DNA of 42,539 nucleotides from Lentisphaerota bacterium (GTDB lineage Bacteria > Verrucomicrobiota > Lentisphaeria > Victivallales > Victivallaceae): the NCBI GenBank assembly GCA_015061695.1, contig SUWA01000011.1, positions 1 through 42,539 on the forward strand, read 5' to 3'. This document shows, piece by piece, positions 1 through 42,539 of the stretch. Numbering within the stretch: position 1 is the first letter of the stretch; the number at the start of each line of letters is the position of its first letter. The notes below the pieces were generated by a model. The model was not told where the DNA came from. It searched no databases and was given only the letters and a program-made list of their open reading frames with translations. The position numbers were made by a program, and so were the translations under genes.

Positions 1-127
1 CTTGTTCGCCGGAGTTTCAGCGCAGGCGGAAGGTCGACGGCTTGTCACGGCGTAATGAAATGAAGCCGGATTCAAGTCCGGCTTGTCCAGCCATAGCTCG
101 TAGAGCGACGGCGGATCTACCACCCCA

Positions 128-156
128 TTTTTTTGCCCAAATTTTGGGCAAAAAAA
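128..156. terminator. Perfect T7/A7-flanked hairpin, bidirectional terminator-like
   Basis: Seven T, GCCCAAA, a one-base loop, TTTGGGC and seven A make a perfect inverted repeat. Either strand gives a GC-containing stem followed by a U run. A structurally equivalent hairpin with different stem bases lies at 3004-3033, after the same CACCCCA lead-in. No gene clearly ends here. Confidence 0.5.
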
Positions 157-160
157 TAAC

Positions 161-220
161 GAAGACGCAAGTCTTCACTTCACTGCGCGAAGCGCAACTT
201 CACTCAAAACCGAAGGTTTT
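161..220. repeat. Tandem array of three mini-hairpins with ACTTCAC spacers
   Basis: Three consecutive perfect short hairpins are visible: GAAGAC-GCAA-GTCTTC (161-176), TGCGC-GAA-GCGCA (184-196) and AAAACC-GAA-GGTTTT (206-220). The first two gaps begin ACTTCAC. Stem sequences differ while spacers and purine loops are kept, so structure rather than sequence seems to be the repeated feature. Function is unknown. Confidence 0.6.
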
Positions 221-497
221 CTTCCTTGCCACGGCGTAATGCAATGAAGCCGGGACATCTTCACCAAGCTCCGGAAGCCTTGCTTGTGAAGGCGCTCCAT
301 TGCACTTGCTTGCCATGGCGCAGCAAAGCGAAGACGGTCGAAGTTGCCGCCTGCGGCGGGAAGATGTGTTTCTTTTTACAAATATATTTAACTGTATTAT
401 ACGACAAAATCCGCATAAAATCCCCCAAATTCTCCGCGGCAGATTGGCGGTAAATAAAAAATCTTTGCAAAGTTCAAGTTAGAAAAAAACCTTGGAC

Positions 498-818
498 TTT
501 TTTCTTTTTCAACTTGCATTATCTGTTTTATATGTATATATTAGAGGTGCTGTCGATTATGGCAGCGGCTAATTGAAAACTGTTCGCATTTTACGGCAAA
601 TACATCCGAAACCGACCAAGTAAAAAATGTCTTTTGCCAACACCACAGGTGAATTGTGTCCAGTGAGATTGTGTCTTTTTTTCTGCACAGTCTTGCCGGA
701 TGCTCCTATTTGCATTGGTGTTGGCGGGCTCTTGGTCGGGCCCCGGATGTAGTGCAATTCTGGAGTATTCGGCTTTTTATTGCCCGATTTCCTCCTCTAT
801 TCCACGCTATTCACTGAA
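498..818. repeat. Long diverged direct repeat, copy 1
   Basis: This roughly 320-bp block matches 3112-3435 in the same orientation. The best-conserved parts are an exact 43-base stretch (561-603, matching 3175-3217) and an exact 27-base stretch (675-701, matching 3289-3315). Between them lie many substitutions and small indels, so the copies are old. A minus-strand reading frame inside (591-786) is broken in this copy. The repeat ends about 65 bases before the start of the zinc-cluster gene at 885. Confidence 0.8.
591..786 (-). pseudogene. Decayed copy of the small repeat-borne reading frame
   Basis: This is the counterpart of the 64-codon frame at 3205-3399. A purine-rich GAGGAGG site is retained upstream, but the ATG is replaced (CGG at 784-786) and the frame shifts internally. 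Before the shift the translation keeps AIKSR.LQN.TTSG.RP. After it, SIRQDCAEKK and a terminal YLP with the stop in the same place reappear. The stretch from SIRQDC to the stop is 37 residues in both copies. Whether the frame was ever a real gene is uncertain; the pattern could also come from a conserved non-coding element. Confidence 0.35.
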
Positions 819-884
819 GACGTATTTTTTGTCCTTTGAATTTCTTTGCTGTTTCAAAGAACAGTGAAAATGAAAGGACCCGGT

Positions 885-1076
885 ATGTCGTATGAATGTG
901 TATGGGGAAAGCATTTTGTGGACAATGCTTTCCGGTGCAAAAAATGTAATGCTGTTTTTTGCTTTCAATGCGGAGTGAAAAATGCGGACAAAGAAACCGG
1001 GCATCCTGCTTGTCCAAATTGCGGAAACACTGGAGCCGATGGAAGTATTGAAGCGTTAAATGGAGGGAATCAGTAA
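885..1076 (+). CDS. Small cysteine-cluster (zinc-binding) protein
   Basis: A 63-residue protein with seven cysteines and a histidine spaced like a metal cluster: C5, C18-x2-C21, C26-x2-C29, H40-x2-C43-x2-C46. The C-x2-C-x4-C-x2-C then H-x2-C-x2-C order recalls zinc-ribbon or RING-like treble-clef folds, though I cannot assign a family. The ATG at 885 is chosen because AGGA sits six bases upstream; an in-frame codon at 846 lacks such a site. It ends two bases before the next gene, a two-helix membrane protein, so the two are probably one transcription unit closed by the terminator at 1362. Zinc binding is inferred from the spacing only. Confidence 0.65.
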   Translation: MSYECVWGKHFVDNAFRCKKCNAVFCFQCGVKNADKETGHPACPNCGNTGADGSIEALNGGNQ

Positions 1077-1078
1077 AA

Positions 1079-1318
1079 ATGGGCAAATTAACAAAGGCTG
1101 AACGAGATACTCTTGTAAAACGAATTCAAGATAAAAAATCTTCAACGGTAATGTGTTGTATAACAGCAGTTTTTGTGACTGTACTGCTGTTTCTGTCAAG
1201 TTCTGTACCGGTAATGATTCTTTTTGGAATTGTTGTTGTCGGAATGCTTATTGCTGCGGCTGAATGCAATAGTGCAGCTCAACGTATGCAAGATAAACTT
1301 GATAAGGATTCTGAATAA
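1079..1318 (+). CDS. Small membrane protein, two predicted helices
   Basis: A 79-residue protein with a charged N-terminus (TKAERDTLVKRIQDKK), two hydrophobic segments at about residues 24-40 and 43-60, and a charged C-terminus (QRMQDKLDKDSE). This looks like a hairpin inner-membrane protein with both ends in the cytoplasm. GGAGGG at 1062-1067 supplies a somewhat distant ribosome binding site inside the end of the preceding cysteine-cluster gene, which suggests translational coupling. No family is recognised. A strong hairpin terminator follows at 1362. Codon use is AT-rich compared with the core genes further right. Confidence 0.65.
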   Translation: MGKLTKAERDTLVKRIQDKKSSTVMCCITAVFVTVLLFLSSSVPVMILFGIVVVGMLIAAAECNSAAQRMQDKLDKDSE

Positions 1319-1361
1319 GCTCGCCGACTTAATCAAGAAAAATAACAGTCCTTTACAAAAA

Positions 1362-1408
1362 ACCGGCCGGGGATCAACATCTGACGATCTCCGGCCGGTA
1401 TTTTTTTC
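1362..1408. terminator. Strong hairpin terminator, usable from both strands
   Basis: ACCGGCCGG, GGATC and a short loop are followed by GATC, CCGGCCGGT and a seven-T run (1401-1407). It closes the 885-1318 gene pair. The last codons of the minus-strand relic at 1407-1565 reach its edge, so it may once have served that gene too. Confidence 0.85.
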
Positions 1409-1565
1409 AGTTATACAGCGACGGTGGCCGTTGGGAAAGCAGTCTGACCATCGACACGGCATCCTGATCCCCGGCAACCGCCGCTTCCAACGCCAGACGG
1501 ATCGCCGTTTCCGGATCGGCTCCGGCGACCTCTATGCCTACGGATGCCAAATCCGGGACTGCGTA
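1407..1565 (-). pseudogene. C-terminal gene relic (52 codons, no start)
   Basis: The minus strand reads from YAVPDLASVGIEVAG to QRPPSLYN and a TGA, with GC-rich, host-like codons and a regular amphipathic helix pattern (ETAIRLALEAAVAGDQDA). An in-frame stop lies immediately upstream and no start codon with a ribosome binding site is available. It looks like the last ~50 codons of a host gene whose front was replaced by AT-rich accessory DNA. The family is not recognised. Other frames here give arginine-rich translations typical of the wrong frame. Confidence 0.5.
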
Positions 1566-1685
1566 TTACATTGATTTCTTCGATCAATACCGCCAAAGGT
1601 AATATAAAATAAAATCTCCCCAAATTCTCCGCTATAAGAGGTCAATACATTGCGTTGTTATATTAACAGTTGAAATACTTTTGTG

Positions 1686-2732
1686 TCAGCTTTTTACATA
1701 CGCGGTTGCTCTGCCGGAGCCGACTTTGGTGATTTCACCATGGTCAAGCATCTCTTTCAGAGTCCGCTCAATCATGGAGATACTTATATCAGGACAAGTG
1801 TTGGCAATATCCGACTTACTGATTTTTCCCAGTTTCTGTTCAAATATCAATCTGATGCGATCGGTTTTGTTGAGTTTTCCGGTCACAATATGTTCAACTC
1901 TGTTTTCAAATTCACGATAAGATTTGAGAATGATGCCCAGCATATAACGCATAAAGGGCATATAATCATTCGTTCCATCGTTCCAATTTGCACTGCTCTG
2001 CTGCAATGTTTCATAATAGGTTTCTTTGGATTGTTCAATGAGTTTTTCCAAACTGATATATTTCCCGACAATATAGCCATTCTGATAAAGCAGCAGCAAA
2101 GTCAGCAAACGGCTCATGCGGCCATTGCCATCATTAAACGGATGAATACAGAGAAAATCAAAAATAAACAATACGGCAAGCATCAAAGGGTCACAAACAC
2201 CAGAGGCAAGAGCGTTCCTGTAAGCCGTGCAGAGTTCTTCCATTGCCTGTGGTGTTTCAAATGCAGTTACCGGAGTAAAACGGATATGCTGCTTGCCTTC
2301 TGAATCCGTTTCTGCAATCAGATTATCGCTGTTTTTCCAATGCCCCCCAATGCCGGGAGCTTGAAAGGAATACAAATCCCGATGCAGCTGCAAAATAGAG
2401 TTTGGCGTCAAGGGAATATACTCATAACTCTCGTGGATCGTTGCAAGAACATCCCGATATCCGGCAATCTCTTTTTCATTGCGGTTGACCGGCTGGGATT
2501 TTTGCATTACCAACTCTTTTAATCGGGCATCAGAAGTAAAAATACCTTCAATTCGGTTTGATGCATCGGTGCTTTGAATGATCGCAACTTCAAGCAGCGT
2601 TTTCAAAATATCCTTTTTGGCAGTAATGTACAAATCCTGTTTCCCGCGATATTCGTGAATGGCGGATAAAAGGTTGCTGATTTCCGGAGTAAGCAACGCT
2701 CCCGGAAATGCCGAATAATCAAAATTTCTCAT
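1686..2732 (-). CDS. Fic-domain protein (AMPylator type) with inhibitory motif
   Basis: A 348-residue Fic-family protein, expected to transfer AMP from ATP onto a hydroxyl side chain of a target protein. The catalytic motif HPFNDGNGRMSR (residues 197-208) is intact, with catalytic His197. The N-terminal region carries SNRIEG (58-63), which fits the class II autoinhibitory motif (S/T)xxxE(G/N), so the enzyme is probably held inactive by its own glutamate. The C-terminal part (about 290-345, with KISKSDIANTCPDISISMIERTLKEM) looks like a winged-helix DNA-binding domain, common in stand-alone bacterial Fic proteins. It has low-GC codon use, sits alone between repeats, and has half-site repeats in its promoter, consistent with autoregulation. 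No antitoxin gene is adjacent. Confidence 0.93.
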   Translation of the reverse strand: MRNFDYSAFPGALLTPEISNLLSAIHEYRGKQDLYITAKKDILKTLLEVAIIQSTDASNRIEGIFTSDARLKELVMQKSQPVNRNEKEIAGYRDVLATIHESYEYIPLTPNSILQLHRDLYSFQAPGIGGHWKNSDNLIAETDSEGKQHIRFTPVTAFETPQAMEELCTAYRNALASGVCDPLMLAVLFIFDFLCIHPFNDGNGRMSRLLTLLLLYQNGYIVGKYISLEKLIEQSKETYYETLQQSSANWNDGTNDYMPFMRYMLGIILKSYREFENRVEHIVTGKLNKTDRIRLIFEQKLGKISKSDIANTCPDISISMIERTLKEMLDHGEITKVGSGRATAYVKS

Positions 2733-2765
2733 AAATCCAGCCCCGCTGTTTTATCTTATCTGCCC

Positions 2766-2829
2766 ATAATATAATACCTTTCTGCATAATTTCAAGTTTA
2801 TTTTATGCAGATAATTCTAAAATTATGCA
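2766..2829 (-). promoter_or_regulatory. Promoter and putative operator of the Fic gene
   Basis: On the minus strand TTGAAA (2790-2795) and TATTAT (2766-2771) are 18 bases apart, ahead of the Fic start at 2732. TGCATAATTT (2783-2792) and AAATTATGCA (2820-2829) form a perfect 10-bp inverted repeat, and TTTATGCA (2802-2809) adds a third half-site. Overlap with the -35 suggests a repressor site. Binding by the Fic protein's own winged helix is a guess. Confidence 0.5.
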
Positions 2830-3003
2830 AATAAGTCATAATACCGCAGTAATTGCAGCATAGAGTATAGATAAAATCAACTGCATATATTTTAAGCGAA
2901 AAGGGCGGCTGGAAGAAGTTTTGCAGTTGATTTTATTTGCGTAAAAGAGATTTGAACTCTCTCTGGTAAGGACGAGGTACAAAAAACAAAAATTTGCACC
3001 CCA

Positions 3004-3033
3004 TTTTTTTGCCTTGATTTCAAGGCCAAAAAA
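3004..3033. terminator. T/A-flanked hairpin, relative of that at 128-156
   Basis: A T run, GCCTTGA, TCAAGGC and an A run follow the same CACCCCA lead-in as at 121-127. The stem bases differ from the first copy but still pair. Confidence 0.4.
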
Positions 3034-3111
3034 CATGAAGCCTGCCTGTCACGGCGGAATCTGCAACGCAGATGAAGGCTGTAAGCGGTCGGCAGCTCTC
3101 TCATTATGACT

Positions 3112-3435
3112 TTTTCTTTTTTTCAACTTGTATTTATTTTTTTACAGCTATATATTAATCATGCTGCCGATAGCGGCAGCGGCTAATTGAAAACTGTTCG
3201 CATTTTACGGCAAATACGTCCCAAAACAACCAGTTAAAAATGTTTTGTCTGCTGCATTTGTTGGGGATTTGTGTTCAGTAAGATGGTGCTTTTTTTCTGC
3301 ACAGTCTTGCCGGATACTCATGTCGGCATTGTGGTTGACCGGCTGGGGGCGGGTTCCGGATGTAGTGCGATTCTGGAGAGTCCGGCTTTTTATTGCCATG
3401 ATCTTTCTCCTCTGTTTCATGCGATTCATTGAAGA
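3112..3435. repeat. Long diverged direct repeat, copy 2
   Basis: This is the partner of 498-818; both copies end at ATTCAYTGAAGA. The minus-strand frame inside this copy (3205-3399) is intact. The glycosyltransferase-like gene starts 40 bases beyond the repeat end, mirroring the position of the zinc-cluster gene after copy 1. The rest of the non-coding stretch 2830-3474 holds only the hairpin at 3004 and short relatives of the 1-300 motifs. Confidence 0.8.
3205..3399 (-). CDS. Hypothetical 64-residue protein inside the long repeat
   Basis: The frame begins MAIKSRTLQN and ends TGCFGTYLP. A GAGGAG ribosome binding site lies seven bases before the ATG on the minus strand. It is basic and polar, with one central cysteine (QDCAEKK) and one near the end, no membrane segment and no recognisable domain. 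The other repeat copy keeps the start region, the QDCAEKK stretch and the terminal YLP but is frameshifted. Conservation is even stronger just past the stop codon, so the selected unit may be DNA or RNA rather than protein. Treat it as a candidate only. Confidence 0.3.
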   Translation of the reverse strand: MAIKSRTLQNRTTSGTRPQPVNHNADMSIRQDCAEKKHHLTEHKSPTNAADKTFLTGCFGTYLP

Positions 3436-3474
3436 TTCCCGGGCCATTGGGGATTATTATTGCTGTTCAAGGCA

Positions 3475-4485
3475 ATGAATTTACTTAAGGAGTGTGTTAT
3501 CACGATTACCAAACATCCAGCTGAATGTACTTTGTTCTTCAGTAAAAGAAAAAAATTTATTCCTCACTTTCACCAGGCAATATATGGGTATCGGCTATTG
3601 GAAAAAAGGGGATTCATATCATTAAAAACAGTTTTTTCAAACGATTTGAATATTCCTTGTGATAATGTTTTCTACAGCCAGGTGAATGGTAAAAAGATCT
3701 TTTATGATTTGAGTGACGGAATACAAAATTTTGAAGTTGCAGAATTCCGGGATTTTCTTCAGCAGCAGAATGCCGTTATTTTCAAGCGGGCTTATGATGA
3801 AATTTTATTTGGCAGTGAACCACTTTTTTTCCCATACGGCTTAAATCATCTGGCTTTGTATCCTTTCTATATGCGGGCAATTTGCAAGTTGTTCCCCAAT
3901 CCTCATTTTTGCAAGATTCCGATTGCAGAACGCTGTTGGACAATGAAAAAAGATGTCAGTAGTGTACAAAATCCAATCCTGTACTCTACCCGGTTGTGGG
4001 ACGGCTGGGACGAGCTTAATGAAAACAGAATCATGCTGGCGTATAAAATCAGGAAGTTTTTTACTAATGCCATTGTGGGTATTGTTGATTCACCCTTGGC
4101 CCGTAAATTGTGTCCTGACTTGATCTTGCCGCATAAAATTACCAGACGCAAAAATTTCATTGATCTGATCAATAGCTCTGCGGTTTGCGTTACCAGTACC
4201 GGGTTATGGAATTCTGCCGGATGGAGTTTAGGTGAATTTGTTGCGGCCGGCAAGGCGATCCTCTCTGAACCGTTGCATTTCAAGGTTCCGGGAGATTTCC
4301 GGGAAGGTAAAAATTATCTGACGTTTAACTCTGCAGATGATGTATTAAGTAAGTGCGAAATGTTGCTGAAAGACCCGCACAAACGCATGACTATGGAAAT
4401 GGAAAATCGTGATTATTATTCTCAATATCTGCAACCTGAAGTACTTGTCATGAATACATTAAAACAGTGTTCGTGTTATTTGTAA
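3475..4485 (+). CDS. Glycosyltransferase-like protein (GT-B fold suspected)
   Basis: About 336 residues. The C-terminal third has the layout of a GT-B nucleotide-sugar-binding half: VCVTSTGLWNSAGWSLGEFV, then AAGKAILSEPLHFKVPGDF and EGKNYLTFNSADDVLSKCEM, followed by a short terminal helix region. This resembles exostosin-like or capsular glycosyltransferases that read the glycan donor through a conserved Glu (here in SLGEFVAAGKAI). The N-terminal half is not recognisable. The ATG at 3475 follows AAGG closely; a TTG at 3460 is an alternative. Codon use is AT-rich, unlike the core genes to the right, and no other glycan genes flank it, so it is probably transferred. Substrate unknown. Confidence 0.65.
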   Translation: MNLLKECVITITKHPAECTLFFSKRKKFIPHFHQAIYGYRLLEKRGFISLKTVFSNDLNIPCDNVFYSQVNGKKIFYDLSDGIQNFEVAEFRDFLQQQNAVIFKRAYDEILFGSEPLFFPYGLNHLALYPFYMRAICKLFPNPHFCKIPIAERCWTMKKDVSSVQNPILYSTRLWDGWDELNENRIMLAYKIRKFFTNAIVGIVDSPLARKLCPDLILPHKITRRKNFIDLINSSAVCVTSTGLWNSAGWSLGEFVAAGKAILSEPLHFKVPGDFREGKNYLTFNSADDVLSKCEMLLKDPHKRMTMEMENRDYYSQYLQPEVLVMNTLKQCSCYL

Positions 4486-4600
4486 TTACGATCCATATTT
4501 GATTTGCTGTTGATCAAAAGTTTTCTGTATTATTGGCATCTGCCGGAAAAATCAAAATGATAAATAGCTGAAAAGAAAAAACTATAATGCGCACATCCCC

Positions 4601-4648
4601 AATCAAAACCACCGGCTTAGCCGGTGGTTTTGATTATGATTTTTTTTC
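4601..4648 (+). terminator. Strong rho-independent terminator
   Basis: AATCAAAACCACCGGC, a TTAG loop and the perfect complement form a 16-bp stem, followed shortly by a T run at 4640-4647. It closes the glycosyltransferase-like gene. The rest of 4486-4732 holds nothing recognisable. Confidence 0.85.
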
Positions 4649-4732
4649 AGCCGGCGTAAGATTCTCTCTTTTAAATGCTCTGTAAGAGTGTAAACATAGT
4701 GATTTTTATATCGGAAAATTGTGTTAAAAGGC

Positions 4733-4761
4733 TTGAAAAAACACCAGGTCCGGTATATAAT
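4733..4761 (+). promoter_or_regulatory. Near-consensus sigma70 promoter of the CARDB gene
   Basis: TTGAAA (4733-4738), 17 bases, then a perfect TATAAT (4756-4761). AAAGGGG (4789-4795) lies nine bases before the ATG at 4805. This is the best promoter match in the window and implies high constitutive expression. Confidence 0.75.
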
Positions 4762-4804
4762 AGAAGTAGAGTCAAAAAATAAACTTTGAAAGGGGAATTG
4801 GATC

Positions 4805-7800
4805 ATGGCTGATAATGATATAGTAGTGTTAGATGGCAAAATGGGATACAAGACGTTGGGTTCGTTATTGCTAGTGAGAATGCATAATGTGGGAGGTGGT
4901 TGGCTAAGCTCGGACTATATTGTCGTGTGGGGTGATAATGAGTGGCGCAAGACGGGGTGGCATGTTAATATGAAACCGTGCACGCACGGTTATACTCAAG
5001 CCGAATTTGAAAACTGTACCAACGCAGTTATGATTTCTTTATTTAAACCCCAAGATGTTCTGGCAGATATTGGGTATAAAATCGGCAGTGCTACTTACAG
5101 CCAGCTTTACGGAGAAAGATTTTTCTACCTTTATGCCGAAGATCAAGAGGTAATTGAGTCTGTTACCAAGTATACTTTGACGATTGTCCCCAATGGAGTT
5201 ATGTCCTGTCAAACCAAATATGATGGTACGTATGATCTGGCTAATGCAATTGTACTGCGCGATGAGCTTATGTTGAAAGATGTTACCGTAGGAAGTAATT
5301 ATGACGGTAATATGTTAAAAGTCAATGCTATGGCTTGCAATATTACCGTAAATAACGGTGGGGAGCTTCATGCCGGATTTGAAACAACAAATGAAGAAAA
5401 TACACTTTTCTCTATTGCTAATGTAACGGTGAATAATGGAGGAACGTTTTTAGGTTTGGAAGGTTCAGTTGCCGGTTTAACGGTGAATAATGGGGGGGTA
5501 GTTGGATTAGAAGATACCCTAATTCTCCGGATAGATAGCGCTGGAGAAGATATCCCCGAAGAATATAAGGACATGACCTCCACTTTTGCGCTTGACATCA
5601 ACAAAGGCGGAATTGTGATTTTGATGGGGGAAAGTTATATTTCGCACAATGTTACGGTTGGTGGTTTGTTGGTAATCGACGAAGCAATGATTCTGGACGA
5701 AGAAATGCAGGAAGGTTACTTTCTGGATTTGACTCTGGAGGCCTATGAACTGGAGGCGGGCAACAGCGATGCTTTGCTGGAAGGTTTTGAAAATCTGGCG
5801 CTTGACTATACCACTTGCAATATTTCGGTCAAATCCGATATGGAACAGGGCTTGTACAAGCTGGCTACCGATGTCGGGTCGAGGGTCCTGAGCAATGTGA
5901 CTATTACGGTCGATGGCAGCAGCGCCGGAAAATTCACCTACAGCGACGGCGCATACTCAGCGGTACGGCTCAACGGCATGGACTACAAACTGCTGACCGA
6001 CGACGACTGCCTGACTTTGCAGCTTTCGGCAGTGCCGGTCGTGCCGGTCGTGCCGACTTTTGCGGATTTGAGCATTGCCGCATTTACCGCCCCGGATGCG
6101 GTCAGAACCACGGATGATGTAATTCTGAATTTTGCGGTCAGAAACAGCGGTGATGCCGCCGCCGCTGCCAGTAAGCTCTATATTTATGTTGACGGCGTAA
6201 AAATCGGCGAAACTGACATCGGCGAGCTGGCCGCCGGAGCAACTGCGCAAGGTACTTACACCATTAAAGGTAATACGCTCAAAGAAGGCGCCCGCAAGAT
6301 CCGGCTGGTGGCCGACGGCAGCGATCTGGTCGTGGAAAGCAACGAAGGTAACAACGGCTATTCGCGCACGGTCAATGTAACGGGTACGCCGGATTTGACC
6401 ATTGCGGCGTTTACCGCTCCGGCTTCGGTCAGGCGCAACGAAGCTGTAACGCTGAACTTTACCGTTAAAAATAGTGGCGACGGTGCGGCCGCGCCCAGCA
6501 AGGTTTATGTTTATGATGACGGCGTAAAAATCGGCGAAGTTGCCATTGGTTCCATTACTGCCGGAAGCGTCTGCAAAGGCACTTACACCATTGCCGCCGG
6601 TCAGCTGGCCGCCGGAACCAACCGTATCCGCTTACTGGCCGACGGTGCCGGCGCGGTGACCGAAAGCAACGAAGGCAACAACGGCAACAGCCGCAGTGTG
6701 GAAGTTGAAAAACCGGTGGTGGTCGGCAAGCCCGATTTGATCATCAGTCAGTTCAGCGCCGCTTCTGAAGTCAAGACCACGGATGATGTAACGCTGAGTT
6801 TTTCGGTCAAAAATCAGGGCAATGCATCGGCGGCGGCTTCCAAACTCTATATTTATAACGACGGAGTCAAGATCGGCGAAGCGGATGTAAAAAGCATTGC
6901 CGCCGGAGCAACTGTGCAAGGCACTTACACCATTAAAGGTAATACGCTCAAAGAAGGCGCCCGCAAGATCCGGCTGGTGGCCGACGGCGATAACGTTATA
7001 GCCGAATCCAACAATAACAATAACGGCTATACCCGCACGGTCAACGTAACGGGTACGCCGGATCTGACGGTGGCAGTTTTCAGTTTAAGCTCCGGTGCGA
7101 TCAAAGATAACGAAGCTGTAACGCTGAACTTTACCGTTAAAAACAGCGGCGACGGCGCGGCGGCCGGTTCGCTGGCATATATTTATGATAACGGCGTAAA
7201 AATCGGCGAAGTCGCCATCGCTCCGGTGGCCGCCGGCAGCAATGTCAGAGGCTCGTTCACTATTGCCGCCGGAATGCTTGCTGCCGGTGAACACCGTTTG
7301 CGGGTAGTGGCCGACGGCGCTAACAGCGTGGTCGAATCAGACAACAATAATAACGGTTCCAGCAAAGTGTTGAGTGTTGCTGCCAGTGTGACTCCGGCCG
7401 ATCTGGTGATCGGCAGCCTTTCTGCCCCGGAAAAAGTCGATACCAAACAGGATCTTACGCTTGATTATACGGTCAGAAACAATGGCGGAACCGCCGCCGC
7501 AGTTTCGGTGCTGTACATCTATGATAATGGCGATTTGCTGGATATGGTGGTGATAGATCAGGTGGCTGCCCACAGCAGTTATGCCGGATCTTACACGATC
7601 AAAGCCGGTGAGCTTGCCGAAGGTGAACACCGTTTCCGGCTGCTGGCCGATGCTACATCGCTGGTGCCGGAATCCGACAATCACAACAATGGCTACAGCC
7701 GCAGTGTGACCGTGTTTGAACGCACTCCGGCCGATCTGGTGATCGCCGCGTGCAGTGCGCCGGGCAGTGCCGGGATCAATCAGGCGGTCAAACTTGATTT

Positions 7801-8650
7801 TACGGTGAAAAACAACGGCTTGACCGATGCCGGAGCTTCCACGCTCTACGTTTACGATAACGGCGTGAAGATCGGCGAAGTCAAAGTTGATCCCATTGCT
7901 GCCGGAGCCGTTTACAAAGGTTCTTACACTGCCGCCCCGGGTGTTCTGACGGTTGGAACGCACAAGCTGCGGCTGCTGGCCGACGGCGCCAACAGCGTGG
8001 TGGAAAGCAACAATAACAACAACGGTTATACCAGAACCGTGGAAATCACTGCGGTGAACAATCCGGATTTGACCATCAGCGCCTTCAGTTGCGCCGGCAG
8101 TGTCAGCAGCAATGATGTGCTGGTGCTGAATTACACCGTCAAAAATGTCGGCGATATGCCGGCGGCATCTTCGCTGCTTTACATTTGCAACGGCAACGAA
8201 GTGCTCGGAGCTGTGGTGGTCGAGCCGCTTGCCGCCGGCGGCGTTTATCAGGGCAGCTACAAACTTGCTGCAGACAAGCTCAAAAGCGGCAGCAACCGGG
8301 TGCGGCTGCTGGCCGATGCGGCAGGGCAAATCACCGAAGCCGACGAAAACAACAACGGCTATACCCGCACAGTCAATGTGGTCGAAAATCCCTCCGGCGG
8401 CTGGCTTGAAGCCGGTCCGGCCGCAGAGCCTGAAGCCGGATATCTGCTGCCGGAATCGGACTGCAGTGCAGCCATTGATCTTGAAGTCGCTGCTGTTGAG
8501 TACACCGGCAGCAGCAGCAGTGATCTGATCCGGCTGGATCTGCTGACCGTTGCCGATGGTTCGCAGGAATTGTTGTGTCAGACCGCTGCGGGTATGGAAA
8601 ATGATGAGTTGAAAAGCAAATACGCCATCGAGTTGGGTATCTGCGGATAA
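4805..8650 (+). CDS. Large protein with beta-helix-like repeats and seven CARDB domains
   Basis: A 1281-residue protein. Residues 1-150 are unique. About 150-260 contain spaced ITVNNGG, VTVNNGG and LTVNNGG motifs like the parallel beta-helix of AIDA-type adhesins. From about 420 to 1195 seven repeats of ~111 residues each begin (P/A)DL.I and end with a NNGY(S/T)RTV-type motif, matching the CARDB fold (a bacterial cell-adhesion-related Ig-like domain). A short tail follows. No signal peptide, membrane segment, sortase motif or C-terminal barrel is visible, so the export route is unclear. The first ~300 codons are AT-rich while the CARDB part is GC-rich, suggesting a mosaic gene. Probably a surface or extracellular adhesive protein by family analogy. 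Confidence 0.85.
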   Translation: MADNDIVVLDGKMGYKTLGSLLLVRMHNVGGGWLSSDYIVVWGDNEWRKTGWHVNMKPCTHGYTQAEFENCTNAVMISLFKPQDVLADIGYKIGSATYSQLYGERFFYLYAEDQEVIESVTKYTLTIVPNGVMSCQTKYDGTYDLANAIVLRDELMLKDVTVGSNYDGNMLKVNAMACNITVNNGGELHAGFETTNEENTLFSIANVTVNNGGTFLGLEGSVAGLTVNNGGVVGLEDTLILRIDSAGEDIPEEYKDMTSTFALDINKGGIVILMGESYISHNVTVGGLLVIDEAMILDEEMQEGYFLDLTLEAYELEAGNSDALLEGFENLALDYTTCNISVKSDMEQGLYKLATDVGSRVLSNVTITVDGSSAGKFTYSDGAYSAVRLNGMDYKLLTDDDCLTLQLSAVPVVPVVPTFADLSIAAFTAPDAVRTTDDVILNFAVRNSGDAAAAASKLYIYVDGVKIGETDIGELAAGATAQGTYTIKGNTLKEGARKIRLVADGSDLVVESNEGNNGYSRTVNVTGTPDLTIAAFTAPASVRRNEAVTLNFTVKNSGDGAAAPSKVYVYDDGVKIGEVAIGSITAGSVCKGTYTIAAGQLAAGTNRIRLLADGAGAVTESNEGNNGNSRSVEVEKPVVVGKPDLIISQFSAASEVKTTDDVTLSFSVKNQGNASAAASKLYIYNDGVKIGEADVKSIAAGATVQGTYTIKGNTLKEGARKIRLVADGDNVIAESNNNNNGYTRTVNVTGTPDLTVAVFSLSSGAIKDNEAVTLNFTVKNSGDGAAAGSLAYIYDNGVKIGEVAIAPVAAGSNVRGSFTIAAGMLAAGEHRLRVVADGANSVVESDNNNNGSSKVLSVAASVTPADLVIGSLSAPEKVDTKQDLTLDYTVRNNGGTAAAVSVLYIYDNGDLLDMVVIDQVAAHSSYAGSYTIKAGELAEGEHRFRLLADATSLVPESDNHNNGYSRSVTVFERTPADLVIAACSAPGSAGINQAVKLDFTVKNNGLTDAGASTLYVYDNGVKIGEVKVDPIAAGAVYKGSYTAAPGVLTVGTHKLRLLADGANSVVESNNNNNGYTRTVEITAVNNPDLTISAFSCAGSVSSNDVLVLNYTVKNVGDMPAASSLLYICNGNEVLGAVVVEPLAAGGVYQGSYKLAADKLKSGSNRVRLLADAAGQITEADENNNGYTRTVNVVENPSGGWLEAGPAAEPEAGYLLPESDCSAAIDLEVAAVEYTGSSSSDLIRLDLLTVADGSQELLCQTAAGMENDELKSKYAIELGICG
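6062..7385 (+). repeat. Tandem ~670-bp dimer duplication inside the CARDB array
   Basis: Repeats 1 and 2 are duplicated as a pair into repeats 3 and 4, offset 669-672 bases. ACGGATGATGTAA at 6110 recurs at 6779 and AACGAAGCTGTAAC at 6437 recurs at 7109. One stretch of about 70 bases near 6250-6318 is nearly identical to 6920-6987. Repeats 5-7 are more diverged. This indicates a recent unequal exchange. Confidence 0.8.
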
Positions 8651-8672
8651 AAGGTTTATCAGCAAGCTGCTT

Positions 8673-8707
8673 CCCGCGCATTTCTTCCGGAAAAGCGCGG
8701 GTTTTTA
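8673..8707 (+). terminator. Hairpin terminator of the CARDB gene
   Basis: CCCGCGC and GCGCGGG form the stem, with a T run at 8702-8706, 22 bases after the stop codon. Confidence 0.85.
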
Positions 8708-8719
8708 TTGCTTTTTACT

Positions 8720-8728
8720 TGCTATAAT
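8720..8728 (+). promoter_or_regulatory. Extended -10 element before cysS
   Basis: TGC directly followed by TATAAT (8723-8728) fits an extended -10 promoter; no good -35 is present. It lies 60 bases upstream of cysS. Confidence 0.5.
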
Positions 8729-8788
8729 CCCTTTGAAGTGGTATTTTATTACCAAGTCTATTTTGAAACAAACTAAAAGGAACATAAA

Positions 8789-10213
8789 ATGGCTGATAAA
8801 GTACGTTTTTTCAATACCATGGCCCGCCGGCTTCAGGAGTTTGAATCACTCCAGCCCGGCAAGGTCGGACTCTACACTTGCGGGCCGACGGTTTACAACT
8901 ACGCCCATATCGGGAACTTCCGGGCTTATACCTTTGAAGATATACTCTGCCGCACTTTGCGGTTGGCCGGTTACGAGGTCAAACAGGTAATGAACCTGAC
9001 CGACGTGGACGACAAAACCATCCGCGATTCGCAGAAAGAAAATCTGCCGCTCAAAGAGTTTACCGCCCGTTACATTCAGGCCTTTTTTGAGGATCTGAAA
9101 AAACTGCGCATTCATCCGGCGGCAGTTTATCCGGCAGCAACTGAGCATATTGCGGAAATGATCGAGCTGATTCAAAAACTCTTTGATAAAGGTTATGCCT
9201 ATTGCGCCGAAGATAAGTCCGTTTATTTTGCCATCGACAAATTTCCCGCTTACGGCAAGCTGGCCAATATCGACCGCGAAAATCAGCGCGCCGGCGTGCG
9301 GATCAAAACCGACGAGTACGCCAAGGACTCCGTGGCTGACTTTGCGTTGTGGAAAGCCTGGGACGAAAAAGACGGCGATGTTGTCTGGGATTCACCCTGG
9401 GGCAGGGGCCGTCCCGGCTGGCATATCGAGTGTTCGGCCATGGCCATGAAATATCTGGGGGCCACTTTCGACATCCACACCGGCGGCATCGACAACATGT
9501 TCCCGCACCATGAAGATGAAATCGCCCAGAGCGAAGGCGCCAATGAATGCAAATATGTAAATTACTGGCTGCATTGCGCGCATCTGATGGTCAATGGCGA
9601 AAAAATGTCTAAATCGCTGGGCAACTTTTTTACACTGCGCGATCTGGAAGCTCAAGGCCGCAGCGGCCGCGAAATACGCTATGTGCTGATGAGTACGCAC
9701 TACCGCAAAAAACTCAACTTTACCTTTGATGCGCTTGATCAGGCCCGCGAAGCTCTGCGTAAATTCGACGATTGCTTTGTCCGGCTGGGCGCTGCCAACG
9801 GTAATGGTTCGGCGGATGCCGAAGCCAAAGCGGCGGCGGATAAATGTGTGGCAGATTTCAAAAACGCCATGTTCGACGATTTGAACACGGCCGAAGCCTC
9901 GGCGGCGATCTACAATCTGCTGCACGAAGCCAACAAACTGCTGGCCGCCGGTACGCTGTCGGGTGCCGGCGCGGCGGTCATGCTGGATGCGTTCCGTACT
10001 TTTGACAGTGTCTGGGCGTGTCTGGATGTGGATGCGGCATTGGCGGCCGATAACTCGATCCCCGCAGAAATCGAGGCGCTGGCCGTTGCCCGGCTGGAAG
10101 CCCGCAAAGCAAAGAACTGGGCCGAATCCGACCGCTTGCGCGATGAAATCAAAAGCAAAGGCTATGCGGTGGAAGATGCTCCCGGTGGTACTTACCGTTT
10201 GAAAAAACTTTAA
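8789..10213 (+). CDS. cysS: Cysteinyl-tRNA synthetase
   Basis: Class I aminoacyl-tRNA synthetase that charges tRNA-Cys in the cytoplasm. The 474 residues are full length. Cys31 opens the CGPTVYNYAHIGN motif and is the expected first zinc ligand. HIGN is at 40-43, WHIECSAM near 211-218 provides Cys215, and FPHHEDE near 238-244 supplies the remaining zinc-site histidine and acidic residue. KMSKS is at 272-276. The C-terminal DALR-like helical region ends with ARLEARKAKNWAESDRLRDEI, typical of the family. The ATG at 8789 is preceded by AAAAGGA. It is monocistronic, between two terminators; no T-box or other leader is seen. Confidence 0.98.
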   Translation: MADKVRFFNTMARRLQEFESLQPGKVGLYTCGPTVYNYAHIGNFRAYTFEDILCRTLRLAGYEVKQVMNLTDVDDKTIRDSQKENLPLKEFTARYIQAFFEDLKKLRIHPAAVYPAATEHIAEMIELIQKLFDKGYAYCAEDKSVYFAIDKFPAYGKLANIDRENQRAGVRIKTDEYAKDSVADFALWKAWDEKDGDVVWDSPWGRGRPGWHIECSAMAMKYLGATFDIHTGGIDNMFPHHEDEIAQSEGANECKYVNYWLHCAHLMVNGEKMSKSLGNFFTLRDLEAQGRSGREIRYVLMSTHYRKKLNFTFDALDQAREALRKFDDCFVRLGAANGNGSADAEAKAAADKCVADFKNAMFDDLNTAEASAAIYNLLHEANKLLAAGTLSGAGAAVMLDAFRTFDSVWACLDVDAALAADNSIPAEIEALAVARLEARKAKNWAESDRLRDEIKSKGYAVEDAPGGTYRLKKL

Positions 10214-10238
10214 CGAAAAAGTTCAAAAGCAAGTAAAA

Positions 10239-10285
10239 AACAGCACTTTCCTGCGGCTTAAAGCCCGGGGAAAGTGCTGTTTTTG
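10239..10285. terminator. Bidirectional terminator between cysS and the SEDS gene
   Basis: ACAGCACTTTCC pairs with GGAAAGTGCTGT. A T run follows on the plus strand (10280-10284) and another on the minus strand (the A run before 10240). It serves both converging transcripts. Confidence 0.85.
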
Positions 10286-10305
10286 TATTCAGGATAACTG
10301 AAAAA

Positions 10306-11424
10306 TCAATTGTTTTTGTCATCGTGCTGCAGCAGGCGGGTTGGCTCCTGCCGGCCGGCGCTTACGGCGGTTCCCAGCATCAGCATGACTCCGACCAATG
10401 AACTGCCGCCGTAACTTACCAGCGGCAAAGTTATGCCGGTCGGCGGCAGCAAGCCGAGGTTGACTGCTATATGCAGCATGGTCTGCATCATAAGCATACA
10501 GCTCAAAGAGTCGATTGCGCTCCGTCGCAGCGAGTTTCTCCGCCACGCTCCCAGCGCGAACATCTGCCGGAAAAGTCCGGCATAAAGCATCAGCAGAATA
10601 AATGCGCCGCAAAAGCCCAGCATTTCGCACAAGCCGGCGAAGATGGAATCGTTGTAAGCCAGCGGCAGAAAACTGTTGCTCCACACGGCCATATCGCCCT
10701 TGACCCCGGTCCACTCTCCGCGCGAAACCGCAATCGTGAACTGGTGCAGATGCCAGCTGCCGCCCAGCGGATCGAGTTCCGGGCAGAAAAAGTGCAGCAG
10801 CCGCTTGCGCATATAGCCGTTGGCCATGATCGCGCTGATCGCCGCCGGAACTGCCGCCAGCGCAGTCAACAGGAGATATTTGAACTTGACCCGGCAGAAA
10901 TAGAGTGTACCCAAGCCGCCGGTCAGATAGATGATCATAGTGCCAAAATCCGGTTGGAGCAAAAGCAGCAGCACAAACAGTGCGATCACTCCCAGCGCAG
11001 TACCCACCCGTGCCGCCTCCGGTAATTTCGGCAAGTGCAGAATATGTACCAGCGTAAGGATATAAAATACTTTGAGCAATTCCGATGGCTGCAGACTGAA
11101 TCCGCCCAGCTTGAACCATCCGCTCATGCCGTTGATATTGTTGCCCATCAGCGGTAAAAGCAAAAGCAGCAGCACTCCGCCGGCAGTTATCGGCAGACAA
11201 TATTTCATCAGCGTGGAAAATCTGATCCGGCAAATCACAAAAAACATGCTCCATGCGGTCAGCGCCCACAAACTCTGTTTGCCCAGCAGTTCCGACCAGC
11301 TGCCGTTCAGGGCCAGCGTGCGGTAAATCGCCATCAGCCCCCACAGCGTGATCGCACCGGCCGCCGCCGCGATCAGCGTGATATGTAAATGAATCTTGTA
11401 AGTTTGCTGCTGACGTTTATTCAT
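10306..11424 (-). CDS. SEDS-family peptidoglycan polymerase (FtsW/RodA)
   Basis: A polytopic inner-membrane glycosyltransferase of the FtsW/RodA/SpoVE family, 372 residues, which polymerises lipid II into glycan strands together with a class B PBP. Family hallmarks are NGMSGWFKLGGFSLQPSEL, QPDFGTMIIYL, LPLAYNDSIFAGLCE (whose Asp matches the essential aspartate region) and the C-terminal LLPPTGITLPLVSYGGSS. FtsW and RodA cannot be told apart safely; the G-x-x-x-x-x-S-x-x-FLPLAYND stretch looks slightly more FtsW-like. The ATG at 11424 is preferred over a GTG at 11436 because GGGGAG precedes it at good spacing. It overlaps the stop of the PBP-pedestal gene by eight bases, so the two are translationally coupled. 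Confidence 0.93.
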   Translation of the reverse strand: MNKRQQQTYKIHLHITLIAAAAGAITLWGLMAIYRTLALNGSWSELLGKQSLWALTAWSMFFVICRIRFSTLMKYCLPITAGGVLLLLLLPLMGNNINGMSGWFKLGGFSLQPSELLKVFYILTLVHILHLPKLPEAARVGTALGVIALFVLLLLLQPDFGTMIIYLTGGLGTLYFCRVKFKYLLLTALAAVPAAISAIMANGYMRKRLLHFFCPELDPLGGSWHLHQFTIAVSRGEWTGVKGDMAVWSNSFLPLAYNDSIFAGLCEMLGFCGAFILLMLYAGLFRQMFALGAWRRNSLRRSAIDSLSCMLMMQTMLHIAVNLGLLPPTGITLPLVSYGGSSLVGVMLMLGTAVSAGRQEPTRLLQHDDKNN

Positions 11425-12079
11425 TATGCTCCCCACCGGGGGTTATCTGTACTGTTACATCCCGCCCGTCAACCGCATCGCGGGTTATCCGGAAAGTAGA
11501 CTCCACCCAGTTGCCGTGCCGGTCGAGCATAACACTGAAAGTGCCCGGTGTGCCGCGCAACTGTGAATCGTACTCTTTTTCCCAGCCGGAAATACCGGTT
11601 TCCACACCGTTGATCTGCCGGACCTGACCCACTTGCGCGTGATGTGCATTGATCCGTCGTTCCCAGCGCAAGTCTACATCCAGCGCCCGGTAAGTCAAAC
11701 TCAACCGGTCGGCGGCCTCCACTTCGGCCGCAGTCAGATTACGTTTCAGCACCGTGTTGCGGGTGTGGAAGTTTTCCGGCAGAAAAATATCTTTGAAACT
11801 GCTTTTCAGGTCGCCGATCATGGCATCGTGCTGCGAAGCATTGTAGCGGTCAACTTTAAAAATCAAATCGTAGCAGCGTTCCGACCACGCCAGCAACCGG
11901 CCGTTCCGGTCATAGATCCGCCCGCGTATGGCCGGCAGTTCTCCGGTCTGTTCCGAAGTTTTGATGACCTCCTGCCGGTAACGCTCTCCTCCGGCTCCGG
12001 CCAGAAAAAGCATCCGGCCGATGATCAAAAACAATCCGGCCAAAGCAATGATAAAAAATATTTTATGACGCTTATCCAA
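11417..12079 (-). CDS. Class B PBP pedestal without transpeptidase domain
   Basis: A 220-residue protein, starting at a TTG that follows GGGAG by six bases. One membrane helix lies at about residues 6-27, followed by the class B PBP anchor motif RGRIYDRNGRLLA (52-64), the dimerisation/pedestal region, and the motif SGWEKEYDSQLRGTPG that in PBP2/FtsI closes the pedestal. The chain ends at DVTVQITPGGEHNE, exactly where PBPs read DVxLTID and enter the transpeptidase domain. No S-x-x-K, S-x-N or KTG motif exists here or just downstream; the next gene, a SEDS polymerase, overlaps the stop. Class B pedestals activate SEDS partners, so this looks like a dedicated non-enzymatic activator. A stop-generating truncation is possible but coupling argues for a maintained gene. 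Confidence 0.85.
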   Translation of the reverse strand: MDKRHKIFFIIALAGLFLIIGRMLFLAGAGGERYRQEVIKTSEQTGELPAIRGRIYDRNGRLLAWSERCYDLIFKVDRYNASQHDAMIGDLKSSFKDIFLPENFHTRNTVLKRNLTAAEVEAADRLSLTYRALDVDLRWERRINAHHAQVGQVRQINGVETGISGWEKEYDSQLRGTPGTFSVMLDRHGNWVESTFRITRDAVDGRDVTVQITPGGEHNE

Positions 12080-12189
12080 ATCAGACTCCCTGCTGGTGGA
12101 TAACAATAACTCAATACTGTTTTTTGCAGTTTCTGAAGCAGTAAAAACTCTAAAACAGCGTTGCTCCGGACGAACCGCCCGCATCTGCC

Positions 12190-12825
12190 TTATGATTTGC
12201 GGTCAAGCAGATTATTGATAAGCTGAAAAAGCGTTTTCATATCCTGCGATACATTACCGGCCTGACAGCGCCGGAACCGGTCGCCCCGCGCGTTGGCTTC
12301 CAGCACGCCGGACATCTCTTCCAACGGCGCCAGTAAAGCCCGCCGCATCCGCTGTTCAAAGTAGATCGCCAGCACAAAGAATATCAGCGTCAGCAGCACA
12401 ATGGCCCATGCCCCGGCCTGCCTTAACCGCTGGGCACGATCCGCAGCTGCGGTGATTGCCTCCTGATTATCTCTGTGCAGCTCCAGAACCTGTTCTGACA
12501 ATGCGATTTTTACCGTTGCATCTCCGTTTTTGAGTTGCTCGAAAAGCTTTTTTATAGTATTGATATTTTCTTCTTCGCCCTGTTCGGTGATATTGTCTGC
12601 GGCAATTTGGAGTGCAGCTTGGAAATTATCCTGATCCATCGACTTGGCGGTCAGCTCGCGCAGCATGATTTCGCAGGCATTAAGGCTGACCACGTTGCGG
12701 TCGCAGATACTTTGGATTTCCGGATTCATGCGCTGAAAGTGCCAGACCGCGCCAAAGCTCAACAGCAAATTGAACAGAATCATCAGCCAAACACTCAACG
12801 AAATGATCTTGCCCGAGGGAAACAT
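12190..12825 (-). CDS. HAMP-domain membrane sensor-like protein without output domain
   Basis: 211 residues. A first membrane helix (about 8-28) is followed by a ~105-residue helical periplasmic region rich in Glu, Gln and Asn, like the four-helix bundle of chemoreceptors. A second helix lies at about 138-156, then a HAMP-like segment (RRALLAPLEEMSGVLEANARGD and on to FQLINNLLDRKS). It ends there: no histidine kinase, cyclase or MCP signalling domain. HAMP domains pass conformational change across membranes, so it may signal through a partner protein. It starts three bases after the KtrA gene ends and precedes the PBP pedestal gene by 110 bases, within the same transcription unit. Function not assigned. 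Confidence 0.75.
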   Translation of the reverse strand: MFPSGKIISLSVWLMILFNLLLSFGAVWHFQRMNPEIQSICDRNVVSLNACEIMLRELTAKSMDQDNFQAALQIAADNITEQGEEENINTIKKLFEQLKNGDATVKIALSEQVLELHRDNQEAITAAADRAQRLRQAGAWAIVLLTLIFFVLAIYFEQRMRRALLAPLEEMSGVLEANARGDRFRRCQAGNVSQDMKTLFQLINNLLDRKS

Positions 12826-12828
12826 GAT

Positions 12829-13482
12829 TTATACCTCCCGTGAAAGTTTGTCGATCGCCCGGTCATCCGATACGATCAACAGCATGTCATCGGCCGACAA
12901 CACCTGTTTGGGATCCGGCTTGTACAGCACCCCGTTGCGGCGCACTGCAGCGACAATGATACCGTATTTCTTGGGCATTTCCAGATCGACGAGAGTTTTG
13001 CCGACCATGGAGGACGGCAGCCGGATCTCGGTAAGACTCAATTCATAGCCGGAGTCATTTTCGGGAATGATATTGCGGTAAAGCAAGTGGGTGGCAAATC
13101 GCCGCCCGAAATCCTGTTCCGGAATGATAACTTCGTGCGCTCCGACCATAAAAAGAATGCGCCGGTAAGTGGCGCTGCTGGCGCGGGCCACAATATGCTT
13201 GCACCCCATTTGCCGCAGCAGCGCGGTGCAGATAATGGCGGATTCTTTGGAGGAATTGCCCATGGCACAGATCACAGTATCGCGCTCGGCGGGCATAAGT
13301 TTGGCCAATGCGGATTCATCGGTGGCATCCAGCGCCACCGCATGAGTAACAAACTCGGCCGCCATATCGATTTTTTCCTGTTCGGTATCTACCGCCAGAA
13401 CTTCGACTCCACGATCAGACAGGGCTTTGGCCAACGCCATGCCGAATTGTCCCAACCCGATGATCATCATTTGCTTATTCAT
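12829..13482 (-). CDS. ktrA: KtrA/TrkA-type RCK regulatory subunit of a K+ transporter
   Basis: A 217-residue cytoplasmic protein. The N-terminal RCK (Rossmann) domain begins MIIGLGQFGMALAKAL with the G-x-G-x-x-G nucleotide motif and an acidic residue at the end of beta-2 (VLAVDTE), consistent with NAD(H)/ATP binding. The C-terminal RCK_C domain covers about 135-217 (LPSSMVGKTLVDLEMPKKYG, then DDMLLIVSDDRAIDKL). The length is that of KtrA, one RCK_N/RCK_C unit, not the doubled TrkA of E. coli. It gates the membrane subunit encoded 21 bases upstream (13504-15513). AAGGAG-like sequence precedes the ATG. Confidence 0.95.
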   Translation of the reverse strand: MNKQMMIIGLGQFGMALAKALSDRGVEVLAVDTEQEKIDMAAEFVTHAVALDATDESALAKLMPAERDTVICAMGNSSKESAIICTALLRQMGCKHIVARASSATYRRILFMVGAHEVIIPEQDFGRRFATHLLYRNIIPENDSGYELSLTEIRLPSSMVGKTLVDLEMPKKYGIIVAAVRRNGVLYKPDPKQVLSADDMLLIVSDDRAIDKLSREV

Positions 13483-13503
13483 AAAAATAATTCTCCTTGA
13501 TCT

Positions 13504-15513
13504 TCAGCCCAACGGAATATCTATCCGCGGATATCCGGGAGTTTTGCCCGGATGCCGGTCACTTAATAACAAAAACAGCGTCAAAGGTCCGATACGCCCC
13601 ACAAACATGGCAATGATGATGATGATCTTGCCAATAACATCCAGCGACTCGGTTATACCCAAACTCAATCCTACTGTAGAAAGTGCTGAAACCGCTTCAA
13701 AAGTCAGTTTGCCCGGCGAAATATCCTGGGTGGAAACCAACAGCAGTACCAGCACAAAAAGTACGCAGATCGCCGATACCAGCACCGCCAGCGCATGCAG
13801 TACGCTGGAATGAGATACTCTGCGGCTGCCGATAACGACCTGTTCTTCGTTGCGCAGAGCAGCTCTGAATGCAAACAACAACACTGCTGCAGTAGTTGTT
13901 TTGATGCCGCCGGCCGTTCCGCCGGGGCTGCCGCCGATAAACATCAGCGCCATGGTCAGCATGGCCGCCGGTACTCCCATGCTCAACAGGTCGACCGCAT
14001 TGAATCCGGCAGTACGCATGGATGCAGAAAGAAAAATACTGTTGATGACTTTATCGGTAATTCCCAAATGCCCCAGGATCCCGTTCCACTCAAAAAGCAG
14101 TACAAAAAATGCTCCGGTCAGCAGCAATATACCTGTCGAATACAAAACCAGTTTACTGATGAACGGCAACTGGCGTTTGCGCCGCATATCCAGAAGACCG
14201 AACGTTACCGCCGGCGACACCCCGCCCAGCACGACCTGACAGGCGATGACCAGCAGCAGCATACCTTCGTTCATATATGGACTCAAACCGGCTTCACCGG
14301 GGAAGATCCCGGCATTGCAGTAAGCCGAAATACTGGTGAAAACGCCCAGTTCCAGAGCTTGCGCAAAATTACCGTGTACCGAATAAAATCCCCAGGTAAG
14401 AAAGAATGCGCCGATCAATTCAACAATAAAAGTAAAACTGAAAATCAACCGCAGATTTCTGGAGAGATCATTTTCTTCCACGCCGGATATTTCGTTGAAT
14501 ATCAGCTCCTGATTGAGCGATAATTTGCCCAGCGCGTGCAGTGCCAGGGTAGCCAGGGTCATTATCCCCAGCCCGCCGCATTGGATCAGGAGCAGCAGGA
14601 ATATCCGGCCGACCGGAGTCAGCTCTTTGGACACATCGATCGTAGTCAAGCCGGTGATACACGCTCCGCTGACGGCTGTAAATGCTGCGTCGATCACCGG
14701 AATATTTTCCTGCATGGCGATCGGAGTGCGCAACAGCAGCGTTCCGGCGGCACACAGCGCCATAAAGGTCAGCACCAGACAGCGGGCCGGGTGCCGGAGT
14801 ATCAATTCCAGATACTGCAGATCCGCATGTTTGCGCCGCAATATCAGCACCAATGCAATAACGGCAAATATCAGCGCGGTTATTACTATACCCCCGGTAA
14901 ATGTTTCCGTCAGCAGTATTATAAGAACCACACCCAGCAGAGCTGTTATCAGCCGTGGATGATGAAAAAACTCCCGGATTTTCAGATAAGGGATGAGTAA
15001 AACCATGCCCACAAATGTATTTATAAGCACCGCCAGCGGAAAAAACTCAAATTTGTAAGCAAAAAGCGGCGAAAATAATGTCAGCAGCAACGTCCCCCAA
15101 CAGCAGCCGTAAAAGCGGTTCAATTGCAGTTTGCCGGTCAGCTTGGCCGCCGGATAAAGCCGGGCCGAAAACATGTAGTAGAGTCCGCCGGCGGATAATA
15201 TGGCGTAAAACAACGTCAGCAGTGCATCGTTGATCAGCTCGAACCACAGGATGGCAGTATTGAGCATCATACCGGCCAATACCAGCAGTTTGCCCCGGTG
15301 AGGCTTGCTGAAAATCATAGCTATGCCGGAAATTTGCAGTACCGGGATCATCAAGCCGAGCAGTAACGACAAGGCCTGCCCCCAAGGTCCGAACAGACCG
15401 GCAAGATATGGATGTTGTATTTCGCACGCCAGAACTGTCAGCGGCAAAAATCCCATTACCAGCCCCTGCAGAGCATACTGGCGGGATTGGATTTGTAATT
15501 CATTGAACTTCAC
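13504..15513 (-). CDS. ktrB: KtrB/TrkH-type K+ channel subunit with long N-terminal membrane extension
   Basis: A 669-residue membrane protein. The core (about 238-669) has the four pore regions of the Trk/Ktr/HKT superfamily: SGACITGLTTID (282-293), AYCNAGIFPG (397-406), MRTAGFN (499-505) and STVGLSLG (612-619), each with the filter glycine, plus GGSPGGTAGGIKTTT (527-541). Residues 1-237 form an extra domain with about seven hydrophobic segments that ordinary KtrB (about 450 residues) lacks. The start is a GTG at 15513, with AAGGAG nine bases upstream. First gene of the minus-strand unit running to 10306. It imports K+ (or K+/Na+) with KtrA. Confidence 0.93.
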   Translation of the reverse strand: MKFNELQIQSRQYALQGLVMGFLPLTVLACEIQHPYLAGLFGPWGQALSLLLGLMIPVLQISGIAMIFSKPHRGKLLVLAGMMLNTAILWFELINDALLTLFYAILSAGGLYYMFSARLYPAAKLTGKLQLNRFYGCCWGTLLLTLFSPLFAYKFEFFPLAVLINTFVGMVLLIPYLKIREFFHHPRLITALLGVVLIILLTETFTGGIVITALIFAVIALVLILRRKHADLQYLELILRHPARCLVLTFMALCAAGTLLLRTPIAMQENIPVIDAAFTAVSGACITGLTTIDVSKELTPVGRIFLLLLIQCGGLGIMTLATLALHALGKLSLNQELIFNEISGVEENDLSRNLRLIFSFTFIVELIGAFFLTWGFYSVHGNFAQALELGVFTSISAYCNAGIFPGEAGLSPYMNEGMLLLVIACQVVLGGVSPAVTFGLLDMRRKRQLPFISKLVLYSTGILLLTGAFFVLLFEWNGILGHLGITDKVINSIFLSASMRTAGFNAVDLLSMGVPAAMLTMALMFIGGSPGGTAGGIKTTTAAVLLFAFRAALRNEEQVVIGSRRVSHSSVLHALAVLVSAICVLFVLVLLLVSTQDISPGKLTFEAVSALSTVGLSLGITESLDVIGKIIIIIAMFVGRIGPLTLFLLLSDRHPGKTPGYPRIDIPLG

Positions 15514-15535
15514 AAAATAATACTCCTTGGAGGAT

Positions 15536-15563
15536 AATATATCATAGTTGCTTGAAGTTTCAA
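15536..15563 (-). promoter_or_regulatory. Candidate promoter of the ktrB operon
   Basis: On the minus strand TTGAAA (15558-15563), 16 bases and TATATT (15536-15541), 23 bases before the GTG start. If transcription starts here the 5' UTR is short. Confidence 0.5.
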
Positions 15564-15600
15564 ATATTTATGTCGAAAAAATATATCTTGATCGTTTTAT

Positions 15601-15632
15601 AAAAAACGGGCCGGAGTTTTCCCCGACCCGTT
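15601..15632 (-). terminator. Terminator of the amidohydrolase gene
   Basis: On the minus strand ACGGGTCGGGG, an AAAA loop region and CTCCGGCCCGT make an imperfect stem followed by TTTTTT (the A run at 15601-15606). It sits 19 bases after the amidohydrolase stop. Confidence 0.75.
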
Positions 15633-15650
15633 GTACAAAACTTTTCAGCT

Positions 15651-16529
15651 TCAGAGATTGAGCAGACGAATGGCGTTTTCGCGCGCAATTTTGTTGAAAA
15701 CCGTCTGGCTGATCTTGCCTTCGGCCAGCAATTTCTTGAGGAAATTGATCAACAGAGTGTGTTCCTCATCGCTGGGGGCCGAGCAAATGTCGATGCCGAA
15801 CATCAGGCGATCCTGGAACTCGTTGAGGAACTTCACGGCGTAGTCTTCGTCGCGGCTCAACGCGTTGCAGCCCGATCCGGCAGAGAGGTCGCCGTACAGA
15901 TTGGGGTGTTTACGCATCAGTTTGGGTACCGCACCTTCGACGACTTTGCCTTTGGGATAGCCGGCGCGGTCGCCGGGGACTTCCAGCTGGCTGATTTCGG
16001 CCCAGAAAGTCTGGCTGTGAGCAAAGATCTTCATGCCCGGGAAGCGCGACAGCGTTTCATCCAGACCCGGCAGACCCGCTTCATCATAAATACCGTAGCA
16101 GCGGCCGTAACGGTGGCCGACGTGGATGGTCATGGGCCATTCCATAGCTTCGATCGCTTTGAAGAGATTGGTCATAAAGGGATCAAAAAAGCTCTTGTTG
16201 CAGATGACTTCGCCCACACCCTTGCATCCGGCATCGCGGTACTGCTTGAAAATATCCAGCAAATCAGTATGCGGATCGTTCCATGCGGTCTGCGGGTGAA
16301 TATTGCAGAACGGGATAAAGCGGCCCGGATGGCGTTCGGCAGCTTCCAGAATATCTGCATTGGGTTGCGGTTCGTAAAATTCCGGTCCGATCAGCGGAAG
16401 CAATACCGCTTTTTCGATTTCGTGCCGGTCATAAAATTCGATAAGTTGGTCGGCATTCGGCCAGGGGCGGCGGCCGGGAGCCTGAAAGAAGGTTTTGCGA
16501 TAGGCATGTGCATGAATGTCAATAAACAT
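15651..16529 (-). CDS. Amidohydrolase-superfamily metal-dependent hydrolase
   Basis: A 292-residue cytoplasmic TIM-barrel protein of the amidohydro_2 type (the ACMSD/LigW-like branch). It opens with MFIDIHAHAY, the H-x-H metal site at the end of strand 1; HVGHRYG and IFAHSQ supply further histidines, and GIDICSAPSDEE has the terminal aspartate. Such enzymes hydrolyse or decarboxylate small carboxylated or cyclic substrates; the actual substrate cannot be read from the sequence. AAGGA lies ahead of the ATG at 16529. It is transcribed alone, with a terminator at 15601 and a small inverted repeat near its promoter. Confidence 0.88.
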   Translation of the reverse strand: MFIDIHAHAYRKTFFQAPGRRPWPNADQLIEFYDRHEIEKAVLLPLIGPEFYEPQPNADILEAAERHPGRFIPFCNIHPQTAWNDPHTDLLDIFKQYRDAGCKGVGEVICNKSFFDPFMTNLFKAIEAMEWPMTIHVGHRYGRCYGIYDEAGLPGLDETLSRFPGMKIFAHSQTFWAEISQLEVPGDRAGYPKGKVVEGAVPKLMRKHPNLYGDLSAGSGCNALSRDEDYAVKFLNEFQDRLMFGIDICSAPSDEEHTLLINFLKKLLAEGKISQTVFNKIARENAIRLLNL

Positions 16530-16866
16530 TTTTCTGCGTCCTTATAATTAATTATTCTTTGTATTGCCGGCAGTTTATCTGCCGCTTTGTGTTAATATAG
16601 CACAATAAAAATAAAAATCTCGACTTTTCGCTGCCGCCAACGGATTTTTTACATAAAAATTATTTTTAAGCCCGGCCGGACCGGCACATGGCCCGGCTGG
16701 CCGAAAGTTTTATCATTTGCGTTTAAGCATGTGAAAAAGTGAAAAGCAAATCTAATTACAAGAAATCCCGTAATTTTCTGCCACATAAACAACTGTCACT
16801 GCCGGCAAAGCATGTTTTTTTAACTGAAGCGATACAAAATTTTGTAAATATGCTTAATTTTTCTCA
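16530..16866. other. Intergenic region with two inverted repeats
   Basis: There is no gene in these 337 bases. CGGCAG-TTTAT-CTGCCG (16568-16584) and a GC-rich imperfect hairpin of CGGCC/CCGG segments (about 16672-16704) stand out. The remainder is AT-rich and unremarkable. No terminator for the minus-strand gene upstream (16867-18900) is obvious. Confidence 0.5.
16568..16599 (-). promoter_or_regulatory. Promoter -10 and adjacent inverted repeat before the amidohydrolase
   Basis: A TATATT (16594-16599, minus strand) has no good -35. The perfect hairpin CGGCAG/CTGCCG begins about ten bases downstream of it, at the expected transcription start. That is a typical repressor position, though a 5' UTR hairpin is equally possible. 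Confidence 0.35.
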
Positions 16867-18900
16867 TTAAGGAGTTCCAGCCGGGCGCCTTATCACCTTG
16901 CCGGGAAAAAAGTTAAATTCATCTTTATAAGTACAGTTTTGCGGAATTTCCAACGTTTTCAATTTGCTGAAGGAGCTGAAAGCAGTTGCATCGATCCAAC
17001 TTACGCTGTCCGGAATCTTTATTGCAGTCAGATTATCGCAATCGGCAAACGCCCTCTCACCGATGGCAGTTACGCTGTCCGGAATCTTTATTGCAGTCAG
17101 ATTACGGCAATCGGCAAACGCATGTTTACCGATGGCAGTTACCCCCTCCGGGATTGTTACCGAAGTAATATTGCTGCTCATCACGCCGCTGACCGTGCGG
17201 CCATCCTTGCTTAAAACAAGCACATTTTCTATTGCTTTGTTCGCCCTTGCCCGATCGACCGCAAACATTCCGTACAATGTTACCAGAACTGCCGCAACAG
17301 AACAAGCCAGATAAACTTTCGGGCTCAATTCAAAGGGCTTTTTCCGGTCAATCAGGCAGTGGATGATTGCAAATATATCGACCAAACAGGACAGAACCAG
17401 AAAAACCGCGCCGTATTCCACCGGAATATTCAATTTTTCCAACCAAATCAATGCCCGGGGATTATCTTCCGGCAGTATCCACTGCAAAATCGGCACGCAC
17501 CCGAACAAAAGCAAAAACATATTCAGCGGCAGCATAAAGTGCCACTTGATATTGCAATAATAAGCATTACTGATCGCCTTAATGGTAAACAGCAGCGAAA
17601 TGACCGAAATGCAGGTTACAAATTCTCCTGTACTCCTCCATGTATCGTTCGGTTGGGCTCCTGCATACACAAAACTCATAAGCACCATCAAACCGCAGCC
17701 GATCAGGGCAAAGCCAATCGTTTTGAGCAAAAATGCAAGCCGGTTTCTTTCCGCCGCCCTGCAGCTGCTCCACATGCAGAGAATGAACCACACCCCGTTG
17801 CAAATATATGGATTGCCGATTATTTTATGCAAAAATCCTGCCCAACTAAACAAAGCATCAATAGTAAATTTTTGTGAAAAATATACTGCACCAAAAATAC
17901 AGAAACCATACCAGCACCATCTTGCCGGCAAGCGCCAGTCAAATCCGCGCCCGATATTTCTGAAAATCGTCTTCCAGGTAAATATCAGAGCCAAGATCAG
18001 TATTATTCCCCAGGCCGCAACCTGCGAAATCATCGGATGCGGCAATCCGGTTGCTTCGACCCTCAGCATAGCAAGCAAAGCGGCAATGACCGGCAGGAAC
18101 ATACACAGGAACAGACGCCCGAATTTGCCTTGAGCGATGAGCAAAACCAGCAATATTTTTGCCATACTTTCGAGGATCAATATGATTGTATAATGCCACA
18201 ATGCCGTCCTGAAAAGTTCATTATTAACCATGCCTGACCCCATTCCGGGCTCCGGCGGAAAAACACATTTGTAAGCGATCGGCAGCAAAATAACTGCGAT
18301 CAGCGGCAGGATCAGAGTATGGAACGTTTTCCGGAACTTTTCTTCATCATCCCGTGCGGCGATCAACAGCATCCCCGCCGCCAGCAAGGCGCTTGATATG
18401 GCCGTGCTGATCCCCGCCAGTGACGACCTCACAAAGCTGAAGCAAGCTCCATACTCAAGGCCATAGCGGAAAGCATAGGCAACCACCGCCGAATCTATGA
18501 GCATCCCGCCAATTACATACAGCAAGCCGGTCAAAATAAAAAAGATCAGATAACTGTTTTTATACCACGGCAGATAACAATTGCAATACCATTCTTTCAA
18601 TTTGGAGTTGGCCTTGCCGGCATCGCAATGAACGGCCGCATCCGGCAAATATGTTGCCACCGGGGCAACTTTTACCGGCGCTGCAACCGGCGCTGCCGCC
18701 GGAACATCCAACGGTTTGAGCGCTCCCGGCATGACAATTGGCACGGCACGCACTTCCGGCTTGACCTCTTTGGCGGCAGTTGCTGTTGCGCCGGCTTCGG
18801 CAGTTGCGCTGTTCAACCACTCCCGGCAATAGCGGCACTTCAAAGCATCCGCCTTGATTATTTCGCCGCAAAAAGGACAAACTCGAGTATCGTTATTCAT
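16867..18900 (-). CDS. Zinc-ribbon / polytopic membrane / leucine-rich-repeat fusion protein
   Basis: 677 residues with three parts. An N-terminal zinc ribbon has C8-x2-C11 and C22-x2-C25 (CPFCGEIIKADALKCRYCREW). An Ala/Val/Pro-rich linker (~30-85) leads to a large membrane region (~115-555) with roughly twelve hydrophobic helices. The C-terminus (~570-665) has BspA-type leucine-rich repeats (VTIPEGVTAIGKHAFADC, then IKIPDSVTAIGERAFADC) of 23 residues. The repeats come right after a last helix (VYLACSVAAVLVTLYGMFAV). The membrane part is not recognised as a transporter. With an even helix number the repeats would be on the same side as the zinc ribbon, the cytoplasm. Monocistronic; no partner genes nearby. 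Confidence 0.75.
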   Translation of the reverse strand: MNNDTRVCPFCGEIIKADALKCRYCREWLNSATAEAGATATAAKEVKPEVRAVPIVMPGALKPLDVPAAAPVAAPVKVAPVATYLPDAAVHCDAGKANSKLKEWYCNCYLPWYKNSYLIFFILTGLLYVIGGMLIDSAVVAYAFRYGLEYGACFSFVRSSLAGISTAISSALLAAGMLLIAARDDEEKFRKTFHTLILPLIAVILLPIAYKCVFPPEPGMGSGMVNNELFRTALWHYTIILILESMAKILLVLLIAQGKFGRLFLCMFLPVIAALLAMLRVEATGLPHPMISQVAAWGIILILALIFTWKTIFRNIGRGFDWRLPARWCWYGFCIFGAVYFSQKFTIDALFSWAGFLHKIIGNPYICNGVWFILCMWSSCRAAERNRLAFLLKTIGFALIGCGLMVLMSFVYAGAQPNDTWRSTGEFVTCISVISLLFTIKAISNAYYCNIKWHFMLPLNMFLLLFGCVPILQWILPEDNPRALIWLEKLNIPVEYGAVFLVLSCLVDIFAIIHCLIDRKKPFELSPKVYLACSVAAVLVTLYGMFAVDRARANKAIENVLVLSKDGRTVSGVMSSNITSVTIPEGVTAIGKHAFADCRNLTAIKIPDSVTAIGERAFADCDNLTAIKIPDSVSWIDATAFSSFSKLKTLEIPQNCTYKDEFNFFPGKVIRRPAGTP
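17001..17138 (-). repeat. Two near-identical 69-bp leucine-rich-repeat units
   Basis: 17001-17069 and 17070-17138 match over about the first 50 bases with only a couple of differences, encoding IPDSVTAIGERAFADC-type units. A third, diverged unit follows to about 17170. Recent duplication within the gene. Confidence 0.8.
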
Positions 18901-18959
18901 AGCACACTTTTGAATTTTGTATAGATTTTTTCAATGATTTTATTAGCCGTGTTACGGAT

Positions 18960-18989
18960 AATATAGTCTATAAATTGCTGACTTGCCAA
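18960..18989 (-). promoter_or_regulatory. Candidate promoter of the 16867-18900 gene
   Basis: Minus strand TTGGCA (18984-18989), 18 bases, TATATT (18960-18965), 60 bases before the ATG. The remaining 18990-19160 has no other recognisable element. Confidence 0.45.
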
Positions 18990-19162
18990 TGATTTACCTG
19001 CAATTTGCACAAAATACATAACTTTGTTTGTTCTTCATGTGTTTGCAGTAATGACACTCTTGGGCAATTATTACATTTCACAATTGCGGCTACCGGTTAT
19101 TCTTACCGTCTCCCGGTGCCACAGCCATACCATAACTTTTCTGTAAAGCAACTGTAAAAGAT

Positions 19163-19190
19163 TTGAAAAATATAAAAAAAATGCTATCTT
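19163..19190 (+). promoter_or_regulatory. Candidate promoter of the large secreted protein
   Basis: TTGAAA (19163-19168), 16 bases, TATCTT (19185-19190). A TTG start codon could be read at 19163, but it coincides with this -35 and gives an unlikely leader, so the site is read as a promoter with translation starting at 19226. Confidence 0.45.
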
Positions 19191-19225
19191 TACAGAAAGT
19201 TATTGAACAGCAGTGGACGTATTTT

Positions 19226-22072
19226 ATGAAAATCACCCGTATTGCGATTTTGATCTCCGCCATCATCCTGACACTTCAGTCGGCGGCAGCAGATGCTTTG
19301 TCAATTCCGTGCGGCAGCAAAAAAAGTATTGTATACTCTGCCGGAAAAGCCCCGCGTTATCTGGCATTTGATGCTGTGATCAACACCCATGGCAAATACA
19401 CATCCGGCGGGGCATACGGTTTGGCTGTACGGCTCAACGGCCACGCACTGCTGGCCTCGGAACTGGTCAACAAACCTTTCAGCATCAACTATAATAAAGG
19501 CAAACTCAATTATATTGACGATGGCGGGAGGCTTTTTCTGCCTTATTTATCGACCGGCCAGGCCAACCGCATCAGCCAAACTTTTGTCTTTAAGGTGGAA
19601 AACCTTGCCCGCGCGGCCGAAAATACGCTGGAAATAAGCAATATATATAACTTTTACGCCGATTCGCAAGTGGAAATCAGCGCGTTGCGCTGGCTGGATT
19701 CCCGGCCGGAAGGCAGCCAAATCACAGCTCCGCAGATAAAAAACCGGCGGTTGGCCGGGGTTATTTCCATACCGCTGGGCGGCAAAAAATCGATTCCGGT
19801 TTCTGAAAACCCCGATCGACTGTCATATCTGATCTTTTCCGGCCGGATCGAAACCAACCAATGGCGCAGCGGGGCTCAACCGGCTCTGATCATCCGCGTC
19901 AACGGTCAAAGTGTCAGGGCAATGCGTCTGAAAAACAAAAGTCCATACTTCCATTTCCGAACCGACAGCAATATGGAGTGGGTATCCGGCGACCGCATCA
20001 ATCTGGGCTACTACCCGCTGCATCAAGTCAAAAAAACGATCGACGGACATTTTATCCACGACTTTGTTTTTGACTTATCCGGCTTGCTGAAAAATGACAG
20101 CAGCGATGTTATTGAACTCGAAAATATCTTTGCCGCATTCCCGGGCAGTACAGTCGAGCTGTTTGATTTGCGCTTGAGCGACGGTAATTTTCTGCGTTCG
20201 CGCCATAGCAGCGAAACAGTGTTGAACAGTTATGGTGTTCACCAGTTGCGCCAGCGTGCCGAAAGTCTGCACCGGGGCGTAAATAAAAAATTCGATACCC
20301 CCACGGAAAGCACTCTGATACAAACTCCCATTGTATTTACGCCCGGCCAACTGCCGCGCTGCAAAATCAGTATCTCGGAACAAGACGGAGGACTCGAGTT
20401 CCGGAACAATAGCGAAAAATTGCTTTTAACTACTCAATACCAGCTCTGCGGCAAGACTTTTACCTTGCAGAATAATCAACTGCAGACGCCCGAACTGAAG
20501 GTCAGCCGTCAAATCCGGTTCACAGCTTACGGCGCGATCATCAGCGATACTTTGACCAATCGCACCAATAAGGATCTGCCGGTAGTAATGCTGCACAGTT
20601 TCAAGTTGGATCTGGAGCGTCTGCAATCGTTCCGCGTGGCGGGCGAAGCGCTGCCGACCTTCAATTTGAGTACCAACAACCTGACTGAACGCAAGTATTC
20701 GCAGACCCCGCTCATTTTTCTGCAAATGCCGGAAAACTCTTTTGGCATCTACATTACGGACGATGTCTTGCGCAATCAATACTCACTGCTGACAGTTGAC
20801 GAAACGCTGCATCTGACGGACGATATATTTTATCTGCCGCCCCAAAAGAGTTACACCACCAGTTTCCGGATCTATTCGTTCCCGGGCAATTACTATGATT
20901 GTTTGAATCTGCTGCGTAAAGAGTTTGATTTGCATCAACTCATACCCGGATTGTTCGGTTTTGTTTATCAGGAAAAAAATTCGCCTTACTACGAGCGGTA
21001 TTACCGGCAAAAACTCAATACGCCCGAAAAGATCCGGGAGTTTTTTGCTGCTTCCGGCATCACCATCCCCGCCGCCACCGGCAATCCCATGCTCTATGGC
21101 AGCGAAAAATCTGTTGAGTGGCAAAAAGCCTATTCGGTCTGGGAGCAGTTCCAAACCGACATCCGCAGCGCAAAAGCGCCGGTCAAGGCCTTTCTGCACT
21201 ACTGCGACGTGCATCTGGTAGCCGTCAAAGGCGACAAAGATCTGGATGGTCAAAGTTTATGGCAGGAGCGTCTGCATGACAGCGTAATGCTCAATGCCAA
21301 CGGCCACCCTGTCCCCTACAGTTCCGGGAAACTCTACCATGTGGTGCCGACTTTGGAAAACAGCTCCGGCCGTCAGATCAAAGCCAATTTGCAACCAGTT
21401 CTGGCCCGGCATCCAGCCAACGGCATATTTTTTGATGAGTTCAACCACTCCCGCGCCCGCATTGCCTGGAACATGAGCGATAATTATTCGGCGCTGTTGG
21501 ATAAAAACGGCAATATAACGCGTAAATTTGCCATTGTACCGCTGAAAGCGCAGCCGTTTCTGCTGGATATTGCCCGCACGGCCACTGCCAATGGCCGCAT
21601 TGCCTATGCCAATCAATTTGATTGTACGCTGCAGCTTATGCAGCTGCCGCTGGTGCATTTTGCCGAACCGGTGGCACATGAAGAGAGTTATCTGATCCGT
21701 GCCGCACAGTGTTCGCGTTCGCCGCTGACTTTAAGCTGCAAGCGCAATACTGCAGTCTGGAGCGATATAAAATATTTTCTGCAATATGGTGTGGCGGTCT
21801 GCTATTACGCCAGCCGCAGTTACGGCGATCACGTTTTGCAAAAACTTTATCCGCTGACAGTTTACGAAGTTCAGCCCGGTGTGATCTATGGCGGAAACAA
21901 GCTCCTGACCGGCCGATCCGGCACCTACACCCTGCCCGGAGCAGAAAAACTGACCGTATACATCTACCGCGATCCCGACGGCATGTCAGCCGAAACCCGG
22001 CAAATCACCGGCAATACTGTGGATTTACAGCTGGACCCCGCTACCGAAGTCGCTCTGATCGTGGTCAGGTAA
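19226..22072 (+). CDS. Large secreted protein, duplicated N-terminal beta domains, possible glycoside-hydrolase-like barrel
   Basis: 948 residues from the ATG at 19226. A signal peptide (MKITRIAILISAIILTLQ, cleavage near SAAADA) indicates export. Two related ~150-residue domains follow: each starts with (I)P.G.KKSI, has a LAVRLNG/LIIRVNG strand and a F.F.V./FVFDLS strand, and ends with an EISN/ELEN...A.S.VE(I/L)..LR.. motif, so an internal duplication is likely. The middle region is beta-rich. The C-terminal third reads like a TIM-barrel with ANGIFFDEFNHSRA, an acidic strand end seen in glycoside hydrolases, and ends in a beta-sandwich. A polysaccharide-active role is an inference only; no family is named with confidence. 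No transport or regulatory genes flank it. Confidence 0.7.
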   Translation: MKITRIAILISAIILTLQSAAADALSIPCGSKKSIVYSAGKAPRYLAFDAVINTHGKYTSGGAYGLAVRLNGHALLASELVNKPFSINYNKGKLNYIDDGGRLFLPYLSTGQANRISQTFVFKVENLARAAENTLEISNIYNFYADSQVEISALRWLDSRPEGSQITAPQIKNRRLAGVISIPLGGKKSIPVSENPDRLSYLIFSGRIETNQWRSGAQPALIIRVNGQSVRAMRLKNKSPYFHFRTDSNMEWVSGDRINLGYYPLHQVKKTIDGHFIHDFVFDLSGLLKNDSSDVIELENIFAAFPGSTVELFDLRLSDGNFLRSRHSSETVLNSYGVHQLRQRAESLHRGVNKKFDTPTESTLIQTPIVFTPGQLPRCKISISEQDGGLEFRNNSEKLLLTTQYQLCGKTFTLQNNQLQTPELKVSRQIRFTAYGAIISDTLTNRTNKDLPVVMLHSFKLDLERLQSFRVAGEALPTFNLSTNNLTERKYSQTPLIFLQMPENSFGIYITDDVLRNQYSLLTVDETLHLTDDIFYLPPQKSYTTSFRIYSFPGNYYDCLNLLRKEFDLHQLIPGLFGFVYQEKNSPYYERYYRQKLNTPEKIREFFAASGITIPAATGNPMLYGSEKSVEWQKAYSVWEQFQTDIRSAKAPVKAFLHYCDVHLVAVKGDKDLDGQSLWQERLHDSVMLNANGHPVPYSSGKLYHVVPTLENSSGRQIKANLQPVLARHPANGIFFDEFNHSRARIAWNMSDNYSALLDKNGNITRKFAIVPLKAQPFLLDIARTATANGRIAYANQFDCTLQLMQLPLVHFAEPVAHEESYLIRAAQCSRSPLTLSCKRNTAVWSDIKYFLQYGVAVCYYASRSYGDHVLQKLYPLTVYEVQPGVIYGGNKLLTGRSGTYTLPGAEKLTVYIYRDPDGMSAETRQITGNTVDLQLDPATEVALIVVR

Positions 22073-22128
22073 TGCAATCATAGTGCTGTTTCTTCTCCCC
22101 CCAATCGGGTTACAACAGCTTGCATGGA

Positions 22129-23889
22129 TCATTGGCCCTGGACATCGCGCAGTTGAAAGTCGCTGCGCAGATAATTGTTTTTTACTGTTCCGTTGGTTTG
22201 AACTGTAAAATCATCCAGCACGTCGCCGTTGAGATCGCGGGCAATGCCTTGAATTCCCTGTTCCGTAAACTTCAGTTCCAGCGAAGTAAGCTGTAACTCC
22301 GGCGGGTTGTTTTTCAGCGGACCGCCCAGCAGAACGATCGGAAAATGATAGTTGCTGCCGGTGAGCTTTTGCGGACGCAGTTCCTGCCGGGCATAGACTT
22401 GATTTTTGCCCGGCACGGTACGCATCGGCACATGCACATGCCCGCCGATGTATAAATCGAGCTTGGCTTGGGGGTTTTGGCCGCCGAAAACCGGATCGAT
22501 CAGCTTGCGCAGCGGTTCGGGAACTTCTACGCTGGCATCACCAAAAGGTGTACCGTGGGCCAGCAGCACCTTATAGCGGGCACTTTGGAATTCTTTGCTG
22601 GCGACTGCCTGTTCCAGCCAGATGCGCTGTTCCTCCCAGAAGGGTTCCGGCACGTTCATAACTGCCGGAGCGGGCGCAGGTTTCCATGGTCCGTTGCCGC
22701 TGTCGAGCATCAGAAATGCCACATCGGCATAGCGCATAAGTTTCATGCTGGAACCGAAATATTTGCACCACAGCGTGCTTTCTTTGCCCAGATATTCGTG
22801 ATTGCCGCGCACGGGGATCATCGGTTTGCCGTTGAAAGTATCGAACAAACCCGGATAAAGTGCCAATTCTATATCGGCAGTGCTGTCGCAATAGTCGCCA
22901 ACATGGCCCAGAATATCCGCGTTTTTGAACGCCGGTAAACCGGTGATGGCCTTTACCCGCCGGGCCCGGTCGTCCCACGCTCCTTGTGTGTCGCCGATGA
23001 GCAGCACATTGAACGGCCGGAACTTTTCCGGCGCACTGCAGAACGTGCGGACTGCACTGCGGTCTTCGCGGAAAGCCCGGTGCGGGTGTTCTGTTACCAG
23101 CCGGTATTCGTAAACTGTATCACTTTCAAGACCGTTCAGAGTTACGCGGTGAACCCGCTCCAGCGAGGCTTTCTGGCCGCTGATGGTGTGCCAGACGCGC
23201 GTCCATTGTTCAGTGCCCTGCTTGCGGTAATCCACGGCGGCGGGTACGCCGTTGACCGTAACAAAAGTTATGCTCATGCGTCCGGGGGCAAAGTCGGTCA
23301 GAATCGGTTCATAAAGCAAAGTCGGATCCGCCGGCGGCACATTGCCGAATGCGGTCAGAAAAGTGAGATCGCCGCACTTTACTTCCAGCTCCACCTCGTG
23401 AGTTCCGGCTTCCAGATCAAGTTCAAAAATGTAGTTGTCTACCGCCGGCGGATAGACCCGGTTGCCGTAGTCAAAGGTGTTGAGCACCTCTTTGCCGTCC
23501 ACCCGGCAGATCATCCACCAGTCGCAGCCCATGCCCATGACCACCCGTCCGGCTTCGGGCAAAGTAAAACTGTTGCGGCAGATTGCCCGGGTGCCGGTGG
23601 GAGTGGAACGGCCGATAACATCCCACAAATTGCGTTCGCCATTGCGGTCGAACTCAAAAGTTGTCTTTATTCCGGCCAGCTCCAGCGACCACGCGCCGGA
23701 CATCACCATCGGGTAGTATTTGACTTTTCCGCCGGGATTCAAAGGCTCTATTGCCTTGGCCGCGCCGCCGCCGAGCGAGGCACAACCGCACATAAAAAGC
23801 ATCATTGCCGAGCAGATCAAACTCAGTCGGGCGCGGCGTGGAGCAGTGAAGATGGTGTGGTCATTGACAAAATCGGTAAAATCATTCAT
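22129..23889 (-). CDS. Exported metallophosphoesterase, probable lipoprotein
   Basis: 586 residues. The N-terminal segment LSLICSAMMLFMCGC-ASLGGG looks like a lipoprotein signal with Cys as the lipidated residue, preceded by a long charged leader. A ~170-residue beta-sandwich region follows, then a fibronectin-III-like domain (~205-290) as in purple acid phosphatases, and a calcineurin-like metallophosphoesterase domain with GDTQG, GDYCD, RGNHEY, LAHGTPFG and GGHVHVP, the complete five-motif dimetal site. Expected to hydrolyse phosphomono- or diesters outside the cytoplasm. It lies 24 bases downstream of the DMT transporter gene in the same direction. A relative with a simpler architecture is at 32748. 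Confidence 0.88.
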   Translation of the reverse strand: MNDFTDFVNDHTIFTAPRRARLSLICSAMMLFMCGCASLGGGAAKAIEPLNPGGKVKYYPMVMSGAWSLELAGIKTTFEFDRNGERNLWDVIGRSTPTGTRAICRNSFTLPEAGRVVMGMGCDWWMICRVDGKEVLNTFDYGNRVYPPAVDNYIFELDLEAGTHEVELEVKCGDLTFLTAFGNVPPADPTLLYEPILTDFAPGRMSITFVTVNGVPAAVDYRKQGTEQWTRVWHTISGQKASLERVHRVTLNGLESDTVYEYRLVTEHPHRAFREDRSAVRTFCSAPEKFRPFNVLLIGDTQGAWDDRARRVKAITGLPAFKNADILGHVGDYCDSTADIELALYPGLFDTFNGKPMIPVRGNHEYLGKESTLWCKYFGSSMKLMRYADVAFLMLDSGNGPWKPAPAPAVMNVPEPFWEEQRIWLEQAVASKEFQSARYKVLLAHGTPFGDASVEVPEPLRKLIDPVFGGQNPQAKLDLYIGGHVHVPMRTVPGKNQVYARQELRPQKLTGSNYHFPIVLLGGPLKNNPPELQLTSLELKFTEQGIQGIARDLNGDVLDDFTVQTNGTVKNNYLRSDFQLRDVQGQ

Positions 23890-23913
23890 CGGGCAAAAAC
23901 CTTATATTAAAAG

Positions 23914-24822
23914 TTAAAGTTTGATAACCGTCATCGCCAGCCCGGAAAGGATCAGCAGTACACCGATCACTTTGGGCCATGTGCAGCGTTCTTTGAGGAT
24001 GAGTATACTGCCGGCCATACCGAAAATCAACCCCAGCTGGCGGAAGACCTGAACATAAGAGGCGTTATCCACATAGTTCATGGCCAGCAGTACAGTGGTG
24101 TAGGTCATGGAAGCAGACAAACCGGCCAGCAGCGGCATTTTCCAGTTCTGTCGGATCAGATTTTTAAACGTTTTCAGCTCGCCCGGCCAGATAAGAACCA
24201 GCAGCATAAGTGCGCTGGTCAATGTGATCGAACGGGTCGAGTAATAGGTCAGAGAAAGGGTTATCTTGTTCAAATCCTGACAACTGACCGCAAAAACGTT
24301 CTGTGCCTCTTTATCCAGGATCGTGTAGCCGGTGGTTCCGCAAGCCACCAGCACAATAAAAAGCAGATTTCTGTTCAGATAATCTTTGAATTGGAAGTGC
24401 GAAAAGTCTTTGAGCGGCATCATCATACACCCGAGAAACACCACCGCCATACCCGCTATGGCCAGCGGACTCAACGCGCTGCCCCAACCCAAGAGCGAAG
24501 TTACCAGCGCCGTCAACAGGATCGGCAGTGCGCGCATCATCGGGTAAGCCGTAGACATTTCCATCGTGCGGTAGGCTCTGACCAGCCCCAGACAATAGCA
24601 GATGTCGCTTACGACCGACAATATCAGAAAGAGGAAGAATTCTCTTGGCAGCCTGAAGATGTTTACCGGGGTCCAGAATTGTACATGCAGCCATACCATG
24701 CAGGCCGTAATGCACATAGCCGTGTAAAAAGATATGCTCATGGTGGAGCGTTTGCCCAACAGATTCCACGAAGCGTGCAACACTGCTGAAAATACGATCA
24801 GAATAAACGCCAGAAAACTCAT
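23914..24822 (-). CDS. DMT/EamA-superfamily transporter
   Basis: 302 residues with ten hydrophobic segments in two EamA-like halves. The first half contains SAVLHASWNLLGKRS and a conserved VRAYRTMEMSTAYPMMRALPILLTAL helix pair; the second contains SASMTYTTVLLAMNYVDNASYVQVFRQLGLIFGMAGSILILKER, the typical last-helix motif with Glu-Arg. It is likely a drug/metabolite-type exporter or uptake carrier in the inner membrane, substrate unknown. The ATG at 24822 is chosen because GAGG precedes it by five bases; an upstream in-frame start at 24876 adds a non-conserved leader. It is the first gene of a two-gene unit with the metallophosphoesterase. Confidence 0.88.
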   Translation of the reverse strand: MSFLAFILIVFSAVLHASWNLLGKRSTMSISFYTAMCITACMVWLHVQFWTPVNIFRLPREFFLFLILSVVSDICYCLGLVRAYRTMEMSTAYPMMRALPILLTALVTSLLGWGSALSPLAIAGMAVVFLGCMMMPLKDFSHFQFKDYLNRNLLFIVLVACGTTGYTILDKEAQNVFAVSCQDLNKITLSLTYYSTRSITLTSALMLLVLIWPGELKTFKNLIRQNWKMPLLAGLSASMTYTTVLLAMNYVDNASYVQVFRQLGLIFGMAGSILILKERCTWPKVIGVLLILSGLAMTVIKL

Positions 24823-25016
24823 TATGACCTCAAGTTGGAAAATTACGTTCAGATAATATACCACCACTGCGGACAATATTCAAACGACAAACAGATTTAT
24901 AGTGTTTTTTTGAGGTTGGTGCTTGCGGGAAAGCGTTTGACGTGGTAAATTATCTAAAGCGAATATTTGGTTGATCGTACCGGAAGAAACCGTTCCGGCA
25001 GAAAGAGTTTTTATTT

Positions 25017-26162
25017 ATGAAGATATTGTTGGGCGGAGTGCCGTTCGGATCAGGCAACATCGGCGATGAAGCGATCCTGAATTGTGTGGTCAGTATTTTC
25101 CGGCGTAATTTTCCGGAAGCACTGCTGGCAGTGGCGACTATGGCGCCGGAATCTGCCGCGCAACGCTATCAGTTGGAGTGCCTGCCGGCGTTCGGGTTTG
25201 ATCCGAAGGAATCCATGCGCAAGTTCCGGCGTGAATTGCGCCGGTTCGATATGTTCGTCTGGGCGGGCGGAACGGGCTTGTCGGATTACCCGCATATCGG
25301 AGCGGAATTGCTGGAAAATGCCCAGGCCTCCGGCGTAAAAACGGTTATCTGGCAGGTGGGGATGAACCGGGAACTCAATCCGGATTATTTTCAACTGCAC
25401 GGGCGTAAACTCAAGATCGCCGAACTGCTGGGGTTGACCCGCTACTGGGAAAAACAGCTGGAAAACCGGATGCGCGAGCGCTTGCAAGTCTGCGTTTCGC
25501 GCTGCGATCTGGTGGTACTGCGTGATCAGCCCAGTTTGATCGAATTGCACACTTCCGGGGAGTTTCCGGCGGCGCTTTACGGCGCGGATTCAGTGATCCT
25601 TCAGCAGCCCGCACCGGGCAGACTTTTGCCCGATGACAAACTGAACCGCCGCAGCGTAGGGATTTGCGCGGCCGAAAAACTCAACCGCCGCAAGCAGGCC
25701 GAAGCGATCAGCTTTTTACAGCGGCTGCAAACCGAACTCAATGTGCGGCTGGTGTTTATTCCCATGACTGCCGATGACCGGGCAATCATGCTGCCGCTGT
25801 ATGAGGCTACCGGAGGATGCGGCAATGTGTTTTGCGAATTCACCGAACCGGAGGAAGTCCAGAATGCCGTCGGCTCGTGCGCCTTACTGATCAGCGGCCG
25901 GCTGCAGTTGACCATAATGGCGCTCAATGCCATGGTGCCGGGGATCGGGGTCGCCAACAGCAGCAAGATAGCCAACTGCTTGAATATGTTTGGCTTGCCG
26001 GTTTTTAACAACCAAAGTACAATCAACTTTGATGATCTGTTTGACGAATGTGCCCGCTGGCTGGATGATCCGGATTTCCGGCACCGGGCCGCCGATGTGC
26101 GCAAACGGATGCTGGCCCGTCTGGAACAGTGCGAGAGCTATCTGCGGTTGCTGGCTGTGTAA
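25017..26162 (+). CDS. Polysaccharide pyruvyltransferase-family protein (CsaB-like)
   Basis: 381 residues of the PS_pyruv_trans fold. The N-terminal GGVPFGSGNIGDEAIL is the family's glycine-rich start, and FVWAGGTGLSDYP corresponds to the conserved G-G-G/G-G-T loop after strand 4. The second half has SVGICAAEKLNRR, VFIPMTADDR, and ALLISGRLQLTIMALNAMVPGIGVANSSKI, equivalent to the SxRLHxxIxAxxxxxPxxxI motif of CsaB/WcaK; here the usual histidine is glutamine (SGRLQL). Members add ketal pyruvate to cell-wall or surface polysaccharides, or act as related GT-B transferases. The His-to-Gln change makes the activity uncertain. Thioredoxin follows after 108 bases. Confidence 0.85.
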   Translation: MKILLGGVPFGSGNIGDEAILNCVVSIFRRNFPEALLAVATMAPESAAQRYQLECLPAFGFDPKESMRKFRRELRRFDMFVWAGGTGLSDYPHIGAELLENAQASGVKTVIWQVGMNRELNPDYFQLHGRKLKIAELLGLTRYWEKQLENRMRERLQVCVSRCDLVVLRDQPSLIELHTSGEFPAALYGADSVILQQPAPGRLLPDDKLNRRSVGICAAEKLNRRKQAEAISFLQRLQTELNVRLVFIPMTADDRAIMLPLYEATGGCGNVFCEFTEPEEVQNAVGSCALLISGRLQLTIMALNAMVPGIGVANSSKIANCLNMFGLPVFNNQSTINFDDLFDECARWLDDPDFRHRAADVRKRMLARLEQCESYLRLLAV

Positions 26163-26270
26163 AAGATGGAAAATTTGGGGTGCGGAACATTGGCAAAAAA
26201 GATTTGTCGGTATATCTTAAAACAATCCGATAACGGCAATAACGTTGAGTTCAGGAGAGGAGATATTATT

Positions 26271-26594
26271 ATGGCTTCGATAAAAGAGTGGGATGTAAAA
26301 AGTTTTGAGGAAGCAACTGCCTCCGGTGTTGCATTGGTGGATTTTTTTGCAGTTTGGTGCGGCCCGTGCAAGATGATGATGAGTGTGCTGGAAGAGGCGG
26401 TCGCGGAATTTGATGAGTCGCAAGTCAAAGTCGGCAAGATCAATATAGATGAGTGCCGCGAACTGGCCGTACAGTACGGCATCCGCACCATTCCGACGTT
26501 TATTTTGTTCAAAGACGGTCAGGTCGCCGATAAGCTCATCGGGGTGCAGAGCCGCAAAGCTCTGACCAACATGATCGCCGGCGCATTGGAGTGA
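26271..26594 (+). CDS. trxA: Thioredoxin
   Basis: 107 residues, full-length thioredoxin fold, reducing cytoplasmic protein disulfides. The active site WCGPC is at 29-33, the conserved Asp of strand 1 (VDFFAVWC) at 24 and the cis-proline at TIPTF. The ATG at 26271 follows GGAGAGGAG; a longer in-frame reading from 26166 lacks a ribosome binding site and does not match the family. It is followed after 15 bases by a Nudix gene. Confidence 0.96.
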   Translation: MASIKEWDVKSFEEATASGVALVDFFAVWCGPCKMMMSVLEEAVAEFDESQVKVGKINIDECRELAVQYGIRTIPTFILFKDGQVADKLIGVQSRKALTNMIAGALE

Positions 26595-26609
26595 TTTTAC
26601 GGTTGTTCT

Positions 26610-27005
26610 ATGAATAAAAAGCAGATCGAAGTTGTGGCCGGGGTGATTTTTGACGGCGAGCTTCTGCTGGCCTGTCAGCGGCCGGCAGGCAAAAGTCTGG
26701 CCGGATTCTGGGAGTTCCCCGGCGGCAAGGTCGAGCCGGGAGAAACGCTGGAGCGGGCACTGCACCGGGAACTGGCCGAAGAACTGGATCTGCAAGTAAC
26801 AATTCTGGACGAAATGTACCGTCTGGAAATCGACAGCGGTGATAAAAAACTTATACTGCATTTTTTGCGGGCCATAAAAAAGAGTTCCAGCGAGGCGCAC
26901 TCCTGCGAGCAGCAGCAGTTCAAGTGGCTGAAACGCAGCGAATTAAACAGCGTACAGTGGCTGGAAACAGATCGGGAATTTGTCAACTATCTGGCCGGCA
27001 GGTAA
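26610..27005 (+). CDS. Nudix hydrolase, MutT-like
   Basis: 131 residues. The Nudix box G-x5-E-x7-REL-x-EEL is present at residues 39-61 (GGKVEPGETLERALHRELAEELDL), with aspartate in place of the usual final glycine. The preceding FWEFPGGK and the trailing WLKRSELNSVQWLETDREFV match the MutT 8-oxo-dGTP-diphosphatase group (compare the W-P..D..F-type ending). It probably cleans oxidised nucleotides from the pool, which fits the thioredoxin neighbour. Start codon 26610 has no strong ribosome binding site and may depend on coupling to trxA, 15 bases upstream. Confidence 0.9.
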   Translation: MNKKQIEVVAGVIFDGELLLACQRPAGKSLAGFWEFPGGKVEPGETLERALHRELAEELDLQVTILDEMYRLEIDSGDKKLILHFLRAIKKSSSEAHSCEQQQFKWLKRSELNSVQWLETDREFVNYLAGR

Positions 27006-27042
27006 AAAATCCGGCAGTTAAAAAAATGGAGGATCTTCAACT

Positions 27043-28593
27043 ATGAATATGAAATTGATTGATGCAAAAAGTGGTTTTACCATCGACTTTTCGCGCATGA
27101 ACATTACCTGGGAAGATTTGGACGGTTTGCAGGCAAAATTTGACCGGGCGGTCCGCGAAATGGCGGCCTTGGAAAACGGCGCCGTCAAAAATCCCGACGA
27201 AAACCGCAAAGTAACGCACTTTACGGATCGTATTGCCTACCGGCAGTCGGAACTTTTTGCCGATGTGCAGAAGTTTGCCGAAGCGCTCAAGAACGGTCAG
27301 ATCACCGGCTGTACCGGCAAAAAATTTGATGCTGTGATCGTCAATGGCATCGGCGGTTCGGCGCTGGGACCGCAACTGCTGCAGTTTGCCATCAACGGCC
27401 CGTACTGGAACGAAAAGAGCGATGCCGAACGTAACGGTTATCTGAAAGTTTACTTTTTGGACAACACCGACAGCTCCGGCTTGAAAGACGCGCTGGAACT
27501 CGTTGATCTGGAAACCACGCTGCAGTTGTGCGTATCCAAATCCGGCGGCACGCAGGAAACTTTCAACAACCTGACCGCGCTCGAAAAAGCCTACGCGGCA
27601 AAAAATCTGAATTACGCCGCCAACGCCTGTGCCATAACCATGCAAGGCAGCAAACTTGATGAACACGCCAAAGCTGCCGGTTGGCTCAAAGTTTTCCCCA
27701 TGGCCGAAAGTATCGGCGGACGCACCAGCGAAACCAGCATCGTCGGCCACCTGCCCGCCGCGCTGGCCGGAATCGACTTTGCCTCTTTCCTCGCAGGCGC
27801 CTGCGACATGGATGAATTGACCCGCCGCAGCGATTACCGCACCAATCCGGCGATGATGCTGGCGGCAATGTGGTATCTGGCCGGTAACGGCAAAGGCGAC
27901 CGCAATATGGTGATCGTGCCTTACAGCGACCGCCTGGTGCTGCTTTCGCGTTACTTGCAGCAGCTGGTCATGGAAAGTCTGGGCAAGGAGCTGGATCTGG
28001 ATGGCAACGCGGTCTATCAGGGCTTGAACGTATTCGGCAACAAGGGCGGCACCGACGCGCACGCTTTTATCCAGCAGCTCAACGACGGCCGCAACGACTT
28101 TTTTGCCACTTTTATCGAAGTCATGCACGATGCAGATGCGGTAAAACTCGATGGCGATCTGGCAATGGGCGACTATCTGCACGGCTTTTTGTACGGTCTT
28201 TCGGCAGCGCTGGAAGCCAAACAGCGCCCGGTCATTACTATGGAAATAGCCGCAGTTACCACCGCCGAACTGGGCCGGTTGATCGCACTGTACGAACGCG
28301 CGGTGGCCATTTATGCTGAATTTATCAATATCAACGCGTTCCACCAGCCGGGTGTGCAGGCTTACAAGCTGGCCGCCAAAGGCATGTTGGCCGTGCGCGA
28401 AAAACTCTTTAATGCTTTGACCGACCGGCCGGTCAGCGGCAGTGCGGAAGCTCTGGCCACGCTTTCCGGTCAGCCCGAATCAGTAGCCGCGGTGGCCGGC
28501 TGGCTCAACCGGGCGGCAGCCAATCCGGAGCTTTACAGCGTGGAACGGGAGTTTTCGGCTGCTGACGGCGACTGGATCTATACGGTAAAATAA
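27043..28593 (+). CDS. pgi: Glucose-6-phosphate isomerase
   Basis: 516 residues with tandem SIS-type sugar-isomerase domains; interconverts glucose-6-phosphate and fructose-6-phosphate in glycolysis and gluconeogenesis. Visible motifs are NGIGGSALGPQ (101-111), SKSGGTQETF phosphate loop (165-174), GGRTSETS (225-232) and GNKGGTDAHAFIQQL (332-346), whose His belongs to the active site. GGAGGA lies nine bases before the ATG. It sits 37 bases after the Nudix gene and 19 before the LemA-like gene, so it is probably co-transcribed with both. Confidence 0.95.
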   Translation: MNMKLIDAKSGFTIDFSRMNITWEDLDGLQAKFDRAVREMAALENGAVKNPDENRKVTHFTDRIAYRQSELFADVQKFAEALKNGQITGCTGKKFDAVIVNGIGGSALGPQLLQFAINGPYWNEKSDAERNGYLKVYFLDNTDSSGLKDALELVDLETTLQLCVSKSGGTQETFNNLTALEKAYAAKNLNYAANACAITMQGSKLDEHAKAAGWLKVFPMAESIGGRTSETSIVGHLPAALAGIDFASFLAGACDMDELTRRSDYRTNPAMMLAAMWYLAGNGKGDRNMVIVPYSDRLVLLSRYLQQLVMESLGKELDLDGNAVYQGLNVFGNKGGTDAHAFIQQLNDGRNDFFATFIEVMHDADAVKLDGDLAMGDYLHGFLYGLSAALEAKQRPVITMEIAAVTTAELGRLIALYERAVAIYAEFININAFHQPGVQAYKLAAKGMLAVREKLFNALTDRPVSGSAEALATLSGQPESVAAVAGWLNRAAANPELYSVEREFSAADGDWIYTVK

Positions 28594-28612
28594 GCCGGTT
28601 ACGGAGGCGTAA

Positions 28613-29161
28613 ATGTCCATACCCGGCATAATTTTACTGGTTCTGGCGATCGTATTCATCTATTTTTTTAACGGCGTGATCATCAAGCGGCAGCGCTGGA
28701 TGCACAATCTGTCGCTGGTGAATGTATTTTTCAAGCAGCGCATGGAGCTGTTGACCGAGCTGATGGAGCTGTTGCCGGAAGCGCTCAAAGCTGGCGGTGC
28801 AAACGTCCGCACGATGATCGACGAATACGATTTTCATGCGGCGCTGCAGCAGAAATCCGAACTGGATGAGCGTCTGACTTCGGCCCTCAAAAAGTGGTAC
28901 AGCACTTTGAAAGAATTGCCGGAGTTTCAGGCAGAGGGTGCGCTGAAGAAAGCGTTGGCACAACTGGAACGCTGCGAAGGTTTTCTGACTTCGGCCCGGA
29001 TCGAATACAACCGCTCGGCAGAAAATTTGAATCGCGTGATCTCCCTGCCGGTGTGGAAGATTTTTGCCGCGCGGATGAAAATAAAACCGCAGGAGCAATG
29101 GGCCATTCCCGCTGACGAATGGGCCAAACCGTTGCCGATAACCAAACTTTACGTCAAGTGA
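28613..29161 (+). CDS. LemA-family membrane protein
   Basis: 182 residues: one N-terminal membrane helix (IPGIILLVLAIVFIYFFNG, ~3-21) followed by a long helical domain with ELLTELMELLPEALK and the LemA-type end LTSARIEYNRSAENLNRVISLPVWKIFA. LemA proteins present such an all-helical domain on an N-terminal anchor; their biochemical role is not settled. GGAGG precedes the ATG. It is the last gene before the terminator at 29182. Confidence 0.82.
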   Translation: MSIPGIILLVLAIVFIYFFNGVIIKRQRWMHNLSLVNVFFKQRMELLTELMELLPEALKAGGANVRTMIDEYDFHAALQQKSELDERLTSALKKWYSTLKELPEFQAEGALKKALAQLERCEGFLTSARIEYNRSAENLNRVISLPVWKIFAARMKIKPQEQWAIPADEWAKPLPITKLYVK

Positions 29162-29181
29162 TCGAAGCACAGTTTTGTGCA

Positions 29182-29220
29182 TCGGCCCCGCTGGATCGGA
29201 TTCAGTGGGGCTGTTTTTTA
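29182..29220 (+). terminator. Terminator of the trxA-pgi-lemA unit
   Basis: GGCCCCGCTG pairs with CAGTGGGGCT (one G-T), then a six-T run to 29219. Confidence 0.8.
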
Positions 29221-29261
29221 ACGGAATGATTTAAAAAAGTATTTTTTTTCAGTTTTTTGCC

Positions 29262-29288
29262 AAGGATCAAGCCTTTTGCATCGTCTTA
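29262..29288 (+). promoter_or_regulatory. Candidate ECF-type promoter before the sigma factor
   Basis: AAGGATCAA (29262-29270) and CGTCTTA (29282-29288) resemble the -35/-10 style of ECF promoters (GGA... and CGTC), about 50 bases before the GTG start. The 13-base gap between GGATC and CGTC is shorter than the usual 16-17, so the match is tentative. If right, the sigma factor is autoregulated. Confidence 0.35.
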
Positions 29289-29335
29289 TACAGTGAATAG
29301 AAGGCCAATCGCCATCTGAAAACAGGAGATTTAGT

Positions 29336-29818
29336 GTGAAAGACAAACAACTTTTGTTCGATCGTCTGATCGACGGGTCGCTGGATATGCTCCGCAGTAC
29401 AGCGTACTCGATTCTGGGCAACGCTGCCGATGCAGACGATGCAGTGCAGGAGGCTCTGTGCCGGGCGTGGAAAAAATATAATTTTTTCTGCTCCCGGAGC
29501 AAACTCTCCAGCTGGGTGTGCCGGATAACGATCAACGTAGCCTGCGATATGCTGCGGCAGAAAAAACGCGAACAGGCCAACCTTGCACTTTTGACGCCGG
29601 AGCATGAGGATGATCACCGGCACGATCTGGCATTGGAAGAATTGCAGCTGGCTGTTTGTGAATTGCCCGAACCTTACCGGTCAGCCATAACGCTGGGGGT
29701 TTTGAGCGGTATGAGCGGCGAAGAAGCCGCCCGGAAATTGGATTGCAAGCTCAACACTCTGTATTGGCGGATCAGCCGTGCCAAAGAGATCCTGCGCGAA
29801 AAACTGAAAGGGTTCTGA
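29336..29818 (+). CDS. ECF-type RNA polymerase sigma factor
   Basis: 160 residues: sigma region 2 (~8-75, with SILGNAADADDAVQEALCRAWKKY for core binding and -10 recognition) and region 4 (~100-155, LPEPYRSAITLGVLSGMSGEEAARKLDCKLNTLYWRISRAKEIL, a helix-turn-helix for the -35). No regions 1 or 3, as in ECF factors. The start is GTG, with CAGGAGA just upstream. It ends two bases before the VWA-domain membrane protein, which is probably its regulator. Its target regulon is unknown; only its own promoter candidate is visible here. Confidence 0.93.
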   Translation: MKDKQLLFDRLIDGSLDMLRSTAYSILGNAADADDAVQEALCRAWKKYNFFCSRSKLSSWVCRITINVACDMLRQKKREQANLALLTPEHEDDHRHDLALEELQLAVCELPEPYRSAITLGVLSGMSGEEAARKLDCKLNTLYWRISRAKEILREKLKGF

Positions 29819-29820
29819 CC

Positions 29821-31779
29821 ATGAATTACAAAAAACTTGACCGTATGCTTGATGAATTGCAGCAGAAAAATACTCCCGATCCCGGCAAATTTGATTCTCC
29901 GGCTGAATTCAAGGCGCGTTTTTACCGGAAACTCGAATCGGCCAATGTCAGCAGCAAACGCCATCTGAAGTTTTATCTGACCACTGCCGCCGCGGCGTGT
30001 GTGATATTGGGCGTGATCTTTATTCCGGCCGGATTGCTCCGCAGCTCCCAACAGCCGACCGCCGTTATAACCGGGATTGATGCCTCAATCAATGGCAGCG
30101 AAACTGCTGCGGCAACTCCGACGGCAGCCGCTGCTGTGCCGGATAAATCGAATGAAACCGGTGAGGCTGATACCCCGGCGGAAGAACTGCCGGTCCAGAA
30201 AACGCCGGCAGCAGCAATGGTTGCAGTCGATAGTGCAGTGCCGGTGCTGAACGCTCCGGCCGCAAGTTATGCCCCGGTTCTGGCTAAAAAGAAAATGCCG
30301 CAACGCCGATCCCTTGCCGCCCCCCGGCCCGGACGGGCTGAATACCGTGCAAAAATCCATCCGGTAAAGCGCAATACCGAAGAATATAAGAGTTTCAGCG
30401 AAAACAATTTTGTTAATGTCAAAGATGTTCCGCTTTCGACCTTCGGTGCGGATGTGGATAACGGCAGTTACGTCAATGTCCGGCGCTATCTGCTGCAGCA
30501 GCATCAACTGCCGCCGCGTGATGCGGTACGGCTCGAGGAATTTGTCAACTTTTTCCGCTACGACTACCCGCAGCCGGAAAAAGACAAACGCTTCAGTGTT
30601 ACTTTTGAATCGGCTGTTGCGCCGTGGAACCGCAATCACAAATTGCTTCTCATCGGGGTGCAGGCAGCAGAGATCCCCGTAAAAGATCTGCCGCCGGCCA
30701 ACTATGTATTTTTGGTGGATAACTCCGGCAGTATGTATGAAGAAATGGATAAAGTACAGGCCGCTTTGATCGCGCTGCTGGACGAAATGCGTCCGCAGGA
30801 CCGTTTGAGTCTGGTCACTTACGGCGGCGGAGTAAAAGTGCTGCTCGACGGCATCACTTTATCCGATAAGTCTGTAGCTCTCAATAAGATCAAAGAACTT
30901 GCCTCCGGCGGTTACACCCCCGGTGCAGATGGTATCCGGCAAGCCTATATTCTGGCGCACAAACACTTTATCCGGCAGGGCAACAACCGCATCGTGCTGG
31001 TTACCGATGGCGACTTTAATGTGGGTGTTTCCAGCGAATCAGAGTTGGTGGCAATGGTGGAAAAAGAACGTTCAAATCTGATCTATTTGAGTGTGTTCGG
31101 TATGGGCGCAGACAATTATCACGAAAATAAACTCAAGATGCTGGCCAACAAGGGCAACGGCAACTATTACTATATTGACACTCTGCGCGAGGCCGGCAAG
31201 GTCATGCAGGCATGTTTTGCCGGACGCATGTTCGCCATTGCCCGCGATGTCAAGTTTCAGGTCGAATTCAATCCGGCGCAAATCCAGGCCTACCGTCTGC
31301 TGGGGTACGAAATGCGCACCATGGCGGATCGGGATTTTAATGACGACAGCAAAGATGGCGGCGAGATCGGTATCGGCCATCAGGTAACTGTACTTTACGA
31401 GATCGTTCCGGTCGGAGCGCCGGCCGGAGCGGCCGATGGCGGCAAGGTCGATGATCTTAAGTACCAGACGCGTACCGGAAGTTCGTCAACGGAAATCCTT
31501 ACCTGCAAACTGCGCTATCAGCAGCCGCAGAGCAAGGAACCCAGTGTGCTGGAAAGTTTTGTTTTGAGTAAATATCCTGCCGCCGGCAACAATCTGCGCT
31601 GGGCTTCGGCGGCGGCGGAATTTGCGCTGCTGTTGCGCGACTCGCAGTACAAAGGCAATGCAAATTATCAGAATTTGCGCTCCCGGGCGGTGATCTCGCT
31701 GGGGGAAGACAACGACGGCAAACGGGCCGAATTCCTCATCATGGTGCGCAATGCCATGGAATTGAGTAATAAGCAATAA
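29821..31779 (+). CDS. Membrane-anchored von Willebrand factor A protein, probable anti-sigma partner
   Basis: 652 residues. A ~50-residue cytoplasmic N-terminus, one membrane helix (~51-73), an Ala/Pro/Thr-rich linker (~85-165), then a conserved VWA N-terminal region (~185-290; VPLSTFGADVDNGSYVNVRRYL) and the VWA domain with the MIDAS motif DNSGS (300-304) and later TDGDFNVG. A C-terminal extension (~490-650) matches the DUF3520-type tail of these proteins. Starting two bases after the ECF sigma gene, it probably holds the sigma factor with its short cytoplasmic segment while the VWA domain reads an outside signal; that anti-sigma role is inference. The ATG at 29821 fits the spacing. Confidence 0.9.
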   Translation: MNYKKLDRMLDELQQKNTPDPGKFDSPAEFKARFYRKLESANVSSKRHLKFYLTTAAAACVILGVIFIPAGLLRSSQQPTAVITGIDASINGSETAAATPTAAAAVPDKSNETGEADTPAEELPVQKTPAAAMVAVDSAVPVLNAPAASYAPVLAKKKMPQRRSLAAPRPGRAEYRAKIHPVKRNTEEYKSFSENNFVNVKDVPLSTFGADVDNGSYVNVRRYLLQQHQLPPRDAVRLEEFVNFFRYDYPQPEKDKRFSVTFESAVAPWNRNHKLLLIGVQAAEIPVKDLPPANYVFLVDNSGSMYEEMDKVQAALIALLDEMRPQDRLSLVTYGGGVKVLLDGITLSDKSVALNKIKELASGGYTPGADGIRQAYILAHKHFIRQGNNRIVLVTDGDFNVGVSSESELVAMVEKERSNLIYLSVFGMGADNYHENKLKMLANKGNGNYYYIDTLREAGKVMQACFAGRMFAIARDVKFQVEFNPAQIQAYRLLGYEMRTMADRDFNDDSKDGGEIGIGHQVTVLYEIVPVGAPAGAADGGKVDDLKYQTRTGSSSTEILTCKLRYQQPQSKEPSVLESFVLSKYPAAGNNLRWASAAAEFALLLRDSQYKGNANYQNLRSRAVISLGEDNDGKRAEFLIMVRNAMELSNKQ

Positions 31780-31786
31780 AGCCCAA

Positions 31787-31831
31787 ACGCCGGAAAACCA
31801 CTCTATCGGGTTATTTTCCGGCGTATTTTTC
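31787..31831 (+). terminator. Terminator of the sigma/VWA pair
   Basis: ACGCCGGAAAA pairs perfectly with TTTTCCGGCGT, then ATTTTT. Seven bases after the stop codon. Confidence 0.85.
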
Positions 31832-31852
31832 CGATTATTCGCCGCTCAAAGG

Positions 31853-31880
31853 TTGTTTTTACTCATTAAAGGACTATATT
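31853..31880 (+). promoter_or_regulatory. Candidate pyrE promoter
   Basis: TTGTTT (31853-31858), 16 bases, TATATT (31875-31880), 44 bases before the ATG. No pyrimidine attenuator hairpin is seen in the leader. Confidence 0.5.
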
Positions 31881-31924
31881 AAGAAAGCAATAACAACCGC
31901 AATCAATAAAAAGCAAGGTGAAAG

Positions 31925-32599
31925 ATGGAACGTTACAAGCAAGAGTTTATCGAATTTATGATCGACTGCCAAGTCCTCAAATTTGGCGATTTTGTTACCA
32001 AGAGCGGCCGCAAGACCCCGTTTTTTGTCAACACAGGTTTTTACCGCACCGGCGCACAGTTGCGCAAACTGGGCGAATACTATGCGCAGGCGATCAAAAA
32101 TACGTTCGGGCTGGAGTTTGATGTTCTGTTCGGGCCGGCTTACAAAGGTATTCCGCTTTCGGTGGCGGCCACGATCGCTATTTCCGAAAAATACGATGCC
32201 GACATCCGTTACTGCTCCAACCGCAAAGAAGTCAAGGACCACGGCGACAAAGGCATCCTGCTGGGCAGTCCCATTGCTGACGGCGACAAAGTCGTGATCA
32301 TCGAAGATGTTACCACTGCCGGAACCAGTATCGGCGAAACTCTTCCCATTCTGCAGGCGCAGGGCAATGTTGATGTGCTGGGGCTGGTGGTCAGCGTTGA
32401 CCGTATGGAACGCGGTCAGGGCGAAAAGAGCGCCTTGAACGAAATTTCCGAAAAATACGGTTTCAAGACTTGTGCCATCGTTACCATGCAGGAAGTTATC
32501 GAACACCTCTACAACCGCCCCTACAAAGGCAAGGTCATTATCGACGACACACTCATGGCGGCGATCAACGCCTACTACGAGCAATACGGCGCCAAATAA
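31925..32599 (+). CDS. pyrE: Orotate phosphoribosyltransferase
   Basis: 224 residues, type I phosphoribosyltransferase fold. It joins orotate to PRPP to give orotidine 5'-monophosphate in pyrimidine synthesis. The PRPP-binding motif VVIIEDVTTAGTS is at 123-135; the flexible catalytic loop is RKEVKDHGDKG (100-110), and SGRKTPFFVNTG near 27-38 and FGPAYKGIPL near 69-78 match the family. AAGGTGAA precedes the ATG. Monocistronic between its own promoter and terminator; no other pyr genes are present in the window. Confidence 0.97.
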   Translation: MERYKQEFIEFMIDCQVLKFGDFVTKSGRKTPFFVNTGFYRTGAQLRKLGEYYAQAIKNTFGLEFDVLFGPAYKGIPLSVAATIAISEKYDADIRYCSNRKEVKDHGDKGILLGSPIADGDKVVIIEDVTTAGTSIGETLPILQAQGNVDVLGLVVSVDRMERGQGEKSALNEISEKYGFKTCAIVTMQEVIEHLYNRPYKGKVIIDDTLMAAINAYYEQYGAK

Positions 32600-32614
32600 A
32601 GCTGATCTTTTTCA

Positions 32615-32654
32615 ACCGTTATCCGGATGCAGTGTACCGGATAACGGTTTTTTT
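32615..32654 (+). terminator. Terminator of pyrE
   Basis: ACCGTTATCCGG and CCGGATAACGGT form a perfect 12-bp stem, followed by seven or more T. Confidence 0.9.
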
Positions 32655-32674
32655 ATGTAAAAAAATGCGGGAAA

Positions 32675-32703
32675 TTGGATTTTTTTTACCGGGCAGTTAT
32701 ATT
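32675..32703 (+). promoter_or_regulatory. Candidate promoter of the second metallophosphoesterase
   Basis: TTGGAT (32675-32680), 17 bases, TATATT (32698-32703), 45 bases before the ATG. Confidence 0.5.
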
Positions 32704-32747
32704 ATAAAAACAAGATTTTCTCCCCTCAAGCAGAAAGGTTTGCAGCG

Positions 32748-33989
32748 ATGAGTTTCAGGTTGATTCGTAATATCTTGAGTATATGCCTGTCGGGTGCGGC
32801 CGCCACGCTCGGCGCCGCCGGTTTGAAAATGGAGTGCGAACCGTATTTGCGCTATATCAACAATCAAACTGCAGCCGTAACTTTTATCATGGCCGCCGAA
32901 AAGCCCACGGAGTGTTATGTGGAATTTTCAAGCCCGCAGCGTCCGCAAAGCCGGATAAAGATGCAAAGTCAGTCCGTGGCACCGGGCAAATGGGTCTATA
33001 ACGCTGAAATCAAAGATCTTGCCGCCGGCAGCAATTGCACTTATGCGTTGGTGGCCGCCAATGGCGACCGCAGTGGTGAGTATAAATTCTCGATGCCCGG
33101 TCGGGATCAGATCGAACATACAATCCTGTTGATTTCTGACGTTCACGAACGCAGTAAAGTTATGGGGCAGATGATCCGATCCGGCCGGAAAGCCGGGGCT
33201 TCGCTTTGCGTGCTGCTGGGTGATCAGGTCGGAAGATTTGAAGATGACTCTTATAACACGATGATGAACGGTTTTCTGTCGGAACTCTGCAAACAGGCGC
33301 AAGGCACGCTGCCGGTTACGGTTCTGCGCGGGAATCACGATTATTACGGCAAAAACCACCCCATCTGGCACAAGTTTTTCCCCTGTGAAAATGATCGTAC
33401 TTATTTCAGTTTGCGCAAGGGCAACGTGTTTTACATCTTTCTGGACAGCGGCAACGCTTATCAGCCCGAAATGTGCCGCAGACTTTTCGCCCACCAGCGC
33501 AAGTGGCTGGAAGCTGAATTGCAGAGCGAAGCCTGCCGGACGGCCACGTTCCGCGTAGTGGTCGTACATTACCCCTCGCACGCGATCGCCGAATCGGTGG
33601 CCAAGGTTACGCCCGGGCCGCTGCTGAAAGGCTTGCTGACCGGCACTGATCCGGATAAACGCATTCATCTGATGCTTTCCGGCCACCGCCACCGCTATAT
33701 ACGCACCGATGCGTTCAGCAACAAGTTCAAGGTCAATTCCAGCGGCTTCAGCAATAAAACTCCGGGATTGCCCGGTGTACCCGGCAAGAATTACCCCTAC
33801 ACACTGGTGATTGCCGACAGCTTCAATCACGGCGGTTCGGCCGATTTCAACTACTTTCTGGTGAATGCTTCGGCCGACCGGCTGCATGTGCAGTCGCTGG
33901 ATGAAAAAAACCGGAAAATCGATGAGTTTACCATTGCTCCGGACGGCAAAGTAACCGACATGATATTGGTCAAAGAATTCACCAACTGA
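32748..33989 (+). CDS. Secreted metallophosphoesterase
   Basis: 413 residues. Signal peptide (RLIRNILSICLSGAAATLGAAG, cleavage near residue 24), then an Ig/fibronectin-like domain (~30-120) and a calcineurin-like domain with SDVHER, GDQVG, RGNHDYY, VHYPSH and SGHRHRY, the complete metal-binding set. It shares this layout with the lipoprotein at 22129 but is smaller and has no lipid anchor. Likely a phosphatase or phosphodiesterase outside the cytoplasm, substrate unknown. AGCAGAAAGG lies upstream of the ATG. Stands alone between a promoter at 32675 and a terminator at 34061. Confidence 0.88.
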   Translation: MSFRLIRNILSICLSGAAATLGAAGLKMECEPYLRYINNQTAAVTFIMAAEKPTECYVEFSSPQRPQSRIKMQSQSVAPGKWVYNAEIKDLAAGSNCTYALVAANGDRSGEYKFSMPGRDQIEHTILLISDVHERSKVMGQMIRSGRKAGASLCVLLGDQVGRFEDDSYNTMMNGFLSELCKQAQGTLPVTVLRGNHDYYGKNHPIWHKFFPCENDRTYFSLRKGNVFYIFLDSGNAYQPEMCRRLFAHQRKWLEAELQSEACRTATFRVVVVHYPSHAIAESVAKVTPGPLLKGLLTGTDPDKRIHLMLSGHRHRYIRTDAFSNKFKVNSSGFSNKTPGLPGVPGKNYPYTLVIADSFNHGGSADFNYFLVNASADRLHVQSLDEKNRKIDEFTIAPDGKVTDMILVKEFTN

Positions 33990-34060
33990 ATATCGGCTTC
34001 CGCACCGCCCCCCGGGGAATCGGGCAGAATAAAACTCACGTTGCTCCAAGCGTTACGGGC

Positions 34061-34107
34061 AATACCTTCCGACTGCGGTTCGTACCGCTTGCGGAGGGTA
34101 TTTTTTT
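34061..34107 (+). terminator. Terminator of the secreted metallophosphoesterase
   Basis: AATACCTTCCG, ACTGCGGTTCGTACCGCTTG and CGGAGGGTATT make a long imperfect stem with an inner GCGGT/ACCGC helix, followed by a seven-T run. It lies 70 bases after the stop. Confidence 0.75.
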
Positions 34108-34118
34108 GCCCGGAAAAA

Positions 34119-34147
34119 TTGCATAAACTATGTTTATGCACTATATT
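34119..34147 (+). promoter_or_regulatory. mreC operon promoter with a perfect 21-bp palindrome
   Basis: TTGCAT (34119-34124), 17 bases, TATATT (34142-34147). TGCATAAAC-TAT-GTTTATGCA (34120-34140) is a perfect inverted repeat covering the -35 and the spacer, exactly where a dimeric repressor would block polymerase. The TGCATAA half-site also occurs three times in the Fic promoter region. Confidence 0.65.
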
Positions 34148-34179
34148 AAAGCAACGGTTATAAAAAAAGGCTGCCTTGC

Positions 34180-35064
34180 GTGAAAAAGAATCATAAAAAA
34201 TCATCCGGCCGGATCGCCGGTAACTCGCCGCGCCGCAATTGGAGTTTGGCGTGGTACTTTGCCATACCCGCCGTCATGCTTATAGCGCTGACGGCTCCAT
34301 GGCAGCGGACGGTCAGGAACTTTTTTGCCCCCTACCTGACCCTTTCCAACACCGCCGGCAACACGGTGGCCGAACAGACCTTGAAAATGCGCAGCCGCTC
34401 CCAGCTGGCCGCCGAAGTTATGAAACTGCGCGAGCAGAACGTAAAACTTATCACCAAAGTCAACGAGCTGGAGCGCTTCAAAAGTGAAAATCTGCAGCTG
34501 CGCAGTATGCTGGAACTTAAAGCTCCGCACGGCTATAAATACACCGCTTGCAGCATTACTTTGCGCGATCCGTGGATGTGGGACAGCGCTTTTACCATCG
34601 ACCGCGGCAGCGATGACGGCATGAAAGTCGGCATGGCAGTGATCGTGCCGGAACCGGGCAGTCAGGAGCGGGTGATCTTGCTGGGCAGAATCGAAAGTGT
34701 CAGCAAACATACCTCGCGGGTCATTACCGTGCTGAATCCGGAAATGCGCATTTCAGCCGTGCTGCCGGAGTCGGATAATGCGGTCGGAATCATCAATGCC
34801 GGTTTGTTTGAACCGGCCAGCGGTGGTACTGCCGCAATTGGTTTTTTGCCGGCCAACCGGACTTTTACGCTGAATCAGCCGATCTATACAACTGAATTCG
34901 AAGCCGGGATCCCCGGCAAATTGTGGCTGGGCACGCTGGAAAGTATTGAGCCGTCGACCTTGCCGTACGACAACCGGCTTTATCGCCGCGGCGTTATGCG
35001 CCCGGCAGCCAATCTGGAGTCGCTGCGTACAGTTCTGGTCGTACAAGTGGACAATCAGAATTAA
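34180..35064 (+). CDS. mreC: Rod shape-determining protein MreC
   Basis: 294 residues. An N-terminal membrane helix (WSLAWYFAIPAVMLIALTAPW, ~21-41), a coiled coil (~70-112, LAAEVMKLREQNVKLITKVNELERFKSENLQLRSML) and the double beta-barrel periplasmic domain (FTIDRGSDDGMKVGMAV typical of MreC, then GRIESVSKHTSRVITVLNP). It scaffolds the elongation complex and contacts PBP2. The start is GTG at 34180 with a weak ribosome binding site. First of four genes with mreD, PBP2 and an SDR; mreB is not in this window. Confidence 0.94.
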   Translation: MKKNHKKSSGRIAGNSPRRNWSLAWYFAIPAVMLIALTAPWQRTVRNFFAPYLTLSNTAGNTVAEQTLKMRSRSQLAAEVMKLREQNVKLITKVNELERFKSENLQLRSMLELKAPHGYKYTACSITLRDPWMWDSAFTIDRGSDDGMKVGMAVIVPEPGSQERVILLGRIESVSKHTSRVITVLNPEMRISAVLPESDNAVGIINAGLFEPASGGTAAIGFLPANRTFTLNQPIYTTEFEAGIPGKLWLGTLESIEPSTLPYDNRLYRRGVMRPAANLESLRTVLVVQVDNQN

Positions 35065-35079
35065 GCCGCAGGACCGGAA

Positions 35080-35607
35080 ATGTTCAAAGCCGTATATTTG
35101 ATCTTGACACAATTTTTATTGCTCTATTTGCAGCTGGAACTGGGCAATATCGGCTGGGCGCTGCCATTGGCCCAGCTGGGGGCGCTCTATGCAGTGCTGG
35201 CATTCGGACGCAACTGGGGCGCCGGCGCGGCGCTGTTCAGCAGCGCTGTTTTGTGCGGACTTTACGGCGGCAGCTGGAACGTGCTTTATCCGCTGGCCAA
35301 CACGCTTTTGGCGCTGATCCTGGGCTGGTGGATCGACCGGCACGACGAAGATGTGCGGCCGGATTTCTGGACTCCCGGAGCGTGGGCCGGATTGCTGGCC
35401 GGGCTGCCGGCGATCATGAACTTGTTGAGCAGTTGGGTTCTGACGGGGCGTTACCCGCAGCAGCTGCACTGGGTGCTGTTGCAGAGTTTGTGGTGTACGG
35501 TGGTTTCTGCCGCGCTTTTTCTGCTGTTTATCGTATTGGGAGAAGTGCAGATGGAGTTTTTGGGTCTGCCGCGTTTCATGACCCGGAAAGGCGGGCATAA
35601 ACGATGA
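35080..35607 (+). CDS. mreD: MreD-like membrane protein
   Basis: 175 residues with five or six hydrophobic segments (VYLILTQFLLLYLQLEL, LPLAQLGALYAVLAFG, ALFSSAVLCGLYGG, PLANTLLALILGWW, ALFLLFIVLGEV). Sequence similarity is not obvious by eye, but position between mreC (15 bases) and PBP2 (overlap of four bases, ATGA) and the topology fit MreD, a small elongasome membrane component. The name rests mainly on context. Confidence 0.75.
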   Translation: MFKAVYLILTQFLLLYLQLELGNIGWALPLAQLGALYAVLAFGRNWGAGAALFSSAVLCGLYGGSWNVLYPLANTLLALILGWWIDRHDEDVRPDFWTPGAWAGLLAGLPAIMNLLSSWVLTGRYPQQLHWVLLQSLWCTVVSAALFLLFIVLGEVQMEFLGLPRFMTRKGGHKR

Positions 35608-37415
35608 CTCCCGAAAACAGTTTCCGCGCCCGGTTGCTGATCGTGGCATTGCTGATGCTGACCGGTTTCGGTGTGCTTATTTTCAAACTCTGGTACGAAC
35701 AGGTGCTGGGCGGCGAGCATTACCGCAAGTCGATCTCGCGCCAATCGGTGCGGCGGGTGCGGCTGCCGGGCTTGCGCGGGCGGATCTTTACTGCGGACTA
35801 CTGCCTGCTGGCCGACAACAAACCCAGCTACAATCTGGTATTTTATCTGCAGGAAATGCGCCGGAATTCCCGTAAAAAAACGGTCGAAAATATCCGCAAT
35901 ATAGCCTCGATACTGGCAACTGAATTCAACCGGCCGGATGACCTTACTTCCGAAAAAATCATCCGGCATATAACCGTTACTCCCGGTCTGCCGCTGGTAC
36001 TCTACAAAGATCTTGATTCCGTAGAGCTGGCGCGGGCTTTTCAGCTGATGCCGCAAATGCCCGGTGTGGGGGTGGAAGTTGTGCCGGTGCGTAATTATCC
36101 GGAAGGCTCAATGGCCTCGCTGGTAATCGGTTACACCCGGTCGGAAAATGCCGATAAAGCCGCCGACCGCAGCGAATATTTTTATTACCGGCCGGATCAG
36201 GAGGGCAAAAGCGGCGTGGAACTTGCCTTTGAAGAAAATGCCGGACTGCTGGGGATCCCCGGATTGCAGAGTTTTCCCGGCAGCGAGCTTATGCAGGTGG
36301 ATCACCTCGGCTATGTCAACACCCGCCGTTTGGAGTACCAGGCTCCGCGCAACGGCAACAATATTGTTTTGACTCTGGACTCGCGGGCGCAGAAACTGGG
36401 CGAAGAACTCATGCAGAACCGCCGGGGGGCGCTGGTTCTGCTTGATGCCGATACCGGCGAAGTGCTGGCACTGGTATCCAGTCCGCACATGGATTTGGGC
36501 AAGATCAGTCCGGTGTGGAGCAAAGAGTATTACCAACAGCTGTTGGAAGATCCCGGCATCCCCATGTTTGACCGGGCGACCCGCGGCTCGTACATGCCCG
36601 GTTCGATCATCAAACCGCTGGTGGCGCTGGCGGCCCTGGCCCGCGGGGTCGATCCGGAATCCAAAGTCAAATGCAACGGCCGCAGTATCGTTGACGGCAA
36701 ACAAATATCTTGTGCCAACCGTTACGGACACGGCGAATTGAACATGCTGCAGGCGTTGGAACGCTCGTGCAACGACTATTTTATCGAAGTCGGGCTGGCA
36801 ATCGGAGCGGAATATCTGGCGGATTTTTACGGTATCGGCGGGATCGGCGAAGCCACCGGCTTGGAAACCGGCGGTACGGTCGGACTGAATCCAATACGCT
36901 GGATCGAAGACAGCAGTTACCGTTGGAGCGATCACGAAACAGCCCTGATTTCCATCGGCCAGGGCAAAGTTCAAATATCGCCTCTGCAAGCAGCCCGTTA
37001 CACGGCGGCTATAGCCAACGGCGGCAAACTGATGAAACTGTATCTGCTTAAAGAAGTCTATGACGAAAAAGGAAAACTGCTTTTCCGCAACAAACCGCAA
37101 GTCATCCGGCAGTGGGATGTATCGCCCGAAGCATTGACGCTGGTTCAAAACGGCATGTACAACGTAGTCAATGCGCCGCAGGGCAGCGGCCGATCCGGGC
37201 GGAGCAGTGAACTGACTATATACGGCAAAACCGGTACGGCCGAAGTCGATATTCGCAACGAACGGATCAAAAACACCTGGTTTACGTCGTTTGTTACTTA
37301 CAAAGGAAAACGCTACGCGTTGACCGTGCTGGTCGAAGAAGGCCGTTCCGGCGGACGCGATTGTGCGCCGGTGGCCAAAGAGTTTTACGAAAGATATTTA
37401 AGCCGTTCATTATGA
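35604..37415 (+). CDS. mrdA: Penicillin-binding protein 2 (class B transpeptidase)
   Basis: 603 residues. A membrane anchor (LLIVALLMLTGFGVLIFKLWYEQ) is followed by the pedestal motif LPGLRGRIFTADYCLLA, the junction KSGVELAFEENAGLLGIPG, and the transpeptidase domain with SIIK (within YMPGSIIKP, the catalytic serine), SCN (ERSCNDYF) and KTG (YGKTGTAE). It crosslinks peptidoglycan during side-wall growth. It overlaps mreD and the following SDR by four bases each (ATGA), so the block is tightly coupled. Compare the protein at 11417-12079, which has only the pedestal half. Confidence 0.95.
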   Translation: MTPENSFRARLLIVALLMLTGFGVLIFKLWYEQVLGGEHYRKSISRQSVRRVRLPGLRGRIFTADYCLLADNKPSYNLVFYLQEMRRNSRKKTVENIRNIASILATEFNRPDDLTSEKIIRHITVTPGLPLVLYKDLDSVELARAFQLMPQMPGVGVEVVPVRNYPEGSMASLVIGYTRSENADKAADRSEYFYYRPDQEGKSGVELAFEENAGLLGIPGLQSFPGSELMQVDHLGYVNTRRLEYQAPRNGNNIVLTLDSRAQKLGEELMQNRRGALVLLDADTGEVLALVSSPHMDLGKISPVWSKEYYQQLLEDPGIPMFDRATRGSYMPGSIIKPLVALAALARGVDPESKVKCNGRSIVDGKQISCANRYGHGELNMLQALERSCNDYFIEVGLAIGAEYLADFYGIGGIGEATGLETGGTVGLNPIRWIEDSSYRWSDHETALISIGQGKVQISPLQAARYTAAIANGGKLMKLYLLKEVYDEKGKLLFRNKPQVIRQWDVSPEALTLVQNGMYNVVNAPQGSGRSGRSSELTIYGKTGTAEVDIRNERIKNTWFTSFVTYKGKRYALTVLVEEGRSGGRDCAPVAKEFYERYLSRSL

Positions 37416-38182
37416 AAGATATTTTTCCACGAGTCCTTGTAACCGGCGGCGGTCGCCGGATCGGTGGAGCGTTGAGTTCTTACCTTGCGCACGCCGGATT
37501 TGAAGTCTGGGTGCATGTCTGGCAGTCGCAAGCAGCGGCAGCTGAACTGATTGCATCTTTCCCCGATCCGGAGCGGCACCGGATCACCCGGTGCAACTTG
37601 AGCGATCCGGCAGCGCGGCAAAGCTGGCTGCAAACCCTGCCGGAGTTTGATCTGGTGATCAACAACGCCAGTGTTTACCGCCTGACTGCACCGCAGAGCG
37701 CCGAAAAACCCTCCGACCGCGAGCGCTACTGGCAGGTCAACTACTTTGCACCGTTGGAAATAATCCAAAAACAATATGAACAAAAAAGTTCCCGTACCGG
37801 AAAAAAAGTGGCGGTAACTTTGCTGGATAGCGATATTCTTGAGCCGGATGGCGGAATCAAGGCTTTTTCGGAAGTACCGGACGGCGTTGATTCATATCTG
37901 CCCAGCCGGATCAAATTGGCTCATACCCTCAAAGATCTGGCATCTGAACACGCGCCGCAGCAAAGAATCAACGCCATTGCGCCCGGCGCGGTCATCCCGC
38001 CGGTAAACTGTACGACTCCCGGTATGACCCGGATATTGGAACGCGTGCCCATGCATCAGCCGGTGCAGTTGGAAGAAATCACCCGGGCCGTGGAACTCTT
38101 TTGGAACAGTCCGTCTTTGACCGGGGTCATATTGCCGGTCGATGGCGGTATGCACTTGCAGAAAAAGGCTTCAAAGCTGTAA
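37412..38182 (+). CDS. Short-chain dehydrogenase, pteridine-reductase-like
   Basis: 256 residues, SDR Rossmann fold. The nucleotide motif is TGGGRRIG (11-18), the T-G-x3-R-x-G form typical of pteridine reductases (PTR1/FolM) that prefer NADPH; NNAS is at 84-87. The active-site block LLDSDILEPDGG..SYLPSRIK (138-168) keeps the D-x..P..Y spacing of that group, but the lysine of Y-x3-K is arginine (Y162, R166), with K168 nearby. The ATG overlaps the PBP2 stop. Why a reductase follows PBP2 is unclear, perhaps only operon drift. Its 3' end overlaps the convergent 601-residue protein by 12 bases. Confidence 0.85.
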   Translation: MKDIFPRVLVTGGGRRIGGALSSYLAHAGFEVWVHVWQSQAAAAELIASFPDPERHRITRCNLSDPAARQSWLQTLPEFDLVINNASVYRLTAPQSAEKPSDRERYWQVNYFAPLEIIQKQYEQKSSRTGKKVAVTLLDSDILEPDGGIKAFSEVPDGVDSYLPSRIKLAHTLKDLASEHAPQQRINAIAPGAVIPPVNCTTPGMTRILERVPMHQPVQLEEITRAVELFWNSPSLTGVILPVDGGMHLQKKASKL

Positions 38183-39976
38183 ATATTCCGGCAGCTTGGG
38201 CAGTGCAAGGTTATCCCGGATGGCTTGCTGCTGCCAACGTTGGATCTGCATCCTCAAATCAATTTTTTCCGCCGGTGCCGCCAGCAATCCGACCGACTCC
38301 GGCGACAGTTGGCCGGGTGCGCCATACGGCGTAAATCGGCCATTCTGCCAAATACCGAACCAACGCAATTTCTGTTCCGCCGGATCGATCAGCCACAGCG
38401 ATAACGCCGGAGCGTCGGCATAATTGCGCTGCAAACAGACATGCCAATCCGCGCCATTGCGATAGACAAAACCGGCCCACTCCGGCGGATTGGCCAAACA
38501 CTTTTGGTACAATTCCTGCTCAAAAATCAGTTGTTGCGGCGTCGAATCCAACTTGTCATAAGTCCGGGCAAGGATCTGCTGCAGTTGGCTTTGCAGCGGC
38601 ACAGCAGACAACAAAGGCTCCTGCAGCAGCGTTTGCATTTTTATAAGCTGCTGCGGCAGGCAAGCGGCAGGGAGTTCTTCAAGTTCAGTAATCAGGCGGT
38701 CAAGGATTTTGATATTGGGCGCATCGGGCAACACGCCTTGAGGCCGGGTATTGGCCAGTTTGCCGTTTAATCGGGTCGTGCCGTTGACCGTCAGCGTACC
38801 CCGGCCGTCAGCGCGATGGAAAACCCCGCGGATCTTACGGTTGTCAACAGTGGTAAATTCGATCACCGCGGTAACATCATTTTGCGGCACAAATTCAGCT
38901 TTCCGGTAGGTTTCAAAATGCAGCAATGTGTTATCTTCAAGCTGCAGAACCAGTTCGCAAGTGAGGGTATGGTAGTGGTCGCTTTTAAGTTTCTTCAGAT
39001 CAGCAATAAGCTGCTCACGCGTCTGCTGCAGCCGCTGGGCGGAGCGTTGCTCAAGCCGGAGTAACGGTGCGGTAAAATTTTTACGCAAAACCGCAAAACC
39101 GGCGGGCAGATTTCTGACCCTTTGTGCATAAAGTGTTTGCGAATAATCACGCTGCAGGCGCTCAACCAGAGTTACGGCTTGCTGCAGATCATTGCATTGC
39201 AGCAGTTGCTCATACAGCGCCCCGGCTTGCAAATGCGCTTGCTGTGCCTGATTTTTGCCGGCAGCAAGGTTGCGCAGACGGGTTTGGAGTTTTTCGCACT
39301 CGCGTGTGATTTCCGGCAGCTGGTAACTCTGTTGGATCAGTCGCGATAGTTGGCGGTCGATCTTGCCGGATTCTGAATCAAACTCACTCCACCGGTGCTG
39401 CTGCTGAAGCACTTGCAAATGCGCGATCCCCTGCTGTAATTTTTCGAGTTCTTTCAGCGAATCCTGCGCCGTAGCCAGCGCCTGAAGTTTGCTCAATGCC
39501 TCGCAACGCAGCTGCAAAGCGCGGACTTGGGCCAGATCGGACTCATTTTCCGCATAACGGGCAACTTCGGCCAGTTCCCGATTCAAAAGCAGCGCATCGG
39601 CATTGGCGGAATCCAACCGCTGCTGCATCTGCCCGAGCTTGTTTTGGAATATCTTGCGCCGTTCGGTCTGCTGTTGCTGCAACACTTTTACCTGATGAGT
39701 CCAGTTGGCAAAAACCGCTTTACCGGCCAGCGCCGGGACCTGTTGGCGGCAGGATTCCAGCAGCGCCGCAGCTTCGGAAGCATTGCCCTCGCGGATGGCC
39801 GCGTTGATCGCCAGCGACCAGTTGCGGTGATTGAAATGCTGCAAGATAAAGTAAACGGCAATGTAGATCAGCAATCCGGCCAACAGCATACTTGACCAGA
39901 TGCAGCCCATCCGTACTCCGGAACGGCGGCGCCGTTCAGCGCGTTCGGCGGCCATTTCCGGAGTCATAGATCCCAT
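38171..39976 (-). CDS. Membrane-anchored coiled-coil protein, unknown function
   Basis: 601 residues. A basic N-terminus (AERAERRRRSGVR), one membrane helix (~25-46), then a Gln/Leu-rich, strongly helical coiled-coil region (~75-335). A beta-rich segment (~340-420; ELVLQLEDNTLLHFETYRK, AVIEFTTVDNRKIRGVFHR) and a mixed C-terminus with a WHVCLQRNYADAPALSLWLID strand pattern follow. I recognise no family. It starts 18 bases after purB ends, on the same strand, and ends 12 bases inside the convergent SDR gene, which leaves no room for a terminator between them. Probably co-transcribed with purB. Confidence 0.75.
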   Translation of the reverse strand: MGSMTPEMAAERAERRRRSGVRMGCIWSSMLLAGLLIYIAVYFILQHFNHRNWSLAINAAIREGNASEAAALLESCRQQVPALAGKAVFANWTHQVKVLQQQQTERRKIFQNKLGQMQQRLDSANADALLLNRELAEVARYAENESDLAQVRALQLRCEALSKLQALATAQDSLKELEKLQQGIAHLQVLQQQHRWSEFDSESGKIDRQLSRLIQQSYQLPEITRECEKLQTRLRNLAAGKNQAQQAHLQAGALYEQLLQCNDLQQAVTLVERLQRDYSQTLYAQRVRNLPAGFAVLRKNFTAPLLRLEQRSAQRLQQTREQLIADLKKLKSDHYHTLTCELVLQLEDNTLLHFETYRKAEFVPQNDVTAVIEFTTVDNRKIRGVFHRADGRGTLTVNGTTRLNGKLANTRPQGVLPDAPNIKILDRLITELEELPAACLPQQLIKMQTLLQEPLLSAVPLQSQLQQILARTYDKLDSTPQQLIFEQELYQKCLANPPEWAGFVYRNGADWHVCLQRNYADAPALSLWLIDPAEQKLRWFGIWQNGRFTPYGAPGQLSPESVGLLAAPAEKIDLRMQIQRWQQQAIRDNLALPKLPEYLQL

Positions 39977-39994
39977 AATCTGTTTACCTGAAAA

Positions 39995-41440
39995 TCAGAC
40001 ATTTACCGAGTCAACACTGGCCCCGGTAAGCTCGTACTCGTACATGGCCAGAATCGGCGAAATATGTTCGCGGATAAAGTCTTCGGTCTGCTGGGGAGCG
40101 CGGCCCACAAACTTTTTGGGATCGACCAGACTGTCGATCTTGTCCGCGACTTTGGCAAACGCCGGATCGGCTTTGAGGCGGTCGAGCAAGTCGTTGTCGC
40201 GGCCTTCGGTTTTGATCATGCGGGCGGCTTCCATACTGTTCACCCGGATAGCTTCGTGCAGTTCCTGACGGTCGCCGCCGGCTTTGACCGCTTCCATCAT
40301 GATATTTTCGGTCGCCATAAAGGGCAGCTCGGCCGCTACGCGTTTGGCGATGACCGCCGGCCACACCTGCAAGCCATCGGTAATGTTGACCAGCAGCGAG
40401 AGAATAACGTCGATACCCAAAAATGCTTCCGGCAGAACCAGACGGCGGTTGGCGGAGTCGTCGAGGGTGCGTTCAAACCACTGGGTGGCATGGGTGTGCG
40501 CGGCATTGACCGGCAGATCCATCACATAGCGGGCCAGCGAGCAGACGCGTTCGCTGCGCATGGGGTTGCGTTTGTAAGCCATGGCGCTGGACCCGATCTG
40601 CTTTTTGCCGAAGGGTTCTTCGATTTCGCGCAAATTGGCCAGCAAGCGGATATCGCCGGCCATCTTGTAAGCGCTCTGGGCAATACCGGCCAGCAGCGAA
40701 AGAATGTAAAAATCGACTTTGCGGGTGTAGGTTTGTCCCGAAACCGGAATGATCTTTTCAAAACCCATTTTTTCGGCTACGCGTTTTTCCAAAGCGCGCA
40801 CTTTGTCGTGGTCGCCGTCAAAGAGTTCCAGAAAACTTGCCTGGGTGCCGGTAGTACCTTTGACACTGCGGAACGGCAGATTGGCCAGTTCGTTTTCCAA
40901 CCGTTCAAAATCCAGCAGAAAATCCTGCAGATAGAGGCAGAAGCGTTTGCCGACCGTGGTCAGCTGGGCCGGCTGATAGTGCGTAAACCCCAGCGTGGGC
41001 ATATCTTTGTACTGCATGGCAAATTTGGCCATATTGTCAAAGAGCTTGAGCATCTTGCCGCGGACGAGTTTAAGACCGTCACGCATCTGGATAAGCTCGG
41101 TATTGTCAGTAACATAGCAGCTGGTGGCGCCAAGATGGATGATGGGCATGGCGCTGGGGCATTGAGTACCGAACACATGGATATGACTCATTACATCGTG
41201 ACGGCGTTCGGCTTCTTCGCGGGCGACGGCTTCAAAGTCAATGTCGTCCAGATGGCCGCGCATTTCGTTGATCTGCTGATCGGTGATAGCCAGACCGAAT
41301 TCCTGTTCGGCTTCGGCGAGTGCCACCCACAGACGGCGCCAGGTGGAGTGCTTTTTCTGGGGGGACCAGTTGTAACTCATTTCGGCACTGGCATAGCGAT
41401 CGGTCAAAGGATTGAGATAGACGTTGTAATTATCGGCCAT
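39995..41440 (-). CDS. purB: Adenylosuccinate lyase
   Basis: 481 residues of the fumarase/aspartase superfamily. Releases fumarate from SAICAR and from adenylosuccinate in purine synthesis. RHDVMSH (80-86) and FTHYQPAQ (152-159) supply the active-site histidines, and the signature GSSAMAYKRNPMRSE (283-297) with the mobile catalytic serine loop is intact. The C-terminal domain (EAVKAGGDRQELHE) is the ADSL_C type. AAGGAG lies eight bases before the ATG. First gene of a two-gene unit. Confidence 0.97.
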   Translation of the reverse strand: MADNYNVYLNPLTDRYASAEMSYNWSPQKKHSTWRRLWVALAEAEQEFGLAITDQQINEMRGHLDDIDFEAVAREEAERRHDVMSHIHVFGTQCPSAMPIIHLGATSCYVTDNTELIQMRDGLKLVRGKMLKLFDNMAKFAMQYKDMPTLGFTHYQPAQLTTVGKRFCLYLQDFLLDFERLENELANLPFRSVKGTTGTQASFLELFDGDHDKVRALEKRVAEKMGFEKIIPVSGQTYTRKVDFYILSLLAGIAQSAYKMAGDIRLLANLREIEEPFGKKQIGSSAMAYKRNPMRSERVCSLARYVMDLPVNAAHTHATQWFERTLDDSANRRLVLPEAFLGIDVILSLLVNITDGLQVWPAVIAKRVAAELPFMATENIMMEAVKAGGDRQELHEAIRVNSMEAARMIKTEGRDNDLLDRLKADPAFAKVADKIDSLVDPKKFVGRAPQQTEDFIREHISPILAMYEYELTGASVDSVNV

Positions 41441-41585
41441 GGTACATACTCCTTGTTTTACTTATCAATTTAAAAAGACTCATACTATAATATAACTCAA
41501 GGCAGATTTTTTGCCAGTTGCAAGGCAAAAATCCCGCCTATAATCACGGTTATCGCAAAAAAATGCAGAAAAAATCAAAAAAAAC

Positions 41586-41613
41586 TTGAAAAATTCTAAA
41601 AGCGGTGTATTTT
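41586..41613 (+). promoter_or_regulatory. Promoter of tRNA-Arg
   Basis: TTGAAA (41586-41591), 16 bases, TATTTT (41608-41613), 39 bases before the tRNA. Confidence 0.5.
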
Positions 41614-41652
41614 AAACGCTGTTGTCACCAATAAGTGATCACACTTAAGCGT

Positions 41653-41729
41653 GCACCCATAGCTCAATTGGATAGAGCGTCTGGCTACGGACCAGAAGGC
41701 TTGGGGTTCAAATCCCTATGGGTGTACCA
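41653..41729 (+). tRNA. tRNA-Arg (anticodon ACG)
   Basis: 77 nucleotides with encoded CCA. The acceptor stem GCACCCA pairs with TGGGTGT (a G-U at the first pair), the D-arm is AGCTC..GAGC, the anticodon loop is CTACGGA with ACG at 41687-41689, and the T-arm is GGGGTTCAAATCCC. The A at position 34 needs deamination to inosine to read CGU/CGC/CGA. The gene is the probable integration site of the element to its right. Confidence 0.97.
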
Positions 41730-41746
41730 TTTTTTTTGCCCAAATT

Positions 41747-41786
41747 CCGGTGTTTTGAGTTCAAACTCAATTCACCGGCTTTTTTT
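41747..41786 (+). terminator. Terminator after tRNA-Arg
   Basis: CCGGTG, an inner TTGAGTT/AACTCAA helix and CACCGG form a long stem, then C and seven T. It starts 18 bases after the tRNA. Confidence 0.85.
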
Positions 41787-41792
41787 GCCGGT

Positions 41793-41827
41793 AAAGCCAA
41801 CTCAAAACGGGTTGGCTTTTGTTTTTT
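41793..41827 (+). terminator. Second hairpin terminator
   Basis: AAAGCCAA and TTGGCTTT form an 8-bp stem, followed by TTTTGTTTTTT. It is seven bases after the first terminator and probably backs it up. Confidence 0.65.
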
Positions 41828-41920
41828 CCGGGGCGGAATCCGTTGAAGCCCAGCAAGCGGACATGTTCAAAAATCCGCTCAAGTACCATTGAGTACCACT
41901 TGAAATATCTTTAATATATC

Positions 41921-41949
41921 TTGACAGCTCTCTTGGGCTCTCTTTGATA
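41921..41949 (+). promoter_or_regulatory. Candidate integrase promoter
   Basis: TTGACA (41921-41926), 17 bases, TTGATA (41944-41949). A perfect -35 and a poor -10. Just upstream, TCAAGT, AGTACCA (twice) and ACTTGA form a compact symmetric block (41879-41903), a candidate recombinase or regulator site. Confidence 0.4.
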
Positions 41950-42019
41950 CTCAATATATTTACCGGAACACGGCTCAATTTATTTTATGTCATGAAAACC
42001 AATTTTTGAAGGTATTTTT

Positions 42020-42376
42020 ATGGCTGTAAAATCTGTTCGTTTGAGTGTTGGCTCAATTTTTCCCAAAGATCCGGGGAAAATTTATTTTTACCGTTATCAA
42101 GCTGAAGGACACCGCAAAACCGTCAGTTTACAAACAACTAACCGTGCCGAAGCATTACGCAAGGCAGAAGAGTTTATTCCGATCATAAAGGCGACTTCCA
42201 CAGAAGTCATCGCCGCCCACGTTCAGCAAGCCAAAGGTTTTGCTACCGCCAAACGGGATTTGCCGTTGAGCGGCGTCTGGGATTATTATTCCATGCATCC
42301 AGATCGTGCCAATCCGGCAACTATCCATGAACAACTCCAGTACAAGGATTTCAGAAGGTATTTATTGCAGATATAA
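42020..42376 (+). pseudogene. Tyrosine recombinase (integrase), N-terminal fragment
   Basis: 118 residues corresponding to the arm-binding and SAM-like core-binding start of a phage-type integrase (YFYRYQAEGHRKTVSLQTTNRAEALRKAEEF, then YYSMHPDRANPATIHEQLQYKDFRRYL). It stops there; the catalytic domain with the R, H-x-x-R and Y residues is absent, and only 86 bases separate it from the next start. GAAGG lies seven bases before the ATG. Placed directly after tRNA-Arg as expected for an integrase gene, it indicates an element that integrated here and can no longer excise by itself. Confidence 0.75.
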
Positions 42377-42462
42377 TAATCCCGTGGTTGTATTTTTCAA
42401 ATTATGTGATATTATATTAACAATGTGTATTTCAATAAACTGTTACACGGTAAAACTGCAGA

Positions 42463-42539
42463 ATGACACAGCATAATGAAATAAAAATATTTGGCGAACA
42501 GCAGGTGCGATCTGTTTGGGATGATACTGCGGAAGAGTG
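42463..42539 (+). CDS. Bro-N-type phage protein, cut by window end
   Basis: Only the first 25 codons are visible: MTQHNEIKIFGEQQVRSVWD then DTAEE. The pattern I-x-I-F-x-x-x-x-V/I-R-x-x-W-D-x-x-x-E-E is the usual start of Bro-N/antirepressor-like proteins of prophages and mobile islands, which act as DNA-binding regulators. No strong ribosome binding site is seen. The identification rests on a short segment. Confidence 0.6.
   Translation, partial: MTQHNEIKIFGEQQVRSVWDDTAEE

Follow-up and report, generated by a model that had tools for sequence, protein, structure and literature searches.

A stand-alone class B PBP pedestal conserved beside a third SEDS paralogue in Lentisphaeria

A truncated class B penicillin-binding protein (bPBP) and a third SEDS paralogue, SEDS3, form a conserved natural gene pair in many Lentisphaeria, and the shortened gene is not an error. 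In the current view, a class B PBP activates its SEDS polymerase through the pedestal, and the attached transpeptidase couples chain growth to crosslinking. In the pair described here the pedestal stands alone, and we consider it likely, above the other readings weighed below, that it serves as a dedicated non-crosslinking activator and partner of SEDS3, the two forming one complex with crosslinking supplied in trans. The pair lies in the window analysed here, a stretch of 42,539 nucleotides (contig SUWA01000011.1 of the Lentisphaerota bacterium assembly GCA_015061695.1, a MAG-like draft of 133 contigs from a Lentisphaeria family near Victivallaceae), with the following features:

10306–11424, minus strand: SEDS3 gene (third SEDS paralogue), 372 aa from ATG; PF01098 at 9.2e-61
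10648–10650, minus strand: SEDS3 D259, equivalent of E. coli FtsW D297, the putative catalytic Asp; Asp in 56/57 SEDS3
11417–12079, minus strand: gene of the stand-alone class B PBP pedestal, 220 aa between a TTG start and a TAA stop, from its open reading frame and PF03717-only match
11417–11467, minus strand: C-terminal boundary of the pedestal, from G205-RDVTVQIT to the stop, aligned to E. coli PBP2 GHDIYLTLD, the start of the transpeptidase domain
11519–11596, minus strand: pedestal-closing region GISGWE..LRGTPG..VMLDR, residues 162–187, from alignments
11864–11893, minus strand: clade signature LAWSERCYDL, residues 63–72; L63, W65, E67, D71 and L72 (nearly) invariant in alignments
11900–11926, minus strand: RGRIYDRNG motif, residues 52–60, from the translation; R52 invariant in two alignments (A1 and A3)
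11999–12073, minus strand: N-terminal transmembrane helix, residues 3–27, from the AlphaFold2 model
12086–12090, minus strand: GGGAG, probable ribosome-binding site of the pedestal gene, 6 bases upstream of the TTG, judged from the sequence
35604–37415, plus strand: full-length PBP2 with transpeptidase domain (Pfam), placed after mreC (34180–35064)

The initial annotation had described a 220-residue pedestal without a transpeptidase domain; the open reading frame is present, and PF03717 (PBP_dimer; E = 5.9e-14) is the sole Pfam family that it matches, a Pfam search of the protein for the transpeptidase family PF00905 giving no match. Among 29 aligned pedestals, PF03717 was found in all 29 and PF00905 in none. 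Judged by its sequence, the protein is a bPBP paralogue and yet not a PBP, as it has no C-terminal transpeptidase with an SxxK motif to bind penicillin. The eight bases shared by the pedestal stop and the SEDS3 start, noted in the same annotation, were read directly as ATGAATAA; with the SEDS start sitting over the pedestal stop, there is no room for a transpeptidase. TTG starts were likewise assigned in pedestal orthologues of the same genus, where starts were picked automatically.

The AlphaFold2 monomer of the pedestal is confident (pLDDT 92.6, pTM 0.73) and has the single N-terminal transmembrane helix of a class B PBP. Its closest PDB structure is 6pl5_B, the PBP2 of the T. thermophilus RodA–PBP2 complex (1.5e-13), followed by PBP2x and FtsI. 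In a tree built on a short alignment, the stand-alone pedestal falls with neither FtsI nor PBP2 (local support 0.998), and its aligned signatures are unlike those of either. The VMLDR stretch is highly conserved and aligns with the site of FtsI R210 and K211, two residues that affect SEDS activation (PMC8078798). A PHROGs search gave no match.

A protein search with the pedestal returned matches in 83 of 100 relatives, mostly in short open frames, and stand-alone pedestals of the same length were found across the class Lentisphaeria, in about a dozen families; among the genomes that carry them are those of the isolate Victivallis vadensis DSM 14823 and of strains zth2 and WC36, the latter two as complete chromosomes. 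These proteins stop 11–26 residues past one common conserved glycine, which aligns where E. coli PBP2 enters its GHDIYLTLD segment and transpeptidase domain. The boundary proposed in the initial annotation is thus shared by dozens of independent genomes, complete chromosomes too, which rules out the assembly error that it had raised as a caveat; a full transpeptidase at this locus in close relatives, which would have spoken against its proposal, was looked for and none was found. A SEDS gene directly follows the pedestal in 25 of 30 inspected loci, with a 4-base overlap in 17 of those 25, and in 32 of 39 loci of a second set. The pedestal is under purifying selection, with a dN/dS of ~0.09–0.10 in two pairs with unsaturated dS (0.059/0.682; 0.084/0.815). 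One bPBP-like frame of 207 aa, lying close to the beginning of its contig (G054:C82:202-462), was taken as a truncated full-length bPBP and not as a stand-alone pedestal.

The adjoining protein belongs to the SEDS family by its PF01098 match and FtsW/RodA fold. In the tree, a branch with an SH-aLRT of 100 separates every pedestal-linked SEDS from E. coli FtsW and RodA and from the FtsW-like and RodA-like proteins of the lineage itself, and SEDS3 misses the NCBIfam equivalog cut-offs for both RodA (212.4 vs 336.7 bits) and FtsW (210.5 vs 337.5). On this tree and these profile scores, SEDS3 is a third paralogue, neither RodA nor FtsW. Besides the putative catalytic Asp, the alignment shows equivalents of FtsW Q147, E150, D197, R246, G371 and G381 (roles of FtsW residues from PMC8765783), and cavity changes specific to the clade: A135M, R137G, R243 replaced by a hydrophobic residue (A/V/I), and F298S (57/57). 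K133N is common to SEDS3 and the RodA-like proteins of the lineage. With key residues kept but cavity positions changed, SEDS3 looks catalytically competent, with a remodelled cavity. The SEDS half of a fused pedestal–SEDS3 AlphaFold2 chain resembles FtsW/RodA structures (TMt 0.79–0.87); the chain has a pTM of 0.71, and the relative placement of its two halves is not readable.

The complete PBP2 that had been placed at 35604 was found there, and a second full bPBP, FtsI-like, lies on contig C80; these two full bPBPs are the only PF00905 genes of the genome. There is one FtsW-like SEDS (contig C129), and a RodA-like SEDS is split between the ends of contigs C119 and C37, with an identical 54-residue overlap; a purA-like gene adjoins it. 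Given that FtsW, RodA, FtsI and PBP2 are all present, the pair is a third SEDS with a third, transpeptidase-less bPBP, correcting the initial annotation, which had counted it as a second specialised SEDS complex.

Pedestal and SEDS3 occur together. Across 100 relatives, both are present in 71, neither in 27, the pedestal only in 2 and SEDS3 only in 0 (Fisher 2e-22, uncorrected for relatedness, from a presence/absence table compiled by hand). In one of the two pedestal-only relatives a contig end lies beside the pedestal (G007), and the other is 78% complete (G038). Absences of the pair are scattered over several genera and families (g8, g16, g18, g23, f8, g40 and g41), suggesting that it is lost as a unit, and in five relatives (G016, G020, G032, G064 and G071) the two genes lie on different contigs with both retained. 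At class level, two genomes have a pedestal with no SEDS3 detected by profile search (G130 and G211), and the SEDS beside one further pedestal (G232) is very divergent. Conserved boundary, co-occurrence, co-loss, unlinked retention, SEDS clade and fold together give good support to the proposal that a transpeptidase-less class B PBP is coupled to its own SEDS.

Examination of 289 sampled Verrucomicrobiota genomes with a pedestal profile, their taxonomy taken from record titles, revealed short stand-alone forms (200–364-aa frames) in Lentisphaeria only; in the other classes, all of the matches listed (to about 1.6e-8) are in full-length bPBPs of at least 576 aa. A SEDS3 profile scored >268 bits in Lentisphaeria only, the best score elsewhere being 237 bits, and a contig scan with one motif returned Lentisphaeria and one full-length Butyrivibrio PBP. 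In the open-access literature we found no account of a naturally transpeptidase-less bPBP partner.

In the complex that we favour, SEDS3 would act in the membrane as a glycosyltransferase belonging to the FtsW/RodA superfamily, and the short protein would be a class B PBP paralogue cut down to a transmembrane anchor and pedestal. The pedestal would dock on SEDS3 as PBP2 does on RodA, giving the allosteric contact needed by SEDS polymerases; in RodA–PBP2 and FtsW–FtsI, the bPBP transmembrane helix lies on TM8–TM9 and the pedestal on ECL4 stimulates polymerisation (PMC8078798, PMC6207328, PMC8765783). As the pedestal has no active site, polymerisation would be uncoupled from crosslinking within the complex, and the crosslinks would come in trans from FtsI, PBP2 or an L,D-transpeptidase, YkuD enzymes being present in many relatives. 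We infer that the two proteins bind each other, that SEDS3 is activated and uses lipid II as its substrate, and that crosslinking takes place in trans; by analogy with the RodA–PBP2 and FtsW–FtsI work, polymerisation would be activated by the pedestal, its product would be peptidoglycan and it would be beta-lactam-insensitive. With its transpeptidase missing, the pedestal is predicted neither to crosslink nor to bind beta-lactams. Counting against this model, stop-truncated S. aureus PBP1, a different protein, was not detected (PMC9426605), which implies that its pedestal is not stable by itself.

The pair might polymerise another lipid-linked glycan, of the envelope or a capsule, and not peptidoglycan, which we regard as unlikely. 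The altered cavity positions of SEDS3, replaced clade-wide, mean that its substrate may differ, and the pair is dispensable, having been co-lost in several genera; however, the catalytic Asp and other key positions are retained, and conservation is limited to the two-gene core, with no recurring glycan-pathway neighbour. Still less probable is a regulatory role, in which the pedestal would damp wall synthesis, either by rivalling FtsI/PBP2 for FtsW/RodA or by tying up SEDS3 as a decoy. A catalytically empty bPBP is akin to a dominant-negative partner, and some of the genes upstream are sensor-like, but it is SEDS3, and not FtsW or RodA, that tracks with the presence of the pedestal, SEDS3 keeps its catalytic Asp, and the pedestal does not carry the signatures of PBP2 or FtsI. 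A split bPBP, with the transpeptidase encoded by a separate gene, is largely refuted and very improbable: PF00905 proteins of about 270–300 aa do exist in some relatives, but the only one that was tested turned out to be a class D beta-lactamase, pair-less genome G036 also has one of ~270–300 aa, and both PF00905 genes of the genome itself encode full bPBPs. An assembly error, frameshift or decaying pseudogene, for which we found no support apart from the draft state of the genome, is refuted by the recurrence of the same boundary in dozens of genomes, complete chromosomes included, and by the dN/dS of about 0.1.

Further proposals were rejected. The pair does not simply stand in for class A PBPs (aPBPs): seven genomes, V. 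vadensis among them, have an aPBP and a pedestal, and aPBPs are also missing from many of the relatives that have no pair (G011, G036 and most of genus g16). The presence of both in some and neither in others excludes a simple swap, and the swap pattern (aPBP, no pair) fits genus g41 only. An L,D-transpeptidase is not an obligate partner, since YkuD was found in 19 of 26 relatives and none was detected in the genome itself. Nor is there a larger conserved operon, only the pedestal and SEDS3 being conserved as neighbours.

Directly upstream of the pedestal is a 211-aa protein of no Pfam family (12190–12825, minus strand), which appears to sit in the membrane and to have a HAMP-like region; a 490–660-aa sensor-kinase-like protein is encoded in the same place or one gene further in several gut relatives, and the one searched (L118) likewise had no Pfam match. 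The pair is adjoined by genes for TrkA/KtrA-like and TrkH-like potassium uptake proteins (12829–15513, minus strand), which are not conserved there in relatives. Elsewhere in the window are a 1281-aa protein, likely at the cell surface, that contains seven CARDB repeats (4805–8650, plus strand), a 677-aa protein that combines a zinc-ribbon-like match at its N-terminus with leucine-rich repeats of the BspA type (16867–18900, minus strand), and a 969-aa open reading frame with a TTG start and no Pfam match at E 0.01 (19163–22072, plus strand). Strain zth2 carries a class D (OXA-type) beta-lactamase gene (L164:800–1606, plus strand), and PF00905 genes of about that size are found in several Lentisphaeria.

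Like RodA–PBP2 (MrdB–MrdA), the pair joins a SEDS protein and a class B PBP of the same folds, with 6pl5 as best match and the pedestal complete to its end; unlike it, the partner has no transpeptidase and SEDS3 lies outside the RodA clade, in a genome with its own RodA and PBP2. The two folds and the conserved catalytic Asp are shared with FtsW–FtsI, whereas SEDS3 is outside the FtsW clade and the pedestal is no FtsI orthologue. SpoVE–SpoVD is likewise an extra, specialised (third) SEDS–bPBP pair, but SpoVD is a full-length bPBP, and sequence affinity to the present pair does not go beyond family level. SEDS activation is also separable from crosslinking in bPBPs with dispensable transpeptidase activity, such as S. 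aureus PBP1 in an MRSA background (PMC9426605, PMC8078798), where the transpeptidase domain is present, while in the pedestal it is evolutionarily missing.

The class A PBP glycosyltransferase PF00912 is absent from 68 of 71 close relatives searched, the genome itself included, and the pair represents a third SEDS–bPBP lineage in bacteria that often have no aPBPs. Such bacteria, PVC members among them, are already known (PMC8406291, which mentions neither Lentisphaerae nor pedestals). Tentatively, the pair may be a SEDS polymerase with a natural activator that does not bind penicillin, ancestral to Lentisphaeria, making beta-lactam-insensitively either a modified glycan or one that its own complex leaves uncrosslinked. 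If such a complex exists in nature with only the pedestal, it would split the two functions of a bPBP and allow the pedestal-as-activator model to be tested without artificial truncation, and pedestal and SEDS3, being small and naturally paired, would suit structural and biochemical studies; the conserved pair suggests that a polymerase of this kind can build chains with no crosslinking activity built in.
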